Shown piece after piece: positions 1 through 64,000 of a stretch of 64,000 nucleotides of DNA. The DNA comes from Gottfriedia acidiceleris. GTDB taxonomy: Bacteria; Bacillota; Bacilli; Bacillales; Bacillaceae_G. The position numbers and the translations under genes were made by a program. The stretch spans positions 4,278,001-4,342,000 of the forward strand of contig NZ_CP096034.1 of NCBI RefSeq assembly GCF_023115465.1, read 5' to 3'. Below the pieces are notes generated by a model. That model was not told the origin of the DNA, made no database searches, and saw only the letters and a program-made list of their open reading frames with translations. Within the stretch, counting starts at the first letter, position 1, and each line of letters starts with the position of its first letter.

Positions 1-67
1 AATAGATATGTTATAAAAGGTCAATATTTTTTAGTTTAAATAATACATTAAATTAGCATCTCTTTTA

Positions 68-97
68 TTTGACCTTTTCTGACCTTAAAGGTATTAT
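68..97 (+). promoter_or_regulatory. clpP promoter overlapped by a CtsR box
   Basis: On the minus strand, positions 86-68 read as a direct heptad repeat, AGGTCAG then AGGTCAA, which is the CtsR heat-shock operator pattern. The plus strand carries TTGACC (69-74), a 17-nt spacer and TATTAT (92-97), a good SigA promoter, so the operator sits on the -35 region. Another half-site (AAAGGTCAA) lies at 16-24. CtsR control of clpP is established in Bacillus; binding here is inferred. Confidence 0.8.
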
Positions 98-138
98 TGT
101 ATTAATCATTCATTTGTTTTAAACAAGGAGGAGAAAAA

Positions 139-732
139 ATGAATTTAATTCCTACAGTTATTGAACAAACAAGTCGTGGTGAGCGTGCGTATGATATATA
201 CTCTCGTCTATTAAAAGATCGCATCATCATGTTAGGTAGCGCAATCGATGATAACGTAGCTAACTCAATTGTTTCACAACTTTTATTTTTAGCAGCAGAA
301 GATCCAGATAAGGATATTTCATTATACATAAATAGTCCAGGAGGAAGTATTACTGCTGGTATGGCTATTTATGATACGATGAACTTTATTAAGCCACAAG
401 TATCTACAATTTGTATTGGTATGGCGGCTTCAATGGGTGCTTTCTTATTATCTGCTGGGGAAAAAGGAAAGAGATATGCTCTTCCAAATGCTGAAGTTAT
501 GATTCACCAACCATTAGGTGGTGCTCAAGGTCAAGCTACTGAAATCGAAATTGCAGCTAAGCGAATCTTGTTCTTACGTGATAAATTAAACAAAATTCTT
601 GCAGATCGTACTGGTCAACCATTAGATACGATCGAGCGTGATACAGAGCGCGATAACTTTATGACTGCAGACCGTGCATTAGAATACGGATTAATTGATA
701 AAGTAATTTCTAATACTACAGCTATTAAATAA
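139..732 (+). CDS. clpP: ATP-dependent Clp protease proteolytic subunit ClpP
   Basis: This is the serine peptidase subunit that forms a tetradecameric barrel and degrades proteins fed by ClpX, ClpC or ClpE in the cytoplasm. The catalytic triad is intact at family positions: Ser98 in GMAASMG, His123 in MIHQPLGG and Asp172. The length (197 aa) matches Bacillus ClpP. The ATG has an AAGGAGGAG ribosome binding site about 7 nt upstream. The gene stands alone on the plus strand, is led by a CtsR-type operator and ends at a strong hairpin terminator. It converges with the crh operon, as in B. subtilis. Confidence 0.97.
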
Positions 733-740
733 TGATAAAA

Positions 741-771
741 AACTAGCCGTAATTTTTCGGCTAGTTTTTTT
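741..771 (+). terminator. clpP rho-independent terminator
   Basis: The stem AACTAGCCG (741-749) pairs with CGGCTAGTT (758-766) and runs into a T tract, 9 nt after the clpP stop codon. Confidence 0.9.
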
Positions 772-774
772 ATA

Positions 775-811
775 GAAAAAATTGGACATCCAACTTGTGA
801 ATGTCCAATTA
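775..811 (-). terminator. Terminator of the yvcI-crh operon
   Basis: ATTGGACAT (781-789) and ATGTCCAAT (801-809) form a 9-bp stem. Read on the minus strand it is followed by TTTTTTC, just after the crh stop codon. Confidence 0.8.
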
Positions 812-813
812 CA

Positions 814-1071
814 TTAAATTTCTTCTCCGATAAAATCCATTACAGCTTCCATCGCTTCAACTTCATCGTCGCCCGTAACAGTAATTACGATTTCTTCGCC
901 ATGAGGTACAGCAAGACTCATAACACCCATGATACTCTTTACGTTTACTTGTTTACCTTTGTAAGCTAATAATACTTCTGAACGAAATCTCGTAGCAACT
1001 TGAACAAATTGTGCTGCTGGACGAGCCTGTATTCCTGTTTCTAATAGTACTCTCCCTTTTTTCTCAATCAT
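814..1071 (-). CDS. crh: Catabolite repression HPr-like protein Crh
   Basis: An 85-residue HPr paralogue. The catalytic His15 of HPr is replaced by Gln15 (ETGIQARPA), while Ser46 (VKSIMGV), the HPr kinase target, is kept. This is the defining signature of Crh, which cannot take part in PTS phosphotransfer but becomes a CcpA corepressor when phosphorylated at Ser46. It is the last gene of the yvcI-rapZ-glmR-whiA-crh transcription unit. The kinase HprK is encoded at 10761-11702. Confidence 0.96.
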   Translation of the reverse strand: MIEKKGRVLLETGIQARPAAQFVQVATRFRSEVLLAYKGKQVNVKSIMGVMSLAVPHGEEIVITVTGDDEVEAMEAVMDFIGEEI

Positions 1072-1091
1072 TTTTTCTTCCCTCTTAACTT

Positions 1092-2042
1092 TTATTTTAA
1101 TTTTATTGATTCTCCCGCTCTTAGTTTATCAGCTATTTCATCAATTTTACGTAGTCGATGATTGATTCCTGATTTACTAATTGCACCGCTAGATACCATT
1201 TCACCTAACTCTTTTAATGTTACATCCTCATACGCTACTCGAAGTTCTGCAATTTCACGTAGCTTTGGGGGTAATATATCTAAACCAACTGAGCTTTGGA
1301 TATAACGTATATTTTCAATTTGCCTGAAGGCTGCACTGATTGTTTTATTTAAGTTCGCAGTTTCACAATTTACTAGACGATTAACACTGTTTCTCATATC
1401 TCTTACAATGCGGATATCTTCAAACCTTAATAAAGCTGAATGTGCACCAACAACGTTTAAAAACTCAGTAATTTTTTCCGCTTCCTTTAAGTACGTAATA
1501 TAGCCTTTACGTCTCTCCAATGTTTTAGCATTTAATCCGAATTCATTCATTAGACGACAAATTTCTTCTGTATGCTCCTTATATAGTGAAAAAATTTCTA
1601 AATGATATGAAGATGTCTCTGGATTATTTACCGAACCACCAGCTAGAAAGGCACCTCTTAAATAGGAGCGTTTACAACATTTCTTCGTAATTAGCTCTTT
1701 CGCTATTTCATTCGTAAAGGTAAATCCTTCACCAGTTATATAAAGATCATTTAAAATATGTTTCGCTTCTTCTTTTATTCGAACAATATATACATTGTTC
1801 TTTTTAAGACGCATTTTTTTACGAACGAGCAATTCAACGTCCACATCATAAACACGTTTAATTAATACATATATCCTTCTAGCAATTGCTGCATTTTCAG
1901 TAACTACATCTACAATAAATTGGCGATTCGCAATTGATAATGAACCATTCATTCGAATTAAAGAGGATAGCTCAGATTTTGAACAACAATCTTTGATCTC
2001 AATCGTTGTTAATTCTTTTTTCGTTTCTGATGCAAAGGACAT
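1092..2042 (-). CDS. whiA: DNA-binding protein WhiA
   Basis: A WhiA family protein with an N-terminal degenerate LAGLIDADG-homing-endonuclease-like fold and a C-terminal helix-turn-helix (about residues 225-310, around [21 protein letters not shown]). In Bacillus it affects cell division and chromosome segregation. The frame opens at a GTG at 2051, but that codon lies inside the AAGGAGGGG ribosome binding site. The ATG at 2042 ([11 protein letters not shown]) has ideal spacing and gives 316 aa, the B. subtilis length. It sits between glmR and crh on one transcript. Confidence 0.95.
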
Positions 2043-2081
2043 TTGAATCACCCCCTCCTTCTAGCACTATATATTTTTTCA

Positions 2082-3050
2082 TTAATCTTTTATTTTTGTC
2101 GGAATTAGATCACATAAGATTTCAGCTAACTTTACTGTATCATGCCTAATCACATTATCATCGTATTTAACGATCGACTTATGAACAATTTCTAGATCTA
2201 AAGCTTCAAGCTCATTTATATCTAGTTTTACTTGTTGAGCATGTTCTTCCTTATAAAGTTCTAAAATATTTTTAGGCATTGTGCCTTCATTTACAATAAT
2301 TGTATCAATAAAACTTGAGTCTAAATGCTGATATAGAGCCTTCACATGATCACTAGCTGTATAATGTAAAGTTTCACCCGCTTGAGTCATCACATTACAT
2401 ACATATACTTTTTTTGCTTTTGAATTTACAACAGCCTTCCCAATATTAGTAACTAATAGATTAGGAAGGATACTCGTATATAAACTACCCGGTCCGATTA
2501 CAATTAAGTCAGCACGATTAATTTCATCAAGCGCCTCTTTTAAAGGTTCAACATTTCGTGGCGCTAAAAATACTCTTTTAATCTTGTTACCAGAATAAGG
2601 AATTTTCGACTCACCTGAAACAATTGTGCCATCTTCTAATTCAGCTTTTAATACGACACTTTGATTAGCTGCTGGTATAACTTTCCCTCTAACATTTAAT
2701 ACCCTTCTCATTTCAATGATTGCACGGTAAAAATCACCTGTAATCGCAGTCATGGCACTTAGCATTAAATTACCTAGAGAATGTCCAGAAAGGTCTCCAG
2801 ATGTTGCAAATCGATGTTGGAATAATTCTTCTAACATCGGTTCCACATCAGATAACGCGGCAAGTACATTTCGGACATCACCAGGCGGTGGAATTTTTAA
2901 CTCGTCACGTAATCGTCCAGAGCTACCACCATCATCTGCGACTGTAACGATAGCGGTAATATCAACGGGATGTTTTTTCAACCCACGAACTAAAACTGAT
3001 AGTCCCGTTCCGCCTCCAATTATTACTATTCTTGAACGTTGACTAACCAT
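2082..3050 (-). CDS. glmR: Gluconeogenesis and cell-wall regulator GlmR (YvcK)
   Basis: A CofD-like UPF0052 protein of 322 aa with an N-terminal glycine-rich nucleotide-binding loop (IVIIGGGTGLSVL) and the conserved VADDGGSSGRLRDEL and PPPGDVRNVLAALS segments. In B. subtilis GlmR binds UDP-GlcNAc, stimulates GlmS and is needed for normal morphology on gluconeogenic carbon sources. Its ATG overlaps the rapZ stop by one base (TAATG), suggesting translational coupling. Expected location is cytoplasmic. Confidence 0.95.
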   Translation of the reverse strand: MVSQRSRIVIIGGGTGLSVLVRGLKKHPVDITAIVTVADDGGSSGRLRDELKIPPPGDVRNVLAALSDVEPMLEELFQHRFATSGDLSGHSLGNLMLSAMTAITGDFYRAIIEMRRVLNVRGKVIPAANQSVVLKAELEDGTIVSGESKIPYSGNKIKRVFLAPRNVEPLKEALDEINRADLIVIGPGSLYTSILPNLLVTNIGKAVVNSKAKKVYVCNVMTQAGETLHYTASDHVKALYQHLDSSFIDTIIVNEGTMPKNILELYKEEHAQQVKLDINELEALDLEIVHKSIVKYDDNVIRHDTVKLAEILCDLIPTKIKD

Positions 3051-3934
3051 TACTTATGACTCCTTTTTTCAACGTCCCGATGACTAACATTCGTATCATA
3101 TTGATCTTTATAGTAGTTAGCTAAATACTCCGCTAAAGTAACAGAGCGATGCTGTCCACCTGTACATCCAATCGCAATGATAAGTTGTCGTTTACCTTCT
3201 CTTTTATATTGAGGTAACATAAAACTAATTAAATCAATTAATTTCAGCATAAATTCGGTTGTTTCATTAAATTTAAGAACATAAGAGGAAACTTCTTCAT
3301 CTAAGCCAGTTAAAGGACGCATTGACTCAATATAAAATGGGTTTGGTAAAAATCGTACGTCAAATACTAAATCTGCATCAATCGGTATTCCATACTTAAA
3401 ACCGAATGACTGAATATTTACTGAAAAACCTTCTTGTTCATTTTCTCTAAATTGTTCAATTATTTTTTCTCGTAATATTTTAGGTTTTAAATCTGAAGTA
3501 TCATAAATTAATTGTGCACGCCCTTTTACTTCGGCTAAAAGAGTACGTTCCAACTCAATTCCTTTTAGTGGAGATCCCGTTGGAGAAAGTGGATGTGAGC
3601 GACGAGTTTCTTTGTAACGAGTAACAAGTGCAGCATTCGTTGCATCTAAAAATAAAATTTGAGGGATGATTGAAGGAGTAGACATTAATTGATCTAACGA
3701 GTTCCCTAACTGATCAAAAAATTCTCTTCCTCGTAAATCCATAACAAGAGCAACTTTATCTGTTGTATTGTGATCCGGGTCCTTTAATAGCTCTACAAAT
3801 TTTGGAAGTAGAGCAGGAGGAAGATTATCAACACAGAAATAACCGATATCTTCTAACGCTTGAACAACGACAGTCTTTCCAGCACCTGACATTCCAGTTA
3901 TAATAACCATTTTCACATGTGATCTTGTAGGCAT
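3050..3934 (-). CDS. rapZ: RNase adapter RapZ family nucleotide-binding protein (YvcJ)
   Basis: A 294-residue RapZ/YvcJ GTPase/ATPase with a Walker A loop GMSGAGKT (about residues 14-21), a KETRRSHPL segment and the C-terminal [10 protein letters not shown] block ending in [10 protein letters not shown]. In enterobacteria RapZ controls glmS through small RNAs and RNase E. In Bacillus YvcJ is a nucleotide hydrolase linked to competence, and no glmS sRNA role is established. It lies between yvcI and glmR with very short gaps, the standard Firmicute arrangement. Confidence 0.94.
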
Positions 3935-3961
3935 TTAACTCAACCCTTTCTATAATTTAGG

Positions 3962-4420
3962 TTAACTAGGATTTAATCGATACCTTAATAATTCAAAATC
4001 CGGTGTATAAACAAAGGTACCATGTAAAATTTCTGTACCCTTTAGTAAATAATCAATAATATGATAATCACCTGCTGCCATAGGAAGATTTTTCACTTCA
4101 TCTATTGCATGCCAGCGAAGAATTCCTTCTTCACACTCATCTTGATTTTCACCGTCAAACTCGGTAGCCAAAAATGAAAACATCATCCATTCATTCACTA
4201 CCTTAGCATCTTCTTCTATAATAATTGTAAAAACACCTTTTAATTTTGGATTTTTTAAGTAAACACCTGTTTCTTCACGATATTCACGAACAACTGCTTC
4301 TCTAATGTTTTCACCTGGCTCCATCTTACCGCCGGGTGCAACCCACCAGTTTCTTCTAGGTTTTTGTAGCAAGAGGATATTATTTTCATTTTCCAAAACA
4401 CAATGTGTAACTCTTTGCAT
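3962..4420 (-). CDS. yvcI: NUDIX hydrolase YvcI
   Basis: A 152-aa NUDIX hydrolase, probably a MutT-type nucleoside triphosphate pyrophosphohydrolase; the substrate is unknown. The NUDIX box runs from G31 to about residue 53 (GKMEPGENIREA, then REYREETG), with the metal-binding REXXEE glutamates present. It is the first gene of the operon leading to crh. A consensus SigA promoter lies about 60 nt upstream of the ATG. Confidence 0.9.
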   Translation of the reverse strand: MQRVTHCVLENENNILLLQKPRRNWWVAPGGKMEPGENIREAVVREYREETGVYLKNPKLKGVFTIIIEEDAKVVNEWMMFSFLATEFDGENQDECEEGILRWHAIDEVKNLPMAAGDYHIIDYLLKGTEILHGTFVYTPDFELLRYRLNPS

Positions 4421-4476
4421 TTCTTATACCTCACTTACAATTTGGACTTGCAGTTGGTTGAAACTGCCCAATCTAT

Positions 4477-4505
4477 ATTATACCGTTAAACTAGTCAGAC
4501 AACAA
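4477..4505 (-). promoter_or_regulatory. SigA promoter of the yvcI-rapZ-glmR-whiA-crh operon
   Basis: On the minus strand, TTGTTG (-35, 4505-4500), a 17-nt spacer and TATAAT (-10, 4482-4477) precede yvcI. Confidence 0.75.
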
Positions 4506-4616
4506 CTTGTTAAGAGGGGGAATTAAGGTAGAAAGGTCAGGGTCCTAGCTAAAGGAAAAGATTTTGTGGGTTCGAACTACAGTTGAGGAACAAAATCGAT
4601 CACATTCGGAGAAAAT

Positions 4617-4730
4617 AAAGAAAACTCACTGATTTACGAGCTTTATTACAGAACACTAAAGGCGTAGTCACACTTATAATTAATTGCTACTTCGTCAGAT
4701 CCTCCTTCGTTGCTACGAATTTATACTTTA
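4617..4730. repeat. Degenerate interspersed repeat, copy A
   Basis: The 512-bp gap between yvcI and trxB has no gene. It holds the yvcI promoter, this segment and a trxB-side terminator. The segment starts AAAGAAAACTC and continues with GTAGTCACACTT, TTGCTAC, CGTC, CGTTGCT and GAATTTATAC blocks. These recur in the same order at 5984-6092 with substitutions and small gaps. Function unknown. Confidence 0.5.
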
Positions 4731-4735
4731 ATGCA

Positions 4736-4775
4736 CAAAAAAAGGGAACATGGACAAGCGCATATCCATGTTCCT
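4736..4775 (-). terminator. Terminator downstream of trxB
   Basis: GGAACATGGA (4745-4754) pairs with TCCATGTTCC (4765-4774). On the minus strand the stem is followed by seven Ts. It lies about 160 nt beyond the trxB stop, the only minus-strand gene feeding into it. Confidence 0.75.
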
Positions 4776-4932
4776 ATATATATTAGGGGGCTCTCTGGTT
4801 ATTGTCTATATTACAGTAACTATATTTCAGGAGAGTTACACCCTAATTACATATAAGTTTCAGAATATTACAATTTTGTTCACAATTCTAAAACTTATTT
4901 TTTATATTTCAGTTGATCGTTTTTAATCAAGA

Positions 4933-5883
<951 letters not shown>

Positions 5884-5983
5884 TTAATCACTCCTTGTAC
5901 TTAAATGGCTAATTGCCCTACTTCATTAACTATCACTATCCTAATACGCGATGACATAAAACAACAAATCATATGCTCATGAT

Positions 5984-6092
5984 AAAGAAAACTCTTTGAC
6001 TGACAATCCTTTTAGGAGAAGTCAGAGGTATAGTTGCACTTTAATCGGCTACCACGTCGAGTACAAATCCTTGCTGCCAATTTGTACTCACC
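5984..6092. repeat. Degenerate interspersed repeat, copy B
   Basis: It begins AAAGAAAACTC and then shares TAGTTGCACTT, GGCTAC, CGTCGAGTACAAATCC, TTGCTG and AATTTGTAC with copy A at 4617-4730. The two copies flank trxB in the same orientation. Confidence 0.5.
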
Positions 6093-6099
6093 TTAATGA

Positions 6100-6147
6100 G
6101 AAATAAAGAAAGCTTGCATTAACACCATCTGGTATTAAAACAAGCTT
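6100..6147 (-). terminator. Probable terminator of the TPR gene, overlapping its 3' end
   Basis: AAGCTTG (6110-6116) pairs with CAAGCTT (6141-6147), with an inner stem around ACACCA/TGGTAT. A T-rich stretch follows on the minus strand. The upstream arm lies inside the last codons of the TPR gene. Confidence 0.55.
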
Positions 6148-7634
6148 CGAATGGCGCTAATGCCTTTATTTAATAAATAGGTAGAGATATTATAGTTTGC
6201 TGCAATTTTCTTTTGTGATACACGTTTTACTTCATTTTCAGCAAGATAATGTGTAGCAGCTAATAAAACATCTTCATTTACAGGTAATTCTTTATATTTT
6301 AATGTAAGTTCACAAATAGTGAAAAACCATAATTGAAGATGATTACGTAGTATTATATAATCCTCTTCCCAAGTTGTCTGTACTTTCTTTGCTCCGTTAA
6401 TTGCAATATTCAATGATGGATGAGGCTCTAGATAACACATATTATTTAGAAGTACTTGTTCTAATTGTTCATCGAGACCAATATTTTCTAATGGATCTAA
6501 ATCTTGAAGGATTGAACTGAATTTTTGTTCATAATAATATTCCTTCATAAAATAGATTAATCCCCATCTCTCACTATTCGAATTAGAGTATTTTGCTTGA
6601 TACTCTGTTTCAGCCATTAATTGTTCGATTTCATTCGATGAATGTTTTTTTTCAGCCCATGGAGCCAATTCCTCATGATCATCAAATTCATTTGTCATTT
6701 CAAAATTCCAAATACGCTCCGCCGTTTCAATCCTTCCAGATTGATAAGCTGCATCACAGAACATATAATAAAACTGTATTTCACGATCTGGTCGTTCCAT
6801 ATAAAGTAAATTAAATAACTTATAAGCTTCTTCATACTTCTTGAATTGATAGAAAAGTACACCTAGCTTGTGGCGGTGCTCTTCAGAGATCGGAACAATA
6901 TTTGATAAGCCTTCAAGATATTGCAGAGCAATTTCTTGTTCATTTAATATTCTCTTTAGCATTGTTAAATGAATTAAAGCTGATAAATTACCTGGATTAT
7001 GTTCTAAAACATATTGTAATACTCTTTCAGCTTCCTCAGGATTACCTAGATGAAGCTCAACTAAAGCTAAGTTATTATAAGCTGGCCAAAATTCTTGATA
7101 CTTATCAACAATAGTAAGTAAAGTTGATTTAGCAGATTTCCAATCATGATTTGCCAAATAGCTTGTAACTCGCTCTTGAAGCACTAATAAATCATCATTA
7201 ATACTTAAATCATCATCTTCTTCACTATGAATAATATCTAAATAGTCTTCTAGTTCTTCTAATTGCTCTTCATCCGTGCCAATTTCTAAATACTTTTGAG
7301 CATACAAATTAGCTTTTTGGAACAATCCTAATTCAAAAAATGCAAATGCTAATAAATAATATACATCCTCATTTGTTGGAAATTTCTCTAAAATATATTC
7401 TAAAATTGTTATTGTAGTTTGATATTGATGTAATGATAAAAGCTTTCTAGAAATATCTATAAGAACTGTTAGATTTTCTTCATTTTCAGCAGCTTTTTTC
7501 AAATAATAAATCGCTTGCTCAGAATCGTTACTATTATAAGCTTTCATCCCTTTTTCGTAGAAATAATCCTTCGGTAACGAGAACGAAACGACATTATGAA
7601 ATTGATTTGTTTGATTCCCCAAATTTTCAGACAT
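6135..7634 (-). CDS. Tetratricopeptide repeat protein (YvcD-like)
   Basis: A 499-residue soluble protein made of TPR helices. Clear repeats include a unit near residues 28-60, one at about 180-215 (AYNNLALVELHLGNPEEAERVLQ) and one at about 256-290. The C terminus is helical and less repetitive. No signal peptide or catalytic motif is visible. Position next to trxB matches B. subtilis yvcD (484 aa), a TPR protein of unknown function. It is probably a protein-interaction scaffold; partners cannot be read from sequence. Confidence 0.8.
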   Translation of the reverse strand: MSENLGNQTNQFHNVVSFSLPKDYFYEKGMKAYNSNDSEQAIYYLKKAAENEENLTVLIDISRKLLSLHQYQTTITILEYILEKFPTNEDVYYLLAFAFFELGLFQKANLYAQKYLEIGTDEEQLEELEDYLDIIHSEEDDDLSINDDLLVLQERVTSYLANHDWKSAKSTLLTIVDKYQEFWPAYNNLALVELHLGNPEEAERVLQYVLEHNPGNLSALIHLTMLKRILNEQEIALQYLEGLSNIVPISEEHRHKLGVLFYQFKKYEEAYKLFNLLYMERPDREIQFYYMFCDAAYQSGRIETAERIWNFEMTNEFDDHEELAPWAEKKHSSNEIEQLMAETEYQAKYSNSNSERWGLIYFMKEYYYEQKFSSILQDLDPLENIGLDEQLEQVLLNNMCYLEPHPSLNIAINGAKKVQTTWEEDYIILRNHLQLWFFTICELTLKYKELPVNEDVLLAATHYLAENEVKRVSQKKIAANYNISTYLLNKGISAIRSLF

Positions 7635-7799
7635 TCGATCCTCCAGTTTTTAAAGCTTATCACAGTATATCACAAAAAAAGAGGAAATAGTCGCCGTCCA
7701 AATTATAAGAATTTTAGACGAACGTACAATTTCCACATTATCTAAATAAGTTATCAAAGTATTATTTTAACCGAAACAAAAAATATTGAAAACCACTTT

Positions 7800-8300
7800 T
7801 TAAATAGTAGTTTCAGATTGAGGTAATGAAATAATAACCATAGGATTACCTCCAACGAATGCACCTGCTGGAACATCCTTGTTGACTAGTGTTGCAGCTG
7901 AAACTTTCGCACCATCACCTATTGTGACACCTGGCAGGATTGTCGTATTTGCACCAACTAACACATTATTACCAATAATGACTTCTCCTAATCGATATTC
8001 ATTAATTAAATATTCATGCGCCAGGATTGTTGTATTATAGCCGATAATCGAATTCCTACCAACTGAAATTAATTCTGGAAACATTAAATCAGGCGTTACT
8101 TTAAATGCAAAGGCTGCATACTCTCCTATTTTCATTCCAATCAGATTCCTATACATCCAGTTTTTCAGTCTAAAGAAAGGGATATAACGAGCTATTTCAA
8201 TGACAATAGTATTTCGAAATGTTTTCCAAAATGAAACCGTCTTGTAGACTTGCCAAAGTGAATTTTCACCTTCAATTAGATAGCGTTTCGTTTTCCTCAA
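7800..8300 (-). CDS. yvoF: Left-handed beta-helix acyltransferase YvoF
   Basis: A 166-aa hexapeptide-repeat acetyltransferase of the LbH/XAT type. Repeats occur from about residue 80 ([49 protein letters not shown]), and the C terminus [13 protein letters not shown] is typical of the family. The acceptor is unknown. The ATG overlaps the end of ppaX by 4 nt, indicating coupling. The yvoF-ppaX-yvoD-lgt-hprK order is conserved in Bacillus. Confidence 0.9.
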
Positions 8301-8944
8301 TTCTCATCAATTCCTAAAATTGGTAAAAGATCACTCATCTTTTCAAGCATAAAATCAGGTTTAAAAGTAGCTAAAAATTCTTTTCCTTTTAGTGACCAAG
8401 CAACACCCGCTGTTTTCGTTCCAGCATTTTTACCACCTTCAATATCATGGTAATTATCGCCCACCATTATACTCTCTTCAGGAATAGAATTTAATTTTTT
8501 AAGAGCTAATTGAATCGGTTCTGGATGTGGCTTTGCATTTTGCACGTCATCTATTGTGATAACAGTATCAAAGAATTGCTTTAATCGACTAAAACTTAAG
8601 CCCATCTCAACAATATTTCGTGCCTTTGTTGTTACAATCCCAATTTTATAACCTAATTTGTGTAAAGTTTCGATCGTTTCATAAACTGTTTCATATTCCT
8701 CAACAAGCTCATCATGCATCTCCATATTAAAACGGCGATATTCAGAAATGAACTCTTCAACTCTTTCTTCATCTACCGTAGAGAATGTTTCAGTTAAGGT
8801 TGGCCCTATAAAAGGTATAACATGTTCACGTTTATATTGTTCAGGATAATATTTATTCAAAGTATGCAAGAATGAAGCAATGATTAATTCATTTGTATTG
8901 ATTAAGGTACCATCTAAATCAAATAGTATCGTATTTATTTTCAT
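8297..8944 (-). CDS. ppaX: Pyrophosphatase PpaX
   Basis: A 215-aa HAD-superfamily phosphatase with motif I DLDGTL (about residues 9-14), motif II VTTKA and motif III/IV around KPHPEP and [16 protein letters not shown]. PpaX hydrolyses the pyrophosphate released when HprK dephosphorylates seryl-phosphorylated HPr. Its presence in the same operon as hprK (10761-11702) fits that role. A general phosphoglycolate-phosphatase-like activity cannot be excluded from motifs alone, but synteny supports PpaX. Confidence 0.92.
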
Positions 8945-8957
8945 AAGAAATTCCTTT

Positions 8958-9911
8958 CTATTTCACTTCAGCTTTTAAACTTGATTCAGTTCTTCTACCT
9001 ACTCTTCCTACGATTCTTGCAACTATACAAGTAACAACTAATGCGACAAAGAAACGAATTAAAAATAAGTATAAAACTGGAATCCCTAAAGGAATGAAGA
9101 GAAGTGTATCTTCTACTACAGCATGACAAGCTACTAAAAATAAGAAAACAAGGTATAAATCTCGTTTCGAAACACCATCTTCTTTAACAGCTTGAATCAT
9201 AACACCTGCTCCAAAAGCTAATCCAAAAAACAATCCCGCAGCTAATGTAACTCCTGCTTTTGCTTCAACACCGATTAATTTAGTAAATGGAGATAATGCT
9301 TTGGTTATATAATTCATCCACCCAAAATCTTTTGCAATTTGAATAACTAGCATTAATGGAAAAACAATTTTAATAAGGTTTAAAATACCGATTAATGACG
9401 AGATGATGGCATTATAAACGATATCCCATCCTGACTGGTTAACGCTTTCTGCAACGGCAATACCTTTATGAACAATTTCTGTTCCACCAGACCAAAAGAA
9501 ATGGATACAAATTGCGGATATAATTGCAAATCCAATCCTTACTAATACGACAAAAGATGCTCGAACTCCTACAGCAGTAGCTACTGTCGTTTCAACAAAT
9601 AGATTATGAGAAAAACTTAACATAACTGCCAGAATCAATGCCTCCTTGACAGTTAAATCCATCGGTAGCATTGCTCCAAGAGCTGCATATAGATTTAAAA
9701 CATTTCCTAAAACTAATACTAATGCTGCATCTCCCTTTAAACCGATAAAACTCATTAATGGTTCAAGAATATTAACAAACCAGTCCATTAGTGCAGTTTC
9801 TTTAATAATCGTTAAAATGAAAGAAATAGGGAAAATTATTTTCCCTATTTTCCAAGAAGTTTGTAAACCAACAAGTAACCCTCTCTTTAAAGTTTCCAAC
9901 GTACTCCCCAC
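8958..9911 (-). CDS. yvoD: Nucleoside recognition (Gate) domain membrane protein YvoD
   Basis: A 317-residue integral membrane protein with about eight hydrophobic segments and two Gate (nucleoside recognition) domains related to spore maturation proteins SpmA/SpmB and ferrous iron transporter cores. The motif [11 protein letters not shown] lies in the C-terminal half. Substrate and function are unknown. It lies 13 nt upstream of ppaX and 15 nt downstream of lgt in the same operon. Confidence 0.85.
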
Positions 9912-9926
9912 TCCTGTTTTACAAAC

Positions 9927-10739
9927 TTATGCGTCTAAATAACGCTCATTCGATAATCCTTTAACTCTACGATATATAAGAATAATAATAGATAGTATGA
10001 TTATTACGACAGAAATAAATTGAGCCATTCTAATTGTACTTGTTAACATTAAACTATCTGTTCTTAGTCCTTCAATAAAGAAACGACCAACCGAGTACCA
10101 AATTAAATAAGTTAAAAACATTTCACCACGTCTTAAATTCACTCTTCTTAAAATTAGTAAGAAAATAATCCCTAAAAAACTCCATAATGATTCATATAAA
10201 AACGTTGGATGATAATACGTTCCATCAATATACATTTGATTAATAATCCAAGTAGGTAAATGAAGACTTTCTAAGAATGATCTAGTTACTGGACCTCCAT
10301 GAGCCTCTTGGTTCATGAAGTTTCCCCAACGACCAAGCATTTGGCCTACTAAAATACTTGGTGCTGCGATATCGGCAAGCTTCCAAAATGAAATGCCTCT
10401 TTTCTTTGCAAAGAAGTAACTAGCAATAAATGCTCCTATTAAACCACCGTGAATAGCTAATCCACCATGCCATATAGCCGGTATTTCACTAACATGCTTA
10501 GAATAGTAGCTCCATTCAAAGAGTACATAATAAATTCTTGCCCCTATAATGGCTGAAGGTAGAGCTACTAAAATTAGATCCAAAAATGTATCATCAGGTA
10601 TTCCACGTCGTTTACTTTCACGAATTGCCAACCATAAACCTAATACAACACCTAAACCGATCAATACCCCATACCACTTTATTGAAAGAGGACCTAAGTG
10701 TAAAAATACTTTATCTAATGGCTGAATATTTGACTCCAT
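9927..10739 (-). CDS. lgt: Prolipoprotein diacylglyceryl transferase Lgt
   Basis: A 270-aa membrane enzyme that transfers diacylglycerol from phosphatidylglycerol to the lipobox cysteine of prolipoproteins. Family signatures are [13 protein letters not shown] (about residues 90-102) and [14 protein letters not shown] (about 136-149), with essential His and Arg residues visible. Seven hydrophobic segments are expected. It is co-transcribed with hprK upstream and yvoD/ppaX/yvoF downstream. Confidence 0.96.
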
Positions 10740-10760
10740 TTCAATTTCCCCACTTTATCA

Positions 10761-11702
10761 TTAAATTAAATCACTAACATTATTACCGCCTTGAATTACT
10801 TTCTCTAAACGATCTGCAAATTGTTGTGCAGCATTTACACCCATATTTTTCAAACGGAAATTCATCGCTGCTACTTCAATAATAACAGCTAAATTTCGAC
10901 CTGGTCGAACAGGCAATGTGATTTTCGAAATATCTGTATCTAATATTCTAAGTTTTTCATCATCTAAGCCAACTCGGTCGTAAACTTTTTGGGAATCCCA
11001 AGTCTCTAAATCAATGTTCAACGTAATACGCTTGTAATTACGAACAGACCCTGCTCCGAAAAGAGTCATTACATTAATAATTCCTAATCCACGAATTTCT
11101 AATAAATGCTCAATTAATTCTGGCGATGAACCAATCAGCGTATCCTCATCAGTTTGACGAATCTCTACTGAATCATCTGCTACTAATCGATGACCACGTT
11201 TTACTAACTCTAGAGCCGTTTCACTTTTACCTACTCCACTTTTACCAGTAATTAATACACCGACACCGTAAATATCTACTAGTACACCGTGTAATGCTGT
11301 AGTTGGAGCAAGTTTAGCCTCTAAATAACTAGTAAGTCTACTATACATTTTAGTTGTCTTACTGTTTGAGAGTAAAATAGGTACGCCAGTTTCTTCACCC
11401 GCTTCAATTAATTCTGGTGGAATCTCTAAGCCACGTGTCACGATAATACAAGGCGTATCCTCTGCACAGAGTTTTCTTAATCGATTATGTTTTTCTTCGT
11501 CAGTTAAGCTATGATAAAAAGTTAATTCTGTTTTCCCTAATATTTGTACTCGATCAGATGGATAGTATGTAAAAAAACCTGCAACCTCTATCCCTGGGCG
11601 AGATAAGTCAGTCGTGTTAATCGAACGATTCAACCCCGTACTTCCACTAATGACCTCTAATTTAAAATACTCAACTAAATTCTTTGTACGTAATTTAGCC
11701 AT
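10761..11702 (-). CDS. hprK: HPr kinase/phosphorylase HprK
   Basis: A 313-aa bifunctional enzyme that phosphorylates HPr and Crh on Ser46 and reverses this by phosphorolysis, producing pyrophosphate. It has an N-terminal domain, a conserved His139 ([10 protein letters not shown]), a Walker A loop GKSGVGKS (residues 153-160) and a C-terminal signature containing [19 protein letters not shown]. It is the first gene of the hprK-lgt-yvoD-ppaX-yvoF operon, with CTTAGGAGGC as ribosome binding site. Its substrate Crh is encoded at 814-1071. Confidence 0.97.
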
Positions 11703-11743
11703 ACAAGCCTCCTAAGGATTAATATTTATGTATTATCTCTCAT

Positions 11744-11772
11744 ATTGTACCATTTTTAAACTTTGTGGGAAA
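11744..11772 (-). promoter_or_regulatory. Possible extended -10 promoter of the hprK operon
   Basis: On the minus strand, TGGTACAAT gives an extended -10 (11752-11744). At 17-nt spacing the -35 position (11772-11767) is only TTTCCC, a weak match. It lies about 40 nt upstream of hprK. Confidence 0.4.
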
Positions 11773-11921
11773 ATGTCGACAAGACACTAACTGCGCTAAA
11801 ACGATTAAAAATTATTAATGTAAAAGTGAATTTATTACGATATCTAGTAACTTCAATCAGTTTTAGTATCAGTTAGATAACAACGGAGTTCACATAATGT
11901 TCGAATATCCCTTAAACAAAA

Positions 11922-11960
11922 CAAAAAAAGAGACTCTCAAAAGTACTTTAACTTAAGAGA
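11922..11960 (-). terminator. Terminator of the yvlC-yvlD unit
   Basis: On the minus strand, CTCTTAAG pairs with CTTTTGAGAG (with G-U pairs) and is followed by TCTCTTTTTTTG, shortly after the yvlD stop. Confidence 0.5.
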
Positions 11961-11971
11961 CTCCTCTTTTT

Positions 11972-12346
11972 CTACCGATGACTATGCTTTTTTTTGTCCT
12001 TTGAACCAAACACAAAATATTGAATTAACATACTGAATGTACTAATTAGAATCGATGCGATAATAGCAGTTCCAAAACCATTTACTCGTAAGGCATCCCC
12101 TAATAAATAATCAGTAATTTCAAGTGTAAATGCATTAATAATAAACAGGAATAATCCCATTGTAAAAATGGTTACAGGTAAAGTTATGAATATTAAGATT
12201 GGGCGAATAATTGTATTTAAGATCGATAACACCAACGCAGCAATGATAGCCGTTGGAATATTTTTCACATAAAAATCTGGTTGCAGAAATCCTGCTACTA
12301 CAATAAAAACTAAGCTATTAATAGCTAATGAAAATAACCATCTCAT
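11972..12346 (-). CDS. yvlD: Phage holin family 4 membrane protein YvlD
   Basis: A 124-aa protein with four hydrophobic segments and a charged C-terminal tail (GSKDKKKHSHR), the length of B. subtilis YvlD. The family (phage holin superfamily 4, DUF360) is widespread, and holin activity is not established. In B. subtilis yvlABCD responds to cell-envelope stress through SigW. Here the gene directly abuts yvlC. I saw no convincing SigW promoter upstream. Confidence 0.88.
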   Translation of the reverse strand: MRWLFSLAINSLVFIVVAGFLQPDFYVKNIPTAIIAALVLSILNTIIRPILIFITLPVTIFTMGLFLFIINAFTLEITDYLLGDALRVNGFGTAIIASILISTFSMLIQYFVFGSKDKKKHSHR

Positions 12347-12541
12347 TTATTTCACGCCACCTTCTTCTGGAACAACAAATATCCAAATTAAATAAACAAA
12401 TAGAAGTGCTCCAAATCCTACGAAGAATAATATAACAAAAAGTAAACGGATTAATGTACTGTCCAAATTAAAATACTTACCCAATCCACCACAAACACCA
12501 GCAAGCATAGAATCTTTAGAAGATCGATATAGTTTTTTCAA
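12347..12541 (-). CDS. yvlC: PspC domain envelope-stress protein YvlC
   Basis: A 64-residue PspC-domain protein with an N-terminal KKLYRSSKDSMLAGVCGGL segment followed by a long hydrophobic region (about residues 30-58). The start codon is TTG (12541-12539), preceded by GAGGAG 8 nt upstream. PspC proteins act in membrane stress signalling. In B. subtilis this gene is the third of yvlABCD; yvlA and yvlB are not upstream here, where 233 bp of non-coding DNA holds only the uvrA terminator. Confidence 0.88.
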   Translation of the reverse strand: MKKLYRSSKDSMLAGVCGGLGKYFNLDSTLIRLLFVILFFVGFGALLFVYLIWIFVVPEEGGVK

Positions 12542-12689
12542 AAAAAATCTCCTCTCTATCGATACGCCCTCATTTTTTTATCATTACTAATTTTTTATTT
12601 CATTATTTATTCTATGTTAAAACATTAAAGAAATGTGGACTACTTTTCAAGTAAAAGGAACTATGTAGAACATTAACATATCCTAAATA

Positions 12690-12735
12690 AAAACAAATAC
12701 AAAGAAAAGGAGTTTAGGTCCTATTCTTTGTATCT
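12690..12735 (-). terminator. uvrA terminator
   Basis: ATACAAAGAA (12697-12706) pairs with TTCTTTGTAT (12724-12733), with an inner AGGA/TCCT pairing. TTTGTTTTTATTT follows on the minus strand. Confidence 0.8.
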
Positions 12736-12774
12736 CTTTTTTACTTTATGTTGTAACTGACTATCTTTTTAAGA

Positions 12775-15642
12775 TTAAGTTTCCATCAATGCCAATCTTT
12801 TTTCCATTCTAGCTTTGTCACGTTCTAATACAGCTTTTAAATACTTACCTGTATGAGACGCTTCGACTTTACATAGTTTCTCTGGTGTACCGGTTGCTAC
12901 GATCGTACCACCTTTGTCTCCACCTTCTGGTCCTAAATCGATTAGATGGTCGGCTGCTTTAATGACATCTAAGTTATGTTCAATTACAAGTACAGTATCT
13001 CCATTATCTACAAGTCTTTGTAAAACAACTAATAATCGGGCAATATCATCAACATGAAGCCCTGTAGTTGGTTCATCTAATATATATAAAGTTCTTCCAT
13101 TCGTCCGTTTATGAAGCTCGGAAGCTAGTTTTACTCGTTGTGCTTCTCCGCCAGATAAAGTAGTAGCTGGTTGACCTAATGTAATATAACCTAAACCTAC
13201 ATCATTTAACGTTTGAAGTTTACGTTTAATCTTAGGAATATTTTCAAAGAATGAAACTGCATACTCAACTGTCATATCTAATACTTCAGAGATCGATTTA
13301 TCTTTATACTTAACTTCTAAAGTTTCTCGATTATATCGTTTACCATGACAAACCTCACATGGTACGTAAACATCAGGTAGGAAATGCATTTCGATTTTAA
13401 TGATTCCATCGCCTCGACATGCTTCACATCTACCGCCTTTAACGTTGAAGCTAAAACGACCTTTCTTATAACCGCGAACTTTCGACTCATTCGTAGCGGC
13501 ATATACATCTCGAATATCATCAAATACACCAGTATAAGTAGCCGGATTTGAACGAGGAGTACGACCAATTGGTGATTGATCAATATCAATAACCTTCTCC
13601 AATTGTTCAATCCCTTTTATTTCTTTATGCTCCCCTGGACGTACTTTCGACCCATTTAATTTTTGAGCTAATGATTTATATAAAATCTCATTAATTAATG
13701 TACTTTTCCCTGATCCTGATACACCTGTTACTGCAACGAACGTACCTAATGGGAATGAAGTTGATACATTTTTTAAATTGTTTTCTTTTGCGCCAACAAT
13801 TTTAATTTCACGTCCATCGCCTTTCCTCCGCTCAAGCGGTACAGGAATAAACTTCTCACCCGATAAGTACTTCCCTGTTAATGAATTTTGATCATTCATT
13901 ACTTCATGTGGCGTTCCTTGCGAAATGACCTGTCCACCGTGAATACCAGCTCCCGGTCCGATATCAATTAAATAATCTGCTGCTAGCATCGTATCTTCAT
14001 CATGTTCTACAACAATTAATGTATTTCCGATGTCTCTCATATTTAACAATGTTGAGATTAAACGATCATTATCACGTTGGTGTAATCCAATTGATGGCTC
14101 ATCCAAAATATATAATACACCTGTTAATCTCGAACCAATTTGAGTCGCTAAACGAATCCTTTGAGCTTCCCCACCAGATAATGTACCTGCTGCTCGGTTC
14201 AATGTTAAATAATCTAAACCTACATTTACTAAAAAGCCTAAACGCTCTCTAATTTCTCGAAGGATTAGATTTGCAATTTTTTCTTGTTTTGGCGTTAGAT
14301 CAAGCGATCCAAAGAAATCAAACGCTTCTTTAACCGACATTTTTGTTACTTCTCCAACATGCAAGCCACCAATAAATACAGCAAGTGCCTCTTTTCTTAG
14401 TCGATGCCCTTTACAAGTTGGACAATGTTGTTGAGCCATGTATTTTTCCATTTGCTCACGAATAAAATCTGAAGATGTTTCCTTAAAACGTCTTTCTACA
14501 TTTGAAATAACACCTTCAAATTCAATCATTGCTTCACGTACGTGACCTTGCTCGTTATCATATTTAAAATAGATTTGTTCTCCATTACTACCATAAAGAA
14601 TTTTATCTTGTTGATCTTTTGGTATGTCTTTAAATGGAATATTCATATCAATTCCGTAATGATTACATACACTTTCGAGTAATTGAGGATAATACATCGA
14701 GCTAATTGATTCCCACGGTGCGATCGCATTTTCTTTAAGAGTTAATTCATCATTTGGGATCACTAAGTTTATATCCACTTCTAATTTCGTTCCTAATCCA
14801 TCACATGAATGACAAGCACCAAACGGGCTGTTAAACGAAAACATACGCGGTTCTAATTCCCCAATTGAGAAACCACACAGTGGACATGCATGATGTTCAC
14901 TAAATAGTAATTCCTCTTCACCTATTACATCAATGATAACTCGACCTTCTCCTAGTTTTAATGCTGTTTCAAGAGAATCAGCTAGTCGAGATGCTACACC
15001 ATCTTTTACAACAATACGGTCAATTACAACTTCGATTGAATGTTTCTTATTTTTCTCTAATTCTATATCATCAGATACATCAAATAACTCACCATCAACA
15101 CGAACGCGAACGAACCCTTGTTTTTTAATTTCTTCAAATACTTTTACATGTGTCCCTTTACGACCAGACACCACTGGAGCAAGCACTTGAATTTTTGTTC
15201 GTTCAGGATACTCCATTACACGATCAACCATTTGTTCTACTGTTTGAGAAGAAATTTCGATCCCATGATTTGGACAAATTGGAGTTCCGATACGAGCATA
15301 AAGAAGACGCAAATAGTCGTAGATCTCTGTTACAGTTCCAACGGTCGAACGAGGATTTCGACTAGTCGTTTTTTGATCAATTGAAATCGCTGGTGAAAGT
15401 CCTTCGATTGAATCTACATCCGGTTTATCCATTTGACCTAAAAACTGACGAGCATACGCAGATAATGATTCTACATATCTACGTTGACCTTCTGCATAAA
15501 TCGTATCAAATGCTAGAGATGACTTACCTGATCCCGATAGACCAGTCACAACTACTAATTGATTACGAGGAATCGTTACATCGATATTTTTTAAGTTATG
15601 CGCTCTGGCCCCTTTAATAATTATTTCATTCATACTTTTCAA
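12775..15642 (-). CDS. uvrA: Excinuclease ABC subunit UvrA
   Basis: The damage-recognition ATPase of nucleotide excision repair, about 955 aa with two ABC ATPase modules. Walker A loops are GLSGSGKS near the N terminus and GVSGSGKS near residue 645. Two LSGGEAQR signatures and zinc-binding CXXC clusters (CPLCGF, CPTC, CEAC, CEVC) are visible. The frame opens at GTG 15651, but that codon is part of the ribosome binding site region. TTG at 15642, about 7 nt after GAGGTG and 5 nt after the uvrB stop, is the better start. It is cotranscribed with uvrB. Confidence 0.96.
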
Positions 15643-15647
15643 GTTCT

Positions 15648-17633
15648 TCACCTCTCAGACTTCAATTCTAATATTAAGTCACGAAGTTCTGTTGCTCGTT
15701 CAAAATCAAGCGCCTTCGCTGCGTCCTTCATTTCCATTTCAATTGATTGAATAAATAAATGACGTTCTTTTTTGTTCATTTTCTTATATTTAGCACTAAT
15801 GCCGTTTTCATAAACTTCTTCTTCTTCAGCTACAGAAGTAGCGCGAATCACATCACGTACTTGCTTAATGATCGTTTTTGGAGTGATTCCATGTTTTTTG
15901 TTATATTCTTCCTGAATCTCACGACGACGTTTTGTTTCATTAATAGCAATATCCATCGAATTCGTCATTTTATCAGCATACATTATAACATGACCATTAG
16001 AATTCCTTGCAGCTCGACCAATTGTTTGAATTAATGAACGTTCAGATCGTAAAAACCCTTCTTTATCTGCATCTAAAATTACAACTAATGAAACTTCAGG
16101 AATATCTATACCTTCACGTAAAAGGTTAATACCAATTAACACATCATATTTACCTAAACGAAGGTCCCGAATAATTTCAATTCGTTCAAGCGTTTTAATT
16201 TCAGAATGTAAATAGTTAACCTTAATTCCGATTTCTTTCAAATAATCCGTTAAATCTTCAGACATTTTCTTCGTTAGAGTAGTAATTAGTACTCTCTCAT
16301 TTTTAGCAATGCGATTACGAACTTCATCGATTAAATCGTCAATTTGACCTTCAATCGGTCGAACATCTATCGTCGGATCTAGTAGACCTGTTGGACGAAT
16401 AATTTGTTCTACTTTCTCTGGACACAGATCTAGCTCATATGGTCCAGGTGTAGCAGTTACGTAAATAGTTTGTTGAACTTTATCCTCAAACTCTGCAAAC
16501 TTTAAAGGTCGATTATCCAATGCTGAAGGCAGACGGAATCCATGATCTACTAATACTTGCTTTCGAGCTTGGTCACCATTAAACATTCCTCGGATTTGTG
16601 GAACTGTAACATGTGATTCGTCAATTACCATTAAGAAATCTTCTGGAAAATAGTCTAATAATGTATAAGGCGTAGAACCAGGTGGTCTCAGCGTCAGATG
16701 ACGGGAATAGTTTTCAATTCCTGAACAAAATCCCATCTCGTTCATCATTTCTAAATCATATCTAGTTCGTTGTTCAAGCCTTTGAGCTTCTAGCAACTTA
16801 CCGTTATCTCTCATTTCCTTTAATCGTTCTTCTAACTCAACTTCAATATTTTTAATAGCAATTTTCATTTTTTCTTCACGTGTAACGAAGTGAGAAGCCG
16901 GGAAAATTGCAACGTGTTCACGATCACCTAAAATTTCGCCTGTTAATGCATCCACTTCTCTAATTCTCTCAATTTCATCACCAAAAAATTCTACACGAAT
17001 ACAGTGCTCATCACGTGATGCCGGGAATATTTCAACAACATCACCACGAACTCGGAATGTACCACGTGAGAAGTCAATATCATTACGCGCATACTGAATA
17101 TCTACTAGTTTATGTAATAGGTCGTCTCTACTAATTTCCATTCCAATACGAAGAGAACAAACTAACTCACGATATTCTTCAGGAGAACCTAAACCGTAAA
17201 TACAAGAAACACTCGCTACAATAATGACATCCTTACGTTCAAATAGGGAGGAAGTCGCAGAGTGACGTAATTTATCAATTTCATCATTAATACTTGAATC
17301 TTTTTCAATATAAGTATCCGTTTGAGGTACATAAGCTTCTGGCTGAAAATAATCATAGTAACTAACGAAATACTCAACTGCATTATTAGGAAAAAACTCT
17401 TTTAATTCACTATATAATTGCCCTGCTAATGTTTTATTGTGAGCAAATACTAATGTTGGTTTTCCTACTTCTTTAATTACATTTGAAATGGTAAACGTTT
17501 TTCCCGTACCTGTCGCACCTAATAAAACTTGATGCTTTTTACCATTTTTAATACCATCAACTAACTGCTTAATCGCATTTGGCTGGTCACCCTGAGGTGA
17601 ATAATTAGAAACTACCTCGAATTCCTGCTCCAT
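15648..17633 (-). CDS. uvrB: Excinuclease ABC subunit UvrB
   Basis: A DNA helicase-like subunit that receives damaged DNA from UvrA and recruits UvrC. It has a Walker A loop GATGTGKT, the beta-hairpin region ([21 protein letters not shown]), a DESH motif, C-terminal helicase motifs ([11 protein letters not shown]) and a C-terminal UVR domain ([20 protein letters not shown]). Of three in-frame starts (17663, 17648, 17633), the ATG at 17633 has GGAGG 8 nt upstream and gives 661 aa, equal to B. subtilis UvrB. It is the first gene of uvrBA. Confidence 0.96.
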
Positions 17634-17706
17634 CTTCCCCGCCTCCATTTCCAAAACATACATATTCTTCTATTTTACCACAAAATTTCAAATATCAATC
17701 AAAAAC

Positions 17707-17795
17707 AGAACAAACGTACTTTAAAATTTAATCATCTTTACATATTATCGATGTTCAAGTACGAAATCAAGTAATTAAACTAGAACGTACATTCT
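17707..17795 (-). promoter_or_regulatory. Possible LexA (SOS) boxes upstream of uvrBA
   Basis: Two near-palindromes resemble the Bacillus LexA/DinR box (CGAAC-N4-GTTCG): AGAACAAACGTACT at 17707-17720 and AGAACGTACATTCT at 17782-17795. A TGG-TAAAAT extended -10 follows closer to the gene. uvrBA is SOS-induced in B. subtilis. Each site has two or three deviations from consensus, so this is a candidate only. Confidence 0.45.
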
Positions 17796-17860
17796 TTTAG
17801 TAAACAGAAAAGAAGGAAAGCAAAGAAAAAAGAACAGAAAAAAAGAAAGAAGAAGGAGTA

Positions 17861-17893
17861 GGAAAGATTTTATCGTTTTATAAAATCCTTTCC
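17861..17893 (-). terminator. Terminator hairpin after the ABC-associated secreted protein gene
   Basis: GGAAAGATTTTAT (17861-17873) pairs with ATAAAATCCTTTCC (17880-17893) apart from one bulged base. The downstream minus-strand sequence is pyrimidine-rich (the complement of the purine tract at 17801-17860). It lies 34 nt after the stop codon of the 17927 gene. Confidence 0.55.
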
Positions 17894-17926
17894 TATAACC
17901 AATCTCTTACATTTTTCCCGCCCTAC

Positions 17927-19180
17927 TTATTCGACCTGAAAATCATATACTTGTAATTTTTTTAATGCTTTACTAGATATTCCTTTAAAATTCCTTACTT
18001 CAATCTTGCCCTTGAAAAGACTTTGTCCATTTGTTAAGTCAACAATAATGAATTCTTTATTAATCATATTATTCGTAATTGCGTATAGTTTTCCGTCAAT
18101 GACTTTATAATTTGAAAGGTTATTACCATTAATTTTAGAAGTAAGTACTGGTACACCTTCTACTTTTTTATTTTTAAGGTTATACTTTAAAACCGAAATA
18201 CCATTTCCACTATTCTTTAAAAAATACAACTCTTCATTCGAAAGTAATTCATAACTTTGCTTCAACTGTTCCTTTTGTTCATTCGATAAATTTAAAGTTT
18301 CTTCTTTACCAGTTTCTAAATTAAATACGACCACTTCATTACTAACTTCTTCAGATGTTGTTTCACCATTTGGTAGAACAGTATCCTTTAGTTTTACCTT
18401 CTTATAAACATTGTATTTAGAAGGAAGCGTTTGATCCGATTCTGATATTAAATTTTGTATTTCAGTGTGAGTATGTGTCTTTTGGTCATTTGATGATTTA
18501 TTAATCACTTTACGATCAACAATTTTCTTTTGGTTTATATTAATTCGATACATAACTACTTCAGTCTGGTCGACAATCGTATCTGAATTAGTATTTTTAT
18601 CGATTGTTTTATTTTGATAAGTAGTTACAACTAAATTTTTACCAATTAATTGTACATCCTCTACACTAATATAAGAGTAGATTTCTTCATCTGGGATATC
18701 AATTTTAAATGTATAACGGTCTTTATTATGAAGATCAAGACCATCTATATACATTTTAAAATGATTATTTTTATGCTCATACGTACCACCAAGTTTTCCA
18801 CCTTTGACCTCGGCGTGCCATGCAAAATCTTTATCGATATAAAATTGAGAAGAAGAAATTTTTCCGCGCATAAAGTTTCTTTCTTTCTTTTTTAAATCAT
18901 TTAATTTCTTTAAATCATAGTAATCACTATCAAGGTCACTAAGAATTGAATTGTTGTTTTTATATTCACTTCCCCCAGTAGTAATACTTAAGCCTCTACC
19001 GCCTTCTTGACCATATCCGGCGCTAATCGTTAAATCTTTAACGTATTTTGAATCTCCATTTTCGGTCTTTAAGTAAAATTTAGGCAACTTGCTTTCTGAC
19101 ATAGCTACTTTCGTAAAAAACGTACCTAAACTGATTGTCGTGACAACGGCTATTACTGCCAAATTACGATATCGCTTCAT
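17927..19180 (-). CDS. Secreted or membrane-anchored protein of unknown function in an ABC operon
   Basis: A 417-aa protein with one N-terminal hydrophobic segment (about residues 8-26) after KRYR, which could be a signal peptide or an anchor. The rest is hydrophilic, rich in Lys, Asn, Ser and Thr, with alternating beta-strand-like segments reminiscent of a beta-propeller (repeated blocks such as VVVFNLETGKEE, VLKYNLKNKKVEG, FIIVDLTNGQ). I do not recognise the family. It is the last gene of the gntR-ATPase-permease operon, 13 nt after the permease, so it probably works with that exporter outside the membrane. The function is not inferable further. Confidence 0.75.
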   Translation of the reverse strand: MKRYRNLAVIAVVTTISLGTFFTKVAMSESKLPKFYLKTENGDSKYVKDLTISAGYGQEGGRGLSITTGGSEYKNNNSILSDLDSDYYDLKKLNDLKKKERNFMRGKISSSQFYIDKDFAWHAEVKGGKLGGTYEHKNNHFKMYIDGLDLHNKDRYTFKIDIPDEEIYSYISVEDVQLIGKNLVVTTYQNKTIDKNTNSDTIVDQTEVVMYRININQKKIVDRKVINKSSNDQKTHTHTEIQNLISESDQTLPSKYNVYKKVKLKDTVLPNGETTSEEVSNEVVVFNLETGKEETLNLSNEQKEQLKQSYELLSNEELYFLKNSGNGISVLKYNLKNKKVEGVPVLTSKINGNNLSNYKVIDGKLYAITNNMINKEFIIVDLTNGQSLFKGKIEVRNFKGISSKALKKLQVYDFQVE

Positions 19181-19193
19181 TCTAAACTCCTCC

Positions 19194-20036
19194 TTACACC
19201 GATACTTTGTTTTTTAATAAATATTTACTAAATAAGATTGAACTTGTAATAATGATTATAAAAAGACCTATTTCCATATAAAGGACTTCACTTGGATAGA
19301 ATGAGAAATCATTTCCAAAAACATAAGATTGAATAAACTCAGGTATAAGAATTAAAACGACAATCGCCATAGCGTATAAGATCCCAAATAATATACCTTT
19401 CCAACGATAACTACGTTCTAAAAGAATGAATGTGAAAAGAGTAAACACTAAGCCCATTCCAATAAGATATCTAAAAATAAAATCCACAAAATTACTTGGT
19501 AAAATCATTTGAAAAATATTAGGACCCATAACAAGATCAACTGTATTCATTTTTCCTAACAGTTCACTTGGAATGATTTGTTGAAATACGTTTATTTCAA
19601 TTGGTAAAAGTACTAGTTGAAAAGCCAGTAAACTCAACACCATAATTAAAATTGTAGTCGCTTTAGCAAAGTAAATTGTCATTCTTGAGGTTGGTAGCAT
19701 AAATAAACGGTAAATAAATGTGTTTTTTCCGAAATAATCTCTATACCAAATGATAAAAATATAGAACATCATTAAAGCGACACTGATCACAATTGGACCA
19801 ATAAATAATGCATGATTAGCTACATAGTTAAAGGTAAGTAACCCATTTGAAGAGATAAACTGTTCTGTTGCTTTCATAGAACTTGCATAGTTCGCGTCGT
19901 TAGCAGCTTGCATATATTTGGACTTTACTAAAAATAAACTTAAAAACTGCGAAATTGCTACTATAATAAGTAATCCTATATATAATTTAAAAAATCGATT
20001 AACTTCAAAGTTAACTAGTTTTAAATATCGATTCAC
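19194..20036 (-). CDS. ABC transporter permease (YtrC/D-like)
   Basis: A 280-aa integral membrane protein with about six hydrophobic helices (near residues 15-35, 75-100, 115-140, 190-210, 215-235 and 255-275). There is no ATPase motif. The start overlaps the end of the ATPase gene by 4 nt, so the two form one transporter. The context with a YtrA-type GntR regulator suggests an exporter responding to cell-wall-active compounds. Substrate unknown. Confidence 0.8.
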   Translation of the reverse strand: MNRYLKLVNFEVNRFFKLYIGLLIIVAISQFLSLFLVKSKYMQAANDANYASSMKATEQFISSNGLLTFNYVANHALFIGPIVISVALMMFYIFIIWYRDYFGKNTFIYRLFMLPTSRMTIYFAKATTILIMVLSLLAFQLVLLPIEINVFQQIIPSELLGKMNTVDLVMGPNIFQMILPSNFVDFIFRYLIGMGLVFTLFTFILLERSYRWKGILFGILYAMAIVVLILIPEFIQSYVFGNDFSFYPSEVLYMEIGLFIIIITSSILFSKYLLKNKVSV

Positions 20037-20722
20037 GATTCATACACCTCTCTCATTACATCCATAACTGATTTACCTTCTTCTAATCGAATTTCTTCTG
20101 TATAAAACTCTTTTAAAATTTCGCCGTTATCTAATAAAACGACCTTATCAATTAAATGCTCAATATCGCTAATTTCATGCGTTGTTATAATCACGCCTCG
20201 ATCCTCGATTAAGTGACTCGTAAAAACTTTTGCAATTTGTTCTCTACTAAACATATCGATACCAGAAAAAGGTTCATCCATCAGAACATAATCAACATCT
20301 AGTCCTAAACCAAAAAGTAAATTTGCTTTTGCAGCATTCCCTTTTGAAAGCTCTCCTAGTTTCTCGTCTTCCTTTAAACGGAAAAACCCAAGTAATTCTT
20401 TTGCACGCTCTGGATTCCAATTTACATAAAAATCCTTCATAAACTGCATTGCTTCTCCAACTGTAAAACTAGGTAGCATTGTAAGTGTATCTGGAATAAA
20501 CGTGATATTTTCGTACATTGTATGATTCATTTTCTTATCATCTATTAATATTTCACCGCGATCGATTGGCGTAATCCCCATAATTGCCTTCATCGTTGTA
20601 GACTTACCAACACCGTTAATACCAATTAAACAAGTGATTTCTCCTTTATTTGCTGTGAAAGAAATATCACGTAAAACATTTTTCCGACCATATTTTTTTG
20701 AAACATTTTTAACTTGTATCAT
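20033..20722 (-). CDS. ABC transporter ATP-binding protein (YtrB-like)
   Basis: A 229-residue ABC ATPase. The Walker A loop is GINGVGKST (about residues 33-41), Walker B is YVLMDEP (about 140-146) with switch His in IITTHE. The signature is LSKGN instead of the usual LSGGQ, a variant seen in YtrB/BcrA-like exporters. It directly abuts the gntR gene upstream and overlaps the permease downstream. Confidence 0.88.
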   Translation of the reverse strand: MIQVKNVSKKYGRKNVLRDISFTANKGEITCLIGINGVGKSTTMKAIMGITPIDRGEILIDDKKMNHTMYENITFIPDTLTMLPSFTVGEAMQFMKDFYVNWNPERAKELLGFFRLKEDEKLGELSKGNAAKANLLFGLGLDVDYVLMDEPFSGIDMFSREQIAKVFTSHLIEDRGVIITTHEISDIEHLIDKVVLLDNGEILKEFYTEEIRLEEGKSVMDVMREVYES

Positions 20723-21115
20723 TTAAGCCTCTCCTTTCCCTTCTTCTTTTATCTTTTGTTCATAGTTTTGTTTGACCATTGTAAGTAACTCTTCAACCGG
20801 AACATTTATTACTTTAATTGAATCGACAAATTCATTTACAGCTTCCATAATCAATTCATTTCGTACACCATTTAACACTTTTATGTCAGTCGTAATCTTA
20901 CTAGGGAAATTTCGTTCAGTCGTAATCAATCCTTGTTCCTCCATTTCCTTGTATGCTTTTTGTACAGTATTTGGATTTATATTAAATTGAACAGCTAATT
21001 CTCTTCTTGATGGTATTTCTTGACCAGCTTCTAATAATCTTTTGGCAATTTGTTGTTTAAAATGCCTAACGACCTGTAGATAAACCGGTTCACGGTTATT
21101 TACTATAAATTCCAT
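20723..21115 (-). CDS. GntR family regulator, YtrA subfamily
   Basis: A 130-aa repressor with an N-terminal winged helix (PVYLQVVRHFKQQIA, then PSRRELAVQFNINPNTVQKAY) and only a short C-terminal helical dimerisation region, the hallmark of YtrA-type GntR proteins. The frame opens at TTG 21118, but the adjacent ATG at 21115 has the better spacing to GAGGAGG. It is the first gene of the ABC operon. Three 22-bp palindromes of one consensus lie directly upstream and are its likely autoregulatory sites. Confidence 0.9.
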   Translation of the reverse strand: MEFIVNNREPVYLQVVRHFKQQIAKRLLEAGQEIPSRRELAVQFNINPNTVQKAYKEMEEQGLITTERNFPSKITTDIKVLNGVRNELIMEAVNEFVDSIKVINVPVEELLTMVKQNYEQKIKEEGKGEA

Positions 21116-21158
21116 CAATCCACCTCCTCGTTCTATATACGATTTTTGCAGTATATGT

Positions 21159-21246
21159 GTGTACTACTTAGTTCATACACTTAAGACATAACGACGTGTA
21201 TTACTTAAATAATACACCTTATACGTGTACTATACATGTAGTACAC
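21159..21246 (-). promoter_or_regulatory. Three tandem YtrA/GntR-type operators
   Basis: Three palindromes share the form GTGTAYTA-N6-TARTACAC: 21159-21180 (one arm ends TCATACAC), 21196-21217 (perfect) and 21225-21246 (perfect). They occupy the upstream region of the gntR-ABC operon. The GTGTA/TACAC arms fit YtrA-subfamily operators as I recall them. Binding is inferred. Confidence 0.75.
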
Positions 21247-21270
21247 CAAAATTGTCAAACACAAAATTTA

Positions 21271-21315
21271 AAAATACTAGACTAAAGTTGAGCCATTCCA
21301 ATTAGTCTAGTATTT
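21271..21315 (-). terminator. sigY operon terminator
   Basis: AAATACTAGACTAA (21272-21285) pairs perfectly with TTAGTCTAGTATTT (21302-21315). On the minus strand a T-rich stretch follows, shortly after the yxlD-like stop. Confidence 0.85.
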
Positions 21316-21326
21316 CTACACGATCC

Positions 21327-21530
21327 TTAATTTATTTTTTTTCGATCTTTTCGAACAACTAAAAAGTAAAAGAAGACACTCGGCCAAGGGAATTGAATCA
21401 TTCCTAACAACCCCCATAACCAGGCTGAACGATTTCTCTTTTTAGCGTTTGTAAAAAGTGTGATACTTTGAGTTATTAAAATTATAAAGACTAAAACTAA
21501 TATGATAATATTTTCTGTTGTCCATTCCAC
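21327..21530 (-). CDS. yxlD: Small membrane protein, YxlD-like
   Basis: A 67-aa protein with two hydrophobic helices (about residues 7-26 and 38-58) and a basic C terminus (RKDRKKIN). A conserved-looking SAWLWGLLGMIQFP segment sits between them. Its size and position as third gene after a SigY-like factor match B. subtilis YxlD, which with YxlC restrains SigY. The assignment rests mainly on synteny and size. Confidence 0.65.
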   Translation of the reverse strand: MEWTTENIIILVLVFIILITQSITLFTNAKKRNRSAWLWGLLGMIQFPWPSVFFYFLVVRKDRKKIN

Positions 21531-21531
21531 T

Positions 21532-21828
21532 TTAGATCAACTCACTTTCAATTTTCTTTTTATCTCGTTCAAAAATAATCGGTAATGCAATAAAGCCTAT
21601 ACCTTGAATAATCACTATACTTACTGGTGCCTCTAATGCCATAAGAAGTGCCCCGATGAATAGACTGCATGCTACACAAATAAATACGATTAGTTCTTTA
21701 AGAAAAATGGTTTTCTTTTTCACCTGATGTAATTTAATTTTATCGGTAATTGCACTGATTGATGGTTCATATACTTCGGTTATTTCATCAAACTGCTTCA
21801 ATGCTATAACAATTTCTTCTTTATCCAT
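21532..21828 (-). CDS. yxlC: SigY-associated anti-sigma component, YxlC-like
   Basis: A 98-residue protein with a soluble N-terminal half of about 45 residues (KEEIVIALKQFDEITEVYEPSI) and two C-terminal hydrophobic segments. This matches the layout of B. subtilis YxlC, a negative regulator of SigY. The start overlaps the end of the sigma-factor gene by 8 nt, typical of sigma/anti-sigma pairs. It is assigned by topology and gene order. Confidence 0.7.
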   Translation of the reverse strand: MDKEEIVIALKQFDEITEVYEPSISAITDKIKLHQVKKKTIFLKELIVFICVACSLFIGALLMALEAPVSIVIIQGIGFIALPIIFERDKKKIESELI

Positions 21829-22360
21829 CTTGCATCAACTCCTTTCTTAATTCCTTCATTCCATTATGAATTCTTGATTTAACAGTCCCTTCTCGAATTC
21901 CCATCATATTTCCAATTTCTTCGTTCGTATAGCCGTAGTAATACTTTAATAATATAGCCGTTCGTACTTCGGATTTAAGTTTTTCAAAACCCTCCATAAT
22001 ATCACTCCACTCAAACCCTTTATAGGCTAACTGCCAATTTAAGGAGCGCGATAACTTTTCAGACTCATTTTTTTGCCAAAACCATTCGCGCTTTTTCTTT
22101 CTTTGTTGATCTAAATAAAGTCTAGTAGCGATTGTTATTAGCCAAGTTGAAAATTTTGATTGACCATTGTATTTCTTTATATTGTCATAACCTTTCAACA
22201 TCGTATCCTGTACTAAATCTTCTGCAGTTTGTTGATTTAGGGTCATCTTTAAAACGTATTTATATAAAAAGGAATAATGGATTTGAAAAAGTTTAGCAAA
22301 TGCATCTTGGTCACCTTGCTGAGCATATTTTATAATTTCTAATTCATCTAAATCCGCCAT
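21821..22360 (-). CDS. sigY: ECF RNA polymerase sigma factor SigY
   Basis: A 179-aa ECF sigma factor. Region 2 holds AEDLVQDTMLKGYDNIKKYNGQSKFSTWLITIATRLYLD, and region 4 holds YYYGYTNEEIGNMMGI followed by EGTVKSRIHNG. The ATG at 22360 follows AAGGGAGGAAGAT; an upstream in-frame start at 22390 lacks such a site. Its order with YxlC- and YxlD-like genes indicates SigY, which in B. subtilis autoregulates its operon. The B. subtilis operon continues into yxlE and an ABC transporter (yxlFG), which are absent here. Confidence 0.8.
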   Translation of the reverse strand: MADLDELEIIKYAQQGDQDAFAKLFQIHYSFLYKYVLKMTLNQQTAEDLVQDTMLKGYDNIKKYNGQSKFSTWLITIATRLYLDQQRKKKREWFWQKNESEKLSRSLNWQLAYKGFEWSDIMEGFEKLKSEVRTAILLKYYYGYTNEEIGNMMGIREGTVKSRIHNGMKELRKELMQDG

Positions 22361-22413
22361 ATCTTCCTCCCTTCTTGCTAATCTATACAATTTTTATTTG
22401 GTTTCATTTGTTA

Positions 22414-22439
22414 TACGAATAGGTTCTGCATATCGTTCA
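22414..22439 (-). promoter_or_regulatory. Candidate autoregulatory ECF promoter of sigY
   Basis: On the minus strand, TGAAC (22439-22435), a 17-nt spacer and CGTA (22417-22414) precede the gene by about 55 nt. TGAAC with a CGT-type -10 is the SigY/ECF pattern. Confidence 0.55.
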
Positions 22440-22460
22440 TTTTTCTTTTAATTTTTTTCA

Positions 22461-22497
22461 AAAAAAAGTGAAGGGTAAATTCTACTTTACCCTTCAC
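22461..22497 (-). terminator. mhq cluster terminator
   Basis: AGTGAAGGGTAAA (22467-22479) pairs with TTTACCCTTCACT (22485-22497). Eight Ts follow on the minus strand, just downstream of the flavin reductase gene. Confidence 0.9.
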
Positions 22498-22507
22498 TCT
22501 TATAAAC

Positions 22508-23116
22508 TTATTTAGGACGATCAATCGTAAACATTTCCCCAACTTTAGCATAGTCATTCCCTGCTAAACGGCTAACTGCTTTTAAGCCATCTGCATCTAT
22601 ACGCCCATTTTCATAAATTTCATCTTCTATATGAAAATAAACAACCTTGCCTATTAATAAGTCGCAAGCCTCATTATCTTTTCCTAATGGAATTGCCTGT
22701 TCTAAAATACATTCCATTCGAATTTTTGACTCTTTCACACCTGGAACTGAAACCATTACGCTATCTACTGGTGTTAAGCCTGCTAATTCAATTTCACTTT
22801 CAGTAGGTGCCAATGCAGCTGCCGTTTTATTAATTGCATCAACATTCGATTCATCAACGATATGAACGACGAACTCTTTTTTCTCAATTGCATTTCTAGC
22901 TGTATCTTTTTGTTTACCATTTTGTCGCTGAACAGAAACAGAAATCATAGGTGGATTAGCCGTTACGATGTTGAAATAGCTAAATGGTGCACCATTTAAG
23001 ATGGTCTCATTTGATTCAGTTGTAACAAAAGCAATTGGTCTTGGAATAATTCCACCAATTAAGAACTTATAATTATCACGATCACTTAAATCTGCTGGAG
23101 AAAAAGATTTCATCAT
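22508..23116 (-). CDS. Flavin reductase family protein (FMN-binding split barrel)
   Basis: A 202-aa protein of the flavin reductase-like/DIM6 family with FLIGGIIPRPIAFVTT near the N terminus and GAPFSYFNIVTANPPMISVS, the usual FMN-binding region. It probably reduces free flavin or acts as a flavoprotein oxidoreductase. The frame is open from 23167, but the ATG at 23116 follows AAGGAG by 9 nt and lies after the mhqD stop. Context with mhqR, mhqO and mhqD suggests a role in quinone or electrophile detoxification. Confidence 0.85.
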   Translation of the reverse strand: MMKSFSPADLSDRDNYKFLIGGIIPRPIAFVTTESNETILNGAPFSYFNIVTANPPMISVSVQRQNGKQKDTARNAIEKKEFVVHIVDESNVDAINKTAAALAPTESEIELAGLTPVDSVMVSVPGVKESKIRMECILEQAIPLGKDNEACDLLIGKVVYFHIEDEIYENGRIDADGLKAVSRLAGNDYAKVGEMFTIDRPK

Positions 23117-23129
23117 TATAGCATACTCC

Positions 23130-23735
23130 TTAAAAGTTATTTTTGTACCAATTAGCTGCTGCTTCAATTTCTGATCTAGTTAAGCTATGCCCCATGTTTT
23201 CCCAATGAGTAACGACTTTTGCACCGGCACCGTTTAACAATGATGCTAATTCTTCTGTTTCTTGTGGTAAACAGATTGGATCATTTTTGCCTGCTCCAAT
23301 GAAGACTGACACATCATTCATATTTGGCAATTCTAAATCACGGATCGGTACCATTGGATGCAATAGCATTGCGCCTTTAAATATATTTTCATAATGGAAC
23401 AGTAGACTACCAGCAATATTTGCACCGTTTGAATAACCAATTGCGATCATATTATTTGGATCAAATCCATGTTCTACGGAAGCTGATTCAATAAACTCTT
23501 TTAATTCTTTCGTACGGAAAACTAAATCTTCCATATCAAATACACCTTCAGCTAATCGCTTAAAAAAACGTGGCATTCCATTTTCACTTACATTTCCTCT
23601 TACTGATAATACAGAAGCTTCATCATCGATCATACCTGCAATTGGCAAGAGATCAAGTTCATTCCCACCTGTACCATGTAATAATAAAAATGTCGGCTTA
23701 GATGGATTACTTCCTCTATTAAATACGTGTTTCAT
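23130..23735 (-). CDS. mhqD: Carboxylesterase/hydrolase MhqD
   Basis: A 201-aa alpha/beta hydrolase of the phospholipase/carboxylesterase family. The oxyanion HGTGGNE lies at about residues 20-26, the nucleophile Ser102 is in GYSNG, Asp152 in GKNDP and His183 in MGHSLT. In B. subtilis MhqD is induced by methylhydroquinone and catechol. It lies 2 nt downstream of mhqO. Confidence 0.88.
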   Translation of the reverse strand: MKHVFNRGSNPSKPTFLLLHGTGGNELDLLPIAGMIDDEASVLSVRGNVSENGMPRFFKRLAEGVFDMEDLVFRTKELKEFIESASVEHGFDPNNMIAIGYSNGANIAGSLLFHYENIFKGAMLLHPMVPIRDLELPNMNDVSVFIGAGKNDPICLPQETEELASLLNGAGAKVVTHWENMGHSLTRSEIEAAANWYKNNF

Positions 23736-23737
23736 CG

Positions 23738-24679
23738 TTATTCTCCTTTCACTTCTCTAACAACAATTGGTTGCAAGTGATTTTCTATTATTTCACGATG
23801 TGGTTCCTGCCACTTTGGTAGCATTAACTGTTCTCCTAAATGGTCTATATTCTCATCAATCGTAAATCCTGGTGGATCAGTTGCAATTTCAAATAATATC
23901 CCACCATTTTCACGAAAATAAATTGCGTTAAAATAATTACGATCTTTGACTTCAGTAACCCCATAATGATTGTCATATAATTTATGTTGCCATTTTACAT
24001 GTTCTTCATCATTACTTGCCCTCCATGCAATATGATGGACAGTTCCTACCCCCATAGCTCCTCTTCCTACTGCTGCTAATTCAATATCGATAATATTTCC
24101 GATATCACTAGCAGCCTTAAAACGTAAATAGTTACCCTCTTGACCTAAGCATTCTAATTCCATTACGTTTTCCAACAGTTCAGCTGTTTTATTTGGTGCT
24201 CCAGAATATAAAACTGCACCACCAAACCCTTTAATTGCTACATCCTTTGTAACACCATTAAATTCCCAAGTATTTTCCTGGCCAGCTTCCCTTTCTACTA
24301 ATTCAAGCTGTAAGCCATGAAAGTCTTCAAATTGAAGAAAAGTTTCTCCAAATCGACTTACTTTTTTTGTTTGAATTTTAAAAGATGCTAAACGGTTTTC
24401 CCAAAATTCCATGGAATTAGCTGGGATTAAGAATGTTGTGATTCCTACTTGTCCACTTCCTACTTTTCCTCTATATGCATTTGCCCAAGGGAAAAAAGTC
24501 ATGATCGTCCCAGGTTTTGCAGTTTCATCTCCAAAATAAAAGTGATACGTACCAGGATCATCAAAATTAATTGTTTTTTTCACAAAGCGTAAACCTAAAA
24601 TCCCAGCGTAAAAATCCATATTTTCTTGTGGATCACCAACAATGGCAGTAATATGATGTATGCCTTTCATTTTCTCCAT
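23738..24679 (-). CDS. mhqO: Ring-cleaving dioxygenase MhqO
   Basis: A 313-aa protein of the vicinal oxygen chelate superfamily with two glyoxalase-fold modules. Metal-binding candidates are the HH of KGIHHITAIVGD near the N terminus, the HH of GTVHHIAW in the second half, and Glu in GGILFEIATDPPGF. In B. subtilis the mhq enzymes remove quinones and catechols. The gene lies between the MarR repressor and mhqD in one operon. Ring cleavage is the accepted family prediction, not shown here. Confidence 0.9.
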   Translation of the reverse strand: MEKMKGIHHITAIVGDPQENMDFYAGILGLRFVKKTINFDDPGTYHFYFGDETAKPGTIMTFFPWANAYRGKVGSGQVGITTFLIPANSMEFWENRLASFKIQTKKVSRFGETFLQFEDFHGLQLELVEREAGQENTWEFNGVTKDVAIKGFGGAVLYSGAPNKTAELLENVMELECLGQEGNYLRFKAASDIGNIIDIELAAVGRGAMGVGTVHHIAWRASNDEEHVKWQHKLYDNHYGVTEVKDRNYFNAIYFRENGGILFEIATDPPGFTIDENIDHLGEQLMLPKWQEPHREIIENHLQPIVVREVKGE

Positions 24680-24699
24680 ATAACTTCCTCCGTTCTAAT

Positions 24700-25143
24700 T
24701 CATTTTTTATTTAATTTCCTTAATAATGTAAGTAATTGTACTTGCTCTTCTTCAGTTAATTTGCTGAATTGAGCTTGTTGAAACTCATCTTGTGAAGGTA
24801 CGATTTCTTCATACATTTTTTGACCCATCTCTGTTAAAGAGAGATATTTGTTTTTCCATTCTACTTCTCTTTTAATCCACTGAAGCTCTTCCATTTTCTT
24901 TATTAGATGAGTCACATTTCCTTTTGTAACAACTAATTTATCGGCTAATTCTTGCTGAGTAAGACGCTTATTTCTCCCCACATGGACAATTACATCAAAT
25001 TGAGAAGTCGTCAGTCCCCATTTTTTCAATTGATTATTTGATTCTCTAACATTTTTAAGATAAAAACGAGCTAATCGAAACCAAAGTAATACTGCTAAAT
25101 TTTTTGATTTATTTGCAGAAGCTTCATTATGACTATTTAACAT
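24700..25143 (-). CDS. mhqR: MarR family repressor MhqR
   Basis: A 147-aa winged-helix regulator with LTTSQFDVIVHVGRNKRLTQQELADKLVVTKGNVTHLIKKMEE as its DNA-binding core (about residues 43-87). It is the first gene of the mhqR-mhqO-mhqD-flavin reductase unit. An 11-bp-arm perfect palindrome lies about 25 nt upstream of the start, a likely autoregulatory operator. The assignment as MhqR comes from the neighbouring genes; the operator differs from the B. subtilis MhqR box as I recall it. Confidence 0.85.
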   Translation of the reverse strand: MLNSHNEASANKSKNLAVLLWFRLARFYLKNVRESNNQLKKWGLTTSQFDVIVHVGRNKRLTQQELADKLVVTKGNVTHLIKKMEELQWIKREVEWKNKYLSLTEMGQKMYEEIVPSQDEFQQAQFSKLTEEEQVQLLTLLRKLNKK

Positions 25144-25168
25144 TTTTGCACCTCTTTGATCGATCTTG

Positions 25169-25194
25169 TTATCAGTTTAATACTAAACTGATAA
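25169..25194 (-). promoter_or_regulatory. MarR-type operator upstream of mhqR
   Basis: TTATCAGTTTA (25169-25179) and its perfect inverted copy (25184-25194) are separated by 4 nt. On the minus strand TTGCAA-N17-TAAACT could form a promoter overlapped by this palindrome. Confidence 0.7.
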
Positions 25195-25257
25195 CTTTGC
25201 AAGTAGATTGATTAAACTAAATAAAAACCTGTTTTCAAAAATAACATCCCCAAAAAG

Positions 25258-25335
25258 AAGCACGTTGATCTCCACTTTAGGATGCACTCCTTGTGGCGAA
25301 TCCTACGTCTCCTCGTCACAATCTACCCTCTTTCA
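25258..25335. other. Degenerate intergenic element between mhqR and the deacetylase gene
   Basis: The 305-bp gap between the divergent mhqR and deacetylase genes has no ORF. This portion is less AT-rich (CTCCACTTTAGGATGC, CTCCTTGTGGCGAATCC, TACGTCTCCTCGTC) and looks like a worn copy of a dispersed Bacillus intergenic repeat. No second copy was found in the window. Confidence 0.3.
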
Positions 25336-25400
25336 CTATTTCTTTCAACAGTCTTAAATTTCCTTTAATTTCCTTCCTTTATTCTTTTTTTAATTAGTGA

Positions 25401-25409
25401 TGATATAAT
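25401..25409 (+). promoter_or_regulatory. Extended -10 promoter of the polysaccharide deacetylase gene
   Basis: TGATATAAT gives an extended -10, 40 nt before the ATG. The -35 region is poorly conserved. Confidence 0.5.
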
Positions 25410-25448
25410 TATGTTTAATTTCACTAACTAGAAAGACAGGTAAAATAG

Positions 25449-26159
25449 ATGAAAAAAAGACTACTGAAAATAAGTGCAAGTATTCTAATTTTGTTTCTTA
25501 TCCTATATGGATTGTACAAGCTAATGAATGCAAGATCTTTTCAGCTTTTTGGAGGATTAACAAATGAAGTACACACTAACCAAAAAGTAGTTGCTTTAAC
25601 ATTTGATGATGGTCCAACTAAAAATGTTGATGACATTCTACCACTTTTAGATCAATACAATGCAAGGGCTACTTTTTTTCTAATTGGTAATGAAATTGAA
25701 AAAAATCCCGAAGAAGCAAAAAAAATTGTAGATGCGGGACAACAGGTTGGAAATCATACATATTCTCATGACAGAATGGTGCTAAAATCACCTTCTTTTA
25801 TCAAAAATGAAATAGAAAAGACAGATCAACTAATTCGAAAAGCTGGCTATAAAGGGGAAATTGAGTTCCGTCCACCAAATGGGAAAAAACTATTTGGCTT
25901 GCCGTATTACATGCATAAACATAACCGAGAAACGATTACATGGAATTTAGAGCCAGATACTTTTTACACTAATCCTCAAGACAAAATAAACTATGTAAAG
26001 AACAATATTAAACCAGGATCAATTATTTTAATTCATCCGATGTATGATAAAACTGGTAAAGAATTGGTAACAATTAAAGGGATATTGGATTTATTAACGA
26101 AAGATGGATATAAATTTGTGACAGTGAAAGAACTCCAAAAGTTACAAAAAGACAAGTAG
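25449..26159 (+). CDS. Membrane-anchored polysaccharide deacetylase
   Basis: A 236-aa NodB-domain (carbohydrate esterase 4) protein with an N-terminal hydrophobic anchor (about residues 7-24). Metal and catalytic motifs are present: TFDDGP (Asp53, Asp54), NHTYSH (His103, His107), RPPNGK and LIHP near the C terminus. It probably N-deacetylates a cell-wall polymer such as peptidoglycan or another GlcNAc polymer outside the membrane. It is monocistronic with its own promoter and a strong terminator. Confidence 0.9.
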   Translation: MKKRLLKISASILILFLILYGLYKLMNARSFQLFGGLTNEVHTNQKVVALTFDDGPTKNVDDILPLLDQYNARATFFLIGNEIEKNPEEAKKIVDAGQQVGNHTYSHDRMVLKSPSFIKNEIEKTDQLIRKAGYKGEIEFRPPNGKKLFGLPYYMHKHNRETITWNLEPDTFYTNPQDKINYVKNNIKPGSIILIHPMYDKTGKELVTIKGILDLLTKDGYKFVTVKELQKLQKDK

Positions 26160-26178
26160 CATTTTGCTCCTTGTCTTT
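26146..26178 (+). terminator. Deacetylase terminator
   Basis: AAAGACAAG pairs with CTTGTCTTT across a 12-nt segment and continues into a T tract. The upstream arm overlaps the final codons. Confidence 0.8.
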
Positions 26179-26187
26179 TTCGATTGA

Positions 26188-26754
26188 TTAACGATTTTCT
26201 TCTAATAGGCTTGGATTAATGGAAAATTTAGTGAATAAACTAAAAACTATAACACCTAAAACAGTGCCAAATGTATTTAATAATAAATCATCAATGTCGC
26301 AAGATCGATAATTATATCCAATAAAAAACCCCATTGTTCCTTGAATTATTTCAATCCCTAAACTAACGATAAAACCAACTAATATCGTTTTACTTTTCGT
26401 AATCTTCGGATATAAAACTGGCAAAGCAAAACCTAATGGCATAAATAGGACAATATTTCCGCCAACTTGTTTTAGAGCAATTGAAAATGATCCATATTTT
26501 ATTGAATCTATAACTACTTTAAAAGGGACAAAATTATTTGTATATCCCAGGTGATCCTCAATCATGACATGAATTAGATATTTCTGATAAGGAAATGGGA
26601 ACAAAGTAAAATCCACGAGGCAAGTAATATAGATTCCAAAGATTATCCAATATAAATATTTTACTAGAGTAATATAACCTTTAAAGAGACTATAACCAAA
26701 AAATATAATGATTAAAGTCATGATAAAGATACTAGGATATAAATAATTTAACAT
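26188..26754 (-). CDS. VanZ family membrane protein
   Basis: A 188-aa protein with about five hydrophobic segments. It contains the VanZ pattern LFPFPYQKY, GNIVLFMPLGFALPVLYP, GIEIIQ and SCDIDDLLLNTFGTVLG. VanZ proteins can confer low-level teicoplanin resistance, and many homologues have no known role. It is monocistronic on the minus strand and converges with the deacetylase gene. Confidence 0.85.
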   Translation of the reverse strand: MLNYLYPSIFIMTLIIIFFGYSLFKGYITLVKYLYWIIFGIYITCLVDFTLFPFPYQKYLIHVMIEDHLGYTNNFVPFKVVIDSIKYGSFSIALKQVGGNIVLFMPLGFALPVLYPKITKSKTILVGFIVSLGIEIIQGTMGFFIGYNYRSCDIDDLLLNTFGTVLGVIVFSLFTKFSINPSLLEENR

Positions 26755-26787
26755 TAAAAGATGGCCATCCTTTCAATTTGCAATGCA

Positions 26788-27189
26788 TTAATAACTCAAT
26801 GTTCCTGAGCCTTTAATTCTTTTTCCATTCATATTTTTCCAAATCTCATAAGTATATGTATGACCTGTTGTAACTGCATCGTCCGTATCAACGTATGGAG
26901 AACCCGCAGTTGATTTTTCAAATCCTAATCTAGTTATTAAAACGTTTGAGCCATTCTGTTTTTCATAGACGTGGATAGTAAAATAAGTATCGCCTCCCCA
27001 GCTCTCCATATTTACAGTACCGGTCACACTTCCCTTAGTGGATGTATATGTTCCAATCGATAATTGGTGTTCCATATCAAAAGTAAAACTCTTTGTGGCA
27101 GCTTGTGCTACTAGTGGGCTAACCATAATTGCGCCAAATGTTAAAAGTGCAATTATTTTTTTACTAATTTTTTGTTTAGTTTCCTTCAT
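26788..27189 (-). CDS. Small secreted protein of unknown function
   Basis: A 133-residue protein with a clear signal peptide (KKIIALLTFGAIMVSPLVAQAA, likely cleaved after about residue 31). The mature part is about 100 aa, beta-rich and Gly/Thr-rich, without cysteines. It carries MESWGGDTYFTIHVYEKQNG and ends in GSGTLSY. It resembles small extracellular beta-sandwich proteins. I do not recognise the family. It lies 34 nt upstream of the VanZ gene and is probably cotranscribed with it. Confidence 0.7.
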   Translation of the reverse strand: MKETKQKISKKIIALLTFGAIMVSPLVAQAATKSFTFDMEHQLSIGTYTSTKGSVTGTVNMESWGGDTYFTIHVYEKQNGSNVLITRLGFEKSTAGSPYVDTDDAVTTGHTYTYEIWKNMNGKRIKGSGTLSY

Positions 27190-27325
27190 AGTATACTTCT
27201 CCTTTAAATCTTTTCAGTAAATTTTTTCCATTTTTTTACAATAACAATTTCTTATAGTATATTAGAAACCTTGTTTTTCATATAAGAAAATATAATTATT
27301 TTTTTATTTTTTTCCAATAAATACC

Positions 27326-27339
27326 AGTAAAATTTTACT
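27326..27339. promoter_or_regulatory. Palindrome in the divergent region of two secreted-protein genes
   Basis: AGTAAAATTTTACT is a perfect 14-bp palindrome within 289 bp of very AT-rich DNA between the genes at 26788-27189 (minus) and 27479-28135 (plus). It could be an operator, but in such AT-rich DNA chance is possible. Confidence 0.25.
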
Positions 27340-27478
27340 AGAATAGTAGTTTTAAAAACATATTTTATTAATTCTATATTTCATACCGTCTTTTTTTTAA
27401 AAACTTATGTATAGATTAAAAAAAAAAATCCAAATTAATACTGGTACATTTTGAAAACATCTCAAAGGAGACATCTAG

Positions 27479-28135
27479 ATGAAGAAACATTTACTAAAAT
27501 TCACATCTCTATTTTTATGTTTTGCATTAATTTTAGCCCCTATTAAATCCAGTGCCGAGCAAGTAGATACTCGAGCTCATGGAAGATGCATTAGTAACTC
27601 AGCATGTAATTTCAAAGCAGATATGAGAAAGCTTTGGATGGATCATTTAATTTGGACAAGTAAGTATATTGTTAGTGCTGTTGCTGGAATGCCAGATAAG
27701 GATGTAGTTCTTGCAAGACTCTTAAGAAATCAACAAGATATTGGAAATGCAATTAAACCATATTATGGTGCTGCCGCTGGAGATCAGCTTGCTAAATTAC
27801 TTACCGACCACATTGTAATCGCTGGTAAGATTATTGATGCTGCGAAAGCAAATGATATGGCAACTTTAAAAACATTGAACGACACATGGTTTAAAAATGC
27901 AGATGATATTGCAGCACTTTTAAGTAAAGTAAATCCAAATTGGACAAATCAAGCTTTAAAAGACTTACTATATACACATTTAAAAATGGTAACAAATGAA
28001 GCTGTTACTAGAATAAAAATGGACTGGGACAGCAATGTAAAAGCATTTGATGCTGGTCTTCAACATATGATTCCTATAGCTGATACCATTTCTTCAGGGA
28101 TTATAAAGCAATTCCCTAATAAATTTAAATCTTAA
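27479..28135 (+). CDS. Secreted helical protein of unknown function
   Basis: A 218-aa protein with a signal peptide (LLKFTSLFLCFALILAPIKSSA, cleavage about residue 26). The mature chain looks all-helical, with a CISNSAC pair of cysteines at its start. Conserved-looking blocks are MRKLWMDHLIWTSKYIVSA, NAIKPYYGAAAGDQLAKLL and LLYTHLKMVTNEA. I recall similar Bacillus and Clostridium proteins carrying unreliable enzyme names; no catalytic motif supports any of them. It is monocistronic and ends at a bidirectional terminator. Confidence 0.75.
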   Translation: MKKHLLKFTSLFLCFALILAPIKSSAEQVDTRAHGRCISNSACNFKADMRKLWMDHLIWTSKYIVSAVAGMPDKDVVLARLLRNQQDIGNAIKPYYGAAAGDQLAKLLTDHIVIAGKIIDAAKANDMATLKTLNDTWFKNADDIAALLSKVNPNWTNQALKDLLYTHLKMVTNEAVTRIKMDWDSNVKAFDAGLQHMIPIADTISSGIIKQFPNKFKS

Positions 28136-28152
28136 ACAAACGTTTGATTAAT
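28132..28152. promoter_or_regulatory. Palindrome shared with 50387-50408
   Basis: CAAACGTTTG (28137-28146) is a perfect palindrome starting right after the stop codon of the 27479 gene. With its flanks it matches, on the opposite strand, the 19-nt sequence TAATCAAACGTTTGTTTAA found near 50388. The role is unknown. Confidence 0.35.
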
Positions 28153-28158
28153 TAACAA

Positions 28159-28198
28159 AAAAGATGAATTTAGCGCTAAACTAAATTCATCTTTTTTC
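28159..28198. terminator. Bidirectional terminator between the secreted protein gene and ecsC-like gene
   Basis: AAAAGATGAATTTAG (28159-28173) pairs perfectly with CTAAATTCATCTTTT (28181-28195), with T tracts on both strands. Confidence 0.9.
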
Positions 28199-28201
28199 TG
28201 C

Positions 28202-28990
28202 TTATTTTAAATCATGCAATCTTTCCATGACCCGTCTTTTTTTATAAAGCATTCTACCTGCCTCGCCAACATCTTCAATTGCTTGTTTATTTACATATGC
28301 ACCAAATATTAAGCCAGCAATTGGAACCATTTGAAACAGCTTCTTCCATCCTATGTTGTCACGATATGTATAAAATACTTCTCTCCAACCTTCAATTTGA
28401 GAAAAGGCTTTTTTCCCTTCAATATTTGTTAACTCTTCTAATATCGCCTTTTTACCTACTATATCAGCAGATGTAAATTGTAAGCATTTAATAATAAATA
28501 CTCTCTCCATTTGATCATTTGGATCATAACCATAAGAAATTGCTACTTCTTGAAGTGTCTTTAATGTAAGTCCTAATAAGATTGGGATATCGATCGCAAT
28601 CGTAAACATTCCACCAAAACCTGTTGTCGCTCCTTGGACCTTTGCAAATTGTTTACGGCTAGCAATAAAATCATTCGAAACACGATCCATTTGCTCTAGA
28701 CTAAGTTGATTGACCATTTCAATTTCGGTTAGTTCTTCAATAGAAAGCTCCTTACTCATCCTAGTTAGAGTTGAAGGAACACTAACTAAATATTGACCAC
28801 CAGCATTCACATACTTTGATAATTCATCTAAAATAACGCCTATCTTATCGTGAATGAACTTAGGTGTAATTTTATCCAAGATCATAAATGGAATTCTACC
28901 GATTTTCTCCCAAAAAAATACGCTTTTTTGATCTTTTTCCCATTTTTCAATTTCATTAAGCTGCCTTATTAGATACTCTTTCGTTTCCAT
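28202..28990 (-). CDS. EcsC family protein
   Basis: A 262-aa EcsC-domain protein with a helical N-terminal segment and a central Gly-rich hydrophobic stretch (GATTGFGGMFTIAIDIPILLGLTLKTLQEVA) followed by YGYDPND, typical of the family. EcsC is a peripheral protein linked to the Ecs ABC transporter in B. subtilis, but stand-alone paralogues like this have no known function. The open frame extends to 29062, but the ATG at 28990 follows AGGAG by 5 nt. The following 300 bp up to 29290 hold a terminator and no gene. Confidence 0.82.
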   Translation of the reverse strand: METKEYLIRQLNEIEKWEKDQKSVFFWEKIGRIPFMILDKITPKFIHDKIGVILDELSKYVNAGGQYLVSVPSTLTRMSKELSIEELTEIEMVNQLSLEQMDRVSNDFIASRKQFAKVQGATTGFGGMFTIAIDIPILLGLTLKTLQEVAISYGYDPNDQMERVFIIKCLQFTSADIVGKKAILEELTNIEGKKAFSQIEGWREVFYTYRDNIGWKKLFQMVPIAGLIFGAYVNKQAIEDVGEAGRMLYKKRRVMERLHDLK

Positions 28991-29228
28991 AAACACTCCT
29001 ATAATTTTTAATCTAAACATAGTAACTACTAAAACTATAAAGCTTTTTCTAAAAAAAACCAAAAATAAAAAGCGGCGATCTCATAAGCCAGGTTTACTGA
29101 CAAATTTGCACTACCGTATTTTTTAAGATATTAAGTAGATTTTTCATTTGATATAAATAGAATTTTTCCTTTTTTATCTAATCTTTAACCCTTTATGAGT
29201 TACTTAATCTCTTCATCCTGCTTAAATA

Positions 29229-29268
29229 AAAACAAGGAATCCCATAAAAAGTGGGACACCCTGTTCTA
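29229..29268 (-). terminator. Terminator of the ECF41 operon
   Basis: On the minus strand, AACAGGGTGTCCCA pairs imperfectly with TGGGATTCCTTGTT, with a TTTTTATTT run after it. It lies just after the sigma-factor stop. Confidence 0.75.
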
Positions 29269-29290
29269 AAGTTTAAAATGATTTAGAGAG

Positions 29291-30175
29291 CTAACATAAA
29301 AGTCTTATTTTTTCAGGATTTCGAACCATATATATACTTCGATAACGCTCTCCTTCTATTTCAAAACAAATTACGGTTGGCTCTTCGCCTTCACTTTTAA
29401 CAATTAAACCAATTTGATTATTGATCAAAACAATTTCAGTTTCGGATGGAGAGTTAATTTTCTTCCTTACACCAATAAGGAATGCAATAACATTTTTCTG
29501 TAGATTGATTGGGCGAAGAGCAGCTTTCGTTTTACCACCGGCGTCTGTAATGAGTACGATTTCTTCCGTTAAAAGTGATATTAGCATATCTAAATTACCT
29601 GTTTCCGCAGCTTCAATAAATCGTTTTGCAATTGCTAGCTCTTGATTAAGATTTCGTCTTTCAACTACATCTTTACTTTGGACTTTGCTCTTTAGTCTAC
29701 TGAATAGTTTACGGCAATTCAATTCGGTCTTGTTTAAAATATTTGCGATTGTACGGAAGTCAAACTGAAAGGCTTCACGTAATACAAATACTGCTCTTTC
29801 GGTTGGATTTAACTGTTCAAGTAAAACTAAAAATGCATAGGTTATCGTTTCATCTAAAATCATCTTTTCCATCGGATCATCATTTAAATCTTCAGGTAAT
29901 TTTTGAATAATCGGTTCTGGAAGCCACGGTCCTATATAAACTTCGCGTTTATTTTTTGAGGATTTTAATAAATCCAAGCAACGATTTGTCATTATTTTAC
30001 ATAAGTATGCTTTTATATTATTCGGCTCTTCTTTTGTAATGGATTGATTCATCTTTTGAACTGTGAGAAAAGTATCCTGTACCAAATCCTCCGAATCCTC
30101 AACCGATCCTAGCATACTATACCCGATTGAAAATAAAAGTGGCTTATATTGAGAATATAGATAGTCTACTTCCAT
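29291..30175 (-). CDS. ECF41-type RNA polymerase sigma factor
   Basis: A 294-aa ECF sigma factor with sigma regions 2 (SVEDSEDLVQDTFLTVQ) and 4 and a SnoaL/NTF2-like C-terminal extension. Three ECF41 hallmarks are visible: WLPEP in the linker (residues 84-88), DAGGK (211-215, usually DGGGK) and NPEKI (286-290, usually NPDKL). In ECF41 factors the extension modulates activity in place of an anti-sigma factor. The gene follows an FAD oxidoreductase by 20 nt. The promoter before that gene matches the ECF41 consensus exactly. Confidence 0.9.
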   Translation of the reverse strand: MEVDYLYSQYKPLLFSIGYSMLGSVEDSEDLVQDTFLTVQKMNQSITKEEPNNIKAYLCKIMTNRCLDLLKSSKNKREVYIGPWLPEPIIQKLPEDLNDDPMEKMILDETITYAFLVLLEQLNPTERAVFVLREAFQFDFRTIANILNKTELNCRKLFSRLKSKVQSKDVVERRNLNQELAIAKRFIEAAETGNLDMLISLLTEEIVLITDAGGKTKAALRPINLQKNVIAFLIGVRKKINSPSETEIVLINNQIGLIVKSEGEEPTVICFEIEGERYRSIYMVRNPEKIRLLC

Positions 30176-30195
30176 GAAGTATCTTCTCCTCTATT

Positions 30196-31500
30196 TTAAA
30201 TTAGTTGAAGTTCAAGCTTCTCATTTATGAGTTTAGTAGCATTTTTAACACTCGTTAGTGATGCATTCAATAGAAGTTCTGTCTCCCCTACCCAGTCTCC
30301 TGCAACGTAAATGCCTTCCAAGCCAATATCACTATTTGATAAATCATTATCCAGTTTATGGAATGGCTTTTTTATGTCGTTAGAAACTACAAGCTTTGGA
30401 AGATATCGTTTGGAAATGACATAGTCTCTCCAACCAGGTTGAAGTAAATCAAGTAAGCCTTCTAGTTCTTCCTCATCTTTTGCTGAATCTGTTTCGTTGA
30501 CCGAATTTAAATATTTCATTAGATGAACTACAATTTCGCCTTCTTTATTCGATAATTTCGCTACTGTTGAATGATTTGAAAAATACCATGGTTGATCAAC
30601 ACCTAATGCAAAGTTGAGTTTTGGATTTGGTAAACCATTCATGACAAGGTCAAGGCATGCAGCTTTTACTGGAATCATTTGATTACACTTTTGTAAAAAT
30701 GAATCTGAGATTGGCTCATCTATTAACTTAACTAAATCAATTGGATTAATTGTCGATAACAAACAGCTGGTGTTGATTCTAGTATCATTTTTCAAGATAA
30801 GATTTATGTTTGGATAAGAGCCAGTAATTTTAGATACTACTGTACTTTTTTGAATCGTAACACCAAATTGATTAGCCTTTTTAATTAGGTCGTTAACAAT
30901 TGATTGCCATCCTTCGTTTATATACAATACTTTCGCACTACGAAGCTGACCTATTGCCACTCCGGCACTTATTATTTCAGAATTACTAGTAAATGTAGAT
31001 ACGCGTATAAAGGCTAAAATTATATTCTTTACACGATCACTTGTTATTTTTCTATTTAAATATTCTTCTAAACTAATATGATTTATTTCATCCAAATCCA
31101 TTTTACGAATATGTCGATAAAATCGAATAAATTCCATTTTTTCTTTCCATTTTAAATGATTACCCAAAAATAAATTAAATGCTTCGATTATTTTCATTTG
31201 ATTAGATTGATTGCCAAGAATAAAAGAACCACTCAATTTTGGAAGCTTGCCAGAAACAGTAACACCTACTTCGTTTAAAATTTCGCTACAGTTTGTATAT
31301 AATGCGTGTGCTCCAAGATTTAATTGTGCATCACCAATTGTATTTGAAATACCTCTCCCACCTAATTTAGATGCTTTATCCAATAAAAGTACCTTTTTAC
31401 CTGCTTGAGCTAAGTAGATCGATGCTGTTAACCCAGCAATTCCACCACCTAATATAGTAACATCCCATTTTGGATGACCATCTATTTGATTTAAATTCAT
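30196..31500 (-). CDS. FAD-dependent oxidoreductase (phytoene desaturase/amine oxidase-like) in an ECF41 operon
   Basis: A 434-aa flavoprotein with an N-terminal dinucleotide-binding fold (VTILGGGIAGLTASIYLAQAGKKVLLLDK) and a C-terminal FAD motif (GIYVAGDWVG). It belongs to the NAD(P)/FAD-dependent protoporphyrinogen oxidase/phytoene desaturase-like superfamily; the substrate is unknown. The open frame begins at GTG 31530, but the ATG at 31500 follows GGGAG and leaves a normal leader after the promoter at 31538-31564. ECF41 genes are commonly paired with an oxidoreductase or carboxymuconolactone decarboxylase-like gene. Confidence 0.85.
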   Translation of the reverse strand: MNLNQIDGHPKWDVTILGGGIAGLTASIYLAQAGKKVLLLDKASKLGGRGISNTIGDAQLNLGAHALYTNCSEILNEVGVTVSGKLPKLSGSFILGNQSNQMKIIEAFNLFLGNHLKWKEKMEFIRFYRHIRKMDLDEINHISLEEYLNRKITSDRVKNIILAFIRVSTFTSNSEIISAGVAIGQLRSAKVLYINEGWQSIVNDLIKKANQFGVTIQKSTVVSKITGSYPNINLILKNDTRINTSCLLSTINPIDLVKLIDEPISDSFLQKCNQMIPVKAACLDLVMNGLPNPKLNFALGVDQPWYFSNHSTVAKLSNKEGEIVVHLMKYLNSVNETDSAKDEEELEGLLDLLQPGWRDYVISKRYLPKLVVSNDIKKPFHKLDNDLSNSDIGLEGIYVAGDWVGETELLLNASLTSVKNATKLINEKLELQLI

Positions 31501-31537
31501 AATATTATCTCTCCCTTTCCTTTTCTTCACTAATTAA

Positions 31538-31564
31538 GACGAATGAAATACAAAAAATGTGACA
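31538..31564 (-). promoter_or_regulatory. ECF41 promoter
   Basis: On the minus strand, TGTCACA (31564-31558), a 16-nt spacer and CGTC (31541-31538) match the ECF41 consensus TGTCACA-N16-CGTC. It stands 37 nt before the oxidoreductase ATG, so the sigma factor probably autoregulates its operon. Confidence 0.85.
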
Positions 31565-31664
31565 TATAGTAGAGCAGGACAAAGAAAAATAATTTTTTTT
31601 AGGCTTCGGACGGGCTTATTTCACTTCTGTCGAATAGTCATAAACAGAATCACATAAAATTACT

Positions 31665-31714
31665 TTGACAGATAGAGTAATAATTGTTAATATTACTCTA
31701 TCAGATAGAATAAT
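31665..31714 (+). promoter_or_regulatory. padR promoter with overlapping palindromic operator
   Basis: TTGACA (31665-31670), a 17-nt spacer and TAATAT (31688-31693) form a SigA promoter. GATAGAGTAATA (31671-31682) and its perfect inverted copy (31691-31702) cover the spacer and -10. A third copy, GATAGAATAATG (31704-31715), makes a second overlapping palindrome. This is a likely PadR autoregulatory site. Confidence 0.8.
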
Positions 31715-31731
31715 GTTATAGAAGGTGAATT

Positions 31732-32058
31732 ATGGTTAGAAGTGACATCATACGAGGACATCTTGACTCCATCATATTAAAACTCATTTCTGAGAAAGAC
31801 CGCTATGGATATGAGATTTCTCAAGAAATTGGATTACGGACAGACAATCGGTTTCAAATAAAAGAAGCAACATTATACGCTGTATTTCAGCGCTTAGAAA
31901 AAAAGGAATTAGTGGAAGCTTATTTTGGCGATATTACACATGGTGGAAAAAGAAAATATTACAAAATAACTTCTTTAGGCAGAGCATATTTAAGTGAATT
32001 GGTAAAAGAATGGCAAGAAGTAAAAGAAATTATTAATCTATTCATGGAGGAGAAATAA
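31732..32058 (+). CDS. PadR family transcriptional regulator
   Basis: A 108-residue PadR winged-helix repressor with ILKLISEKDRYGYEISQEI, then KEATLYAVFQRLEKKELVEAYFGD and GGKRKYYKITSLG, the canonical N-terminal and wing segments. It lacks a large C-terminal domain (PadR-s2 type). Its stop overlaps the next ATG by one base (TAATG). The next two genes encode a HAAS-domain membrane protein and a repeat membrane protein, the common partners of such regulators. Confidence 0.92.
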   Translation: MVRSDIIRGHLDSIILKLISEKDRYGYEISQEIGLRTDNRFQIKEATLYAVFQRLEKKELVEAYFGDITHGGKRKYYKITSLGRAYLSELVKEWQEVKEIINLFMEEK

Positions 32059-32462
32059 TGAAAAAAATTAGAAATCATATTGAAGAACTATTTAAAGATG
32101 TTCCTAAAACTGAACAATCAGAAATTGTTAAACAAGAGATTATTCAGAACTTAGAAGAAAAAGTCATGTTTTTAATGGAAAATGGTAAGGAAGAAGAAGA
32201 TGCTATAAACAAAGCAATTGTAGAATTTGGGGACATTGAAGAATTAAAGAGAGAACTTGGTGTTAAAAAACCAGATAGCAAGAAAGCAAATTTTGCAAAA
32301 CTAAATTTATCCTATTCAATTTGGGGAAGTGGCTTACTAATTGCTTTCTTCTTATTTATTAATTTTTACTACACTCCGAAGACTATATGGTTTGTGTACC
32401 CAACGTTTGGTCTATTATGGTGGCCACTTTCAATGTATTTCTACTGGCAACGTAAAAAGTGA
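32058..32462 (+). CDS. HAAS (DUF1700-type) signalling domain membrane protein
   Basis: A 134-aa protein. Residues about 1-75 form a helical HAAS/permease-prefix-type domain (KQEIIQNLEEKVMFLMENGK and IEFGD-like VEFGDIEELKRELG). Two hydrophobic segments follow, connected by YTPKTIWFVYP and ending WWPLSMYFYW. That last block is one copy of the repeat found four times in the next gene. It lies between padR and 32474-33106. The function is unknown; PadR-HAAS pairs often control envelope processes. Confidence 0.75.
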   Translation: MKKIRNHIEELFKDVPKTEQSEIVKQEIIQNLEEKVMFLMENGKEEEDAINKAIVEFGDIEELKRELGVKKPDSKKANFAKLNLSYSIWGSGLLIAFFLFINFYYTPKTIWFVYPTFGLLWWPLSMYFYWQRKK

Positions 32463-32473
32463 GGTGAAGAAGG

Positions 32474-33106
32474 ATGAAAAATTATATCGGTTTTGCAACT
32501 GCAGGCTGTATTATGACGATGGTCTTTTTTATGCTCGTTAATTTTATTACATCTCCTAGCACGATTTGGTTCATATACCCATGTTTTTTCATTTTATTTT
32601 GGCCAATAAGTTTATATTTCATTGGAAAAAGATCGATGAATCAATTCTCACTCTTTAGTAGTATCGTACTCCTAGCTTTCTTGTTAACGGAGAATTTACT
32701 TCACTCACCTGATTATCTTTGGTTTTTCTATGCTGCCTTTCCAATTATTAGTTGGCCAATTCTCCTGTATTTAGGTAAGAATGCTAGAACATTACAGATT
32801 GCACTCCTTGGCAGTATCATTACGATCGCGTACTATGGGTATTTAAATTTTATCGCTTCTCCAGATTATCCTTGGGTCATTTATCCGTCATTTGCAATTA
32901 TTTGGTGGCCATTATCCATTTATCATACGAATAGAAAATCGTTTGTAGCATTTTCGTTTACAGCTAGCATACTAATTAGTCTTTTCTTTATCATTGTAAA
33001 TACCATTTCAACCCCAGATACAATTTGGGCTGTATATCCAATTTTTGCAGTTATTTGGTGGCCTCTAAGTATGTATTTTTATGGTTATAAAAAGAAACAA
33101 ATATAG
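32474..33106 (+). CDS. Membrane protein with four Trp-rich two-helix repeats
   Basis: A 210-aa integral membrane protein composed of four tandem units of about 50 residues. Each unit has one hydrophobic helix, a linker of the type (S/T)P(D/S)xxW, then xxYPxFxxxxWPxSxY as a second hydrophobic segment. The same unit ends the preceding HAAS protein. No catalytic motif is visible and I do not recognise a named family. It is the last gene of the padR operon, 11 nt after the HAAS gene, and is followed by a strong terminator. Confidence 0.7.
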   Translation: MKNYIGFATAGCIMTMVFFMLVNFITSPSTIWFIYPCFFILFWPISLYFIGKRSMNQFSLFSSIVLLAFLLTENLLHSPDYLWFFYAAFPIISWPILLYLGKNARTLQIALLGSIITIAYYGYLNFIASPDYPWVIYPSFAIIWWPLSIYHTNRKSFVAFSFTASILISLFFIIVNTISTPDTIWAVYPIFAVIWWPLSMYFYGYKKKQI

Positions 33107-33160
33107 GTAATAATTTGTGGACTTCAAACTATGGGTCCATTTTATTTTTTATAAATAAGA

Positions 33161-33190
33161 AAAGCGATTCTCATAAAGAATCGCTTTTTT
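33161..33190 (+). terminator. padR operon terminator
   Basis: AAAGCGATTC pairs with GAATCGCTTT across a 7-nt loop, followed by Ts. A near-identical hairpin recurs at 33702-33732. Confidence 0.9.
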
Positions 33191-33507
33191 CAGAGTGTTG
33201 AAATATAAAATCGTCAATAGGAAACGGACTTTAAGTGAACATTTAATAATGATAAAATTAATATTTTTTGAATGATCCTTTAATGGTTATAAATGTTAAT
33301 ATGTTTGAGCAATTTCATTATTTCAATAACAATAGAAATGATTTTTTTAGACGTTAAAAATATTATAAGCTTTTTTTAGAAAACAAATTCGATTGTTTAG
33401 TTTAATAAATGTTCAATATTAATTGATCTACAATCTGATTAAAGTTAGATTTCTCTAAGGAAAGGCTATTTGATTAGGGTTTATCGCAGACATTTTTTGA
33501 TAAATAA

Positions 33508-33634
33508 GTTGATTGGAATGGAGGGATGCTCGACTCCTATGGGATAAGCGGGAAGGCTGAGACCCCGCAGGCTTGCCGAGGAGGCTAAAGAATCTCGCCC
33601 CATGGAAAGCGAGCATCCTGTAATGGGAATCAAC
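33508..33634. repeat. MITE-like GC-rich inverted-repeat element
   Basis: A 127-bp GC-rich island in AT-rich DNA with imperfect terminal inverted repeats of 25 bp: GTTGATT...GGATGCTCG (33508-33532) and CGAGCATCC...AATCAAC (33610-33634). The interior has GACCCCGCAGGCTTGCCGAG. I recall closely related elements as dispersed, non-coding repeats in many Bacillaceae. An apparent 65-aa ORF on the minus strand lies across it and is not a gene. The rest of the 668-bp gap (33107-33774) is AT-rich with nothing else recognisable. Confidence 0.7.
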
Positions 33635-33701
33635 ATCACTCTGCTCCTTTTACGAAAATTTGATAACCTAATTGACAAGGTAGTTTTACAACAGCATGAG
33701 C

Positions 33702-33732
33702 AAAGCGATTCTCAAAACGAATCGCTTTTTTG
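33702..33732 (+). terminator. Second copy of the padR-type terminator hairpin
   Basis: AAAGCGATTC and GAATCGCTTT with a 7-nt loop and a T tract, matching 33161-33190. It is oriented for plus-strand transcription although no plus-strand gene immediately precedes it. Confidence 0.7.
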
Positions 33733-33774
33733 TTTAGACACAAATTCCCGAAAACTTGATTTTCAGACTGAAAC

Positions 33775-34416
33775 TTATTCTGCTTCAGAAACTAAAGTAA
33801 ATCGTTCATTAATATGCTGTGGATTTTCAATCTCGTCTAATAATGCAATAGCATAGTCAGCATAACTTACGTAGCTATTACCTTTTTTATTAACAATAAA
33901 ATTGTCTTTTCCTTTTTGATAAGCCCCAGTACGTTTACCATTCGGATCAAAAAATGCCGCTGGACTAATAAATGTCCATTTAATATCAGTTGTTTTTTGT
34001 AAGTCGTGAAGACCTTTTGTCATCTTTGATGCAGTAGCATAATATTCTTTTGGAAATTCAGGTGTGTCAACTAATTGAATCGTTTTTTCCTCATCAACAT
34101 ATAAGCTTCCAGCTCCACCAACTACGATTAATCTAGTATTGTTAACACCTTTTAAAGCATTTATTAAAACATTCCCAGCTTCTATATAAAGATGCTCTTG
34201 ACCTTCAGCTGCTTTAAATGCATTTACAACAACATCAAATTGCTTTAAGTCAGCTGAATTTAAATCTAATAAATCCTTTTCCAATACTGATACTTCTTTA
34301 TTTGTTAATTTAGAAGCATTTCTTACGATTGCTGTTACTTCATGTCCTCTTTCTACTGCTTCTTTTAAAATAAGGTTTCCTGCTTTTCCTGTTGCTCCAA
34401 TAATACCAATTTTCAT
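33775..34416 (-). CDS. ywnB: NAD(P)H-binding oxidoreductase (YwnB-like, atypical SDR)
   Basis: A 213-aa NmrA/atypical short-chain dehydrogenase-like protein with the Rossmann motif IGIIGATGKAGNLILKEAVERGHEVTAI at the N terminus and VVGGAGSLY in the middle. It probably binds NADP(H) and has a reductase or redox-sensing role. The neighbouring Rrf2 regulator and the shared operator make it the counterpart of B. subtilis ywnB, adjacent to ywnA. It has its own regulatory region with two operator copies. Confidence 0.75.
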   Translation of the reverse strand: MKIGIIGATGKAGNLILKEAVERGHEVTAIVRNASKLTNKEVSVLEKDLLDLNSADLKQFDVVVNAFKAAEGQEHLYIEAGNVLINALKGVNNTRLIVVGGAGSLYVDEEKTIQLVDTPEFPKEYYATASKMTKGLHDLQKTTDIKWTFISPAAFFDPNGKRTGAYQKGKDNFIVNKKGNSYVSYADYAIALLDEIENPQHINERFTLVSEAE

Positions 34417-34460
34417 CTTTTTTCTTCCTCCTTAAATTTTTTTAAGTTGTTTTGAATCAG

Positions 34461-34480
34461 TCATAACTAAAATAGTTACA
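34461..34480 (-). promoter_or_regulatory. Rrf2-type operator, copy 1
   Basis: TAACTA-AAA-TAGTTA core (plus strand TCATAACTA...TAGTTACA) lies 45 nt upstream of the oxidoreductase start. It is one of three copies of TGTAACTA-N3-TAGTTACA. Confidence 0.6.
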
Positions 34481-34504
34481 ACTAGGTCAAAAAAATATAA
34501 TATA

Positions 34505-34527
34505 GATGTAACAAAAATAGTTACATC
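34505..34527 (-). promoter_or_regulatory. Rrf2-type operator, copy 2
   Basis: GATGTAAC and its perfect inverted copy are separated by 7 nt. This is the same pattern as copies 1 and 3 and lies between the Rrf2 gene and the oxidoreductase. Confidence 0.65.
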
Positions 34528-34551
34528 ACTTACAAAAAAAATTGAATGATA

Positions 34552-34989
34552 TTATCCAATTTTTTTACTTAATACTGTCACTAATTCTTCCATAGTAACT
34601 TCATCCAGTATTTTTTCCATTGCTTCTTGTGCTCGATTTAAGATCAGTTCTAGCACTGCTTGAATATTTGCACCGACTGGACAATTCGGATTCGGTTTCT
34701 CATGAAATTGAAAAAGTTCTCCTTCTTCTACAACTTCAACTGCTTTATAAACATCTAAGAGAGTAATTTCATTTAAAGGCTTATGAAGTGTAGCTCCACC
34801 GGTTCCTCGACGGACTTGAATTAAGCCAGCATTCTTAAGTTTTCCCATTACTCTTCTAATTACGACCGGATTTGTATTTACACTTTCTGCAATCCATTCG
34901 GATGTACAAAGCGCACTATTCTCAATCGTGACCAAAGATAAAATATGAACAGCAACGGTAAAACGACTACTGATTTTCATAAGATTCAA
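34552..34989 (-). CDS. ywnA: Rrf2 family transcriptional regulator (YwnA-like)
   Basis: A 145-aa Rrf2 regulator. The winged helix covers about residues 10-65 (FTVAVHILSLVTIENSALCTSEWIAESVNTNPVVIRRVMGKLKNAG) with the wing VRRGTGGATLHKPL. Cysteines are Cys28 and one near residue 103 (NPNCPVG). A three-Cys Fe-S cluster motif is absent, so it is probably a thiol or non-cluster type. Operator copies flank the gene on both sides, implying control of itself and the oxidoreductase. Confidence 0.85.
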   Translation of the reverse strand: MNLMKISSRFTVAVHILSLVTIENSALCTSEWIAESVNTNPVVIRRVMGKLKNAGLIQVRRGTGGATLHKPLNEITLLDVYKAVEVVEEGELFQFHEKPNPNCPVGANIQAVLELILNRAQEAMEKILDEVTMEELVTVLSKKIG

Positions 34990-34996
34990 CCTCCGA

Positions 34997-35015
34997 TGTA
35001 ACTATTATAGTTACA
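34997..35015 (-). promoter_or_regulatory. Rrf2-type operator, copy 3 (autoregulatory)
   Basis: TGTAACTA and its perfect inverted copy are separated by 3 nt and lie 7 nt upstream of the Rrf2 start codon. Confidence 0.7.
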
Positions 35016-35090
35016 ACAATTATTAATTGTCAATATTATTTATTTTACACAAACTTAAAGGAAAGAAACTACTAGTATTAGCTTCTTTCT

Positions 35091-35687
35091 TTACTTAATA
35101 AATGACACAATTCCTAAAACAACAATCATTAAACCAGCCATTTTATTTACTAATCCTAAGTGAGTTGTAATTTTGTTTCGAAACAGACTAACTACACTAC
35201 TTAAAATAAGCCACCAAGAAATCGCTCCTATAAAAACACCTAAAATTAGTGAAAATGCTGAGCCTATTGATGTAGACCTTTGGTCAAAACCTAGTCCTGC
35301 AAACATTGCTACAAAGTTTAAAATAGTTACAGGATTTGTGATCATAAGTAAAAATGAAGAGAGAAACATGCTAACCATGCCTTCACCTTCCAAATTTGAA
35401 GCAGTTTTAACAGGTCTTTTTAGGAAGGTTTTAATTCCTAAATAAAATAAAAATATTGCACCTACAATTCGAAGAACAAATTCCTGCTCAATTAAAAATG
35501 ATGAAACAATAGAAAAACTAAATGCGGCAATACTAGCGTAAAATAAGTTAGCTGAAGATGCCCCTAATCCTGTCATTATACCAGCTGTTTTTCCTCTAGA
35601 TATAATTCTTTGTATGCACAATAAGCCAATTGGGCCTACAGGTGCAGAAACTGATAAACCTAAAATAAAACTTTTTACTAATAACAT
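35091..35687 (-). CDS. LysE family amino acid exporter (second paralogue)
   Basis: A 198-aa LysE/RhtB-type translocator with six hydrophobic segments. The N-terminal signature is GLSVSAPVGPIGLLCIQRIISRGKTAGIMTGLGA, and NPVTILNFVAMFAGLG lies mid-protein. It probably exports an amino acid or derivative. It follows a paralogue at 35711-36325 by 23 nt, and an Lrp/AsnC regulator heads the operon. Confidence 0.88.
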   Translation of the reverse strand: MLLVKSFILGLSVSAPVGPIGLLCIQRIISRGKTAGIMTGLGASSANLFYASIAAFSFSIVSSFLIEQEFVLRIVGAIFLFYLGIKTFLKRPVKTASNLEGEGMVSMFLSSFLLMITNPVTILNFVAMFAGLGFDQRSTSIGSAFSLILGVFIGAISWWLILSSVVSLFRNKITTHLGLVNKMAGLMIVVLGIVSFIK

Positions 35688-35710
35688 GTAAATACCCTCT
35701 TACACTTACT

Positions 35711-36325
35711 TCACATTAATCCATATAAAGCTATACCACCAAAAATAATAATAATAATACCTGATAAACGGTTAATTAATGTTAAGGATCGATCGTTAAT
35801 TTGAGTTCTAATTAGTCCCACACCACTGCTTAATATTACCCACCACAAACTTGAACCACAAAAAACACCTAATACTAAAATAATGGAAGAAACAATATTG
35901 CTATTTGAATTCGAGATTCCTAATCCCGCAAAAATGGCGATAAAAGATAAAATCGTCATTGGGTTTGTTAGTGTTAAAAATAAGACTGATAAAAACGCAT
36001 TAATTATATTTTTCTTCTGCGTATCAGATTGAGTGTAACTAGCTTTTGAAATAAGTGTTTTTACACCTAAATAACAAAGGAAGAAACCACCGATTAACTG
36101 AATCCAAAAATGCTGACCAACCAAAAAATTCATAATGACAGTTAATCCAAAGCCTGCAACTAAACCATAAATACCATCAGCAGTAGCAGCCCCTAGACCA
36201 GAAACTAAACCAACCATTCTTCCATACGCTAGAGTTCTGCGGATACATAGTACTCCAATTGGACCAACAGGTGCAGCAATTGATAGTCCAATTATTAATC
36301 CTTTAATATAAAACTCAAGATTCAT
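35711..36325 (-). CDS. LysE family amino acid exporter (first paralogue)
   Basis: A 204-aa LysE/RhtB-type translocator with GLSIAAPVGPIGVLCIRRTLAYGRMVGLVSGLGAA near the N terminus and LTLTNPMTILSFIAIFAGLG mid-protein. It is clearly paralogous to the gene at 35091-35687, so the pair may export related substrates or form a heteromer (inference). It is 10 nt downstream of the Lrp-family gene. Confidence 0.88.
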   Translation of the reverse strand: MNLEFYIKGLIIGLSIAAPVGPIGVLCIRRTLAYGRMVGLVSGLGAATADGIYGLVAGFGLTVIMNFLVGQHFWIQLIGGFFLCYLGVKTLISKASYTQSDTQKKNIINAFLSVLFLTLTNPMTILSFIAIFAGLGISNSNSNIVSSIILVLGVFCGSSLWWVILSSGVGLIRTQINDRSLTLINRLSGIIIIIFGGIALYGLM

Positions 36326-36335
36326 GTTGTCCTCC

Positions 36336-36806
36336 CTACTCTATAGAAAATTTATGTTTTTGTAATGGCAGTCGAAAGGTTTCTTTCGTTGAATCCATTA
36401 CAATTGTTGTTTTAGTTCTAATTACGCCCTTTAACCCTTTTATTTCATGGCTAATTACTCGATCTAAGTCTTTTGTATTTCTACTTCTAATTTTTAGTAA
36501 ATAATCATCTTCACCCGCTATATGGTGACATTCCTGCACTTCCTCTAATTGATTAACAAGCTCTAAAAAAGGAGCTCGATTTTCAGGTCGCTCAAGCGAG
36601 ACAGCTACAAACGCTGTTAATTCACTTCCAACTTTTTCTGCATCAACTAGCACACCAAATCCTCTAATCACCCCTTGTTCAACTAATCGGTTAACACGGT
36701 CAGCAGTAGCTGGAGCTGACAAGCCAACTTCACTAGCTAGATCCGCCCACTTTATTCTAGAATTATCCATTAAATGATTAATAATTTTCAAATCATAAGA
36801 ATCCAT
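36336..36806 (-). CDS. Lrp/AsnC family regulator
   Basis: A 156-aa Lrp/AsnC protein with an N-terminal HTH (IINHLMDNSRIKWADLASEVGLSAPATADRVNRL) and a C-terminal RAM ligand-binding domain (VQECHHIAGEDDYLLKIR). It heads an operon with two LysE exporters, so it probably senses the exported amino acid. A small palindrome, TCTAATTATTAGA (36887-36899), lies in the divergent region with ymaF and could be its operator. Confidence 0.9.
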   Translation of the reverse strand: MDSYDLKIINHLMDNSRIKWADLASEVGLSAPATADRVNRLVEQGVIRGFGVLVDAEKVGSELTAFVAVSLERPENRAPFLELVNQLEEVQECHHIAGEDDYLLKIRSRNTKDLDRVISHEIKGLKGVIRTKTTIVMDSTKETFRLPLQKHKFSIE

Positions 36807-36977
36807 TTTAAAATACCTTCTTTTTATAAGTTTTGTTTAATTTTACTTTTTTTATGAAGGTAAATCAATATACATATAAAAATCATTCTAATTATTAGAT
36901 TTTAATAAACATATTTATTTACTGGTCCTAATAAGATGAAAAAGGAAGACAATCTTTATTGAAAGGGGCGGCATTTT

Positions 36978-37409
36978 ATGAAAAGAGACCCGTTTGAATA
37001 TCGAAAAAGATTAAGAGAAAGAGAAAGAGAAAGAGAGTCTAATGAAGAAGTAGAAAAAGTATCAAACGAAGAGGCAGAAGAAAAACAGAAAGAAGAAAGA
37101 CCTCAAACACATGTACATGAATTTGTAGCTAGTACTAAATTAGCAGAAGAAGATGACGATCGACATAATCATCGTTTTGCTGGAGTGACAAGTGAAGTCA
37201 TTCCAAAAGGAAGACACAGTCATATACACCGAATTGTAGTAAATACAGATTTTCTAGATCATCATCACGAAGTTATTATTGAAACTGGCCCCCCAATACC
37301 TGTGGGAAATGGTAAGCATGTTCACTTTGTTAAAGGAATGACAACGATCAATGATGATCATGAACACGATCTTGAATTCGCAACATTAATTGATAGACCA
37401 TTAGTATAA
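36978..37409 (+). CDS. ymaF: YmaF family His-rich protein
   Basis: A 143-aa YmaF-family protein. The N-terminal about 40 residues are highly charged (Arg/Glu-rich, KRLRERERERE). The remainder carries repeated histidine-rich blocks: HVHEF, RHNHRFAGVTSE, RHSHIHRI, DHHHEV, HVHFVKG and DHEHD. The pattern suggests metal binding, but the function of the family is unknown. It is monocistronic and divergent from the Lrp operon, with GAAAGGGGCGG as ribosome binding site. Confidence 0.85.
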   Translation: MKRDPFEYRKRLRERERERESNEEVEKVSNEEAEEKQKEERPQTHVHEFVASTKLAEEDDDRHNHRFAGVTSEVIPKGRHSHIHRIVVNTDFLDHHHEVIIETGPPIPVGNGKHVHFVKGMTTINDDHEHDLEFATLIDRPLV

Positions 37410-37480
37410 ATTGATTTTAAATTGCTTTTTATGTATATTTTGTTAAATATAATATACATAAATTTTAATTCTTAATAAAT

Positions 37481-37508
37481 TAGGGACCTTCAAAAGAGGG
37501 TCCTTTTG
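37481..37508 (+). terminator. ymaF terminator (short stem)
   Basis: GGACC pairs with GGTCC across an A-rich loop, followed by TTTT. Confidence 0.5.
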
Positions 37509-37616
37509 TCAAATATCAGCAAAAATACCACTTTATCAACGAAGATCAGAACTCTATTAATAAAAATCCACTTATTGTTCGCATTTTTAATATAGAACAC
37601 GTTATATAATCAATAC

Positions 37617-37650
37617 GTTGAGAGGACCTTGCATAGAAGGTCCTCTCAAC
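37617..37650. terminator. Perfect 14-bp stem hairpin, probable VOC operon terminator
   Basis: GTTGAGAGGACCTT (37617-37630) pairs perfectly with its inverted copy (37637-37650) across 6 nt. It lies 33 nt beyond the VOC gene stop. No clean T tract follows on either strand, so termination is inferred from position. Confidence 0.5.
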
Positions 37651-37682
37651 TTGTACTTTTTATTTACAGCTAAAATGCAATC

Positions 37683-38093
37683 CTAAGTATTCCGCAATCC
37701 TTCAGTATTCATTAACACAATTCTCCATCCATCCGGGTCTTCAAATGTAATACTTTTTCCGAGCCAATAAGGATTCTCAGGTTCAACATCGATATAACCC
37801 ATATGATTTAATCGGTTTTTGACAAGATCTATTTCTGTTTTTTCAGGTATATAAAAAACTAAAAGATTATCCTTTGTTGGGGCAGGACATGGGCTTCCAT
37901 CAATATGTTGAGTAAATTCTAAATGGTACTCAACATTAGGTAATCCAAACATGATACCATCGTACCCGTCGTGATTTTGAAAACCACCCACACGTTTTAA
38001 GCCTAGCCCTTCTCCATAGAACTTACTTATTTCTGCTAATTGGTTTGTAGGTCTTGCAATTCTAAACTGAACCCAGTTTTTCATTGTCATCAC
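37683..38093 (-). CDS. VOC family (glyoxalase-fold) protein
   Basis: A 136-aa single glyoxalase/bleomycin-resistance-fold protein with FRIARPTNQLAEISKFYGEGLGLK, YHLEFTQH and SITFEDPDGWRIVLMN, which hold the usual metal-ligand positions (His and Glu of HLEF; the C-terminal Glu is replaced in RIVLMN). The substrate is unknown. It lies 8 nt downstream of the FMN reductase gene and is probably cotranscribed with it. Confidence 0.8.
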   Translation of the reverse strand: MMTMKNWVQFRIARPTNQLAEISKFYGEGLGLKRVGGFQNHDGYDGIMFGLPNVEYHLEFTQHIDGSPCPAPTKDNLLVFYIPEKTEIDLVKNRLNHMGYIDVEPENPYWLGKSITFEDPDGWRIVLMNTEGLRNT

Positions 38094-38101
38094 CGTATCC
38101 T

Positions 38102-38650
38102 TTAATAGTTTGATGTTTCAAATTCTTCATTTAGCTTTTTTGATATTTGTGCATAGAGCTTCAATTCTTGAAATAAGCTATCTACTGAATAAGATGTATT
38201 TTCTTCTAACGCAGTACCTTCCGATATAAAGTCTGATGGATCAATGACAACTTGTTTCGATAAAACATTTGCATATAATGCTCTTAAAACAATTCTCATA
38301 TTGTTAAGTGCATTAATTCCACCCTTTCCTCCACCGGCTACAGCCAATATTGCAACTGGCTTATCTTTAAAATGCTTACTACCTAAAAAATCAAAAGCAT
38401 TTTTTAATGCTCCGCTCATTCCACCATGATATTCTGGTGTTGCAATGATCATAGCATCAGCATTTTCTAGCTGTGACCTTAGTTTTTGGATAGTAGCATT
38501 TTCATTTTGCTCCTCTTGACCATTATAAATTGGTAATACCAGTTCACTTAAATCAATTGTTTTTATATTGTATTTTTTCGAGATGATTGTAGTTAATTTA
38601 CCTGTACGACCTTCTTTTCTTGGACTACCATTAATCATGATAATATTCAT
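38102..38650 (-). CDS. NADPH-dependent FMN reductase family protein
   Basis: A 182-aa flavodoxin-fold reductase with MIINGSPRKEGRTGKLT-type phosphate loop (IMINGSPRKEGRTG) and TPEYHGGMSGALKNAFDFL, the family signature. It is probably an NAD(P)H:FMN or quinone reductase. The frame extends to 38689, but the ATG at 38650 follows AAAGGAG by 8 nt. The upstream sequence carries two direct AAGTTCG repeats, a possible regulator site. Confidence 0.86.
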   Translation of the reverse strand: MNIIMINGSPRKEGRTGKLTTIISKKYNIKTIDLSELVLPIYNGQEEQNENATIQKLRSQLENADAMIIATPEYHGGMSGALKNAFDFLGSKHFKDKPVAILAVAGGGKGGINALNNMRIVLRALYANVLSKQVVIDPSDFISEGTALEENTSYSVDSLFQELKLYAQISKKLNEEFETSNY

Positions 38651-38756
38651 ATTTTCCACTCCTTTAATTCGTACCTTTAGTATAGTCAATTTATAAAGTC
38701 CGAACTTCAGTCGTTTGATCGAACTTTCCTACACGTTTAGGAGTAAATATAAATGA

Positions 38757-38785
38757 AAAAAATCTACAACTAAAGTTGTAGATTT
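38757..38785 (-). terminator. Terminator of the ketopantoate reductase gene
   Basis: AAATCTACAAC (38760-38770) pairs with GTTGTAGATTT (38775-38785), with seven Ts on the minus strand. It overlaps the last base of the stop codon. Confidence 0.85.
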
Positions 38786-39738
38786 CAAACTGATAAATGT
38801 TCCGTTTCTTTATTACTACGATCTTGATTCATTTTTTGATAAACTTTAATATTTTGATAAACTAATTCAAGTAACTTAGCAGTTATCCCCTTTTTCTTTG
38901 CAAGTTCTAGTAAATACCCTTGCAAATGATCCCCCTCTACTAATGACCATTTTTCCATATCCCTTTGCAAAGAGGACTTCATATCATATCCAAGAGCATC
39001 AATTGATTTCATATGCTCATCTACGATAGTTTCAGAAATCGGTGCATCATGAGATCTCATAATATTAGCGCACTCTTCAAATAATTCACGGATAGTTGCT
39101 CTTCCGCCATCACTCTCCCTAATTGGACCAATTGGGGCACGCATAAGAGACGTAACACCAGACATTACAGTAATAAATAAATATTTATGCCACATATCTC
39201 GTTCAATCTGCTTACTAAGGACAAAGTCAGCTTTTGAACCGGTAAATGCATCAGCAATTTTTTTAATACGGTCAGTTTCTATGCTTAAGAATTCACCAAA
39301 TACAAGTCTAGCAGCTTTACTTGTTTGTACAACTTCCCCGACTTCATTCAAAGTAGTTTCGATAAAACATAAACCGCCTATAACCTTTTCGTCACCAAAT
39401 GCCTGCTTTATGGGATTTAGATGAGCAATACCATTCAAAAGAGGTAAAACAACAGTTTGATCACCTACGAACGGTTTTACATCCAAAATAGCGTCGCTTA
39501 AATGATATGACTTAGTCGAGAAAAGCACGATGTCAAAAATCTCGGCAGGACTCTCTGCAGTAATTAGATTTGGTTGAAATGAAAAGTTACCATTCACACT
39601 ACGGATGACTAAACCATTTTCCTCTAGCTGTTTTTTCCGATTAGCTCGTACAAGAAATGTAACATCTTCTCCCTTTTCTACTAAGCGACCTCCAAAATAG
39701 CCGCCAATTCCTCCAGCTCCTAATACAAGAATTCGCAT
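38785..39738 (-). CDS. 2-dehydropantoate 2-reductase family protein
   Basis: A 317-aa ketopantoate reductase-family protein (ApbA/PanE). The N-terminal NADPH loop is GAGGIGGYFGGRL (about residues 7-19). VVLPLLNGI, and a C-terminal all-helical domain with PIGPIRESDGG follow. PanE reduces 2-dehydropantoate to pantoate for coenzyme A. Bacilli often have several paralogues, so the true substrate is uncertain and I give no gene symbol. It is monocistronic. Confidence 0.82.
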   Translation of the reverse strand: MRILVLGAGGIGGYFGGRLVEKGEDVTFLVRANRKKQLEENGLVIRSVNGNFSFQPNLITAESPAEIFDIVLFSTKSYHLSDAILDVKPFVGDQTVVLPLLNGIAHLNPIKQAFGDEKVIGGLCFIETTLNEVGEVVQTSKAARLVFGEFLSIETDRIKKIADAFTGSKADFVLSKQIERDMWHKYLFITVMSGVTSLMRAPIGPIRESDGGRATIRELFEECANIMRSHDAPISETIVDEHMKSIDALGYDMKSSLQRDMEKWSLVEGDHLQGYLLELAKKKGITAKLLELVYQNIKVYQKMNQDRSNKETEHLSV

Positions 39739-39786
39739 AACACTCTTCCTTTCTATTAAAAATAAACTTCTGTAACTTACTAATGT

Positions 39787-40434
39787 CTATTTCAAAATCC
39801 CATTTCGTACTGCATATAGTGCCAATTGAGTTCGATCTTGAAGCTGAGTCTTGGCTAAAATATTTGAAACATGGGTTTTTACAGTTTTTTCTGTAATAAA
39901 TAAAGATGCTGCAATTTCTTTATTACTCTTTCCCCTCGTAATTTCCTTCAATACATCCATTTCTCGCTTAGTTAATTTGTCTTGAAATGAATCATCATTC
40001 TTCGTTTCTATCTTCCCAGTTAAAGCAGAAACTAATTGCGTTGTAACCTTAGAATGAAACTGTTTTTCCCCATCGTGTATCTTTCGGATCGCGGAAACGA
40101 GCTCATCTGGGTCACTATCCTTTAAATAATATCCCGCTGCACCTGCTTCAATTGCAGGTAAAATATGATCTTGATCATAAAAACTAGTTAAAATCATTAC
40201 TTTAACTGCTAAGCCCTCTATTTTTATTCTTTTGGTGGCTTCAATTCCATCTAGAACTGGCATCGCTAAATCCATGATGACAATATCAGGTCTTAGCTGT
40301 TTTACTAAGCTTAATGCCTCTTCTCCGTTCGATGCTTCCCCAATAACCTCAATATCATCTTGCGTATTTAAGAAGAAAATAAGTCCTCTCCTAACTACAT
40401 GATGATCATCAGCAATTAATATTTTAATAGACAT
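39787..40434 (-). CDS. NarL/LuxR-type response regulator (YhcZ/AirR-like)
   Basis: A 215-aa response regulator with an N-terminal receiver domain (acidic Asp9-Asp10, phospho-acceptor Asp55 in VIMDLAMP, Lys near residue 105) and a C-terminal LuxR HTH (LTKREMDVLKEITRGKSNKEIAASLFITEKTVKTHVSNILAK). It lies 13 nt after the kinase gene, its cognate partner. The pair resembles YhcYZ of B. subtilis and AirSR (YhcSR) of staphylococci. Confidence 0.9.
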   Translation of the reverse strand: MSIKILIADDHHVVRRGLIFFLNTQDDIEVIGEASNGEEALSLVKQLRPDIVIMDLAMPVLDGIEATKRIKIEGLAVKVMILTSFYDQDHILPAIEAGAAGYYLKDSDPDELVSAIRKIHDGEKQFHSKVTTQLVSALTGKIETKNDDSFQDKLTKREMDVLKEITRGKSNKEIAASLFITEKTVKTHVSNILAKTQLQDRTQLALYAVRNGILK

Positions 40435-40447
40435 AAAACTCTCCTTC

Positions 40448-41566
40448 TTAAAAAGGGATATTCGTCGTAATTTTTGTTCCTTTATTCAAATCACTTTCAA
40501 CTAGAAACGACCCTTTTAACGATTCCACTCTTTCCTTCATGCTTTTCAAACCTAATGTTGGAATTTGTACATCCTTTGGACAGATAAAACCGACACCTTG
40601 ATCTCGAATCGTCATCTTTACTTTCTTTGTACTGATTGATAACTGTAAATATATTGTATTTTGTCCTGAATGTTTTCTACAATTATTAAACGCTTCCTGA
40701 CCTACGCGCCATAACGTTTCTTCTATTTTAGAAGGTAATATCGTTGTTCCTTTTACATTACTAATTACTTTTAGCCCTAACATCTCACCATAGTTAATTA
40801 ATGCACTAACTATTCCTTTTTCAATACCTTGTGGTCTAAGCTGCCATATTAATGCTTTCATTTCTGCTTGTGCTTCTTGGGCAATTTGTTGAATATGATT
40901 AAATGTATCCTTTGATTTCACATTGTCGGATACATTTGCACCTGCTTTAGCAGTTACATTAATGGAAAACAATAATTGACTAACTGAGTCGTGTAAGTCC
41001 TTTGCAAGACGATTTCTTTCTTGAATCAGCTCAAACTCTTTTACCTTTTCTGTTAATTGAATTCGTTTAATTGCTGTTCCAATTTGCAACGCAACTGCGC
41101 CTAGTAAATTCAATTCTTCCTGATCAAATTTTAATTTATTAGCAGCAGCAACATTTAATAAACCAAAAGATTCTTCACCTGCTTGCAGTGGTACAGTCGC
41201 ATGATGAGTGACACCATTTGTTTCTCCCCAATTATGAATCATTGAGTCTTCTAACCTCTTACATTCCATAATGTTTGATGCCTTATTAAGTCTTCCGGTA
41301 TTATATTTATCTACACACCAACAATCTCCATTGCACATTGGCTTAGCTTCTTCATTCATAAGAGCTGGAGGTAACTCATGAGAAGCGACTAATTCGAAGC
41401 CCCTATTTTTATCAATTAAAAAAATCCATCCTGTATCTAGACCAGTAACTTGAACTAATTTGGCTAAGGCACAATTGAGGGTACTGTGCAAATCAGTACC
41501 CTCGTTTAATATTTCAGCAATTTCTTTTAATACTTGTAGCTCTAAAAGAAATGATTCTTTTTTCAT
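40448..41566 (-). CDS. GAF-domain sensor histidine kinase with Cys cluster (YhcY/AirS-like)
   Basis: A 372-aa soluble kinase: GAF domain (about residues 20-165), HisKA_3 dimerisation domain with phospho-acceptor His192 (KDLHDSVSQLLFS) and HATPase domain (around QEAFNNCRKH and GVGFICP). No membrane segment is visible. The GAF domain holds Cys78, Cys82, Cys84 and Cys102 (CNGDCWC, then MECKR), resembling the [2Fe-2S] ligands of AirS, which sense oxygen and redox state. It lies 2 nt after an SRPBCC gene. Confidence 0.88.
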   Translation of the reverse strand: MKKESFLLELQVLKEIAEILNEGTDLHSTLNCALAKLVQVTGLDTGWIFLIDKNRGFELVASHELPPALMNEEAKPMCNGDCWCVDKYNTGRLNKASNIMECKRLEDSMIHNWGETNGVTHHATVPLQAGEESFGLLNVAAANKLKFDQEELNLLGAVALQIGTAIKRIQLTEKVKEFELIQERNRLAKDLHDSVSQLLFSINVTAKAGANVSDNVKSKDTFNHIQQIAQEAQAEMKALIWQLRPQGIEKGIVSALINYGEMLGLKVISNVKGTTILPSKIEETLWRVGQEAFNNCRKHSGQNTIYLQLSISTKKVKMTIRDQGVGFICPKDVQIPTLGLKSMKERVESLKGSFLVESDLNKGTKITTNIPF

Positions 41567-41568
41567 AC

Positions 41569-42012
41569 TTATGTTAATTCCTTCATTCGACGATCAAGTT
41601 GTTCAAGCACCATCGGCCACGCTTGCTCGTGTTGGTCTCTTGATAATTCATCTGGGAATCCTGCATGTGTCAATCTAATAACTGCTGCTCCACCTTCATT
41701 TGTTGAAAACTCAACAGTCACTACAGTCTCCGTTTTTGATCCAGAAGTGAACCAAGTTATCTCAACAAGTTGATTGTGCTCAAGCTTTAAAAAGCGACCA
41801 TAATGTGGATGACGTTTATCCTCAAAATGCGTCTCAAAGAAAAAGACAGAATTAACTTCAGCCTTCATAATCACTGAACCAGGCGCAGCAAACCAATCAC
41901 CAAACCTTTTTGTCCAAGCTTCATACAACACATCTATAGAATTTTCCATTACTCGTTCTACGGTGAGACTATGTGGTCTACTTGATAAATCTGGATAACT
42001 TATAATATTCAT
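41569..42012 (-). CDS. SRPBCC (AHSA1-type) domain protein
   Basis: A 147-aa START-like fold protein with SLTVERVMENSIDVLYEAWTKRFGDWFAAPGSV at the N terminus and LTHAGFPDELSRDQHEQAWPMVLEQLDRRM at the C terminus, typical of the AHSA1/SRPBCC family that binds hydrophobic ligands. The role is unknown. It is immediately upstream (2 nt) of the sensor kinase gene, so it is in the same transcript and might be part of the sensing system. Confidence 0.82.
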   Translation of the reverse strand: MNIISYPDLSSRPHSLTVERVMENSIDVLYEAWTKRFGDWFAAPGSVIMKAEVNSVFFFETHFEDKRHPHYGRFLKLEHNQLVEITWFTSGSKTETVVTVEFSTNEGGAAVIRLTHAGFPDELSRDQHEQAWPMVLEQLDRRMKELT

Positions 42013-42037
42013 ATGAATTCCTCCAAAAGTTTAATAG

Positions 42038-42580
42038 TTATTCATTTTCATTAATGATAGCTAGCATTTGGTGATCTTCCCATTTCCCATTTATACGTAC
42101 ATTTTTCTTGGCAATTCCCTCTTTGTGGAAACCCGCCTTTTCTAATACTCTTATTGAACCAATGTTATGAGGCATTACACCCGCTTCAATGCGATGTAAT
42201 TTTAATTCATTAAAGGCATATTCTACAACTAACTTTACAGCTTCAGTTGTATATCCTTTACCATTTTCTTGTTCATCTAAAGAATAACCAACAAAACAAC
42301 TTTGTAAATCTCCTCTTAACACCTCTGCAAGCATCGTAAAGCCTATAAAAGCCTCTGTTTCCTTTAAAAAGATACCAAAGCCATAATACAAATCATTGTC
42401 GCTTTTCTCTTTATATGACTTAATACGATCTTGCTGAGCTTCCAAAGTATAGAAACTCTCGTCTTTTATATATGTAAAAGGTTTAAAAAACTCTCTATTT
42501 CGAACTTCATATGATAAAAAATCCTCTGCATCTGCAACGTCTAAATGTCTTAAATATATAGTATTACCAACTAATTTCAT
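42038..42580 (-). CDS. GNAT family N-acetyltransferase (RimJ-like)
   Basis: A 180-aa GNAT protein of the ribosomal-protein-alanine acetyltransferase type, with IYLRHLDVADAEDFLSY near the N terminus, the acetyl-CoA region CFVGYSLDEQENGKGYTTEAVKLVVEYAF and HRIEAGVMPHNIGSIRVLEKAGFHKEG. The acceptor is unknown. It lies 25 nt upstream of the SRPBCC gene and may start that operon. Confidence 0.85.
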   Translation of the reverse strand: MKLVGNTIYLRHLDVADAEDFLSYEVRNREFFKPFTYIKDESFYTLEAQQDRIKSYKEKSDNDLYYGFGIFLKETEAFIGFTMLAEVLRGDLQSCFVGYSLDEQENGKGYTTEAVKLVVEYAFNELKLHRIEAGVMPHNIGSIRVLEKAGFHKEGIAKKNVRINGKWEDHQMLAIINENE

Positions 42581-42622
42581 TTGTTTCCTACACTCCCTAA
42601 TTTCCCTGCTTTTCCTGACTCA

Positions 42623-43609
42623 TTAAACGCCTGTTGCCCATATTATTCTTGGATCAATCTTACGGACTAGACGATACGCAATCGGTTTAAAACCATTTTT
42701 TGGCCAGAATCTCGAGGATTCTAAATTCGTTATTCTCCAATCTGTTTCGCAAAGTTTATAGCCTTCTTTGTCAGCATAAGTAAGTCCATGCTTTAATAAG
42801 GCCGTATTAACACCCATCCCGCGAGAAGATTCGACTGTTGCTCCGACTACTAAACTAATGCAGGATTCAGGTGTTAATAAATTCTCATCAGATGTTGCCG
42901 ATGATTCAAATACTTGGAAACCTACAATCTCATTTTGATAGATCGCTAACCATAACATTGCCGCTTCATCATTAATAATTTCTGCGTAACCTTCCTGGTA
43001 GTCATCTCTTTCTTCAATAAACCCTGGTGCAAATACCGGTGACTTCGCTTGGTGTTCCATAATTACAGTTGCTAATTCACGTATTCGTTTTTCATCTTCA
43101 CTAGTAGCCACTCGAATCTGAATATCTTCAAATACTTTGTCCGACGAAACTGTCAAATCACGTATACCATGAACCTGCTCATAGGCAAATCCTAAATGAA
43201 GCCAAGCATCTAAAGTGGACTTATTTCCACTTGGTACCATTACATAATGATTAAACGAACCAAGCTCTACCATTTTATTGGCAAACTCTGTATATAATCC
43301 ACGATATAATTCTTCATCTTCACTTTCTGCTATAGCCATTCCTGCATATTTAATCCAAGTATGACGTTCTCGATTTTTATCTGTTTGAATTGCGCCAATC
43401 ATGTAGCCAACTAACTCGGAACCATTCATCGCAGCAATACCGAAACTATTCTTTTCATTAAATAGCGCCTCAATAGCTTTCTTAGCATACGTAGCCTCTT
43501 CAAATTTAGATGGTAATTCAGGGTTTATCCTTCGGTCATACATATGCCGGATAGCCAAAAGACTAGCCGCTTCATCTAAGTGTATATTTTCGAACGCGAT
43601 AAATTTCAT
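42623..43609 (-). CDS. Double-domain GNAT acetyltransferase
   Basis: A 328-aa protein with two GNAT modules. The first (about residues 1-160) is degenerate, and the second (about 165-328) holds LVVGATVESSRGMGVNTALLKHGLTYA, the acetyl-CoA pyrophosphate loop, and TNLESSRFWPKNGFKP. It is a two-domain GNAT enzyme of unknown acceptor. It probably leads the block with the GNAT gene at 42038-42580, 42 nt downstream. Confidence 0.8.
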   Translation of the reverse strand: MKFIAFENIHLDEAASLLAIRHMYDRRINPELPSKFEEATYAKKAIEALFNEKNSFGIAAMNGSELVGYMIGAIQTDKNRERHTWIKYAGMAIAESEDEELYRGLYTEFANKMVELGSFNHYVMVPSGNKSTLDAWLHLGFAYEQVHGIRDLTVSSDKVFEDIQIRVATSEDEKRIRELATVIMEHQAKSPVFAPGFIEERDDYQEGYAEIINDEAAMLWLAIYQNEIVGFQVFESSATSDENLLTPESCISLVVGATVESSRGMGVNTALLKHGLTYADKEGYKLCETDWRITNLESSRFWPKNGFKPIAYRLVRKIDPRIIWATGV

Positions 43610-43697
43610 AGCAAACCTCCTTGCAACTTTTACAAGTTAAACTACTGAACAATTCTATTATTTTAATTATCTCTTCATTCACTCATTACTAGTTCCA

Positions 43698-43739
43698 TAA
43701 AAAGAGCATTACTTCCTGCTTATAGCCGGATAATGCTCT
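43698..43739 (-). terminator. Hairpin terminator in the 43610-43949 gap
   Basis: AGAGCATTA (43703-43711) pairs with TAATGCTCT (43731-43739), with TTTTTA following on the minus strand. The 340-bp gap holds this hairpin, the VOC terminator and no gene. Confidence 0.65.
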
Positions 43740-43904
43740 CTTTCATCTAGTAAAATTCAACAACAATCCCATGTGTATAGAACATAGTAAAATCCTTTTT
43801 TAACAAATCCTCTTTTTTAATAAAGAAGTTCAACTGAATCTCTAACAGTAGACTCATAATTAAATCATATCAATTTTCTTAAAATTAACAATTTAATTTA
43901 ATTA

Positions 43905-43936
43905 AAAATAAAAACCACTGTTTATGTACAGTGGTT
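43905..43936 (-). terminator. Terminator of the VOC gene at 43950
   Basis: AACCACTG (43913-43920 complement) pairs with CAGTGGTT (43929-43936), followed by TTTTTATTTTT on the minus strand. Confidence 0.85.
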
Positions 43937-43949
43937 AAATAATGATTGC

Positions 43950-44318
43950 TTAATGAAATTCTAAAAACTCGACTCTATTTCCAAACGGATCATTTACAAA
44001 AAATCGAGTTCGACCTTCTATTGGTGGTTCCTGTTTAATTTCAAAGTTAAGTTGAAGAAGATGCTCTCTTAATGCCTCTATGTTTGTAACAATTAAACCG
44101 GGATGAGCTTTTTTAGGTGCTATAAAATCTTCTTGAATACTAATATGAATTTCTTGATTACCACAAATAAACCAGCATCCACCTCGGCCTTTTAAATTTT
44201 CCGGCTTTGGCAATTCCCTCATACCTAAAACTTCATTATAAAATTTTCTAGCTTCGTCCTCTCCACCCCTTGGACAAACTAATTGAATATGATCAATTCC
44301 TTTTACTTCAAATGACAA
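43950..44318 (-). CDS. VOC family protein (glyoxalase-like)
   Basis: A 122-aa single-module VOC protein. Likely metal ligands are His in GIDHIQLVCP, His in QEIHISIQED and Glu in NRVEFLEFH. It could be a lyase, dioxygenase or resistance protein. No context fixes the substrate. It is monocistronic, separated from phhA by the phhA terminator. Confidence 0.82.
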   Translation of the reverse strand: MSFEVKGIDHIQLVCPRGGEDEARKFYNEVLGMRELPKPENLKGRGGCWFICGNQEIHISIQEDFIAPKKAHPGLIVTNIEALREHLLQLNFEIKQEPPIEGRTRFFVNDPFGNRVEFLEFH

Positions 44319-44380
44319 TGATCACACCTCTCCCATTATAAAAAGTTTATATCTTTAGATTACCAGAACTAATTAATAAG

Positions 44381-44412
44381 AAAAGCATTACTTCTATAGA
44401 AGTAACGCTTTT
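44381..44412 (-). terminator. phhA terminator
   Basis: AAAAGCATTACTTC (44381-44394) pairs with GAAGTAACGCTTTT (44399-44412) apart from one mismatch, followed by a T-rich stretch on the minus strand. Confidence 0.75.
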
Positions 44413-44429
44413 CCCAATATTCTTACATA

Positions 44430-46166
44430 TTATACTAGCTTTAAACCATTTGTAATAAGATTCTTTAAAGAATCCTCTTTTCTTAATGCTTCCAATTCAG
44501 CTTTAAGTGGCTCAACAATTTGCTCTAATTTAGCATTAACTGTTGCAATTTCAAGTAATTCTAAACGTAATAACCAATCACTTTGGTGTTCACGATTAAG
44601 CTCATTATGCACAGCAATTAATTTAGAAATACAGTCATCACAGAATGTATTCTTTTCTCTAATTACTCTAACTTCTTTATATAATTTTTCTAATTCAGTT
44701 AATGGGGCTGGTGTTTCCATTACGAACTCTACTTCTTTAATTGAATCACTAAAGTAAGAAGTTGGGTCAGCTGCACCAGGGTATGCTGATTCAACTCGAG
44801 AACCAACTGCCATATCAAAAGTTCCCCACTCTTTTTTGAATAATTCTTTTCCTTCGTAAGTAACAGTGCAGTCTTCAAATGAGATTAATGCAACTTTGTC
44901 TTCATTCTTAATAATATTCACAACTCTACCGGAAGCGCTTACATTGCTTAAGAATTCTAAATCAACAAAGTTCCCTACGACAATACCTAAATTTTTAAGT
45001 GCAGCATCGTCACATTCTTCTAATTCTATATTTCCTTTTAGAAGTCCAATAGGTGTACCAAATCCTTTAGCATGGTAGTCTTTTCCGTGACCTTCTAATT
45101 GCTTATTATTTATTGAAAGTGCTGTTTCGCCAGTTGTATTAACGTAAATTGCTTCACCGTTTTCATCTTTTAAGATTGCATGAACAATACCAGTTACACT
45201 TAATCCAGAATTTAATTCAAATGTAGCAACGCTTTTCGATTTAAGAGCTTTATCTAAGCTTTCTGTACCGCCTACACGGAATGCCATAGTGCTCGCTAAT
45301 TCTTCAGCACCTTGCATTAATTCATCAAAATCTTTGCATACGAATAATTGTGCTTGCATTTCAGTTATATTTTTCGGTTGTAATGTAGAAGCTTCAATAG
45401 AAAAAGGAAGTCTTTCAACTGCATCTGTAAAGCAATGTGTGCTTTCACCTACTGATGATAATAAACCAGCACCGTAAATTTTTGGATTATCTAATTCACC
45501 AATTAGACCATATTCAACTGTTCTCCAGAATACGCGTGAAATTTTTTCAGCTTCTGAAATTCCAACTATTGCTTTTTGTCTTTCTTCAACTAATTTTTGT
45601 GCGGCAGCTTTTTCTTCAGGTGTCGATTTTGGATCTTCCATTACAATCGTTAAATTTCTAACTGCTTCAAATAATTCTTGTTTTTCTTTTGTAGCAAATG
45701 CTTTTGCACCAATTGAACCAATTTTTTGTACGTATTCTCTAAATACAGGATCAAAAAGAATAGGCGCGTGTCCTGCAGCTTCATGAATAATATCTGGAGC
45801 AGGTGTATATTCTATATTCGTGATTTGTCTAATTTCAGTTGCGATTGGTAAAATACCATTTGCTAAAAGTTCAAAAAATGCAGCGCCTGGAATTAATCCA
45901 TTTACGATTCCTGCTCCCCAACCAATTTTTGAAAGACACTCGTTCATTTCAGCTACGTTTGGAATTTTTTCCGTTTCAATTCCTGACATCTTAAGTCCAT
46001 CGACAAATGCAGAATGTGCTCTATCTTTTAATGCATGATGATTTTGTCTCATTACATAGCGCCATACAGCATGATCAATTGGCGTGTAAAGATCATAATT
46101 TTGTTCCGATAAGTATTGCTTCAAATGAGGTGGTATTATTTTTGTTTCAAAAGCTGCTTCTTTCAT
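44430..46166 (-). CDS. phhA: Aromatic amino acid (phenylalanine) hydroxylase, long form
   Basis: A 578-aa protein. The N-terminal about 270 residues hold a tetrahydropterin-dependent aromatic amino acid hydroxylase domain with iron ligands His128 and His133 (PDIIHEAAGHAPI) and Glu218 (FWRTVEYGL). Typical bacterial PhhA is about 260-300 aa. The C-terminal about 300 residues (from about residue 300) are extra, look beta-rich then helical, and hold a CDDC pair near the end. Two tandem tyrosine-type T-boxes precede the gene, which supports a role in making tyrosine from phenylalanine. No pterin-recycling enzyme is adjacent. Confidence 0.9.
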   Translation of the reverse strand: MKEAAFETKIIPPHLKQYLSEQNYDLYTPIDHAVWRYVMRQNHHALKDRAHSAFVDGLKMSGIETEKIPNVAEMNECLSKIGWGAGIVNGLIPGAAFFELLANGILPIATEIRQITNIEYTPAPDIIHEAAGHAPILFDPVFREYVQKIGSIGAKAFATKEKQELFEAVRNLTIVMEDPKSTPEEKAAAQKLVEERQKAIVGISEAEKISRVFWRTVEYGLIGELDNPKIYGAGLLSSVGESTHCFTDAVERLPFSIEASTLQPKNITEMQAQLFVCKDFDELMQGAEELASTMAFRVGGTESLDKALKSKSVATFELNSGLSVTGIVHAILKDENGEAIYVNTTGETALSINNKQLEGHGKDYHAKGFGTPIGLLKGNIELEECDDAALKNLGIVVGNFVDLEFLSNVSASGRVVNIIKNEDKVALISFEDCTVTYEGKELFKKEWGTFDMAVGSRVESAYPGAADPTSYFSDSIKEVEFVMETPAPLTELEKLYKEVRVIREKNTFCDDCISKLIAVHNELNREHQSDWLLRLELLEIATVNAKLEQIVEPLKAELEALRKEDSLKNLITNGLKLV

Positions 46167-46248
46167 GTCATCAATTCCCCTTTTTAAAAATTATTTCACT
46201 TAAAAATCTATTACTCTACTTTCTTAAAAATACCCGTTCTATCTATAT

Positions 46249-46284
46249 CTTGCTAAAAGCTTTTTTTGAGCATTTTTAAGCAAG
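46249..46284 (-). other. Hairpin between the Tyr-rich sORF and phhA
   Basis: On the minus strand, CTTGCTTAAAA pairs with TTTTAGCAAG with one bulge. It begins 7 nt after the sORF stop codon. No T tract follows, so it is not a simple terminator. Confidence 0.45.
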
Positions 46285-46290
46285 TTTCCA

Positions 46291-46377
46291 TCATTTAACC
46301 ATTTCTACTTTTTCCAAATTACTCCTTCTTTCTACAAAATCTTTTTTTATTCGGTATTTATAGTCGTAATCAACCAA
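46291..46377 (-). CDS. Candidate 28-aa tyrosine-rich leader peptide
   Basis: A small ORF starts at TTG (46377-46375), 8 nt after the AAAGGAG ribosome binding site, and ends with TGA at 46291. Three of residues 4-8 are Tyr (VDYDYKYR), followed by a Lys/Glu-rich tail. It lies downstream of the second tyrosine T-box and upstream of phhA on the same transcript. It could be a translated leader that senses tyrosyl-tRNA, or a chance ORF. Its length and Tyr clustering are suggestive only. Confidence 0.4.
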   Translation of the reverse strand: MVDYDYKYRIKKDFVERRSNLEKVEMVK

Positions 46378-46483
46378 GCACATCACTCCTTTCAAAGCTA
46401 AAAAAGTGTAAATTATTTTGTTCACTACATTTGTAGCTTATTCCGTCACATCTTCTATACATGCACACAGGATTTTTTCACAT

Positions 46484-46732
46484 AAAAAAATCCCTACTGT
46501 TTGCACAGTAGGGACGAACTTTAAATTCGCGGTACCACCCTAGTTATTAGCTGTTTTACTAAAACTTACTAATATCTTCATTTCATAACGGCTCTTCACC
46601 GTCTTCCCCTCACAATTCGTTTCGAAGAAGATGCTCGTGGATTGTAATTCATGTTGTTTTATGTACTGATTTGCACCAACCATCAGCTCTCTGTTACAGG
46701 GAAAACTTCACTACTTTAATTCCATTCATTGC
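46484..46732 (-). promoter_or_regulatory. T-box riboswitch 2 (tyrosine, proximal to phhA)
   Basis: On the minus strand the leader has the distal Stem I motif AGAGAGCTGATGG, a specifier region GAATTACAATCC (UAC at 46646-46644), the T-box AGGGTGGTACCGCG (46543-46530) and a terminator made of CCCTACTGT and ACAGTAGGG followed by seven Ts. Uncharged tRNA-Tyr should stabilise the antiterminator and allow phhA transcription. It is nearly identical to the upstream copy. Confidence 0.92.
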
Positions 46733-46765
46733 TCATTATTTAATTAAATTATTTTCTTAAAATAA

Positions 46766-47014
46766 AAAAGTCCCTACTGTTTGCACAGTAGGGACGAAAT
46801 AGTCTTTTTCGCGGTACCACCCTAAATTATTAGTAATAAAAACAATACTAATATCTTCATTTCATAACGGCTCTTCACCGTCTTCCCCTCACAATTCGTT
46901 TCGAGGAAGATGCTCTAGGATCGTAATTCATGTGTTCTATGTACTGGTTTGCAGCAACCACCAGCTCTCTGTTACAGGGAAAACTCCACTACTAAAATTC
47001 CTATCATTGCTTTT
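46766..47014 (-). promoter_or_regulatory. T-box riboswitch 1 (tyrosine, distal)
   Basis: The first of two tandem T-boxes. It has AGAGAGCTGGTGG in Stem I, specifier region GAATTACGATCC (UAC at 46925-46923), T-box AGGGTGGTACCGCG near 46823-46810 and a terminator stem CCCTACTGT/ACAGTAGGG followed by TTTTTT. A SigA promoter lies just upstream. Confidence 0.92.
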
Positions 47015-47033
47015 CGTGATTCAATTAATACAT

Positions 47034-47062
47034 ACTTTATTCCTATTTTTCGTAAATGTCAA
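47034..47062 (-). promoter_or_regulatory. Promoter of the phhA T-box leader
   Basis: On the minus strand, TTGACA (47062-47057), a 17-nt spacer and TAAAGT (47039-47034) lie directly upstream of the first T-box. Confidence 0.75.
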
Positions 47063-47375
47063 TACTTATAATTTTTTATTTCTCATGAGATTTTTATTAT
47101 TTAGAAATAATTATAACCATGTTCTTTAGAAATATATGATCGGAAATCACCAATTAACCACATAAACTAATTTAGGAACTCATATTCTCAATTTATATAA
47201 AAACAATATAGTTACCCACTCTCTCTTTACTGTATAAACAATGATTTTTTAAAGAGTATTTAGAGTTAATGATTCCCCCACTGGAGTTTCAATCAATTTT
47301 AAAAAGTTATATTTAATTTTTAATATATATCTTATTCTAAAATTGGTCGCAAAAAACATAGTTATATCAATATAT

Positions 47376-47596
47376 TTTTCCCTAGCACATTCTCTAATAA
47401 ATGATTCTTTTTTCTTTGTATAAGTTTGACGATCATTTTGATATTCCTTAGCGAGAATCTTTAATTGAAGTACTTCCAACATATTCCATACAAATTATTT
47501 TTTTGGTATAGCGGATAGAATTTTCCCTTTTTCTTCTTCAAATTGTAGTTCCCAATTAGGATCATCATTTTTAATCAAGACATTTGGTTTTGTCAC
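47376..47596 (-). pseudogene. GrpB (UPF0157) family gene relic
   Basis: Minus-strand translation from GTG 47596 gives a GrpB-like N terminus (IKNDDPNWELQFEEEKGK). After a frameshift a second segment (47482-47376) reads LKILAKEYQNDRQTYTKKKE then SFIRECARE, the usual GrpB C terminus. The central about 100 residues are missing. The open frame runs on to 47249 in unrelated sequence. The gene is broken by internal deletion and frameshift. Confidence 0.65.
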
Positions 47597-47661
47597 GTTT
47601 ATACGTCTTCCTCATTAAATTATTTTCTAAACAAAAAGTTTTACCGTTATATTTGTACATA

Positions 47662-47689
47662 TTGACAATCTTCTTATATAAAATATAAT
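47662..47689 (+). promoter_or_regulatory. bioY promoter
   Basis: TTGACA (47662-47667), a 16-nt spacer and TATAAT (47684-47689). Confidence 0.8.
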
Positions 47690-47699
47690 TAATTTATAA

Positions 47700-47733
47700 T
47701 ATGTTAACTTAAAAAATAAAATAAGTTAACATA
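47700..47733 (+). promoter_or_regulatory. BirA operator of bioY
   Basis: TATGTTAACTT (47700-47710) and its perfect inverted copy (47723-47733) lie 12 nt apart, just downstream of the -10. GTTAAC arms at this distance match the BirA (biotin repressor) box. Biotin-loaded BirA should repress bioY. Confidence 0.85.
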
Positions 47734-47752
47734 AAGAGAGGGAGATTTAGTA

Positions 47753-48319
47753 ATGCAACAAGAAAGATTAAAAATGCTTATTAATTCAGCTTTATTTGCA
47801 GCAATTATTGGTATTCTATCTCAAATATCTATTCCTTTGCCCTTTTCTCCTGTTCCAATTACAGGACAAACATTAGCAATTGGCTTAGCGGCTACGATTT
47901 TAGGTAAGAAATACGGAACAATCTCGTTACTTCTTTATTTAGCACTTGGCGCAATCGGAATACCAGTTTTCGCAGGTGGTGCTGCGGGGTTTGGCGTACT
48001 ATTCGGTTCAACAGGTGGTTATTTAATTGGATTTATTCCAACTATTTTCATCATCGCTTACTATATTGAAAAAACTAAGTTCACAGTCTTAAATGCAATG
48101 ATTGCAAACACAATCGGTATGTTTGTAACGTTAGTATTTGGTACTGTGTGGTTAAAAATTGCAGCTTCTCTAAGCTGGCACGATGCGATGGCTTTCGGTT
48201 TTTATCCTTTCATTATTCTTGGATTAGTTAAAGCCTATGTAGCATCTGCATTAGGTGTTATTATTGGTAAACGTTTAGCAAAAGCTAATTTATTAAAACG
48301 TGATGAAATTTCAGCGTAG
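47753..48319 (+). CDS. bioY: Biotin transporter BioY
   Basis: A 188-aa ECF-type substrate-binding membrane protein with six hydrophobic segments. The BioY signature IPLPFSPVPITGQTLA is at about residues 26-41, and YLALGAIGIPVFAGG-GFG and GSTGGYLIGF follow. It captures biotin alone or with the EcfAA'T module encoded elsewhere. Its BirA box and the biotin-dependent carboxylase encoded at 50.8-55.6 kb are consistent with biotin need. Confidence 0.95.
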   Translation: MQQERLKMLINSALFAAIIGILSQISIPLPFSPVPITGQTLAIGLAATILGKKYGTISLLLYLALGAIGIPVFAGGAAGFGVLFGSTGGYLIGFIPTIFIIAYYIEKTKFTVLNAMIANTIGMFVTLVFGTVWLKIAASLSWHDAMAFGFYPFIILGLVKAYVASALGVIIGKRLAKANLLKRDEISA

Positions 48320-48322
48320 TAC

Positions 48323-48353
48323 AAAAAGAGCTCACTCTTATGATGTGAGCTCT
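48323..48353 (+). terminator. bioY terminator
   Basis: AAAGAGCTCAC pairs perfectly with GTGAGCTCTTT. The T tract after it is short. Confidence 0.7.
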
Positions 48354-48386
48354 TTCAGTGTGTGGACAAAGTACAAAAAACTTGAT

Positions 48387-48518
48387 TTTCAGACTGATTG
48401 CAAGCGCTTGTCTTTCGAGGTGCGAAGCCTGGTGAGGAGCGGAGTTACCCTAGACAGTAATGAGCACAGCAGACAGGCGAAGCAACGAAGAAAGCGAGCG
48501 TTTATCAACAGTCTGAAA
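48387..48518. repeat. Short inverted-repeat element downstream of bioY
   Basis: TTTCAGACTG (48387-48396) and its perfect inverted copy (48509-48518) bound 132 bp of relatively GC-rich DNA with no real gene. The left end plus flank (AACTTGATTTTCAGACTGA) recurs alone at about 33755-33773. It looks like a non-autonomous dispersed repeat. Confidence 0.5.
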
Positions 48519-48525
48519 GGTAATT

Positions 48526-49029
48526 TCATTGAACATCAACAGCTTTAACGACTGATCGATCTCCTTTTTGTTGGACTGTAACAATATACTTAGATCCGCC
48601 TTGATTGTATCTGTCCATTTGGCTTTCAGGAATGTAAAAACGACTTAGATTATGATTGATTACAATTTCTTCTTCTTTTCCAGTATATGTGTATTGAATA
48701 GTTGCTTTAATGTATTTTGAATGCTTTGGACGATGATCCGTTACATAATCTAATTGATAAATATCATTTTGTCCCTTTTGAAAGACAATATAAACTTTTT
48801 CCCCTTCTTTCGGCGTATCTTTACCTTTCCAATCCTTCATTGTTATTGAGTCAAAATCATACGATAAGGCTGCATAATGTCCTAATAAAGGTTCCACTGG
48901 ATCCAAACTTTCAGATTTTATTTTAAACGTATCGGCTGAATGCTTAAAGTACATAATGTTGCCAAGTAAAGCTAGTAATAAAATAAACTGAATGATTGAA
49001 AGCAAAAGTAATTTCTTCTTATTTTGCAT
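48526..49029 (-). CDS. GDYXXLXY domain membrane-anchored protein
   Basis: A 167-aa protein with an N-terminal anchor helix (LLLLSIIQFILLLALLGNIMYF) and an extracytoplasmic domain containing GHYAALSYDF, the GDYXXLXY signature. Such proteins are nearly always encoded next to DUF2157 proteins, as here. ATG 49029 follows AGAGGTG and overlaps the end of the DUF2157 gene by 11 nt. Function unknown. Confidence 0.8.
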   Translation of the reverse strand: MQNKKKLLLLSIIQFILLLALLGNIMYFKHSADTFKIKSESLDPVEPLLGHYAALSYDFDSITMKDWKGKDTPKEGEKVYIVFQKGQNDIYQLDYVTDHRPKHSKYIKATIQYTYTGKEEEIVINHNLSRFYIPESQMDRYNQGGSKYIVTVQQKGDRSVVKAVDVQ

Positions 49030-50281
49030 GTTCATCACCTCTTGCTTTTTTCGATTGGGTATAGACGAAATATAATACTACTGCAAGGATAATAAACACG
49101 ATTGATTTACTTATAAATGAAATGGCAAATCCTGTATAAATTCCAATTACTAGTGAGGCAAATGTTATAAAACCAATAATAATGCTTCCTTTTTCCTGGC
49201 CTAATACACCTTTAAATAAACGTATACATGAATAGGAAAATAATATTAATACGCCTACAATCATATTGGCTAATTGATCTTGTATTCCTAATATTGGTAA
49301 TACGAATATAAATAAGAAGATCCAAAGATAATTATTAAACGATATTTTGTCCTTCCACTTCTTGTACACGGTATAGATTGCTAGTAAAAGGATTAATAGA
49401 ATGATCGTATCAAATAGTGGCACTGCAATCGGCTTTAAAAATCCATGTGAAAATTCCTTTTGCAACTCATGAATTACATCATAAGATCCTCCAAATAATG
49501 AAGTGAAATACGTGAATAGCCATATAAATATAGTAAATACAGGTAATAAAACATAATTAATAATCCCACGTTCGTTTAAATACCAAAGAATAAACACTAC
49601 TAAAATAATTGGCATCATATATTGGCGGTCTGAAAATGTCTGGAAAAACATAATGACAATATACCCTAGAAATGTGTAATTAAAGCTAGCATTCCACCGA
49701 TTCTTCATTATTGTTAATAAATAAACTGAGCAAAGTAACAATGGAATTTGAAGAAGGTAAACATGTGCCGTTTCTATTCCAGCACTATAGCTCAAACTAA
49801 AAAATCCGATTCCCAAGAAAAGATAATAAAACATGTTATGCTTTAACACATAATAATAAAGGAATGCGAGCATTGTCCAAGTGATCAAAAATACTGGACT
49901 ATCACTAGTAAACTGATACATTTGTACAATCAAAACAAATGCACATGCATACCCAATTACATTAATAAAGTTTAAACAATTCCCAAACAATTCTTTCCCC
50001 TTATGATAGCTTATAAATGCAACTGCATGGAAAACTAATAGTGTGACAAAAATAATGACTAATCTCATAGTTTGGCTAAATTCGTTCCAGTTACTGCCCA
50101 CTAGCGCTAAAATTGAAAATGCTACAAGTAATGCAATTAAAAATGGTACAATATCTCCTAAAAAAGTTTGCTTTTCAGCTTTAGCTCGGTGCCTTTCATA
50201 CTCAAGTATTCGGTTTAATGAAGCTTCATCTAGTAAGTTATGCTTGTGCCATTCTTTTAGCTTTTGATCTAATTTACTCAT
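49019..50281 (-). CDS. DUF2157 domain polytopic membrane protein
   Basis: A 420-aa protein with an N-terminal soluble helical segment of about 45 residues (KEWHKHNLLDEASLNRILEYE) followed by about 12 hydrophobic helices. The layout is that of the DUF2157 family, usually paired with a GDYXXLXY protein. Function unknown. The gap upstream (50282-50586) contains a palindrome shared with 28132-28152 and no gene. Confidence 0.8.
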   Translation of the reverse strand: MSKLDQKLKEWHKHNLLDEASLNRILEYERHRAKAEKQTFLGDIVPFLIALLVAFSILALVGSNWNEFSQTMRLVIIFVTLLVFHAVAFISYHKGKELFGNCLNFINVIGYACAFVLIVQMYQFTSDSPVFLITWTMLAFLYYYVLKHNMFYYLFLGIGFFSLSYSAGIETAHVYLLQIPLLLCSVYLLTIMKNRWNASFNYTFLGYIVIMFFQTFSDRQYMMPIILVVFILWYLNERGIINYVLLPVFTIFIWLFTYFTSLFGGSYDVIHELQKEFSHGFLKPIAVPLFDTIILLILLLAIYTVYKKWKDKISFNNYLWIFLFIFVLPILGIQDQLANMIVGVLILFSYSCIRLFKGVLGQEKGSIIIGFITFASLVIGIYTGFAISFISKSIVFIILAVVLYFVYTQSKKARGDEHAK

Positions 50282-50386
50282 GTAATCCCCCCTTTTAGTA
50301 GCAGTTTATAAAACTACTTCCATTACTATTATAATTTCTCAATAAAACATAAATTACCTCTAAATCTAAAATTTAAGAAGAATATG

Positions 50387-50408
50387 TTTAATCAAACGTT
50401 TGTTTAAT
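50387..50408. promoter_or_regulatory. Palindrome upstream of the DUF2157 operon, shared with 28132-28152
   Basis: CAAACGTTTG (50393-50402) within TAATCAAACGTTTGTTTAA, identical over 19 nt to the reverse complement of the site at 28132. The form is that of a TetR- or LacI-type operator, but no cognate regulator is adjacent. Confidence 0.4.
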
Positions 50409-50586
50409 TTATAAGGTTTCCCACTAAGAGCTTAATAATATAGCTTTGTATTGTTCATATTGTCCACTTGCTCTTAATATGATAGTCTATTCATAAATTC
50501 TAACAATTTAATTGCATTTAGATTTACATATAGATTCTATTGTACATACAGCTTTCATATAAGGGTGTTTTTTACTGTTTAAAATC

Positions 50587-50721
50587 ATGATTGTAGAAGA
50601 TGATGAAAAAATTCGTAAAATCGTCTCGGAAACAATACGGAAATGGCAGTATGAGGTAATTGAAGTAACAAAGTTTGATCAAATACGATTAGAAGTTGAA
50701 AATACTCAACCTCATCTTTGA
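50587..50721 (+). pseudogene. OmpR-type response regulator fragment
   Basis: A 44-codon ORF encodes the first strand-helix-strand of a receiver domain (MIVEDDEKIRKIVSET, IRKWQYEVIEVTKFDQ) and stops at TQPHL, before the phospho-acceptor Asp. There is no ribosome binding site. Normal OmpR-type regulators have about 225 aa, and no kinase gene follows. A relic of a BceR/YxdJ-like regulator is likely. Confidence 0.7.
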
Positions 50722-50788
50722 ATTTTTTTAATACCACGCTATAAGCTTTTTAGAACCCTAGGCCTAGCCTAGAATTTTCGTTTCCACA

Positions 50789-50820
50789 ATAAAAACAGCC
50801 CTATTTCTAGGGCTTTTTCA
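50789..50820. terminator. Terminator of the leucine degradation operon
   Basis: AAAAACAGCCCTA and TAGGGCTTTTT form a stem with a short TTTC loop. T runs flank it on both strands, so it is potentially bidirectional. Confidence 0.85.
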
Positions 50821-50827
50821 TGATCCT

Positions 50828-52357
50828 TTAAACAGGATAAACACCATGCTTTTTCGTAGCAGGGGTTTCATATGATTCTGAGTAATAAGCAAAACGCTTA
50901 ATTAGCTCTGTACGTAGCTCTTCTGGTTGAATGACTACATCTACTACTAGCTCAGATGCTAAGCGGTAAATATCGATATCTTCAGCATACTCTTTACGTT
51001 TTTCTTGGATAAAGGCAGCTTGTTCTTCTTTTGGTAAGCTTGCAATTTTCTTTGCATACACTGCATTTACTGCTGCTTCAGGACCCATTACAGCGATTTG
51101 AGCTGATGGGAATGCAATAACACAGTCTGTTTCAAATGCAGGGCCTGCCATTGCGTAAAGTCCAGCACCGTATGCTTTACGAACGATAACTGAGATTTTT
51201 GGAACAGATGCATTACTCATGCTATAAAGCATTTTTGCACCATGGCGGATAATTCCTGCACGCTCTACTTTTGTACCAATCATAAAACCAGGTACGTCCA
51301 TTAAGAATAATAAAGGAATATGGTAAGCATCACATAAATTAATAAATTTAGCTGCTTTATCCGCTGAATCATGGAATAATACGCCACCTTTAACTCTCGG
51401 TTGGTTAGCGATAATCCCTACGCTACGTCCATCTAATCTAGCAAAACCAGTCACTAGTTCAGGTGCAAATAGCTTTTTAATTTCAAAGAATGAATCTTCA
51501 TCAACTACTCGGTCGATAAATTCATAAATAGAAAACGGTACGTTTTGATTGCTTGGTATAATTTCTGCTAAAGACTTCTCTTTTTGAACAGGATTTTTAG
51601 CCTCAACAACAGGAGCCCCTTGCTTGAAATTAGTTGGTAAATAAGATAAATAATCTTTTAACTTAGCAATCGCTTCTTCTTCTGACTCACACAATACATC
51701 TCCGCAACCTGAAACTGAACAGTGCATTCTAGCTCCACCCATTTCTTCGAGTGTAACTTTTTCACCAATAACCATTTCAGCCATACGAGGTGAACCTAAG
51801 TACATTGAAGAATTACCTTCAACCATAAATACAGAATCACAGAATGCAGGAATATAAGCTCCACCTGCAGCCGAAGGTCCAAATAATAAGCAGATTTGAG
51901 GTACTTGTCCTGATAGCTTAATTTGGTTGTGGAATATACGTCCAGCACCACGTCTACCTGGGAACATAAATACTTGATCGGTAATACGTGCTCCTGCAGA
52001 GTCCACTAAATAAATTAAAGGTACAAGCATTTTTAAACATGTTTCTTGAATGCGGATGATTTTTTCTACTGTTTTTTCGCCCCATGAACCTGCTTTTACA
52101 GTTGAATCATTCGCCATTACACATACAGTACGGCCATTAATTTTACCGATTCCTGTTACGATGCCATCTGCTGGAAATTCGTCATTCATACAGTTCGCAA
52201 AGAAACCATCTTCCACAAAACTGTCTTTATCTAAAAGTTGGTTAATTCTTTCTCTTGCAAAGAGCTTACCAATTTTGGAATTGCTCTCATGATATTTTTC
52301 TTTCCCACCAGAAAGTATTTGTTCTTTTCGAGCTTGATATGTTGCTTCGTTTGACAT
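50828..52357 (-). CDS. yngE: Acyl-CoA carboxylase carboxyltransferase subunit (methylcrotonyl-CoA type, YngE)
   Basis: A 509-aa biotin-dependent carboxyltransferase with N- and C-terminal crotonase-like halves. Signature segments are LVDSAGARITDQ, FGPSAAGGAYIPAFCD, VKGGVLFHDSADKAAKFI and DVPGFMIGTKVERAGIIRHGAKMLY. With the biotin carboxylase (54296) and carrier (54063) it should carboxylate 3-methylcrotonyl-CoA in leucine breakdown. A propionyl-CoA role is possible on motifs alone, but the operon favours methylcrotonyl-CoA. Confidence 0.88.
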   Translation of the reverse strand: MSNEATYQARKEQILSGGKEKYHESNSKIGKLFARERINQLLDKDSFVEDGFFANCMNDEFPADGIVTGIGKINGRTVCVMANDSTVKAGSWGEKTVEKIIRIQETCLKMLVPLIYLVDSAGARITDQVFMFPGRRGAGRIFHNQIKLSGQVPQICLLFGPSAAGGAYIPAFCDSVFMVEGNSSMYLGSPRMAEMVIGEKVTLEEMGGARMHCSVSGCGDVLCESEEEAIAKLKDYLSYLPTNFKQGAPVVEAKNPVQKEKSLAEIIPSNQNVPFSIYEFIDRVVDEDSFFEIKKLFAPELVTGFARLDGRSVGIIANQPRVKGGVLFHDSADKAAKFINLCDAYHIPLLFLMDVPGFMIGTKVERAGIIRHGAKMLYSMSNASVPKISVIVRKAYGAGLYAMAGPAFETDCVIAFPSAQIAVMGPEAAVNAVYAKKIASLPKEEQAAFIQEKRKEYAEDIDIYRLASELVVDVVIQPEELRTELIKRFAYYSESYETPATKKHGVYPV

Positions 52358-52361
52358 GCAA

Positions 52362-53138
52362 TTACTCTCCTTTATATTGCGGCTTACGCTTTTCTTGAAA
52401 TGCTACTAAACCTTCCATACGGTCATTTGTATGCAGTAAAGTTTCATATTCATAAGTTTCTAATCTTAGACCTAAATCTAAAGGAAGATCGAAACCGCGT
52501 TGAATCGCCTTTTTTGCTGCACGGATTGCAAGAGGACCTTTACTTGCGATCGTTTCACATATTTCAAGCGCCTGATTTTGTAATTCATCTATTTCAACAA
52601 CATGTTCTAGAATGCCGTAGCCTTCAGCTTCTAGTGCATTTAAACGTTTGCCAGTAAAGATTAGTTCCTTTGCTCTTCCAAGTCCAATTAAACGTGGAAG
52701 TCTTTGTGTACCACCAGCACCTGGAATAATCGCTAAAGATGTTTCTGGTAAACCAACGATTGCTTCTTTATGTGCAATTCTTAAATCACATGCTAAAGCA
52801 AGTTCAAGTCCTCCACCTAGGGCAACTCCATTGATTGCTGCTATTGTTGGCATAGGTAATCTTTCAACTTTTTCAAAAAGTGTCCCGATTTTTTCAACAG
52901 TTTCTCGAGCCTCACTCTCAGTCATGCCTCTTCTTTCTTTTAAATCAGCACCACTACAGAAGTAAGATGATCCGCTACCAGTAAATATGACAGCACGTAC
53001 AGATGATTTTTTTAACTCATCCATTTGGCTATGAAGAGCATCTAGTAACTCACGTGATAATGAATTAGCCGCATTTGTACGATTTAATGTAAGAATTCTA
53101 ATATGACCGATATCACTTACTAATAAACTTGATTCCAT
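52362..53138 (-). CDS. yngF: Enoyl-CoA hydratase (3-methylglutaconyl-CoA hydratase type, YngF)
   Basis: A 258-aa crotonase-family protein with the oxyanion-hole segments SSYFCSGADLKER and AINGVALGGGLELALACDLRI and the catalytic region LPETSLAIIPGAGGTQRLPRLIG (Glu positions conserved). In the leucine pathway it hydrates 3-methylglutaconyl-CoA to HMG-CoA. It lies between the HMG-CoA lyase and carboxyltransferase genes with gaps of 0 and 4 nt. Confidence 0.9.
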   Translation of the reverse strand: MESSLLVSDIGHIRILTLNRTNAANSLSRELLDALHSQMDELKKSSVRAVIFTGSGSSYFCSGADLKERRGMTESEARETVEKIGTLFEKVERLPMPTIAAINGVALGGGLELALACDLRIAHKEAIVGLPETSLAIIPGAGGTQRLPRLIGLGRAKELIFTGKRLNALEAEGYGILEHVVEIDELQNQALEICETIASKGPLAIRAAKKAIQRGFDLPLDLGLRLETYEYETLLHTNDRMEGLVAFQEKRKPQYKGE

Positions 53139-54053
53139 TTAAATACTCTCCTTTGAACCATTCCATACGGAAAATAGCTTACTAACTGGTGTTAAGTTCA
53201 TTTGTTCAGAGATATATGAAGTAGCTTGATGAAGTTTCTTTTCATCTACATTAGTTGTAATACCTAAATTATGAAGTAATGAAACAACATCTTCAGTAGC
53301 TACATTTCCACTAGCTCCTGGTGCATATGGACAACCACCTAGTCCACCATTTGAAGAATCAAATTTTTCAATTCCAAATAATAAAGAAGTATAAAGATTT
53401 GCAACAGCACGACCATATGTATCATGGAAATGCATAGCAATTCGATTAACTGGTACTTCTTTAACTAGATATTCTAAAAATTGATTTACCTGAAGTGGAT
53501 TAGCAATTCCAATTGTGTCGCCTAAGGAAATTTCATCTACTCCACATTCAAGTAATTCGTTTGCAAGTTTGATCACCTTCACCTGGTCTACAGCACCCTC
53601 ATACGGGCAACCAAATACAGTCGAAATATATGCTCTAGTAGTCTTTTTATTATTTTTACATTCTGTAATCATTGAGCGAATATCGCTCATTGAATGATCG
53701 ATACTCGCGTTTTTATTTTTTAAATTATGTGTTTCGCTAGCAGAGACAAAGAAATTAATTTCATCTGCATCTACTTCAAATGCACTCATTAACCCTCTTT
53801 TATTAGGAACAAGAGCTGCATAAGTAACCCCATCTTTTTTCCTAAGCCTCGTAAATAGATCTACCGAGTCACTTAATTGAGGAATCCAGTCTGGTCTCAC
53901 AAACGAAGAAACTTCAATATAAGACAAACCACTCTCTACTAATAAATTGATCCACTCAAGCTTCTTTTCAGTAGTAACAAACTGTTTTTCATTTTGCAAA
54001 CCATCACGTGGACCTACTTCTCTTATAAAAGCCGATTGAGGTAGCTTCATCAC
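53139..54053 (-). CDS. yngG: Hydroxymethylglutaryl-CoA lyase (YngG)
   Basis: A 304-aa TIM-barrel lyase that cleaves HMG-CoA to acetyl-CoA and acetoacetate. It has the motif REVGPRDGLQNE near the N terminus, HFHDTYG (metal-binding His pair) and GGLGGCPYAPGASGNVATED carrying the active-site Cys. It lies directly upstream of yngF and downstream of the biotin carrier gene. Confidence 0.94.
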   Translation of the reverse strand: MMKLPQSAFIREVGPRDGLQNEKQFVTTEKKLEWINLLVESGLSYIEVSSFVRPDWIPQLSDSVDLFTRLRKKDGVTYAALVPNKRGLMSAFEVDADEINFFVSASETHNLKNKNASIDHSMSDIRSMITECKNNKKTTRAYISTVFGCPYEGAVDQVKVIKLANELLECGVDEISLGDTIGIANPLQVNQFLEYLVKEVPVNRIAMHFHDTYGRAVANLYTSLLFGIEKFDSSNGGLGGCPYAPGASGNVATEDVVSLLHNLGITTNVDEKKLHQATSYISEQMNLTPVSKLFSVWNGSKESI

Positions 54054-54062
54054 TACTAACTC

Positions 54063-54284
54063 CTAACCTAATTTTTCAACTTGAATTAAAGAATCGCCCT
54101 CGTTTACAAAATCGCCTTCGTTAACGAACACATTTACGACTTTACATTTATAAGGAGCAGCATGCGGAATTTCCATTTTCATAGACTCTAAGATTACATA
54201 ATCTTGATCACTACTAATTTCGTCCCCTACCGATACAAGACATTTCCATACGCTTCCAGCCATCATTGCAGTTAAGTTTTCCAT
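54063..54284 (-). CDS. yngHB: Biotin carboxyl carrier protein (YngHB)
   Basis: A 73-aa stand-alone biotinyl domain. The biotinylated Lys36 lies in the canonical ESMKMEIP motif. It is encoded just after the biotin carboxylase, from which it is split, as in B. subtilis yngHA/yngHB. It carries the carboxyl group between the carboxylase and transferase subunits. Confidence 0.94.
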   Translation of the reverse strand: MENLTAMMAGSVWKCLVSVGDEISSDQDYVILESMKMEIPHAAPYKCKVVNVFVNEGDFVNEGDSLIQVEKLG

Positions 54285-54295
54285 ATCTAATTACC

Positions 54296-55636
54296 TCATT
54301 TCACTTTTTGATATTCACTAATAAAGCTCGTTGTATAATCGCCTTCTTGGAATGCATTCGTTGATAGAATATCAATCAAAAACGGCAGATTTGTTTTAAT
54401 CCCTTCAATTTCTACCTTTTTAAGATAATTGTGCAGCTGAATTACTGCTTCTTTTCTTGTATTAGCCGTAACAATCACTTTTGCTAATAGTGGATCATAA
54501 AATGGTGATACAACCCACCCATCATAAAGATGCGTATCTATACGTACACCAATCTCCTCTGGAAAATTACAGTGTTGAACTGTTCCTGGTGATGGGAAGA
54601 AAGTTTTAGGATCCTCAGCATAAACCCTTACTTCAATAGAGTGACCATTCATTTCTAAATGAGTTGGACGAATTGGAAGTGTTTCACCAAATGTGATACG
54701 GAACTGCCATTCAACTAGATCAATTCCTGTAATTCCTTCCGTTACACCGTGCTCAACTTGTAATCTAGTATTCATTTCTAAAAAATATATATTTTCTTTT
54801 TCATCAACTAAAAATTCAATTGTTCCCACGTTTACATATTTCATTTGATTAGCAATCGTAAGGGCATATTCTTCAAGTTTCTTTCTACCTTGTGTAGAAA
54901 GGAACGGTGATGGTGCCTCCTCAACTACTTTTTGGTTTCTTCTTTGAATTGAACAATCTCTTTCAAATAAGAAAACAGCGTTGCCATGAGAATCAGCAGC
55001 GATTTGTGCTTCAATATGTCTCGGTTTAATAATCGCTTTTTCAATGAATACATCATCATTCGCAAAAAATTGAAGTGCTCTTGTTTGCGTTGTTAAAAAT
55101 TCTTTTTCTAGCTGTACTTCGTTTTCGATTAACTTCATACCGATTCCGCCACCACCGCTAGAAGCTTTTAACATAACAGGATAGCCAATTTGTTCTGCTA
55201 TTTCTCTTGCTTCTTCAACTGATTGAATTGGGTGAGAGTTTCCTTTAATTAATGGAATGTTTAATTGCTCCATTATTTGTCTAGCTCTAATTTTTTCGCC
55301 CATCATCTCTAAATGCTCTGGCTTAGGACCAACAAATAAAATGCCCGCTTCTTTACATTTTCTAGCAAAATCACTATTTTCTGATAAGAAGCCATATCCA
55401 GGATGAATTGCTGTTACATTATTTTCTTTTGCAATTTTTATAATTAAATCAGCGTTTAAATACGTATCTTTTGTATGATTCCCTTTTAAAGAAAAAGCTT
55501 CATCACTTAACTTAACATGCAAACTTTCTTTATCAGCATCTGAATAAACTGCCACAGTTTGATAACGAAGCTTTTTACATGTTTCGATAATTCTACATGC
55601 GATTTCCCCGCGGTTTGCAATAAGTATTTTGATCAT
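54296..55636 (-). CDS. yngHA: Acetyl/propionyl/methylcrotonyl-CoA biotin carboxylase subunit (YngHA)
   Basis: A 446-aa ATP-grasp biotin carboxylase with KILIANRGEIACRI at the start, AIHPGYGFLSEN, the glycine-rich loop KASSGGGGIGMK, EKAIIKPRHIEAQ, FLEMNTRLQVEHGVTE and the C-terminal domain. The ATG at 55636 follows AAGGAG and overlaps the acyl-CoA dehydrogenase gap; the longer frame to 55657 lacks a site. The biotin carrier domain is on the next gene. Confidence 0.93.
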   Translation of the reverse strand: MIKILIANRGEIACRIIETCKKLRYQTVAVYSDADKESLHVKLSDEAFSLKGNHTKDTYLNADLIIKIAKENNVTAIHPGYGFLSENSDFARKCKEAGILFVGPKPEHLEMMGEKIRARQIMEQLNIPLIKGNSHPIQSVEEAREIAEQIGYPVMLKASSGGGGIGMKLIENEVQLEKEFLTTQTRALQFFANDDVFIEKAIIKPRHIEAQIAADSHGNAVFLFERDCSIQRRNQKVVEEAPSPFLSTQGRKKLEEYALTIANQMKYVNVGTIEFLVDEKENIYFLEMNTRLQVEHGVTEGITGIDLVEWQFRITFGETLPIRPTHLEMNGHSIEVRVYAEDPKTFFPSPGTVQHCNFPEEIGVRIDTHLYDGWVVSPFYDPLLAKVIVTANTRKEAVIQLHNYLKKVEIEGIKTNLPFLIDILSTNAFQEGDYTTSFISEYQKVK

Positions 55637-55647
55637 ATTCTCTCTCC

Positions 55648-56793
55648 TTATCGGCATCCTAATTGACGAGCAATTACTATACGTTGAATTTCTGATGTAC
55701 CTTCACCAATTTCAAGTAACTTAGCATCACGAACTAAACGCTCGATGCCATACTCTTTCATATAGCCATATCCACCATGGATTTGTAACGATTCATTCGC
55801 AATTTTGGAAGCGATTTCAGATGCGTATAACTTAGCGAATGCCGCTTCTTTCGTAAACGGTTTTCCATTGTCTTTTAACCATGCAGCTTTGTGCACCATA
55901 TTTCTTGCTAACTCAATTCCCATTGCCATATCAGCTAATTTAAACTGAATAGCTTGGAAACTTGATAAAGGTTGGTTAAATTGTTTACGTTCTTTTGCAT
56001 ATACTAATGCTTTGTCAAAAGCCTTTTGTGCAATACCTACAGCAAGTGCTGCAATTGAAATTCTACCACCATCTAATGTATATAAGAATTGGCCAAAACC
56101 TTTATCAGGATTGCCAAGAATATTTTCTTTTGGAACACGTACTCCATCTAAAACAATTTGAGTTGTATTAGAAGCACGAACACCCATCTTGTCATAAGGA
56201 TCTGTAATTGTTAATCCTTCTGAGTCAGTTGGAACGATAAACGCACATATATTTTTCTTTCCTTTTTCATCAATAGAAGTATAAGCTGTTACGATAATTG
56301 TGTTAGAATACTGAGCGTTTGTAATCCAGCACTTTTCACCTGTAATCACATACTCATCACCTTCTAAAACTGCTTTTGTTTGTGTTCCACCAGCATCAGA
56401 ACCCGCATTTGGCTCAGTTAAACCGAAAGCTCCAAGAGTTTTTCCTTGCGCCATTGGAATTAAGTATTTTTGCTTTTGTTCCTCTGTACCAAAATAGTAA
56501 ATTGGAGAAGCGCCTAATGAACATGTTGCAGCAAAGCTTAACCCTGTTCCTCCACATGCACGCCCTATTTCCTCTACAGCTAACGCATAACTAATTGTAT
56601 CGCCACCACTACCGCCATATTCTTCAGGGAACGGAATTCCTAATAAACCTAATTCACCCATTTTTTTGAACGTTTCAATTGGGAATTTGCTATCACGATC
56701 AAGTTCCTCTGCAAAAGGCTCAATTTCCTTCGCTGCGAAATCTCGTACCATTTCTTGAATCATTTGCTGTTCTTTAGATAATAAAAAATCCAT
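55648..56793 (-). CDS. yngJ: Acyl-CoA dehydrogenase, probably isovaleryl-CoA dehydrogenase (YngJ)
   Basis: A 381-aa flavin acyl-CoA dehydrogenase with GAFGLTEPNAGSDAGG, KCWITNAQYSNTIIV, QIHGGYGYMKEYGIERLVRD and EGTSEIQRIVIARQL. Heading an operon with methylcrotonyl-CoA carboxylase, methylglutaconyl-CoA hydratase and HMG-CoA lyase makes isovaleryl-CoA the likely substrate. The yngI acyl-CoA ligase found in B. subtilis between yngJ and yngH is absent. Confidence 0.88.
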   Translation of the reverse strand: MDFLLSKEQQMIQEMVRDFAAKEIEPFAEELDRDSKFPIETFKKMGELGLLGIPFPEEYGGSGGDTISYALAVEEIGRACGGTGLSFAATCSLGASPIYYFGTEEQKQKYLIPMAQGKTLGAFGLTEPNAGSDAGGTQTKAVLEGDEYVITGEKCWITNAQYSNTIIVTAYTSIDEKGKKNICAFIVPTDSEGLTITDPYDKMGVRASNTTQIVLDGVRVPKENILGNPDKGFGQFLYTLDGGRISIAALAVGIAQKAFDKALVYAKERKQFNQPLSSFQAIQFKLADMAMGIELARNMVHKAAWLKDNGKPFTKEAAFAKLYASEIASKIANESLQIHGGYGYMKEYGIERLVRDAKLLEIGEGTSEIQRIVIARQLGCR

Positions 56794-56823
56794 GTGTTAG
56801 TCACTCTCCTTTTAATATTTAGG

Positions 56824-56841
56824 TACGTTTTAAAAAACGTA
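56824..56841 (-). promoter_or_regulatory. Palindrome upstream of the leucine degradation operon
   Basis: TACGTTTT (56824-56831) and its perfect inverted copy (56834-56841) are 2 nt apart and lie 31-48 nt upstream of the yngJ start codon. It has operator-like form. A weaker hairpin (CTCCAACTGC/GCAGTGGAG) lies at 56850-56875. No cognate regulator is adjacent. Confidence 0.45.
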
Positions 56842-57053
56842 AGAATGTCTCCAACTGCAGCAAAAAGCAGTGGAGTCTCCTATTTCATGTATAAGAAATA
56901 AATATTTTAGTCTTACAATTGATAATATTCGATATTTTCTACCATTTTCCTTTAATCTATGTTCGACAAATTGAGACAAGAGAGGAAATGTTAGGAAAAG
57001 TGGGGAGATCGTGGGGATGTAGTTGAACTACTGTTAAATGGTGGGGTACAATT

Positions 57054-57179
57054 ATGTCTCATAGAGCTGCAAATAAGAAGCTCATGAATGCAAATAAATA
57101 TGGCAAATCTGCAATTAAAAACATTAAAACCGCAATTAAATTCGTTAATATTGCAATTAAGATGAAAAGGTACGCATAA
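57054..57179 (+). CDS. Candidate 41-aa cationic heptad-repeat peptide
   Basis: An ORF from ATG 57054 to TAA 57177-57179, with GGTGGGG about 7 nt upstream. The product is Lys-rich and has five heptads of form A-(N/I)-K-x4, each encoded by one 21-bp DNA repeat unit. No minus-strand gene is convincing. Either a small amphipathic cationic peptide or a non-coding phased repeat; I cannot decide from sequence alone. Confidence 0.35.
   Translation: MSHRAANKKLMNANKYGKSAIKNIKTAIKFVNIAIKMKRYA
57069..57173 (+). repeat. 21-bp phased repeat array (five units)
   Basis: GCAAATAA or GCAATTAA occurs at 57069, 57090, 57111, 57132 and 57153, exactly 21 bp apart, each followed by 13 variable bases. A partial GCATAA follows at 57174. 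It lies in a 1,015-bp stretch (56794-57808) that otherwise holds a palindrome, a dehydrogenase relic and AT-rich DNA. Confidence 0.75.
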
Positions 57180-57388
57180 GGTATTACACACTAAAAATCG
57201 CACAACAGTTGATCTTTTCAAATGGAAAATTAGCATACTTTCTCTAATTCTGTTTAACTAAAAATGAAAAGTGCGTTCGAGATTCCTACTGTTTTTGTTA
57301 CCTCAGATTATACAATAATAACTTGCTACCTTCTTATTCAAAAAATAAAAAAGACACACCCCTAAGTACAGAGATATGTCCTTCTCGA

Positions 57389-57650
57389 TTAATTATTGAT
57401 AGCTAATAATATTTTACCAGTACTTTGTCTGCTTTCGATTAATCTATGGGCACTAACCACATCTTCTAATGAAAAATAATGTCCTATCTTTATACTTAAA
57501 AGCCCTTACTTGTTTTGCCGTTTCCCACAATAACACTGGTCGTTCTTTCCTTGTCGTACCTAAACTAAAGCCAAGAACGGATCGACAGCTCGAATGTAAT
57601 TCGCTAGTTTTAAAATGGCCAACTCCACCACTTGAATTTGTCTTCAACTA
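57389..57650 (-). pseudogene. Quinone oxidoreductase (zinc-type alcohol dehydrogenase-like) relic
   Basis: Minus-strand fragments match a medium-chain dehydrogenase: SSGGVGHF (nucleotide-binding loop) near 57635-57615, then SVLGFSLGTTR and, after a frameshift, HYFSLEDVVSAHRLIESRQ and STGKILLAINN ending at 57389. Typical members have more than 300 residues; most of the protein is missing and the frames are shifted. Confidence 0.7.
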
Positions 57651-57808
57651 ATAGCCCCCTTTCATTATTAAATCTCCCTTTACTATTAATTTTTTATTAA
57701 GGTAGATTTCACCTGGAAATATGGCTACACTATAATTGTGAATTTTTTCACATTATTTCAAATGTAATTTTTCATTATGCATACCTTTACATATAAAAAA
57801 GTTACAAA

Positions 57809-58573
57809 TCATTCCTTTAATGGAACAATAACAGAACTCATTATATACTTTTGTCCACTACTATTTTTCTGGACAACTAAAACTTCATAGGAGCCAGCCT
57901 CTTTTGTAGAACTAATAGCAGAGTATTTAAAGGATAAAGTATTGCCCCTTTCTTTAAATATAGGGACTTCTGTGATACTAAAACCATTTAACTTTTTATA
58001 TGCGGAATTTATTTCAAATTGTGATTTTTGTGAATTTGCCCTACTAAAATTAGCATTCATTTCAAATTTGAAATTCCCCTCACCTGTGCTATAACTATCC
58101 AAATACCATCGATAATCATTTTCAATATTATTTACTAAATCAATTAACTCAAAATGGTAATCGCCTGTTTTTAATTTTAGAAGTCTACCATTATGGTTAC
58201 CTAATTCGATATTATTAAAGAACTTTACATATTCATGCAATTCAAATATAAAAATACCATTATCATGAATTGATGTATCAATCACTTTTGTATTTTTACT
58301 AACTAATACATTATCACGAAATAATCTAACATATGTAATTGGTTCTTTTTTGTAATTATCGTAGAAATATAGAGTTATTCTTTTGGTAGTCTCATTTTTA
58401 TTAAAGAATAAATAATTTTTTTCTTTTTTACTTGATCCTTCTAATTTAGCAACAGCAGAAAGTACGGGATAATTAGAGTGTTTTTTATATTTTTGCGAGT
58501 TACACGCTGTATGTGCTGCAATGAGTGCAATGAGTGTAATGATTAGTATAAATAAACAAAGTTGTTTTTTCAA
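57809..58573 (-). CDS. Secreted or lipid-anchored protein of unknown function
   Basis: A 254-aa protein with a hydrophobic N terminus (LCLFILIITLIALIAAHTAC). The AHTAC end resembles a weak lipobox, so it may be a lipoprotein or an ordinary secreted protein. The rest is hydrophilic and beta-rich, with many Lys/Asn, e.g. ENDYRWYLDSYSTGEGNF and GSYEVLVVQKNSSG. I do not recognise the family. It lies 38 nt after another secreted protein gene (58612-59175) and they probably share a transcript. Confidence 0.7.
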   Translation of the reverse strand: MKKQLCLFILIITLIALIAAHTACNSQKYKKHSNYPVLSAVAKLEGSSKKEKNYLFFNKNETTKRITLYFYDNYKKEPITYVRLFRDNVLVSKNTKVIDTSIHDNGIFIFELHEYVKFFNNIELGNHNGRLLKLKTGDYHFELIDLVNNIENDYRWYLDSYSTGEGNFKFEMNANFSRANSQKSQFEINSAYKKLNGFSITEVPIFKERGNTLSFKYSAISSTKEAGSYEVLVVQKNSSGQKYIMSSVIVPLKE

Positions 58574-58611
58574 AAGAATTCCTCATTTCTTTTGCCTTAA
58601 TTGAGAATGGG

Positions 58612-59175
58612 CTATTTGCGAGGATATCTAAAAAACCATTTATATGTTCCATCACTATCTTTTGCACTACTGTATAAAGTCTTTTTTGAGCCAAGTAAAG
58701 GTTTGTATGTGTATTTGTATTTTTCTAACTTAATTTTATTGGCTCTCCATAATTCATAGATATAACCTTTTTGTGAATTAAATTCTACAGTTGATGTTTT
58801 TCCCCAACTCTTACCAAATGTGCCACCTAGATTTGCTTCTGCAATTTTTTTAATTCCAAACTCAGTAGAACCAGAAAGTGTATAAGTCGAATTTGAACTA
58901 GTAGACAATGTTACTTTTGCTTGTGTATTTATTGCTTCAAATGCATCTTTATCCCACCCATGATATTTATATGCATAGGAATAATAATTCCACTTTTTTT
59001 CTTTCCAAGGACCAAAAAATTCAAAACTGCCAAATTCACTAGTCGATCCATACGTAACACTAGGGCGACTATTTGAAGGAGTATGTGCTGCCAAAGCAGA
59101 TATTGAGCCGAATGTAATAAAAAAGATTCCACATGACAAAATTAAACCAACTGTTTTTTTCTTAATCTGTTTCAT
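58612..59175 (-). CDS. Secreted aromatic-rich protein of unknown function
   Basis: A 187-aa protein with a signal peptide (VGLILSCGIFFITFGSISALA, cleavage about residue 29). The mature part is rich in Tyr, Trp and Phe, with GSFEFFGPWKEKKWNYYSYA, a central Ser/Thr-rich amphipathic region (STYTLSGSTEFGIKKI) and FNSQKGYIYELWRANKIKL. It recalls small extracellular beta-proteins or pore-forming toxin-like folds, but I cannot name the family. Its start has an AGGAGG site. Confidence 0.72.
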   Translation of the reverse strand: MKQIKKKTVGLILSCGIFFITFGSISALAAHTPSNSRPSVTYGSTSEFGSFEFFGPWKEKKWNYYSYAYKYHGWDKDAFEAINTQAKVTLSTSSNSTYTLSGSTEFGIKKIAEANLGGTFGKSWGKTSTVEFNSQKGYIYELWRANKIKLEKYKYTYKPLLGSKKTLYSSAKDSDGTYKWFFRYPRK

Positions 59176-59371
59176 TTAATCACCTCCTTTTACATTTATT
59201 TCGGTATGCTTTAGTAATATTTAACAAAAAGTTTTGGATAATTTCTTACATATGTTATTTAAACAAACAGATCTATACGATTATTTACATTAGCTAAGGA
59301 AAATTTAGAATACAACTGATTATTACTTCGTTTAAATGAGTACTTTAAAACGTACTGAACTATTAGATATA

Positions 59372-59417
59372 CAAAAAAGGGCATCAATCCATCAAATAAC
59401 GATGTAATAGACGCCCC
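59372..59417 (-). terminator. Thiamine operon terminator
   Basis: A long imperfect stem (GGGCATC..., pairing with GACGCCCC) is followed by TTTTTT on the minus strand, just after thiE. Confidence 0.75.
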
Positions 59418-59429
59418 ATTACTTATTTA

Positions 59430-60065
59430 TTATTTATTAACTAACATACTCAAATGTTTAGCAGCCGATTTAATATCTTCTTTCCCTAATATCGCAGAAA
59501 CAACCGCAACACCATCAATATTTGTTTCGATTAATTCTGAAACATTTTCTTCATTAATACCACCGATACCTACGATTGGAATTTTTATTGTTTTGCGTAT
59601 GTTTTGTAATTCGTCTAGCGTTATATATTTTGCATCCAATTTTGTACTTGTTGGGTATACCGAGCCAATTCCCACATAATCTGCACCTTGTTCCTGTGCA
59701 AGCATTGCTTCTTCTAATGTTGTAGCAGAAACGCCAATGACCATGTCTTCTCCAACAATCTTTCTAGCTACGGTTAAAGGTAAGTCTTCTTGTCCAATAT
59801 GTAAGCCATCTGCTTTAATCGCCAAAGCGATATCTAAACGGTCATTAATAATCAATGGAACATTATATTTTGAAGTGACTTCTTTTACTTGCGTAGCAAT
59901 TTTGTAAAAATCTAGACTACTACAATTTTTTTCTCTTATTTGTACGATTGTTGTTCCACCTTTAATTGCTTCCTCAACAGATTGAATTAAATCCCTTGAT
60001 CCTAATACATCTCGATCCGTTACTAAATAAAGCTTATAATCTATTTTACTTTTTGTTATAGCCAT
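59430..60065 (-). CDS. thiE: Thiamine phosphate synthase ThiE
   Basis: A 211-aa TIM-barrel enzyme that joins hydroxymethylpyrimidine pyrophosphate and thiazole phosphate to give thiamine phosphate. It has the motifs VTDRDVLG, TTIVQIREKN, INDRLDIALAIKADGLHIGQEDLP, GVSATTLEEA and YVGIGSVYPTSTK. It is last in the operon, overlapping thiM by 10 nt. Confidence 0.96.
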   Translation of the reverse strand: MAITKSKIDYKLYLVTDRDVLGSRDLIQSVEEAIKGGTTIVQIREKNCSSLDFYKIATQVKEVTSKYNVPLIINDRLDIALAIKADGLHIGQEDLPLTVARKIVGEDMVIGVSATTLEEAMLAQEQGADYVGIGSVYPTSTKLDAKYITLDELQNIRKTIKIPIVGIGGINEENVSELIETNIDGVAVVSAILGKEDIKSAAKHLSMLVNK

Positions 60066-60868
60066 TCGATTTTCCCTCCTGTTAGAAGTGTATCAACAGA
60101 AGCTTTAGATACCTCATCAAATAAGTTTACTTTAAATGTACCGATTCCTTGCCCTTCAGTTAGGCGAGCCTTAGCAAGCTCTCCACATATGCCCATTGTA
60201 GTAATACCGGAAACAGCTGCAAGGAAATAATCAGTCGTTGCACCAGCATAAGTTCCAATTAATGATGTACTCATACATCCAGTTCCAGTTACATCAGCTA
60301 GCATTTTATCTCCATTTGAAATGGTACATACTCGGTCTTGTTCTGCAATAATATCTACCGCACCTGTAATTGCAACTACTGAGCCTAATTTCGCTGATAG
60401 AGATTTCGCAATATCAACGCCGTCCTCTTCTCCAGCCACAGAATCAACACCTTTAATTTGAACATTTAAACCTGCAATCATTTTAATTTCTGACATATTT
60501 CCACGAACTACTGCAAAACGTACTTCTTTCAATAATTTAGCAGTTGTTTCTGTACGTAGAGTTGTTGCTCCTACACCAACAGGATCTAATATAACTGGTA
60601 CACCTAATTGATTAGCCTTTTTACCAGCTTTAACCATTGATTGAATAGTTCTTTCATTTAATGTTCCAATATTAATAACAAGAGCTGATGCAAAAGATAC
60701 CATTTCTTCTACTTCGGCTAAATCATCTGCCATAACTGGTGATCCACCTAGAGCTAACACCATATTTGCACAGTCATTTACAGTTACATAATTTGTAATA
60801 TGATGAACTAAAGGCTTTTTCTCTTTTACACTTTCAAGAATTTGACTCATTTCATTCATAGTTAACAT
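60056..60868 (-). CDS. thiM: Hydroxyethylthiazole kinase ThiM
   Basis: A 270-aa ribokinase-fold enzyme that phosphorylates hydroxyethylthiazole for thiamine salvage. It has HHITNYVTVNDCANMVLALGGSPVM near the start, DPVGVGATTLRT, RGNMSEIK and DVTGTGCMSTSLIG (anion-hole and catalytic Cys region). The frame extends to 60922, but the ATG at 60868 follows GGGGGAG and gives the usual length. Confidence 0.95.
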   Translation of the reverse strand: MLTMNEMSQILESVKEKKPLVHHITNYVTVNDCANMVLALGGSPVMADDLAEVEEMVSFASALVINIGTLNERTIQSMVKAGKKANQLGVPVILDPVGVGATTLRTETTAKLLKEVRFAVVRGNMSEIKMIAGLNVQIKGVDSVAGEEDGVDIAKSLSAKLGSVVAITGAVDIIAEQDRVCTISNGDKMLADVTGTGCMSTSLIGTYAGATTDYFLAAVSGITTMGICGELAKARLTEGQGIGTFKVNLFDEVSKASVDTLLTGGKIEWL

Positions 60869-62090
60869 TTTTTTCTCCCCCAATTTGCTTTGGAACAAGC
60901 TTATTAATAACATGCTGAACAACTATATAAATGACACAAATTAAAATCATACTTGGAACAGTAGCTCCAAGGAAGAAGTCTAATTGTACAAACTTACGAT
61001 AAATAAAAACGCCTAAAATCCATGTAATAAACGCGACCCAATCAATCTTCAACGCTTTACTTATACTTGTTCTTTTTAGAATAAAATAGTCCGTTAATAA
61101 AATTGCATATAACGGTGCAAAAAAAGAACCAATTGTATATAAAAACCCTTCATACTTCTCAATAGGGAAAATAACAGCCAATAATGTTCCAATCGCTGTA
61201 ACGATAAGTGCGATATGTTTTCCATTTAGCTTTGGAAAAATGGTTGTAACTGATATTCCGGCAGAGTAAGCATCCATGAAAGTCGTTGTAACAGTCGCTA
61301 AGACGACGATTCCAACTGCAAATAATCCTAGATTTGCACTCATTAAAACAGCAACCGGGTCTATTTGATTAAATGCTAATGCTGCGCCTAATCCAATAAT
61401 ATACATCCAAGAGCTACCAAACATATAACCTATAAAACTACCAATTGCACCATCCTTTGTTGACTTCGCAAATCGAGTATAATCACTAATTAATGGAATC
61501 CACGATAATGGCATAATTACCGATATTTCAACGGCTTTACCAAAAGATAACCCAGAAGTGCTTGGTTGAGTTAGGATTTTATCACTTTTAAAAATGACAA
61601 AACAAAGTACAATTGTTAAAACAAATAATAAACAAACGGCTAAACTATTTAGTTTTTTTGAAGCATTTTGTCCAAAGTACAACCAGATCGCGATTAATAC
61701 TCCAATTACTAAACACCAAACCCATAGATGGTCAAACCGATAATCTTTTATTGCAACTAAATTGATTGAACGAGCTCCTGTTAAAATCATAATTGCTGTC
61801 CAGCCTAGTAACTGTAAAACATTTAAAATTGAAAACAAATAGCTACCATAGCTACCAAATGAAATTTTTGTAGATTCCATGGCTGACAATCTTTGCTGAG
61901 AACCAATGACACCGCCTAAAATAAGCAGTAATGTTCCAAGTAAATGCCCTACTAAAATGGCCGTCAAACCTTTCTTAAAACCTAGTGGTGCTACTAGGGC
62001 ACCAGTCATAATTTCTGCTACAGAAACTGCCGCTCCAAACCAAAGTGTTGTAAAGTTCCACTTCGTCATTTTTGCATTTTGATTAGACAT
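60852..62090 (-). CDS. cytX: Hydroxymethylpyrimidine transporter CytX
   Basis: A 413-aa NCS1-family permease with about 12 hydrophobic segments. It belongs to the CytX group, which is found in TPP-riboswitch operons and predicted to import hydroxymethylpyrimidine. Motifs include WFGAAVSVAEIMTGALVAPLGF and SDYTRFAKSTKDG. The ATG at 62090 follows AGGAG; a longer frame starts at 62111. It is flanked by thiD and thiM, fitting pyrimidine salvage. Confidence 0.88.
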   Translation of the reverse strand: MSNQNAKMTKWNFTTLWFGAAVSVAEIMTGALVAPLGFKKGLTAILVGHLLGTLLLILGGVIGSQQRLSAMESTKISFGSYGSYLFSILNVLQLLGWTAIMILTGARSINLVAIKDYRFDHLWVWCLVIGVLIAIWLYFGQNASKKLNSLAVCLLFVLTIVLCFVIFKSDKILTQPSTSGLSFGKAVEISVIMPLSWIPLISDYTRFAKSTKDGAIGSFIGYMFGSSWMYIIGLGAALAFNQIDPVAVLMSANLGLFAVGIVVLATVTTTFMDAYSAGISVTTIFPKLNGKHIALIVTAIGTLLAVIFPIEKYEGFLYTIGSFFAPLYAILLTDYFILKRTSISKALKIDWVAFITWILGVFIYRKFVQLDFFLGATVPSMILICVIYIVVQHVINKLVPKQIGGEKNVNYE

Positions 62091-62889
62091 ATAGAACTCC
62101 TGCCTTTTCATACAATGAGTAGAAATGATGTACAGGACCTACCCCTTTACCAATTGAAAAGGAATGTTGGATTGCTAATGTTATATAATTTTTAGCTTCT
62201 CGTATTGCCTCATTTACCTCAAGTTCGTTTGCTAAATTAGATGTAATGGCTGAAGATAAAGTACAACCAGTACCGTGGGTATGAATTGTATTAATTCTAA
62301 CGCTATTAAAGCTTGTAAATTCCTCGCCATTAAAACAAATATCGGTAGCTTCACCCTCCAGATGACCACCTTTTACAAGGACGTTTTTAGCACCTAATGA
62401 ATGAATTTGAATAGCAGCTTCTTTCATCTCTTCAATCGTTGTAATTTTTCTTCCAGTAATAACTTCTGCTTCAGGAAGATTTGGCGTAATAACAGTTGCT
62501 AACGGAATCAACTCTTGAATTAAAGCCTCCTTTGCATCTGGACTTAATAAGTCAAATCCGCTTTTTGAAACCATAACTGGATCAACTACGATTTGCTTTG
62601 GTTTATATTGCTTTAGTTTCTCAGCAATTACTTTAATCGTCTTTATTTGAGATACCATTCCAATTTTTACAGCATCGACTTCAATATCAGTAAAAATTGC
62701 ATCTATCTGATTAGCAATAATCTCTGGTGTCATATCTTGTACTGCAAACACCCCTTGCGTATTTTGAGCTGTTACTGCTGTAATTACACTCATACCAAAA
62801 ACCTGATGAGCTGAAAACGTCTTTAAATCCGCTTGAATACCTGCACCACCACTTGAATCTGAGCCTGCTATGGTTAATACTTTCTTCAA
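62083..62889 (-). CDS. thiD: Hydroxymethylpyrimidine/phosphomethylpyrimidine kinase ThiD
   Basis: A 268-aa ribokinase-family kinase with VLTIAGSDSSGGAGIQADLKTF at the start, VDPVMVSKSG, TPNLPEAE, and HGTGCTLSSAI. The open frame runs to 63039, but that region is the terminator and TPP riboswitch. The start is TTG at 62889, with GGGGGA 6 nt upstream. It is first in thiD-cytX-thiM-thiE and makes HMP pyrophosphate. Confidence 0.93.
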   Translation of the reverse strand: MKKVLTIAGSDSSGGAGIQADLKTFSAHQVFGMSVITAVTAQNTQGVFAVQDMTPEIIANQIDAIFTDIEVDAVKIGMVSQIKTIKVIAEKLKQYKPKQIVVDPVMVSKSGFDLLSPDAKEALIQELIPLATVITPNLPEAEVITGRKITTIEEMKEAAIQIHSLGAKNVLVKGGHLEGEATDICFNGEEFTSFNSVRINTIHTHGTGCTLSSAITSNLANELEVNEAIREAKNYITLAIQHSFSIGKGVGPVHHFYSLYEKAGVLYV

Positions 62890-62954
62890 TTCTCTTCCCC
62901 CTATTCCATGAATAGAACTCTTTGATCTTACAGATAGAAGATGAAACTTGATTT

Positions 62955-62993
62955 TAAATACAAAAAAGCACAAATCCCATAAGGACTTGTGCT
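62955..62993 (-). terminator. Riboswitch-controlled terminator before thiD
   Basis: On the minus strand, AGCACAAGTCC pairs with GGGATTTGTGCT, followed by TTTTTTG. It lies between the TPP aptamer and thiD, as expected for attenuation by thiamine pyrophosphate. Confidence 0.85.
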
Positions 62994-63035
62994 CGAACAA
63001 ATCAATGTTAAGAATACAAATATGTATTCTACCGT

Positions 63036-63128
63036 TCACTTTCCTACGCTGGCATTATCCAGATCAGGTTAAAGGGTCAAAGACTTATGTGTCCTAATCT
63101 CAGCCGAACATTTACGGCACCCCTAGTA
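63036..63128 (-). promoter_or_regulatory. TPP (thi-box) riboswitch
   Basis: On the minus strand the aptamer shows GGGGTGCC, GGCTGAGA, ACCCTTTAACCTGATCTGGA and TAATGCCAGCGTAGG in order, the conserved thi-box. TPP binding should favour the downstream terminator and shut off thiD-cytX-thiM-thiE. Confidence 0.97.
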
Positions 63129-63209
63129 CTATTCAATTATTTATGTTGATTACTTTTTCATCATAATGAATCCTTCTAATATATTCAAGTATTTAGATTG
63201 GAATTATTA

Positions 63210-63240
63210 AGAATAACCTCTCATCGTACTAGATGAGAGG
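63210..63240 (-). terminator. Terminator after the small lipoprotein gene
   Basis: CCTCTCATC (63217-63225) pairs with GATGAGAGG (63232-63240). A T-rich tract follows on the minus strand. Confidence 0.75.
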
Positions 63241-63251
63241 CTATCAATTTA

Positions 63252-63626
63252 TTATTTTAAATCTTTAACTTCTTTTAATACACTTTCTAATTCGTCACCA
63301 GCTTGGTTAAGTGTATCTGCATTCAATGGAGATACCTTTACTCCTGCTTCAATAATATGAAGTGGCGTTTCAACTTTTTCATAAAGTGCTTTGTCTTTAT
63401 CTTTTACCGAGTCTTCAAATTTTTCCCATGACTTTTCAAGGGCTTCTCCGCTATCTTTTGCCTTTGCTTCATCATTATTTGAGATTTGTGTTTTTAATTC
63501 TGAAATCGTTTTGATCATATCATCAGAACCAGTTTTAATTGCATCGTCTGTTTTCGTACCACATGCAGATAAAGTTAAAGATAGTCCCAAAGCCATTGCT
63601 GCGATAAGTTTTTTATTAGATAACAT
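63252..63626 (-). CDS. Small lipoprotein associated with an FTR1 iron permease
   Basis: A 124-aa lipoprotein with a signal peptide and lipobox LSAC (Cys about residue 22). The mature part is helical and acidic/basic, with EALEKSWEKFEDSVKDKDK and VETPLHIIEAGVKV, resembling part of the helical imelysin/EfeO-type domain that partners FTR1. The full EfeO protein is much longer. The ATG at 63626 follows GGGGG. It overlaps the end of the permease gene by 11 nt. Confidence 0.8.
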   Translation of the reverse strand: MLSNKKLIAAMALGLSLTLSACGTKTDDAIKTGSDDMIKTISELKTQISNNDEAKAKDSGEALEKSWEKFEDSVKDKDKALYEKVETPLHIIEAGVKVSPLNADTLNQAGDELESVLKEVKDLK

Positions 63627-64000
63627 TTTTAGTTCCCCCTGAATTTCCAGCACTTTTTTTATTTTTTTTATTTGAGAATCTATAATAAATAACGGTAATA
63701 CAAGCTATTAGCAATAAAATCATTTGGGGTATAAAGCTCTCCCAAGTTGAATAAATTGCAAAGAAATCAATTGTAGGAATAGGAGCCTGGGTTGCTGGAA
63801 GTAATCCAGAAAGTTGTAAACCATGAATACCCATGCCGGCAAATTTAAAGCATAAATAAAACATTAATATACTTGAGACAAGGAAAAACGGTCTCATTGG
63901 AATTTTTAGGCCAACCTTTAAGATTAAGTAGCTCAGTATTGCTAAAATTGCAAATCCTAAGCCAATCCCTATTAATAAAGTTGATAGTTTAATTGAAGAG
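63616..64000 (-). CDS. FTR1/EfeU family iron permease, C-terminal part (gene runs off the window)
   Basis: The frame stays open to the window edge at 64000, upstream of MRPFFLV (63897). The visible about 127 residues hold three hydrophobic segments and GMGIHGLQLSGLLPAT, the FTR1-type loop, followed by a C-terminal basic tail (NKKNKK). This is probably the end of an EfeU-like high-affinity ferric/ferrous iron permease. The catalytic REXXE motifs would lie beyond the window. The lipoprotein gene follows it in one operon. Confidence 0.8.
   Translation of the reverse strand, partial: SSIKLSTLLIGIGLGFAILAILSYLILKVGLKIPMRPFFLVSSILMFYLCFKFAGMGIHGLQLSGLLPATQAPIPTIDFFAIYSTWESFIPQMILLLIACITVIYYRFSNKKNKKSAGNSGGTKNVI

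Follow-up and report, generated by a model that had tools for sequence, protein, structure and literature searches.

The window, the 64,000-nucleotide stretch of Gottfriedia acidiceleris DNA that was analyzed, carries on its minus strand two tandem T-boxes, a short Tyr-rich leader open reading frame (ORF) and the gene phhA, whose product would make Tyr from Phe. The region contains the following features, with SD denoting a Shine-Dalgarno sequence.

46787..47016, minus strand: T-box 1 (Rfam RF00230, 139.9 bits), Tyr specifier (GAAT-TAC-G)
46507..46738, minus strand: T-box 2 (Rfam RF00230, 141.2 bits), Tyr specifier (GAAT-TAC-A)
46386..46392, minus strand: leader SD, AAAGGAG, 8 nt before the TTG start
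46291..46377, minus strand: Tyr-rich leader ORF, 28 codons, product LVDYDYKYRIKKDFVERRSNLEKVEMVK
46368-46366, 46362-46360 and 46356-46354, minus strand: Tyr codons 4, 6 and 8 of the leader
46322..46327, minus strand: internal SD, AAGGAG, leader nt 51-56, read as a former permease SD
46315..46317, minus strand: internal TTG, leader nt 61, read as a former permease start
46223..46330, minus strand: fragment of about 30 codons that is colinear with the beginning of an amino-acid permease gene, with a 17-nt block match
46249..46284, minus strand: hairpin A, CTTGCT...AGCAAG, 96.1% of cells paired, no covariation
46223..46280, minus strand: alternative hairpin B, arms 46280-46268 and 46235-46223, 99.5% of cells paired, no covariation
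44430..46166, minus strand: phhA, aromatic amino acid hydroxylase (NCBIfam NF010657, 762.6 bits; PF00351)

Both window T-boxes exceed the gathering score (93) of the covariance model and have a readable specifier codon, TAC in each. The leader ORF begins 129 nt past T-box 2, with a TTG at position 46377, and ends with a TGA at 46293-46291. An in-frame ATG stands two codons 5′ of the TTG (46383). Because a related genome (G007) has a stop directly after this upstream ATG and an ATG precisely at the TTG position, the TTG site is the likelier start. The original prediction of a small ORF behind the second T-box, with a good ribosome-binding site and three Tyr in five codons, is thus borne out. 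The internal TTG opens a frame of eight codons that, in the window's genome, is in phase with the leader. The phhA gene has its own SD, AAAAAGGGG, at 46185-46177, and starts 124 nt past the leader stop, outside the leader.

Near the T-boxes, positions 47753-48319 of the window encode a small membrane protein with a weak NCBIfam folT-family match, below cut-off, which we take to be a BioY-like ECF transporter S component.

Conservation of the leader within the Gottfriedia clade

Thirteen Gottfriedia genomes were compared. The layout described above is common to 12 of them, namely the window's and 11 others, whereas G. endophytica (G003) has another form. In all 12 clade genomes the leader start is kept, as TTG or, in G007, as ATG, and the leader contains at least two Tyr codons. 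The leader SD undergoes only small changes across the 12-genome alignment, and an internal SD at leader nt 48-54 followed by a TTG at nt 58-64 is likewise present in 12/12. The first Tyr codon alternates between TAC and TAT, and the codon that separates the last two Tyr positions varies freely (Lys, Val, Ile, Leu or Asn). Whole-codon indels have altered the Tyr region in G005 and G007, and the leaders of G001, G007, G010 and G012 possess two Tyr codons, not three. In G008 and G010 a frameshift 3′ of the Tyr codons ends the leader after 19 and 18 codons, respectively.

The leaders of G005 and G007 are 0.86 and 0.90 identical to that of the window, compared with 0.56 and 0.52 at the four-fold degenerate sites of phhA. 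From the leader SD to the phhA start, identity to the window (gaps left out) is 0.864-0.996, compared with 0.524-0.900 at phhA four-fold sites; being well above the latter, it indicates that the stretch is under selection. Each of the two most divergent genomes has 4 changes in the 60 sites that make up leader codons 10-28 and the stop, compared with differences at 44-48% of the four-fold sites.

Within the clade, variable insertions separate T-box 2 from the leader. A G+C-rich repeat of ~125 nt (CTAGTTCCAGGCGTTAGCCCCTCGAGGTC...) was found there by exact match in six of the 12 clade genomes (loci L004, L005, L006, L007, L009 and L010; two copies in G006), and diverged copies were seen by eye in G001 and G005. 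The repeat has no match in the window's leader (L001), and its 17-nt end piece has none across the whole window.

Tyr-rich leaders outside the clade and the rtpA precedent

Fourteen relatives carry direct Tyr-rich leaders, which lie over or just before the SD or start of the next gene (14/14): G. endophytica has three, including one on phhA, a sister genus has one, and another genus accounts for the remaining ten. The phhA gene of G. endophytica (G003) follows three Tyr T-boxes and a leader, MSDDYYDYLYEFKKILKKKRNDHNDY, that spans the phhA SD and start. Two G003 permease genes (PF00324) are each preceded by two T-boxes, with specifiers TAC and TAC before the leader MESDYYYLK... in one case and TTC and TTC before MESDYYFFK... 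in the other. A permease search with E up to 1e-195 returned five of the 397 genomes of the order (G003, G013, G031, G238 and G396), and all five have the leader. Within the genus of G031 the leader is present in 10/10 genomes, with Tyr at codons 5 and 7, the gene start at leader nt 68 and a leader/gene overlap of 38 nt throughout.

The geometry of the direct leaders is constant. In the ten leaders measured, the first Tyr is always codon 5, the gene SD starts 39-48 nt past the first Tyr codon, and the gene starts inside the leader in another frame with an overlap of 4-53 nt; the gene SD is predicted to be mostly unpaired (mean unpaired probability 0.65-0.94). Four further leaders have start and overlap as in their genus. 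T-box specifiers of the leader-bearing sets are TAC wherever readable, except for TTC at the one G. endophytica permease whose leader reads YYFF; because the available sequence ends there, L141 shows one T-box motif with no readable specifier and L142 no readable T-box. In three g17 leaders a Phe codon interrupts the Tyr codons (YFY), yet all their T-boxes are Tyr, so that codon and specifier are not matched one to one.

The stretches behind all 118 T-box matches of four genomes (G000, G003, G013 and G396) were scanned, the counts resting on match coordinates since motif-based T-box finding misses 29 of the 118. They contain 111 SD-preceded ORFs of 8-60 codons, nine starts of which have at least three Tyr in codons 2-12. 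These nine comprise five distinct leaders (eight starts) and one doubtful ORF (L259, in G013) behind a 55-bit T-box match, which is probably due to chance. Tyr-rich leaders occur behind T-boxes more often than expected by chance. A specifier regex, which misses some T-boxes (e.g. L200), called 21 T-boxes of the four genomes Tyr and 11 Phe. Eleven of the 21 Tyr T-boxes belong to leader-bearing arrays and ten stand outside such arrays without a leader, so that a Tyr T-box does not by itself entail such a leader. In the window's genome (G000:C1:858652-859154, L091), another permease gene follows tandem T-boxes with specifiers TTC then TAC and has no Tyr leader.

Farther afield, more distant permeases lack the leader: 30 permease loci have a T-box motif within 700 nt in ten cases and a Tyr leader only in the two closest. 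Likewise, 19 phhA loci of other genera (L104-L122) have a T-box motif in five and a Tyr leader in none; at these loci and in G015 T-boxes were judged by motif, by which divergent ones can be missed. In G015 (L124), two Tyr T-boxes precede a 66% identical permease and the leader is lost; the remnant, read by eye, has ACG for ATG, then EDSFIL and a stop. This looks like a leader that decayed along with its Tyr codons, a natural loss of the second layer. A second phhA of G. endophytica (L039, G003:C3:69515-71242), 73% identical, shows no T-box motif in the stretch read.

To our knowledge, RtpLP, the leader peptide of rtpA, is the sole T-box-linked leader peptide described. Transcription of B. subtilis rtpA is reported to be controlled by a Trp T-box, and rtpA is not translated once RtpLP has been translated completely (PMC2311275); the translational control is reported to operate by tRNA-dependent ribosome stalling (PMC11255114). 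The claim that no combination of T-box and leader peptide had been described is contradicted by this Trp T-box and Trp leader.

The anti-TRAP family (PF15777) served as positive control. Five of the 397 genomes, all of one genus, exceed its cut-off. Four of the five rtpA loci combine a T-box that exceeds the gathering score with a leader whose codon 5 is Trp (MEEGWWSMFNQW..., MDDGWWCITDQ, MESDWSRTN... and MESDWRRTE...), and the fifth has neither. The ends of these leaders range from 14 nt short of the rtpA start to 47 nt beyond it. As with rtpLP, an SD-preceded ORF with matching sensor codons stands between T-box and gene in the window and its 14 relatives; the window leader, however, does not reach the SD or start of phhA as the direct leaders do.

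The common plan is a T-box followed by a short leader ORF with a strong SD, acidic or small residues ahead of sensor codons that run from codon 5, and the SD of the next gene within or just past the leader. Residues 2-4 are all D/E/G/S with at least one acidic residue in 10/10 direct Tyr leaders and 4/4 rtpA leaders, compared with 0/77 background ORFs (an incomplete scan) and 0/5 window-clade variants, the window's own included. This pattern is a likeness noticed in the present analysis, not a published criterion, and it may reflect either descent or convergence. Unlike rtpA, the sensor codons here are Tyr (once Tyr/Phe) rather than Trp, there are two or three T-boxes rather than one wherever all are readable, the gene behind is an amino-acid permease or phhA rather than a regulatory protein, and the start overlapped in the window is that of a permease stub rather than of phhA. 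The likeness of the Tyr leaders to rtpA leaders with Trp at codon 5 suggests that they are probably rtpLP-type sensors recoded for Tyr.

Probable permease remnant, hairpins and alternative readings

For a 17-nt block that the clade conserves, the best of 1463-1543 positions in each of the four permease genes tested is the colinear one, with 13-15 of 17 nt matched compared with 10-12 at the next best; the four genes and the four leaders used are relatives of each other. Its offset from the SD is 87 nt in the permease genes (102 in one with a 15-nt repeat there), compared with 89-91 in the leaders. One G007 frame behind the leader reads ALARLNRTGIFKKV, compared with ALAGMIGTGIFKGS in the permease. 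Local alignment of the stretch behind the ORF with permeases gave a mixed and less clear picture: relative to dinucleotide-shuffled controls, z ranged from -0.2 to 3.9 over 20 comparisons, and those involving the G. endophytica phhA leader, four in number, were not significant. In a tree of 26 T-boxes, in which 6/23 inner branches are well supported, five window-clade phhA sets group with the G. endophytica phhA T-boxes (86/99), and this group adjoins the G. endophytica permease T-boxes. Hence a permease gene probably passed its T-boxes, leader and initial codons to phhA, a transfer that the tree allows, and the start site under the window leader is probably a stub of eight codons from the lost permease gene. 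A mini-ORF behind the leader (MMETCLKMLKK...) was rejected as a protein, as it has 13-27 codons and a frame that is not conserved.

The remnant raises the alternative that the clade leader is merely left over from the lost permease gene and has no present role for phhA. The permease-like fragment, the overlapped stub, the frameshifted leaders of G008 and G010 and the variable insertions behind T-box 2 all agree with such a relic. Against it, the start, the Tyr codons, the internal SD and the TTG are kept in 12/12 genomes, codons 10-28 and the stop are far less diverged than four-fold sites, and the G. endophytica leader overlaps phhA itself. We regard a relic as unlikely.

A translational coupler, in which the strong ribosome-binding site of the leader feeds ribosomes to the next start and the Tyr codons are incidental, would be in keeping with G013, where leader stop and gene start share the 4 nt ATGA, and with the window, where the leader stop overlaps the ATG of another mini-ORF. 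It leaves unexplained why Tyr occupies codon 5 in 14/14 direct leaders and Trp does so in 4/4 rtpA leaders; furthermore, overlaps of 38-53 nt need long backward movement, and the genes possess their own SD. Coupling is therefore improbable.

According to the original prediction, a ribosome on the leader would govern a stable hairpin behind the ORF as an attenuator or translational switch. Hairpin A does begin on the 7th nt past the leader stop, and it is predicted in 12/12 clade genomes; its stability, however, is moderate (-8.6 kcal/mol, z -1.8). G001 and G011 have each lost one outer pair, with the hairpin still folding at about -5.5 kcal/mol. Hairpin B uses the 5′ arm of hairpin A, so that the two are mutually exclusive, as a switch might have it. 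No pair of either hairpin has changed on both sides, which in this little diverged alignment is a weak test. When the whole leader was folded in the 12 genomes, the energies were ordinary (z from +0.2 to -2.3) and the covariation term was close to zero. The window leader is rich in the regulated amino acid, as in classical transcription attenuation of the trpL type, but unlike trpL it is followed by no terminator hairpin with a U-run, and with neither U-run nor covariation hairpin A was rejected as an attenuator. The phhA SD is unpaired in the predicted folds of three genomes, and where leader and gene overlap no room is left between them for such a hairpin. Thus, of the elements for which an alignment with relatives had been proposed, the start and Tyr codons are kept in 12/12 whereas the hairpin lacks compensatory change, and a role for it as attenuator or switch is very improbable.

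That the ORF encodes a functional small protein, or a peptide that arrests its own ribosome in response to free tyrosine, would account for the acidic and small residues common to the direct leaders before the Tyr block, but is barely credible given that the sequence after the block differs between genera or shifts frame and that the sensor residue (Tyr, Tyr/Phe or Trp) broadly tracks the T-box specifier.

Proposed mechanism and significance

Judging from sequence comparison, we consider it reasonably probable that tRNA-Tyr is sensed here in two layers and that the window ORF, as a leader of the rtpLP type, supplies the translational one. The parts of this arrangement are conserved, their spacing in the direct leaders is constant, and the rtpA loci have the same layout; leader translation, ribosome stalling and start-site occlusion are what we infer from them. 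In the first layer, the T-boxes would pass transcription when uncharged tRNA-Tyr is present. The second layer would be the leader, whose ribosome-binding site is strong and whose Tyr codons cluster near its start. When charged tRNA-Tyr is ample, ribosomes would traverse the leader and cover the SD and start codon of the next gene within the leader frame. When it is scarce, a ribosome would stall at the Tyr codons, bar reloading of the leader and free the start site of the next gene. Given the usual ribosome footprint, a ribosome that stalls at codons 5-7 would not extend as far as the gene SD, whereas an elongating one would have to cross it, and the spacing of the direct leaders would fit the geometry of occlusion.

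Occlusion of the rtpA type does not reach the own SD of phhA in the window. The window leader might act on phhA through the stability of the mRNA, through a succession of short ORFs or through a change of fold between hairpins A and B. The window leader is likely a Tyr sensor, with its output on phhA only a candidate. Of the idea that T-boxes and a Tyr leader together sense tRNA-Tyr charging, a conserved and probably translated leader on top of two T-boxes thus survives, and the role of the hairpin does not. A more tentative possibility is that T-box and leader constitute a recodable two-layer sensor of tRNA charging (Trp, Tyr or Tyr/Phe, broadly following the specifier) that is not confined to anti-TRAP, moved from a permease gene to phhA and in the window clade acts on a gene starting 124 nt further on in some way other than covering its start.

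Two parts of the arrangement are already known, T-box control of phhA and, from rtpA, the pairing of T-box and leader peptide. The phenylalanine hydroxylase gene of the B. cereus group is, like phhA here, behind a T-box; unlike the present loci, it is described with no mention of a leader peptide in the available excerpts of that paper (PMC2494555). A Tyr-codon leader with a T-box on phhA or on a permease gene was not found among open-licence PMC papers. A Tyr version whose geometry holds across 14 loci in three genera, and which 12 further genomes conserve ahead of phhA, would suggest that stacked transcriptional and translational tRNA sensors are a general design. The natural variants, with Tyr, Tyr/Phe or Trp codons and with the leader direct, displaced or lost, would allow the contribution of the second layer to be tested.
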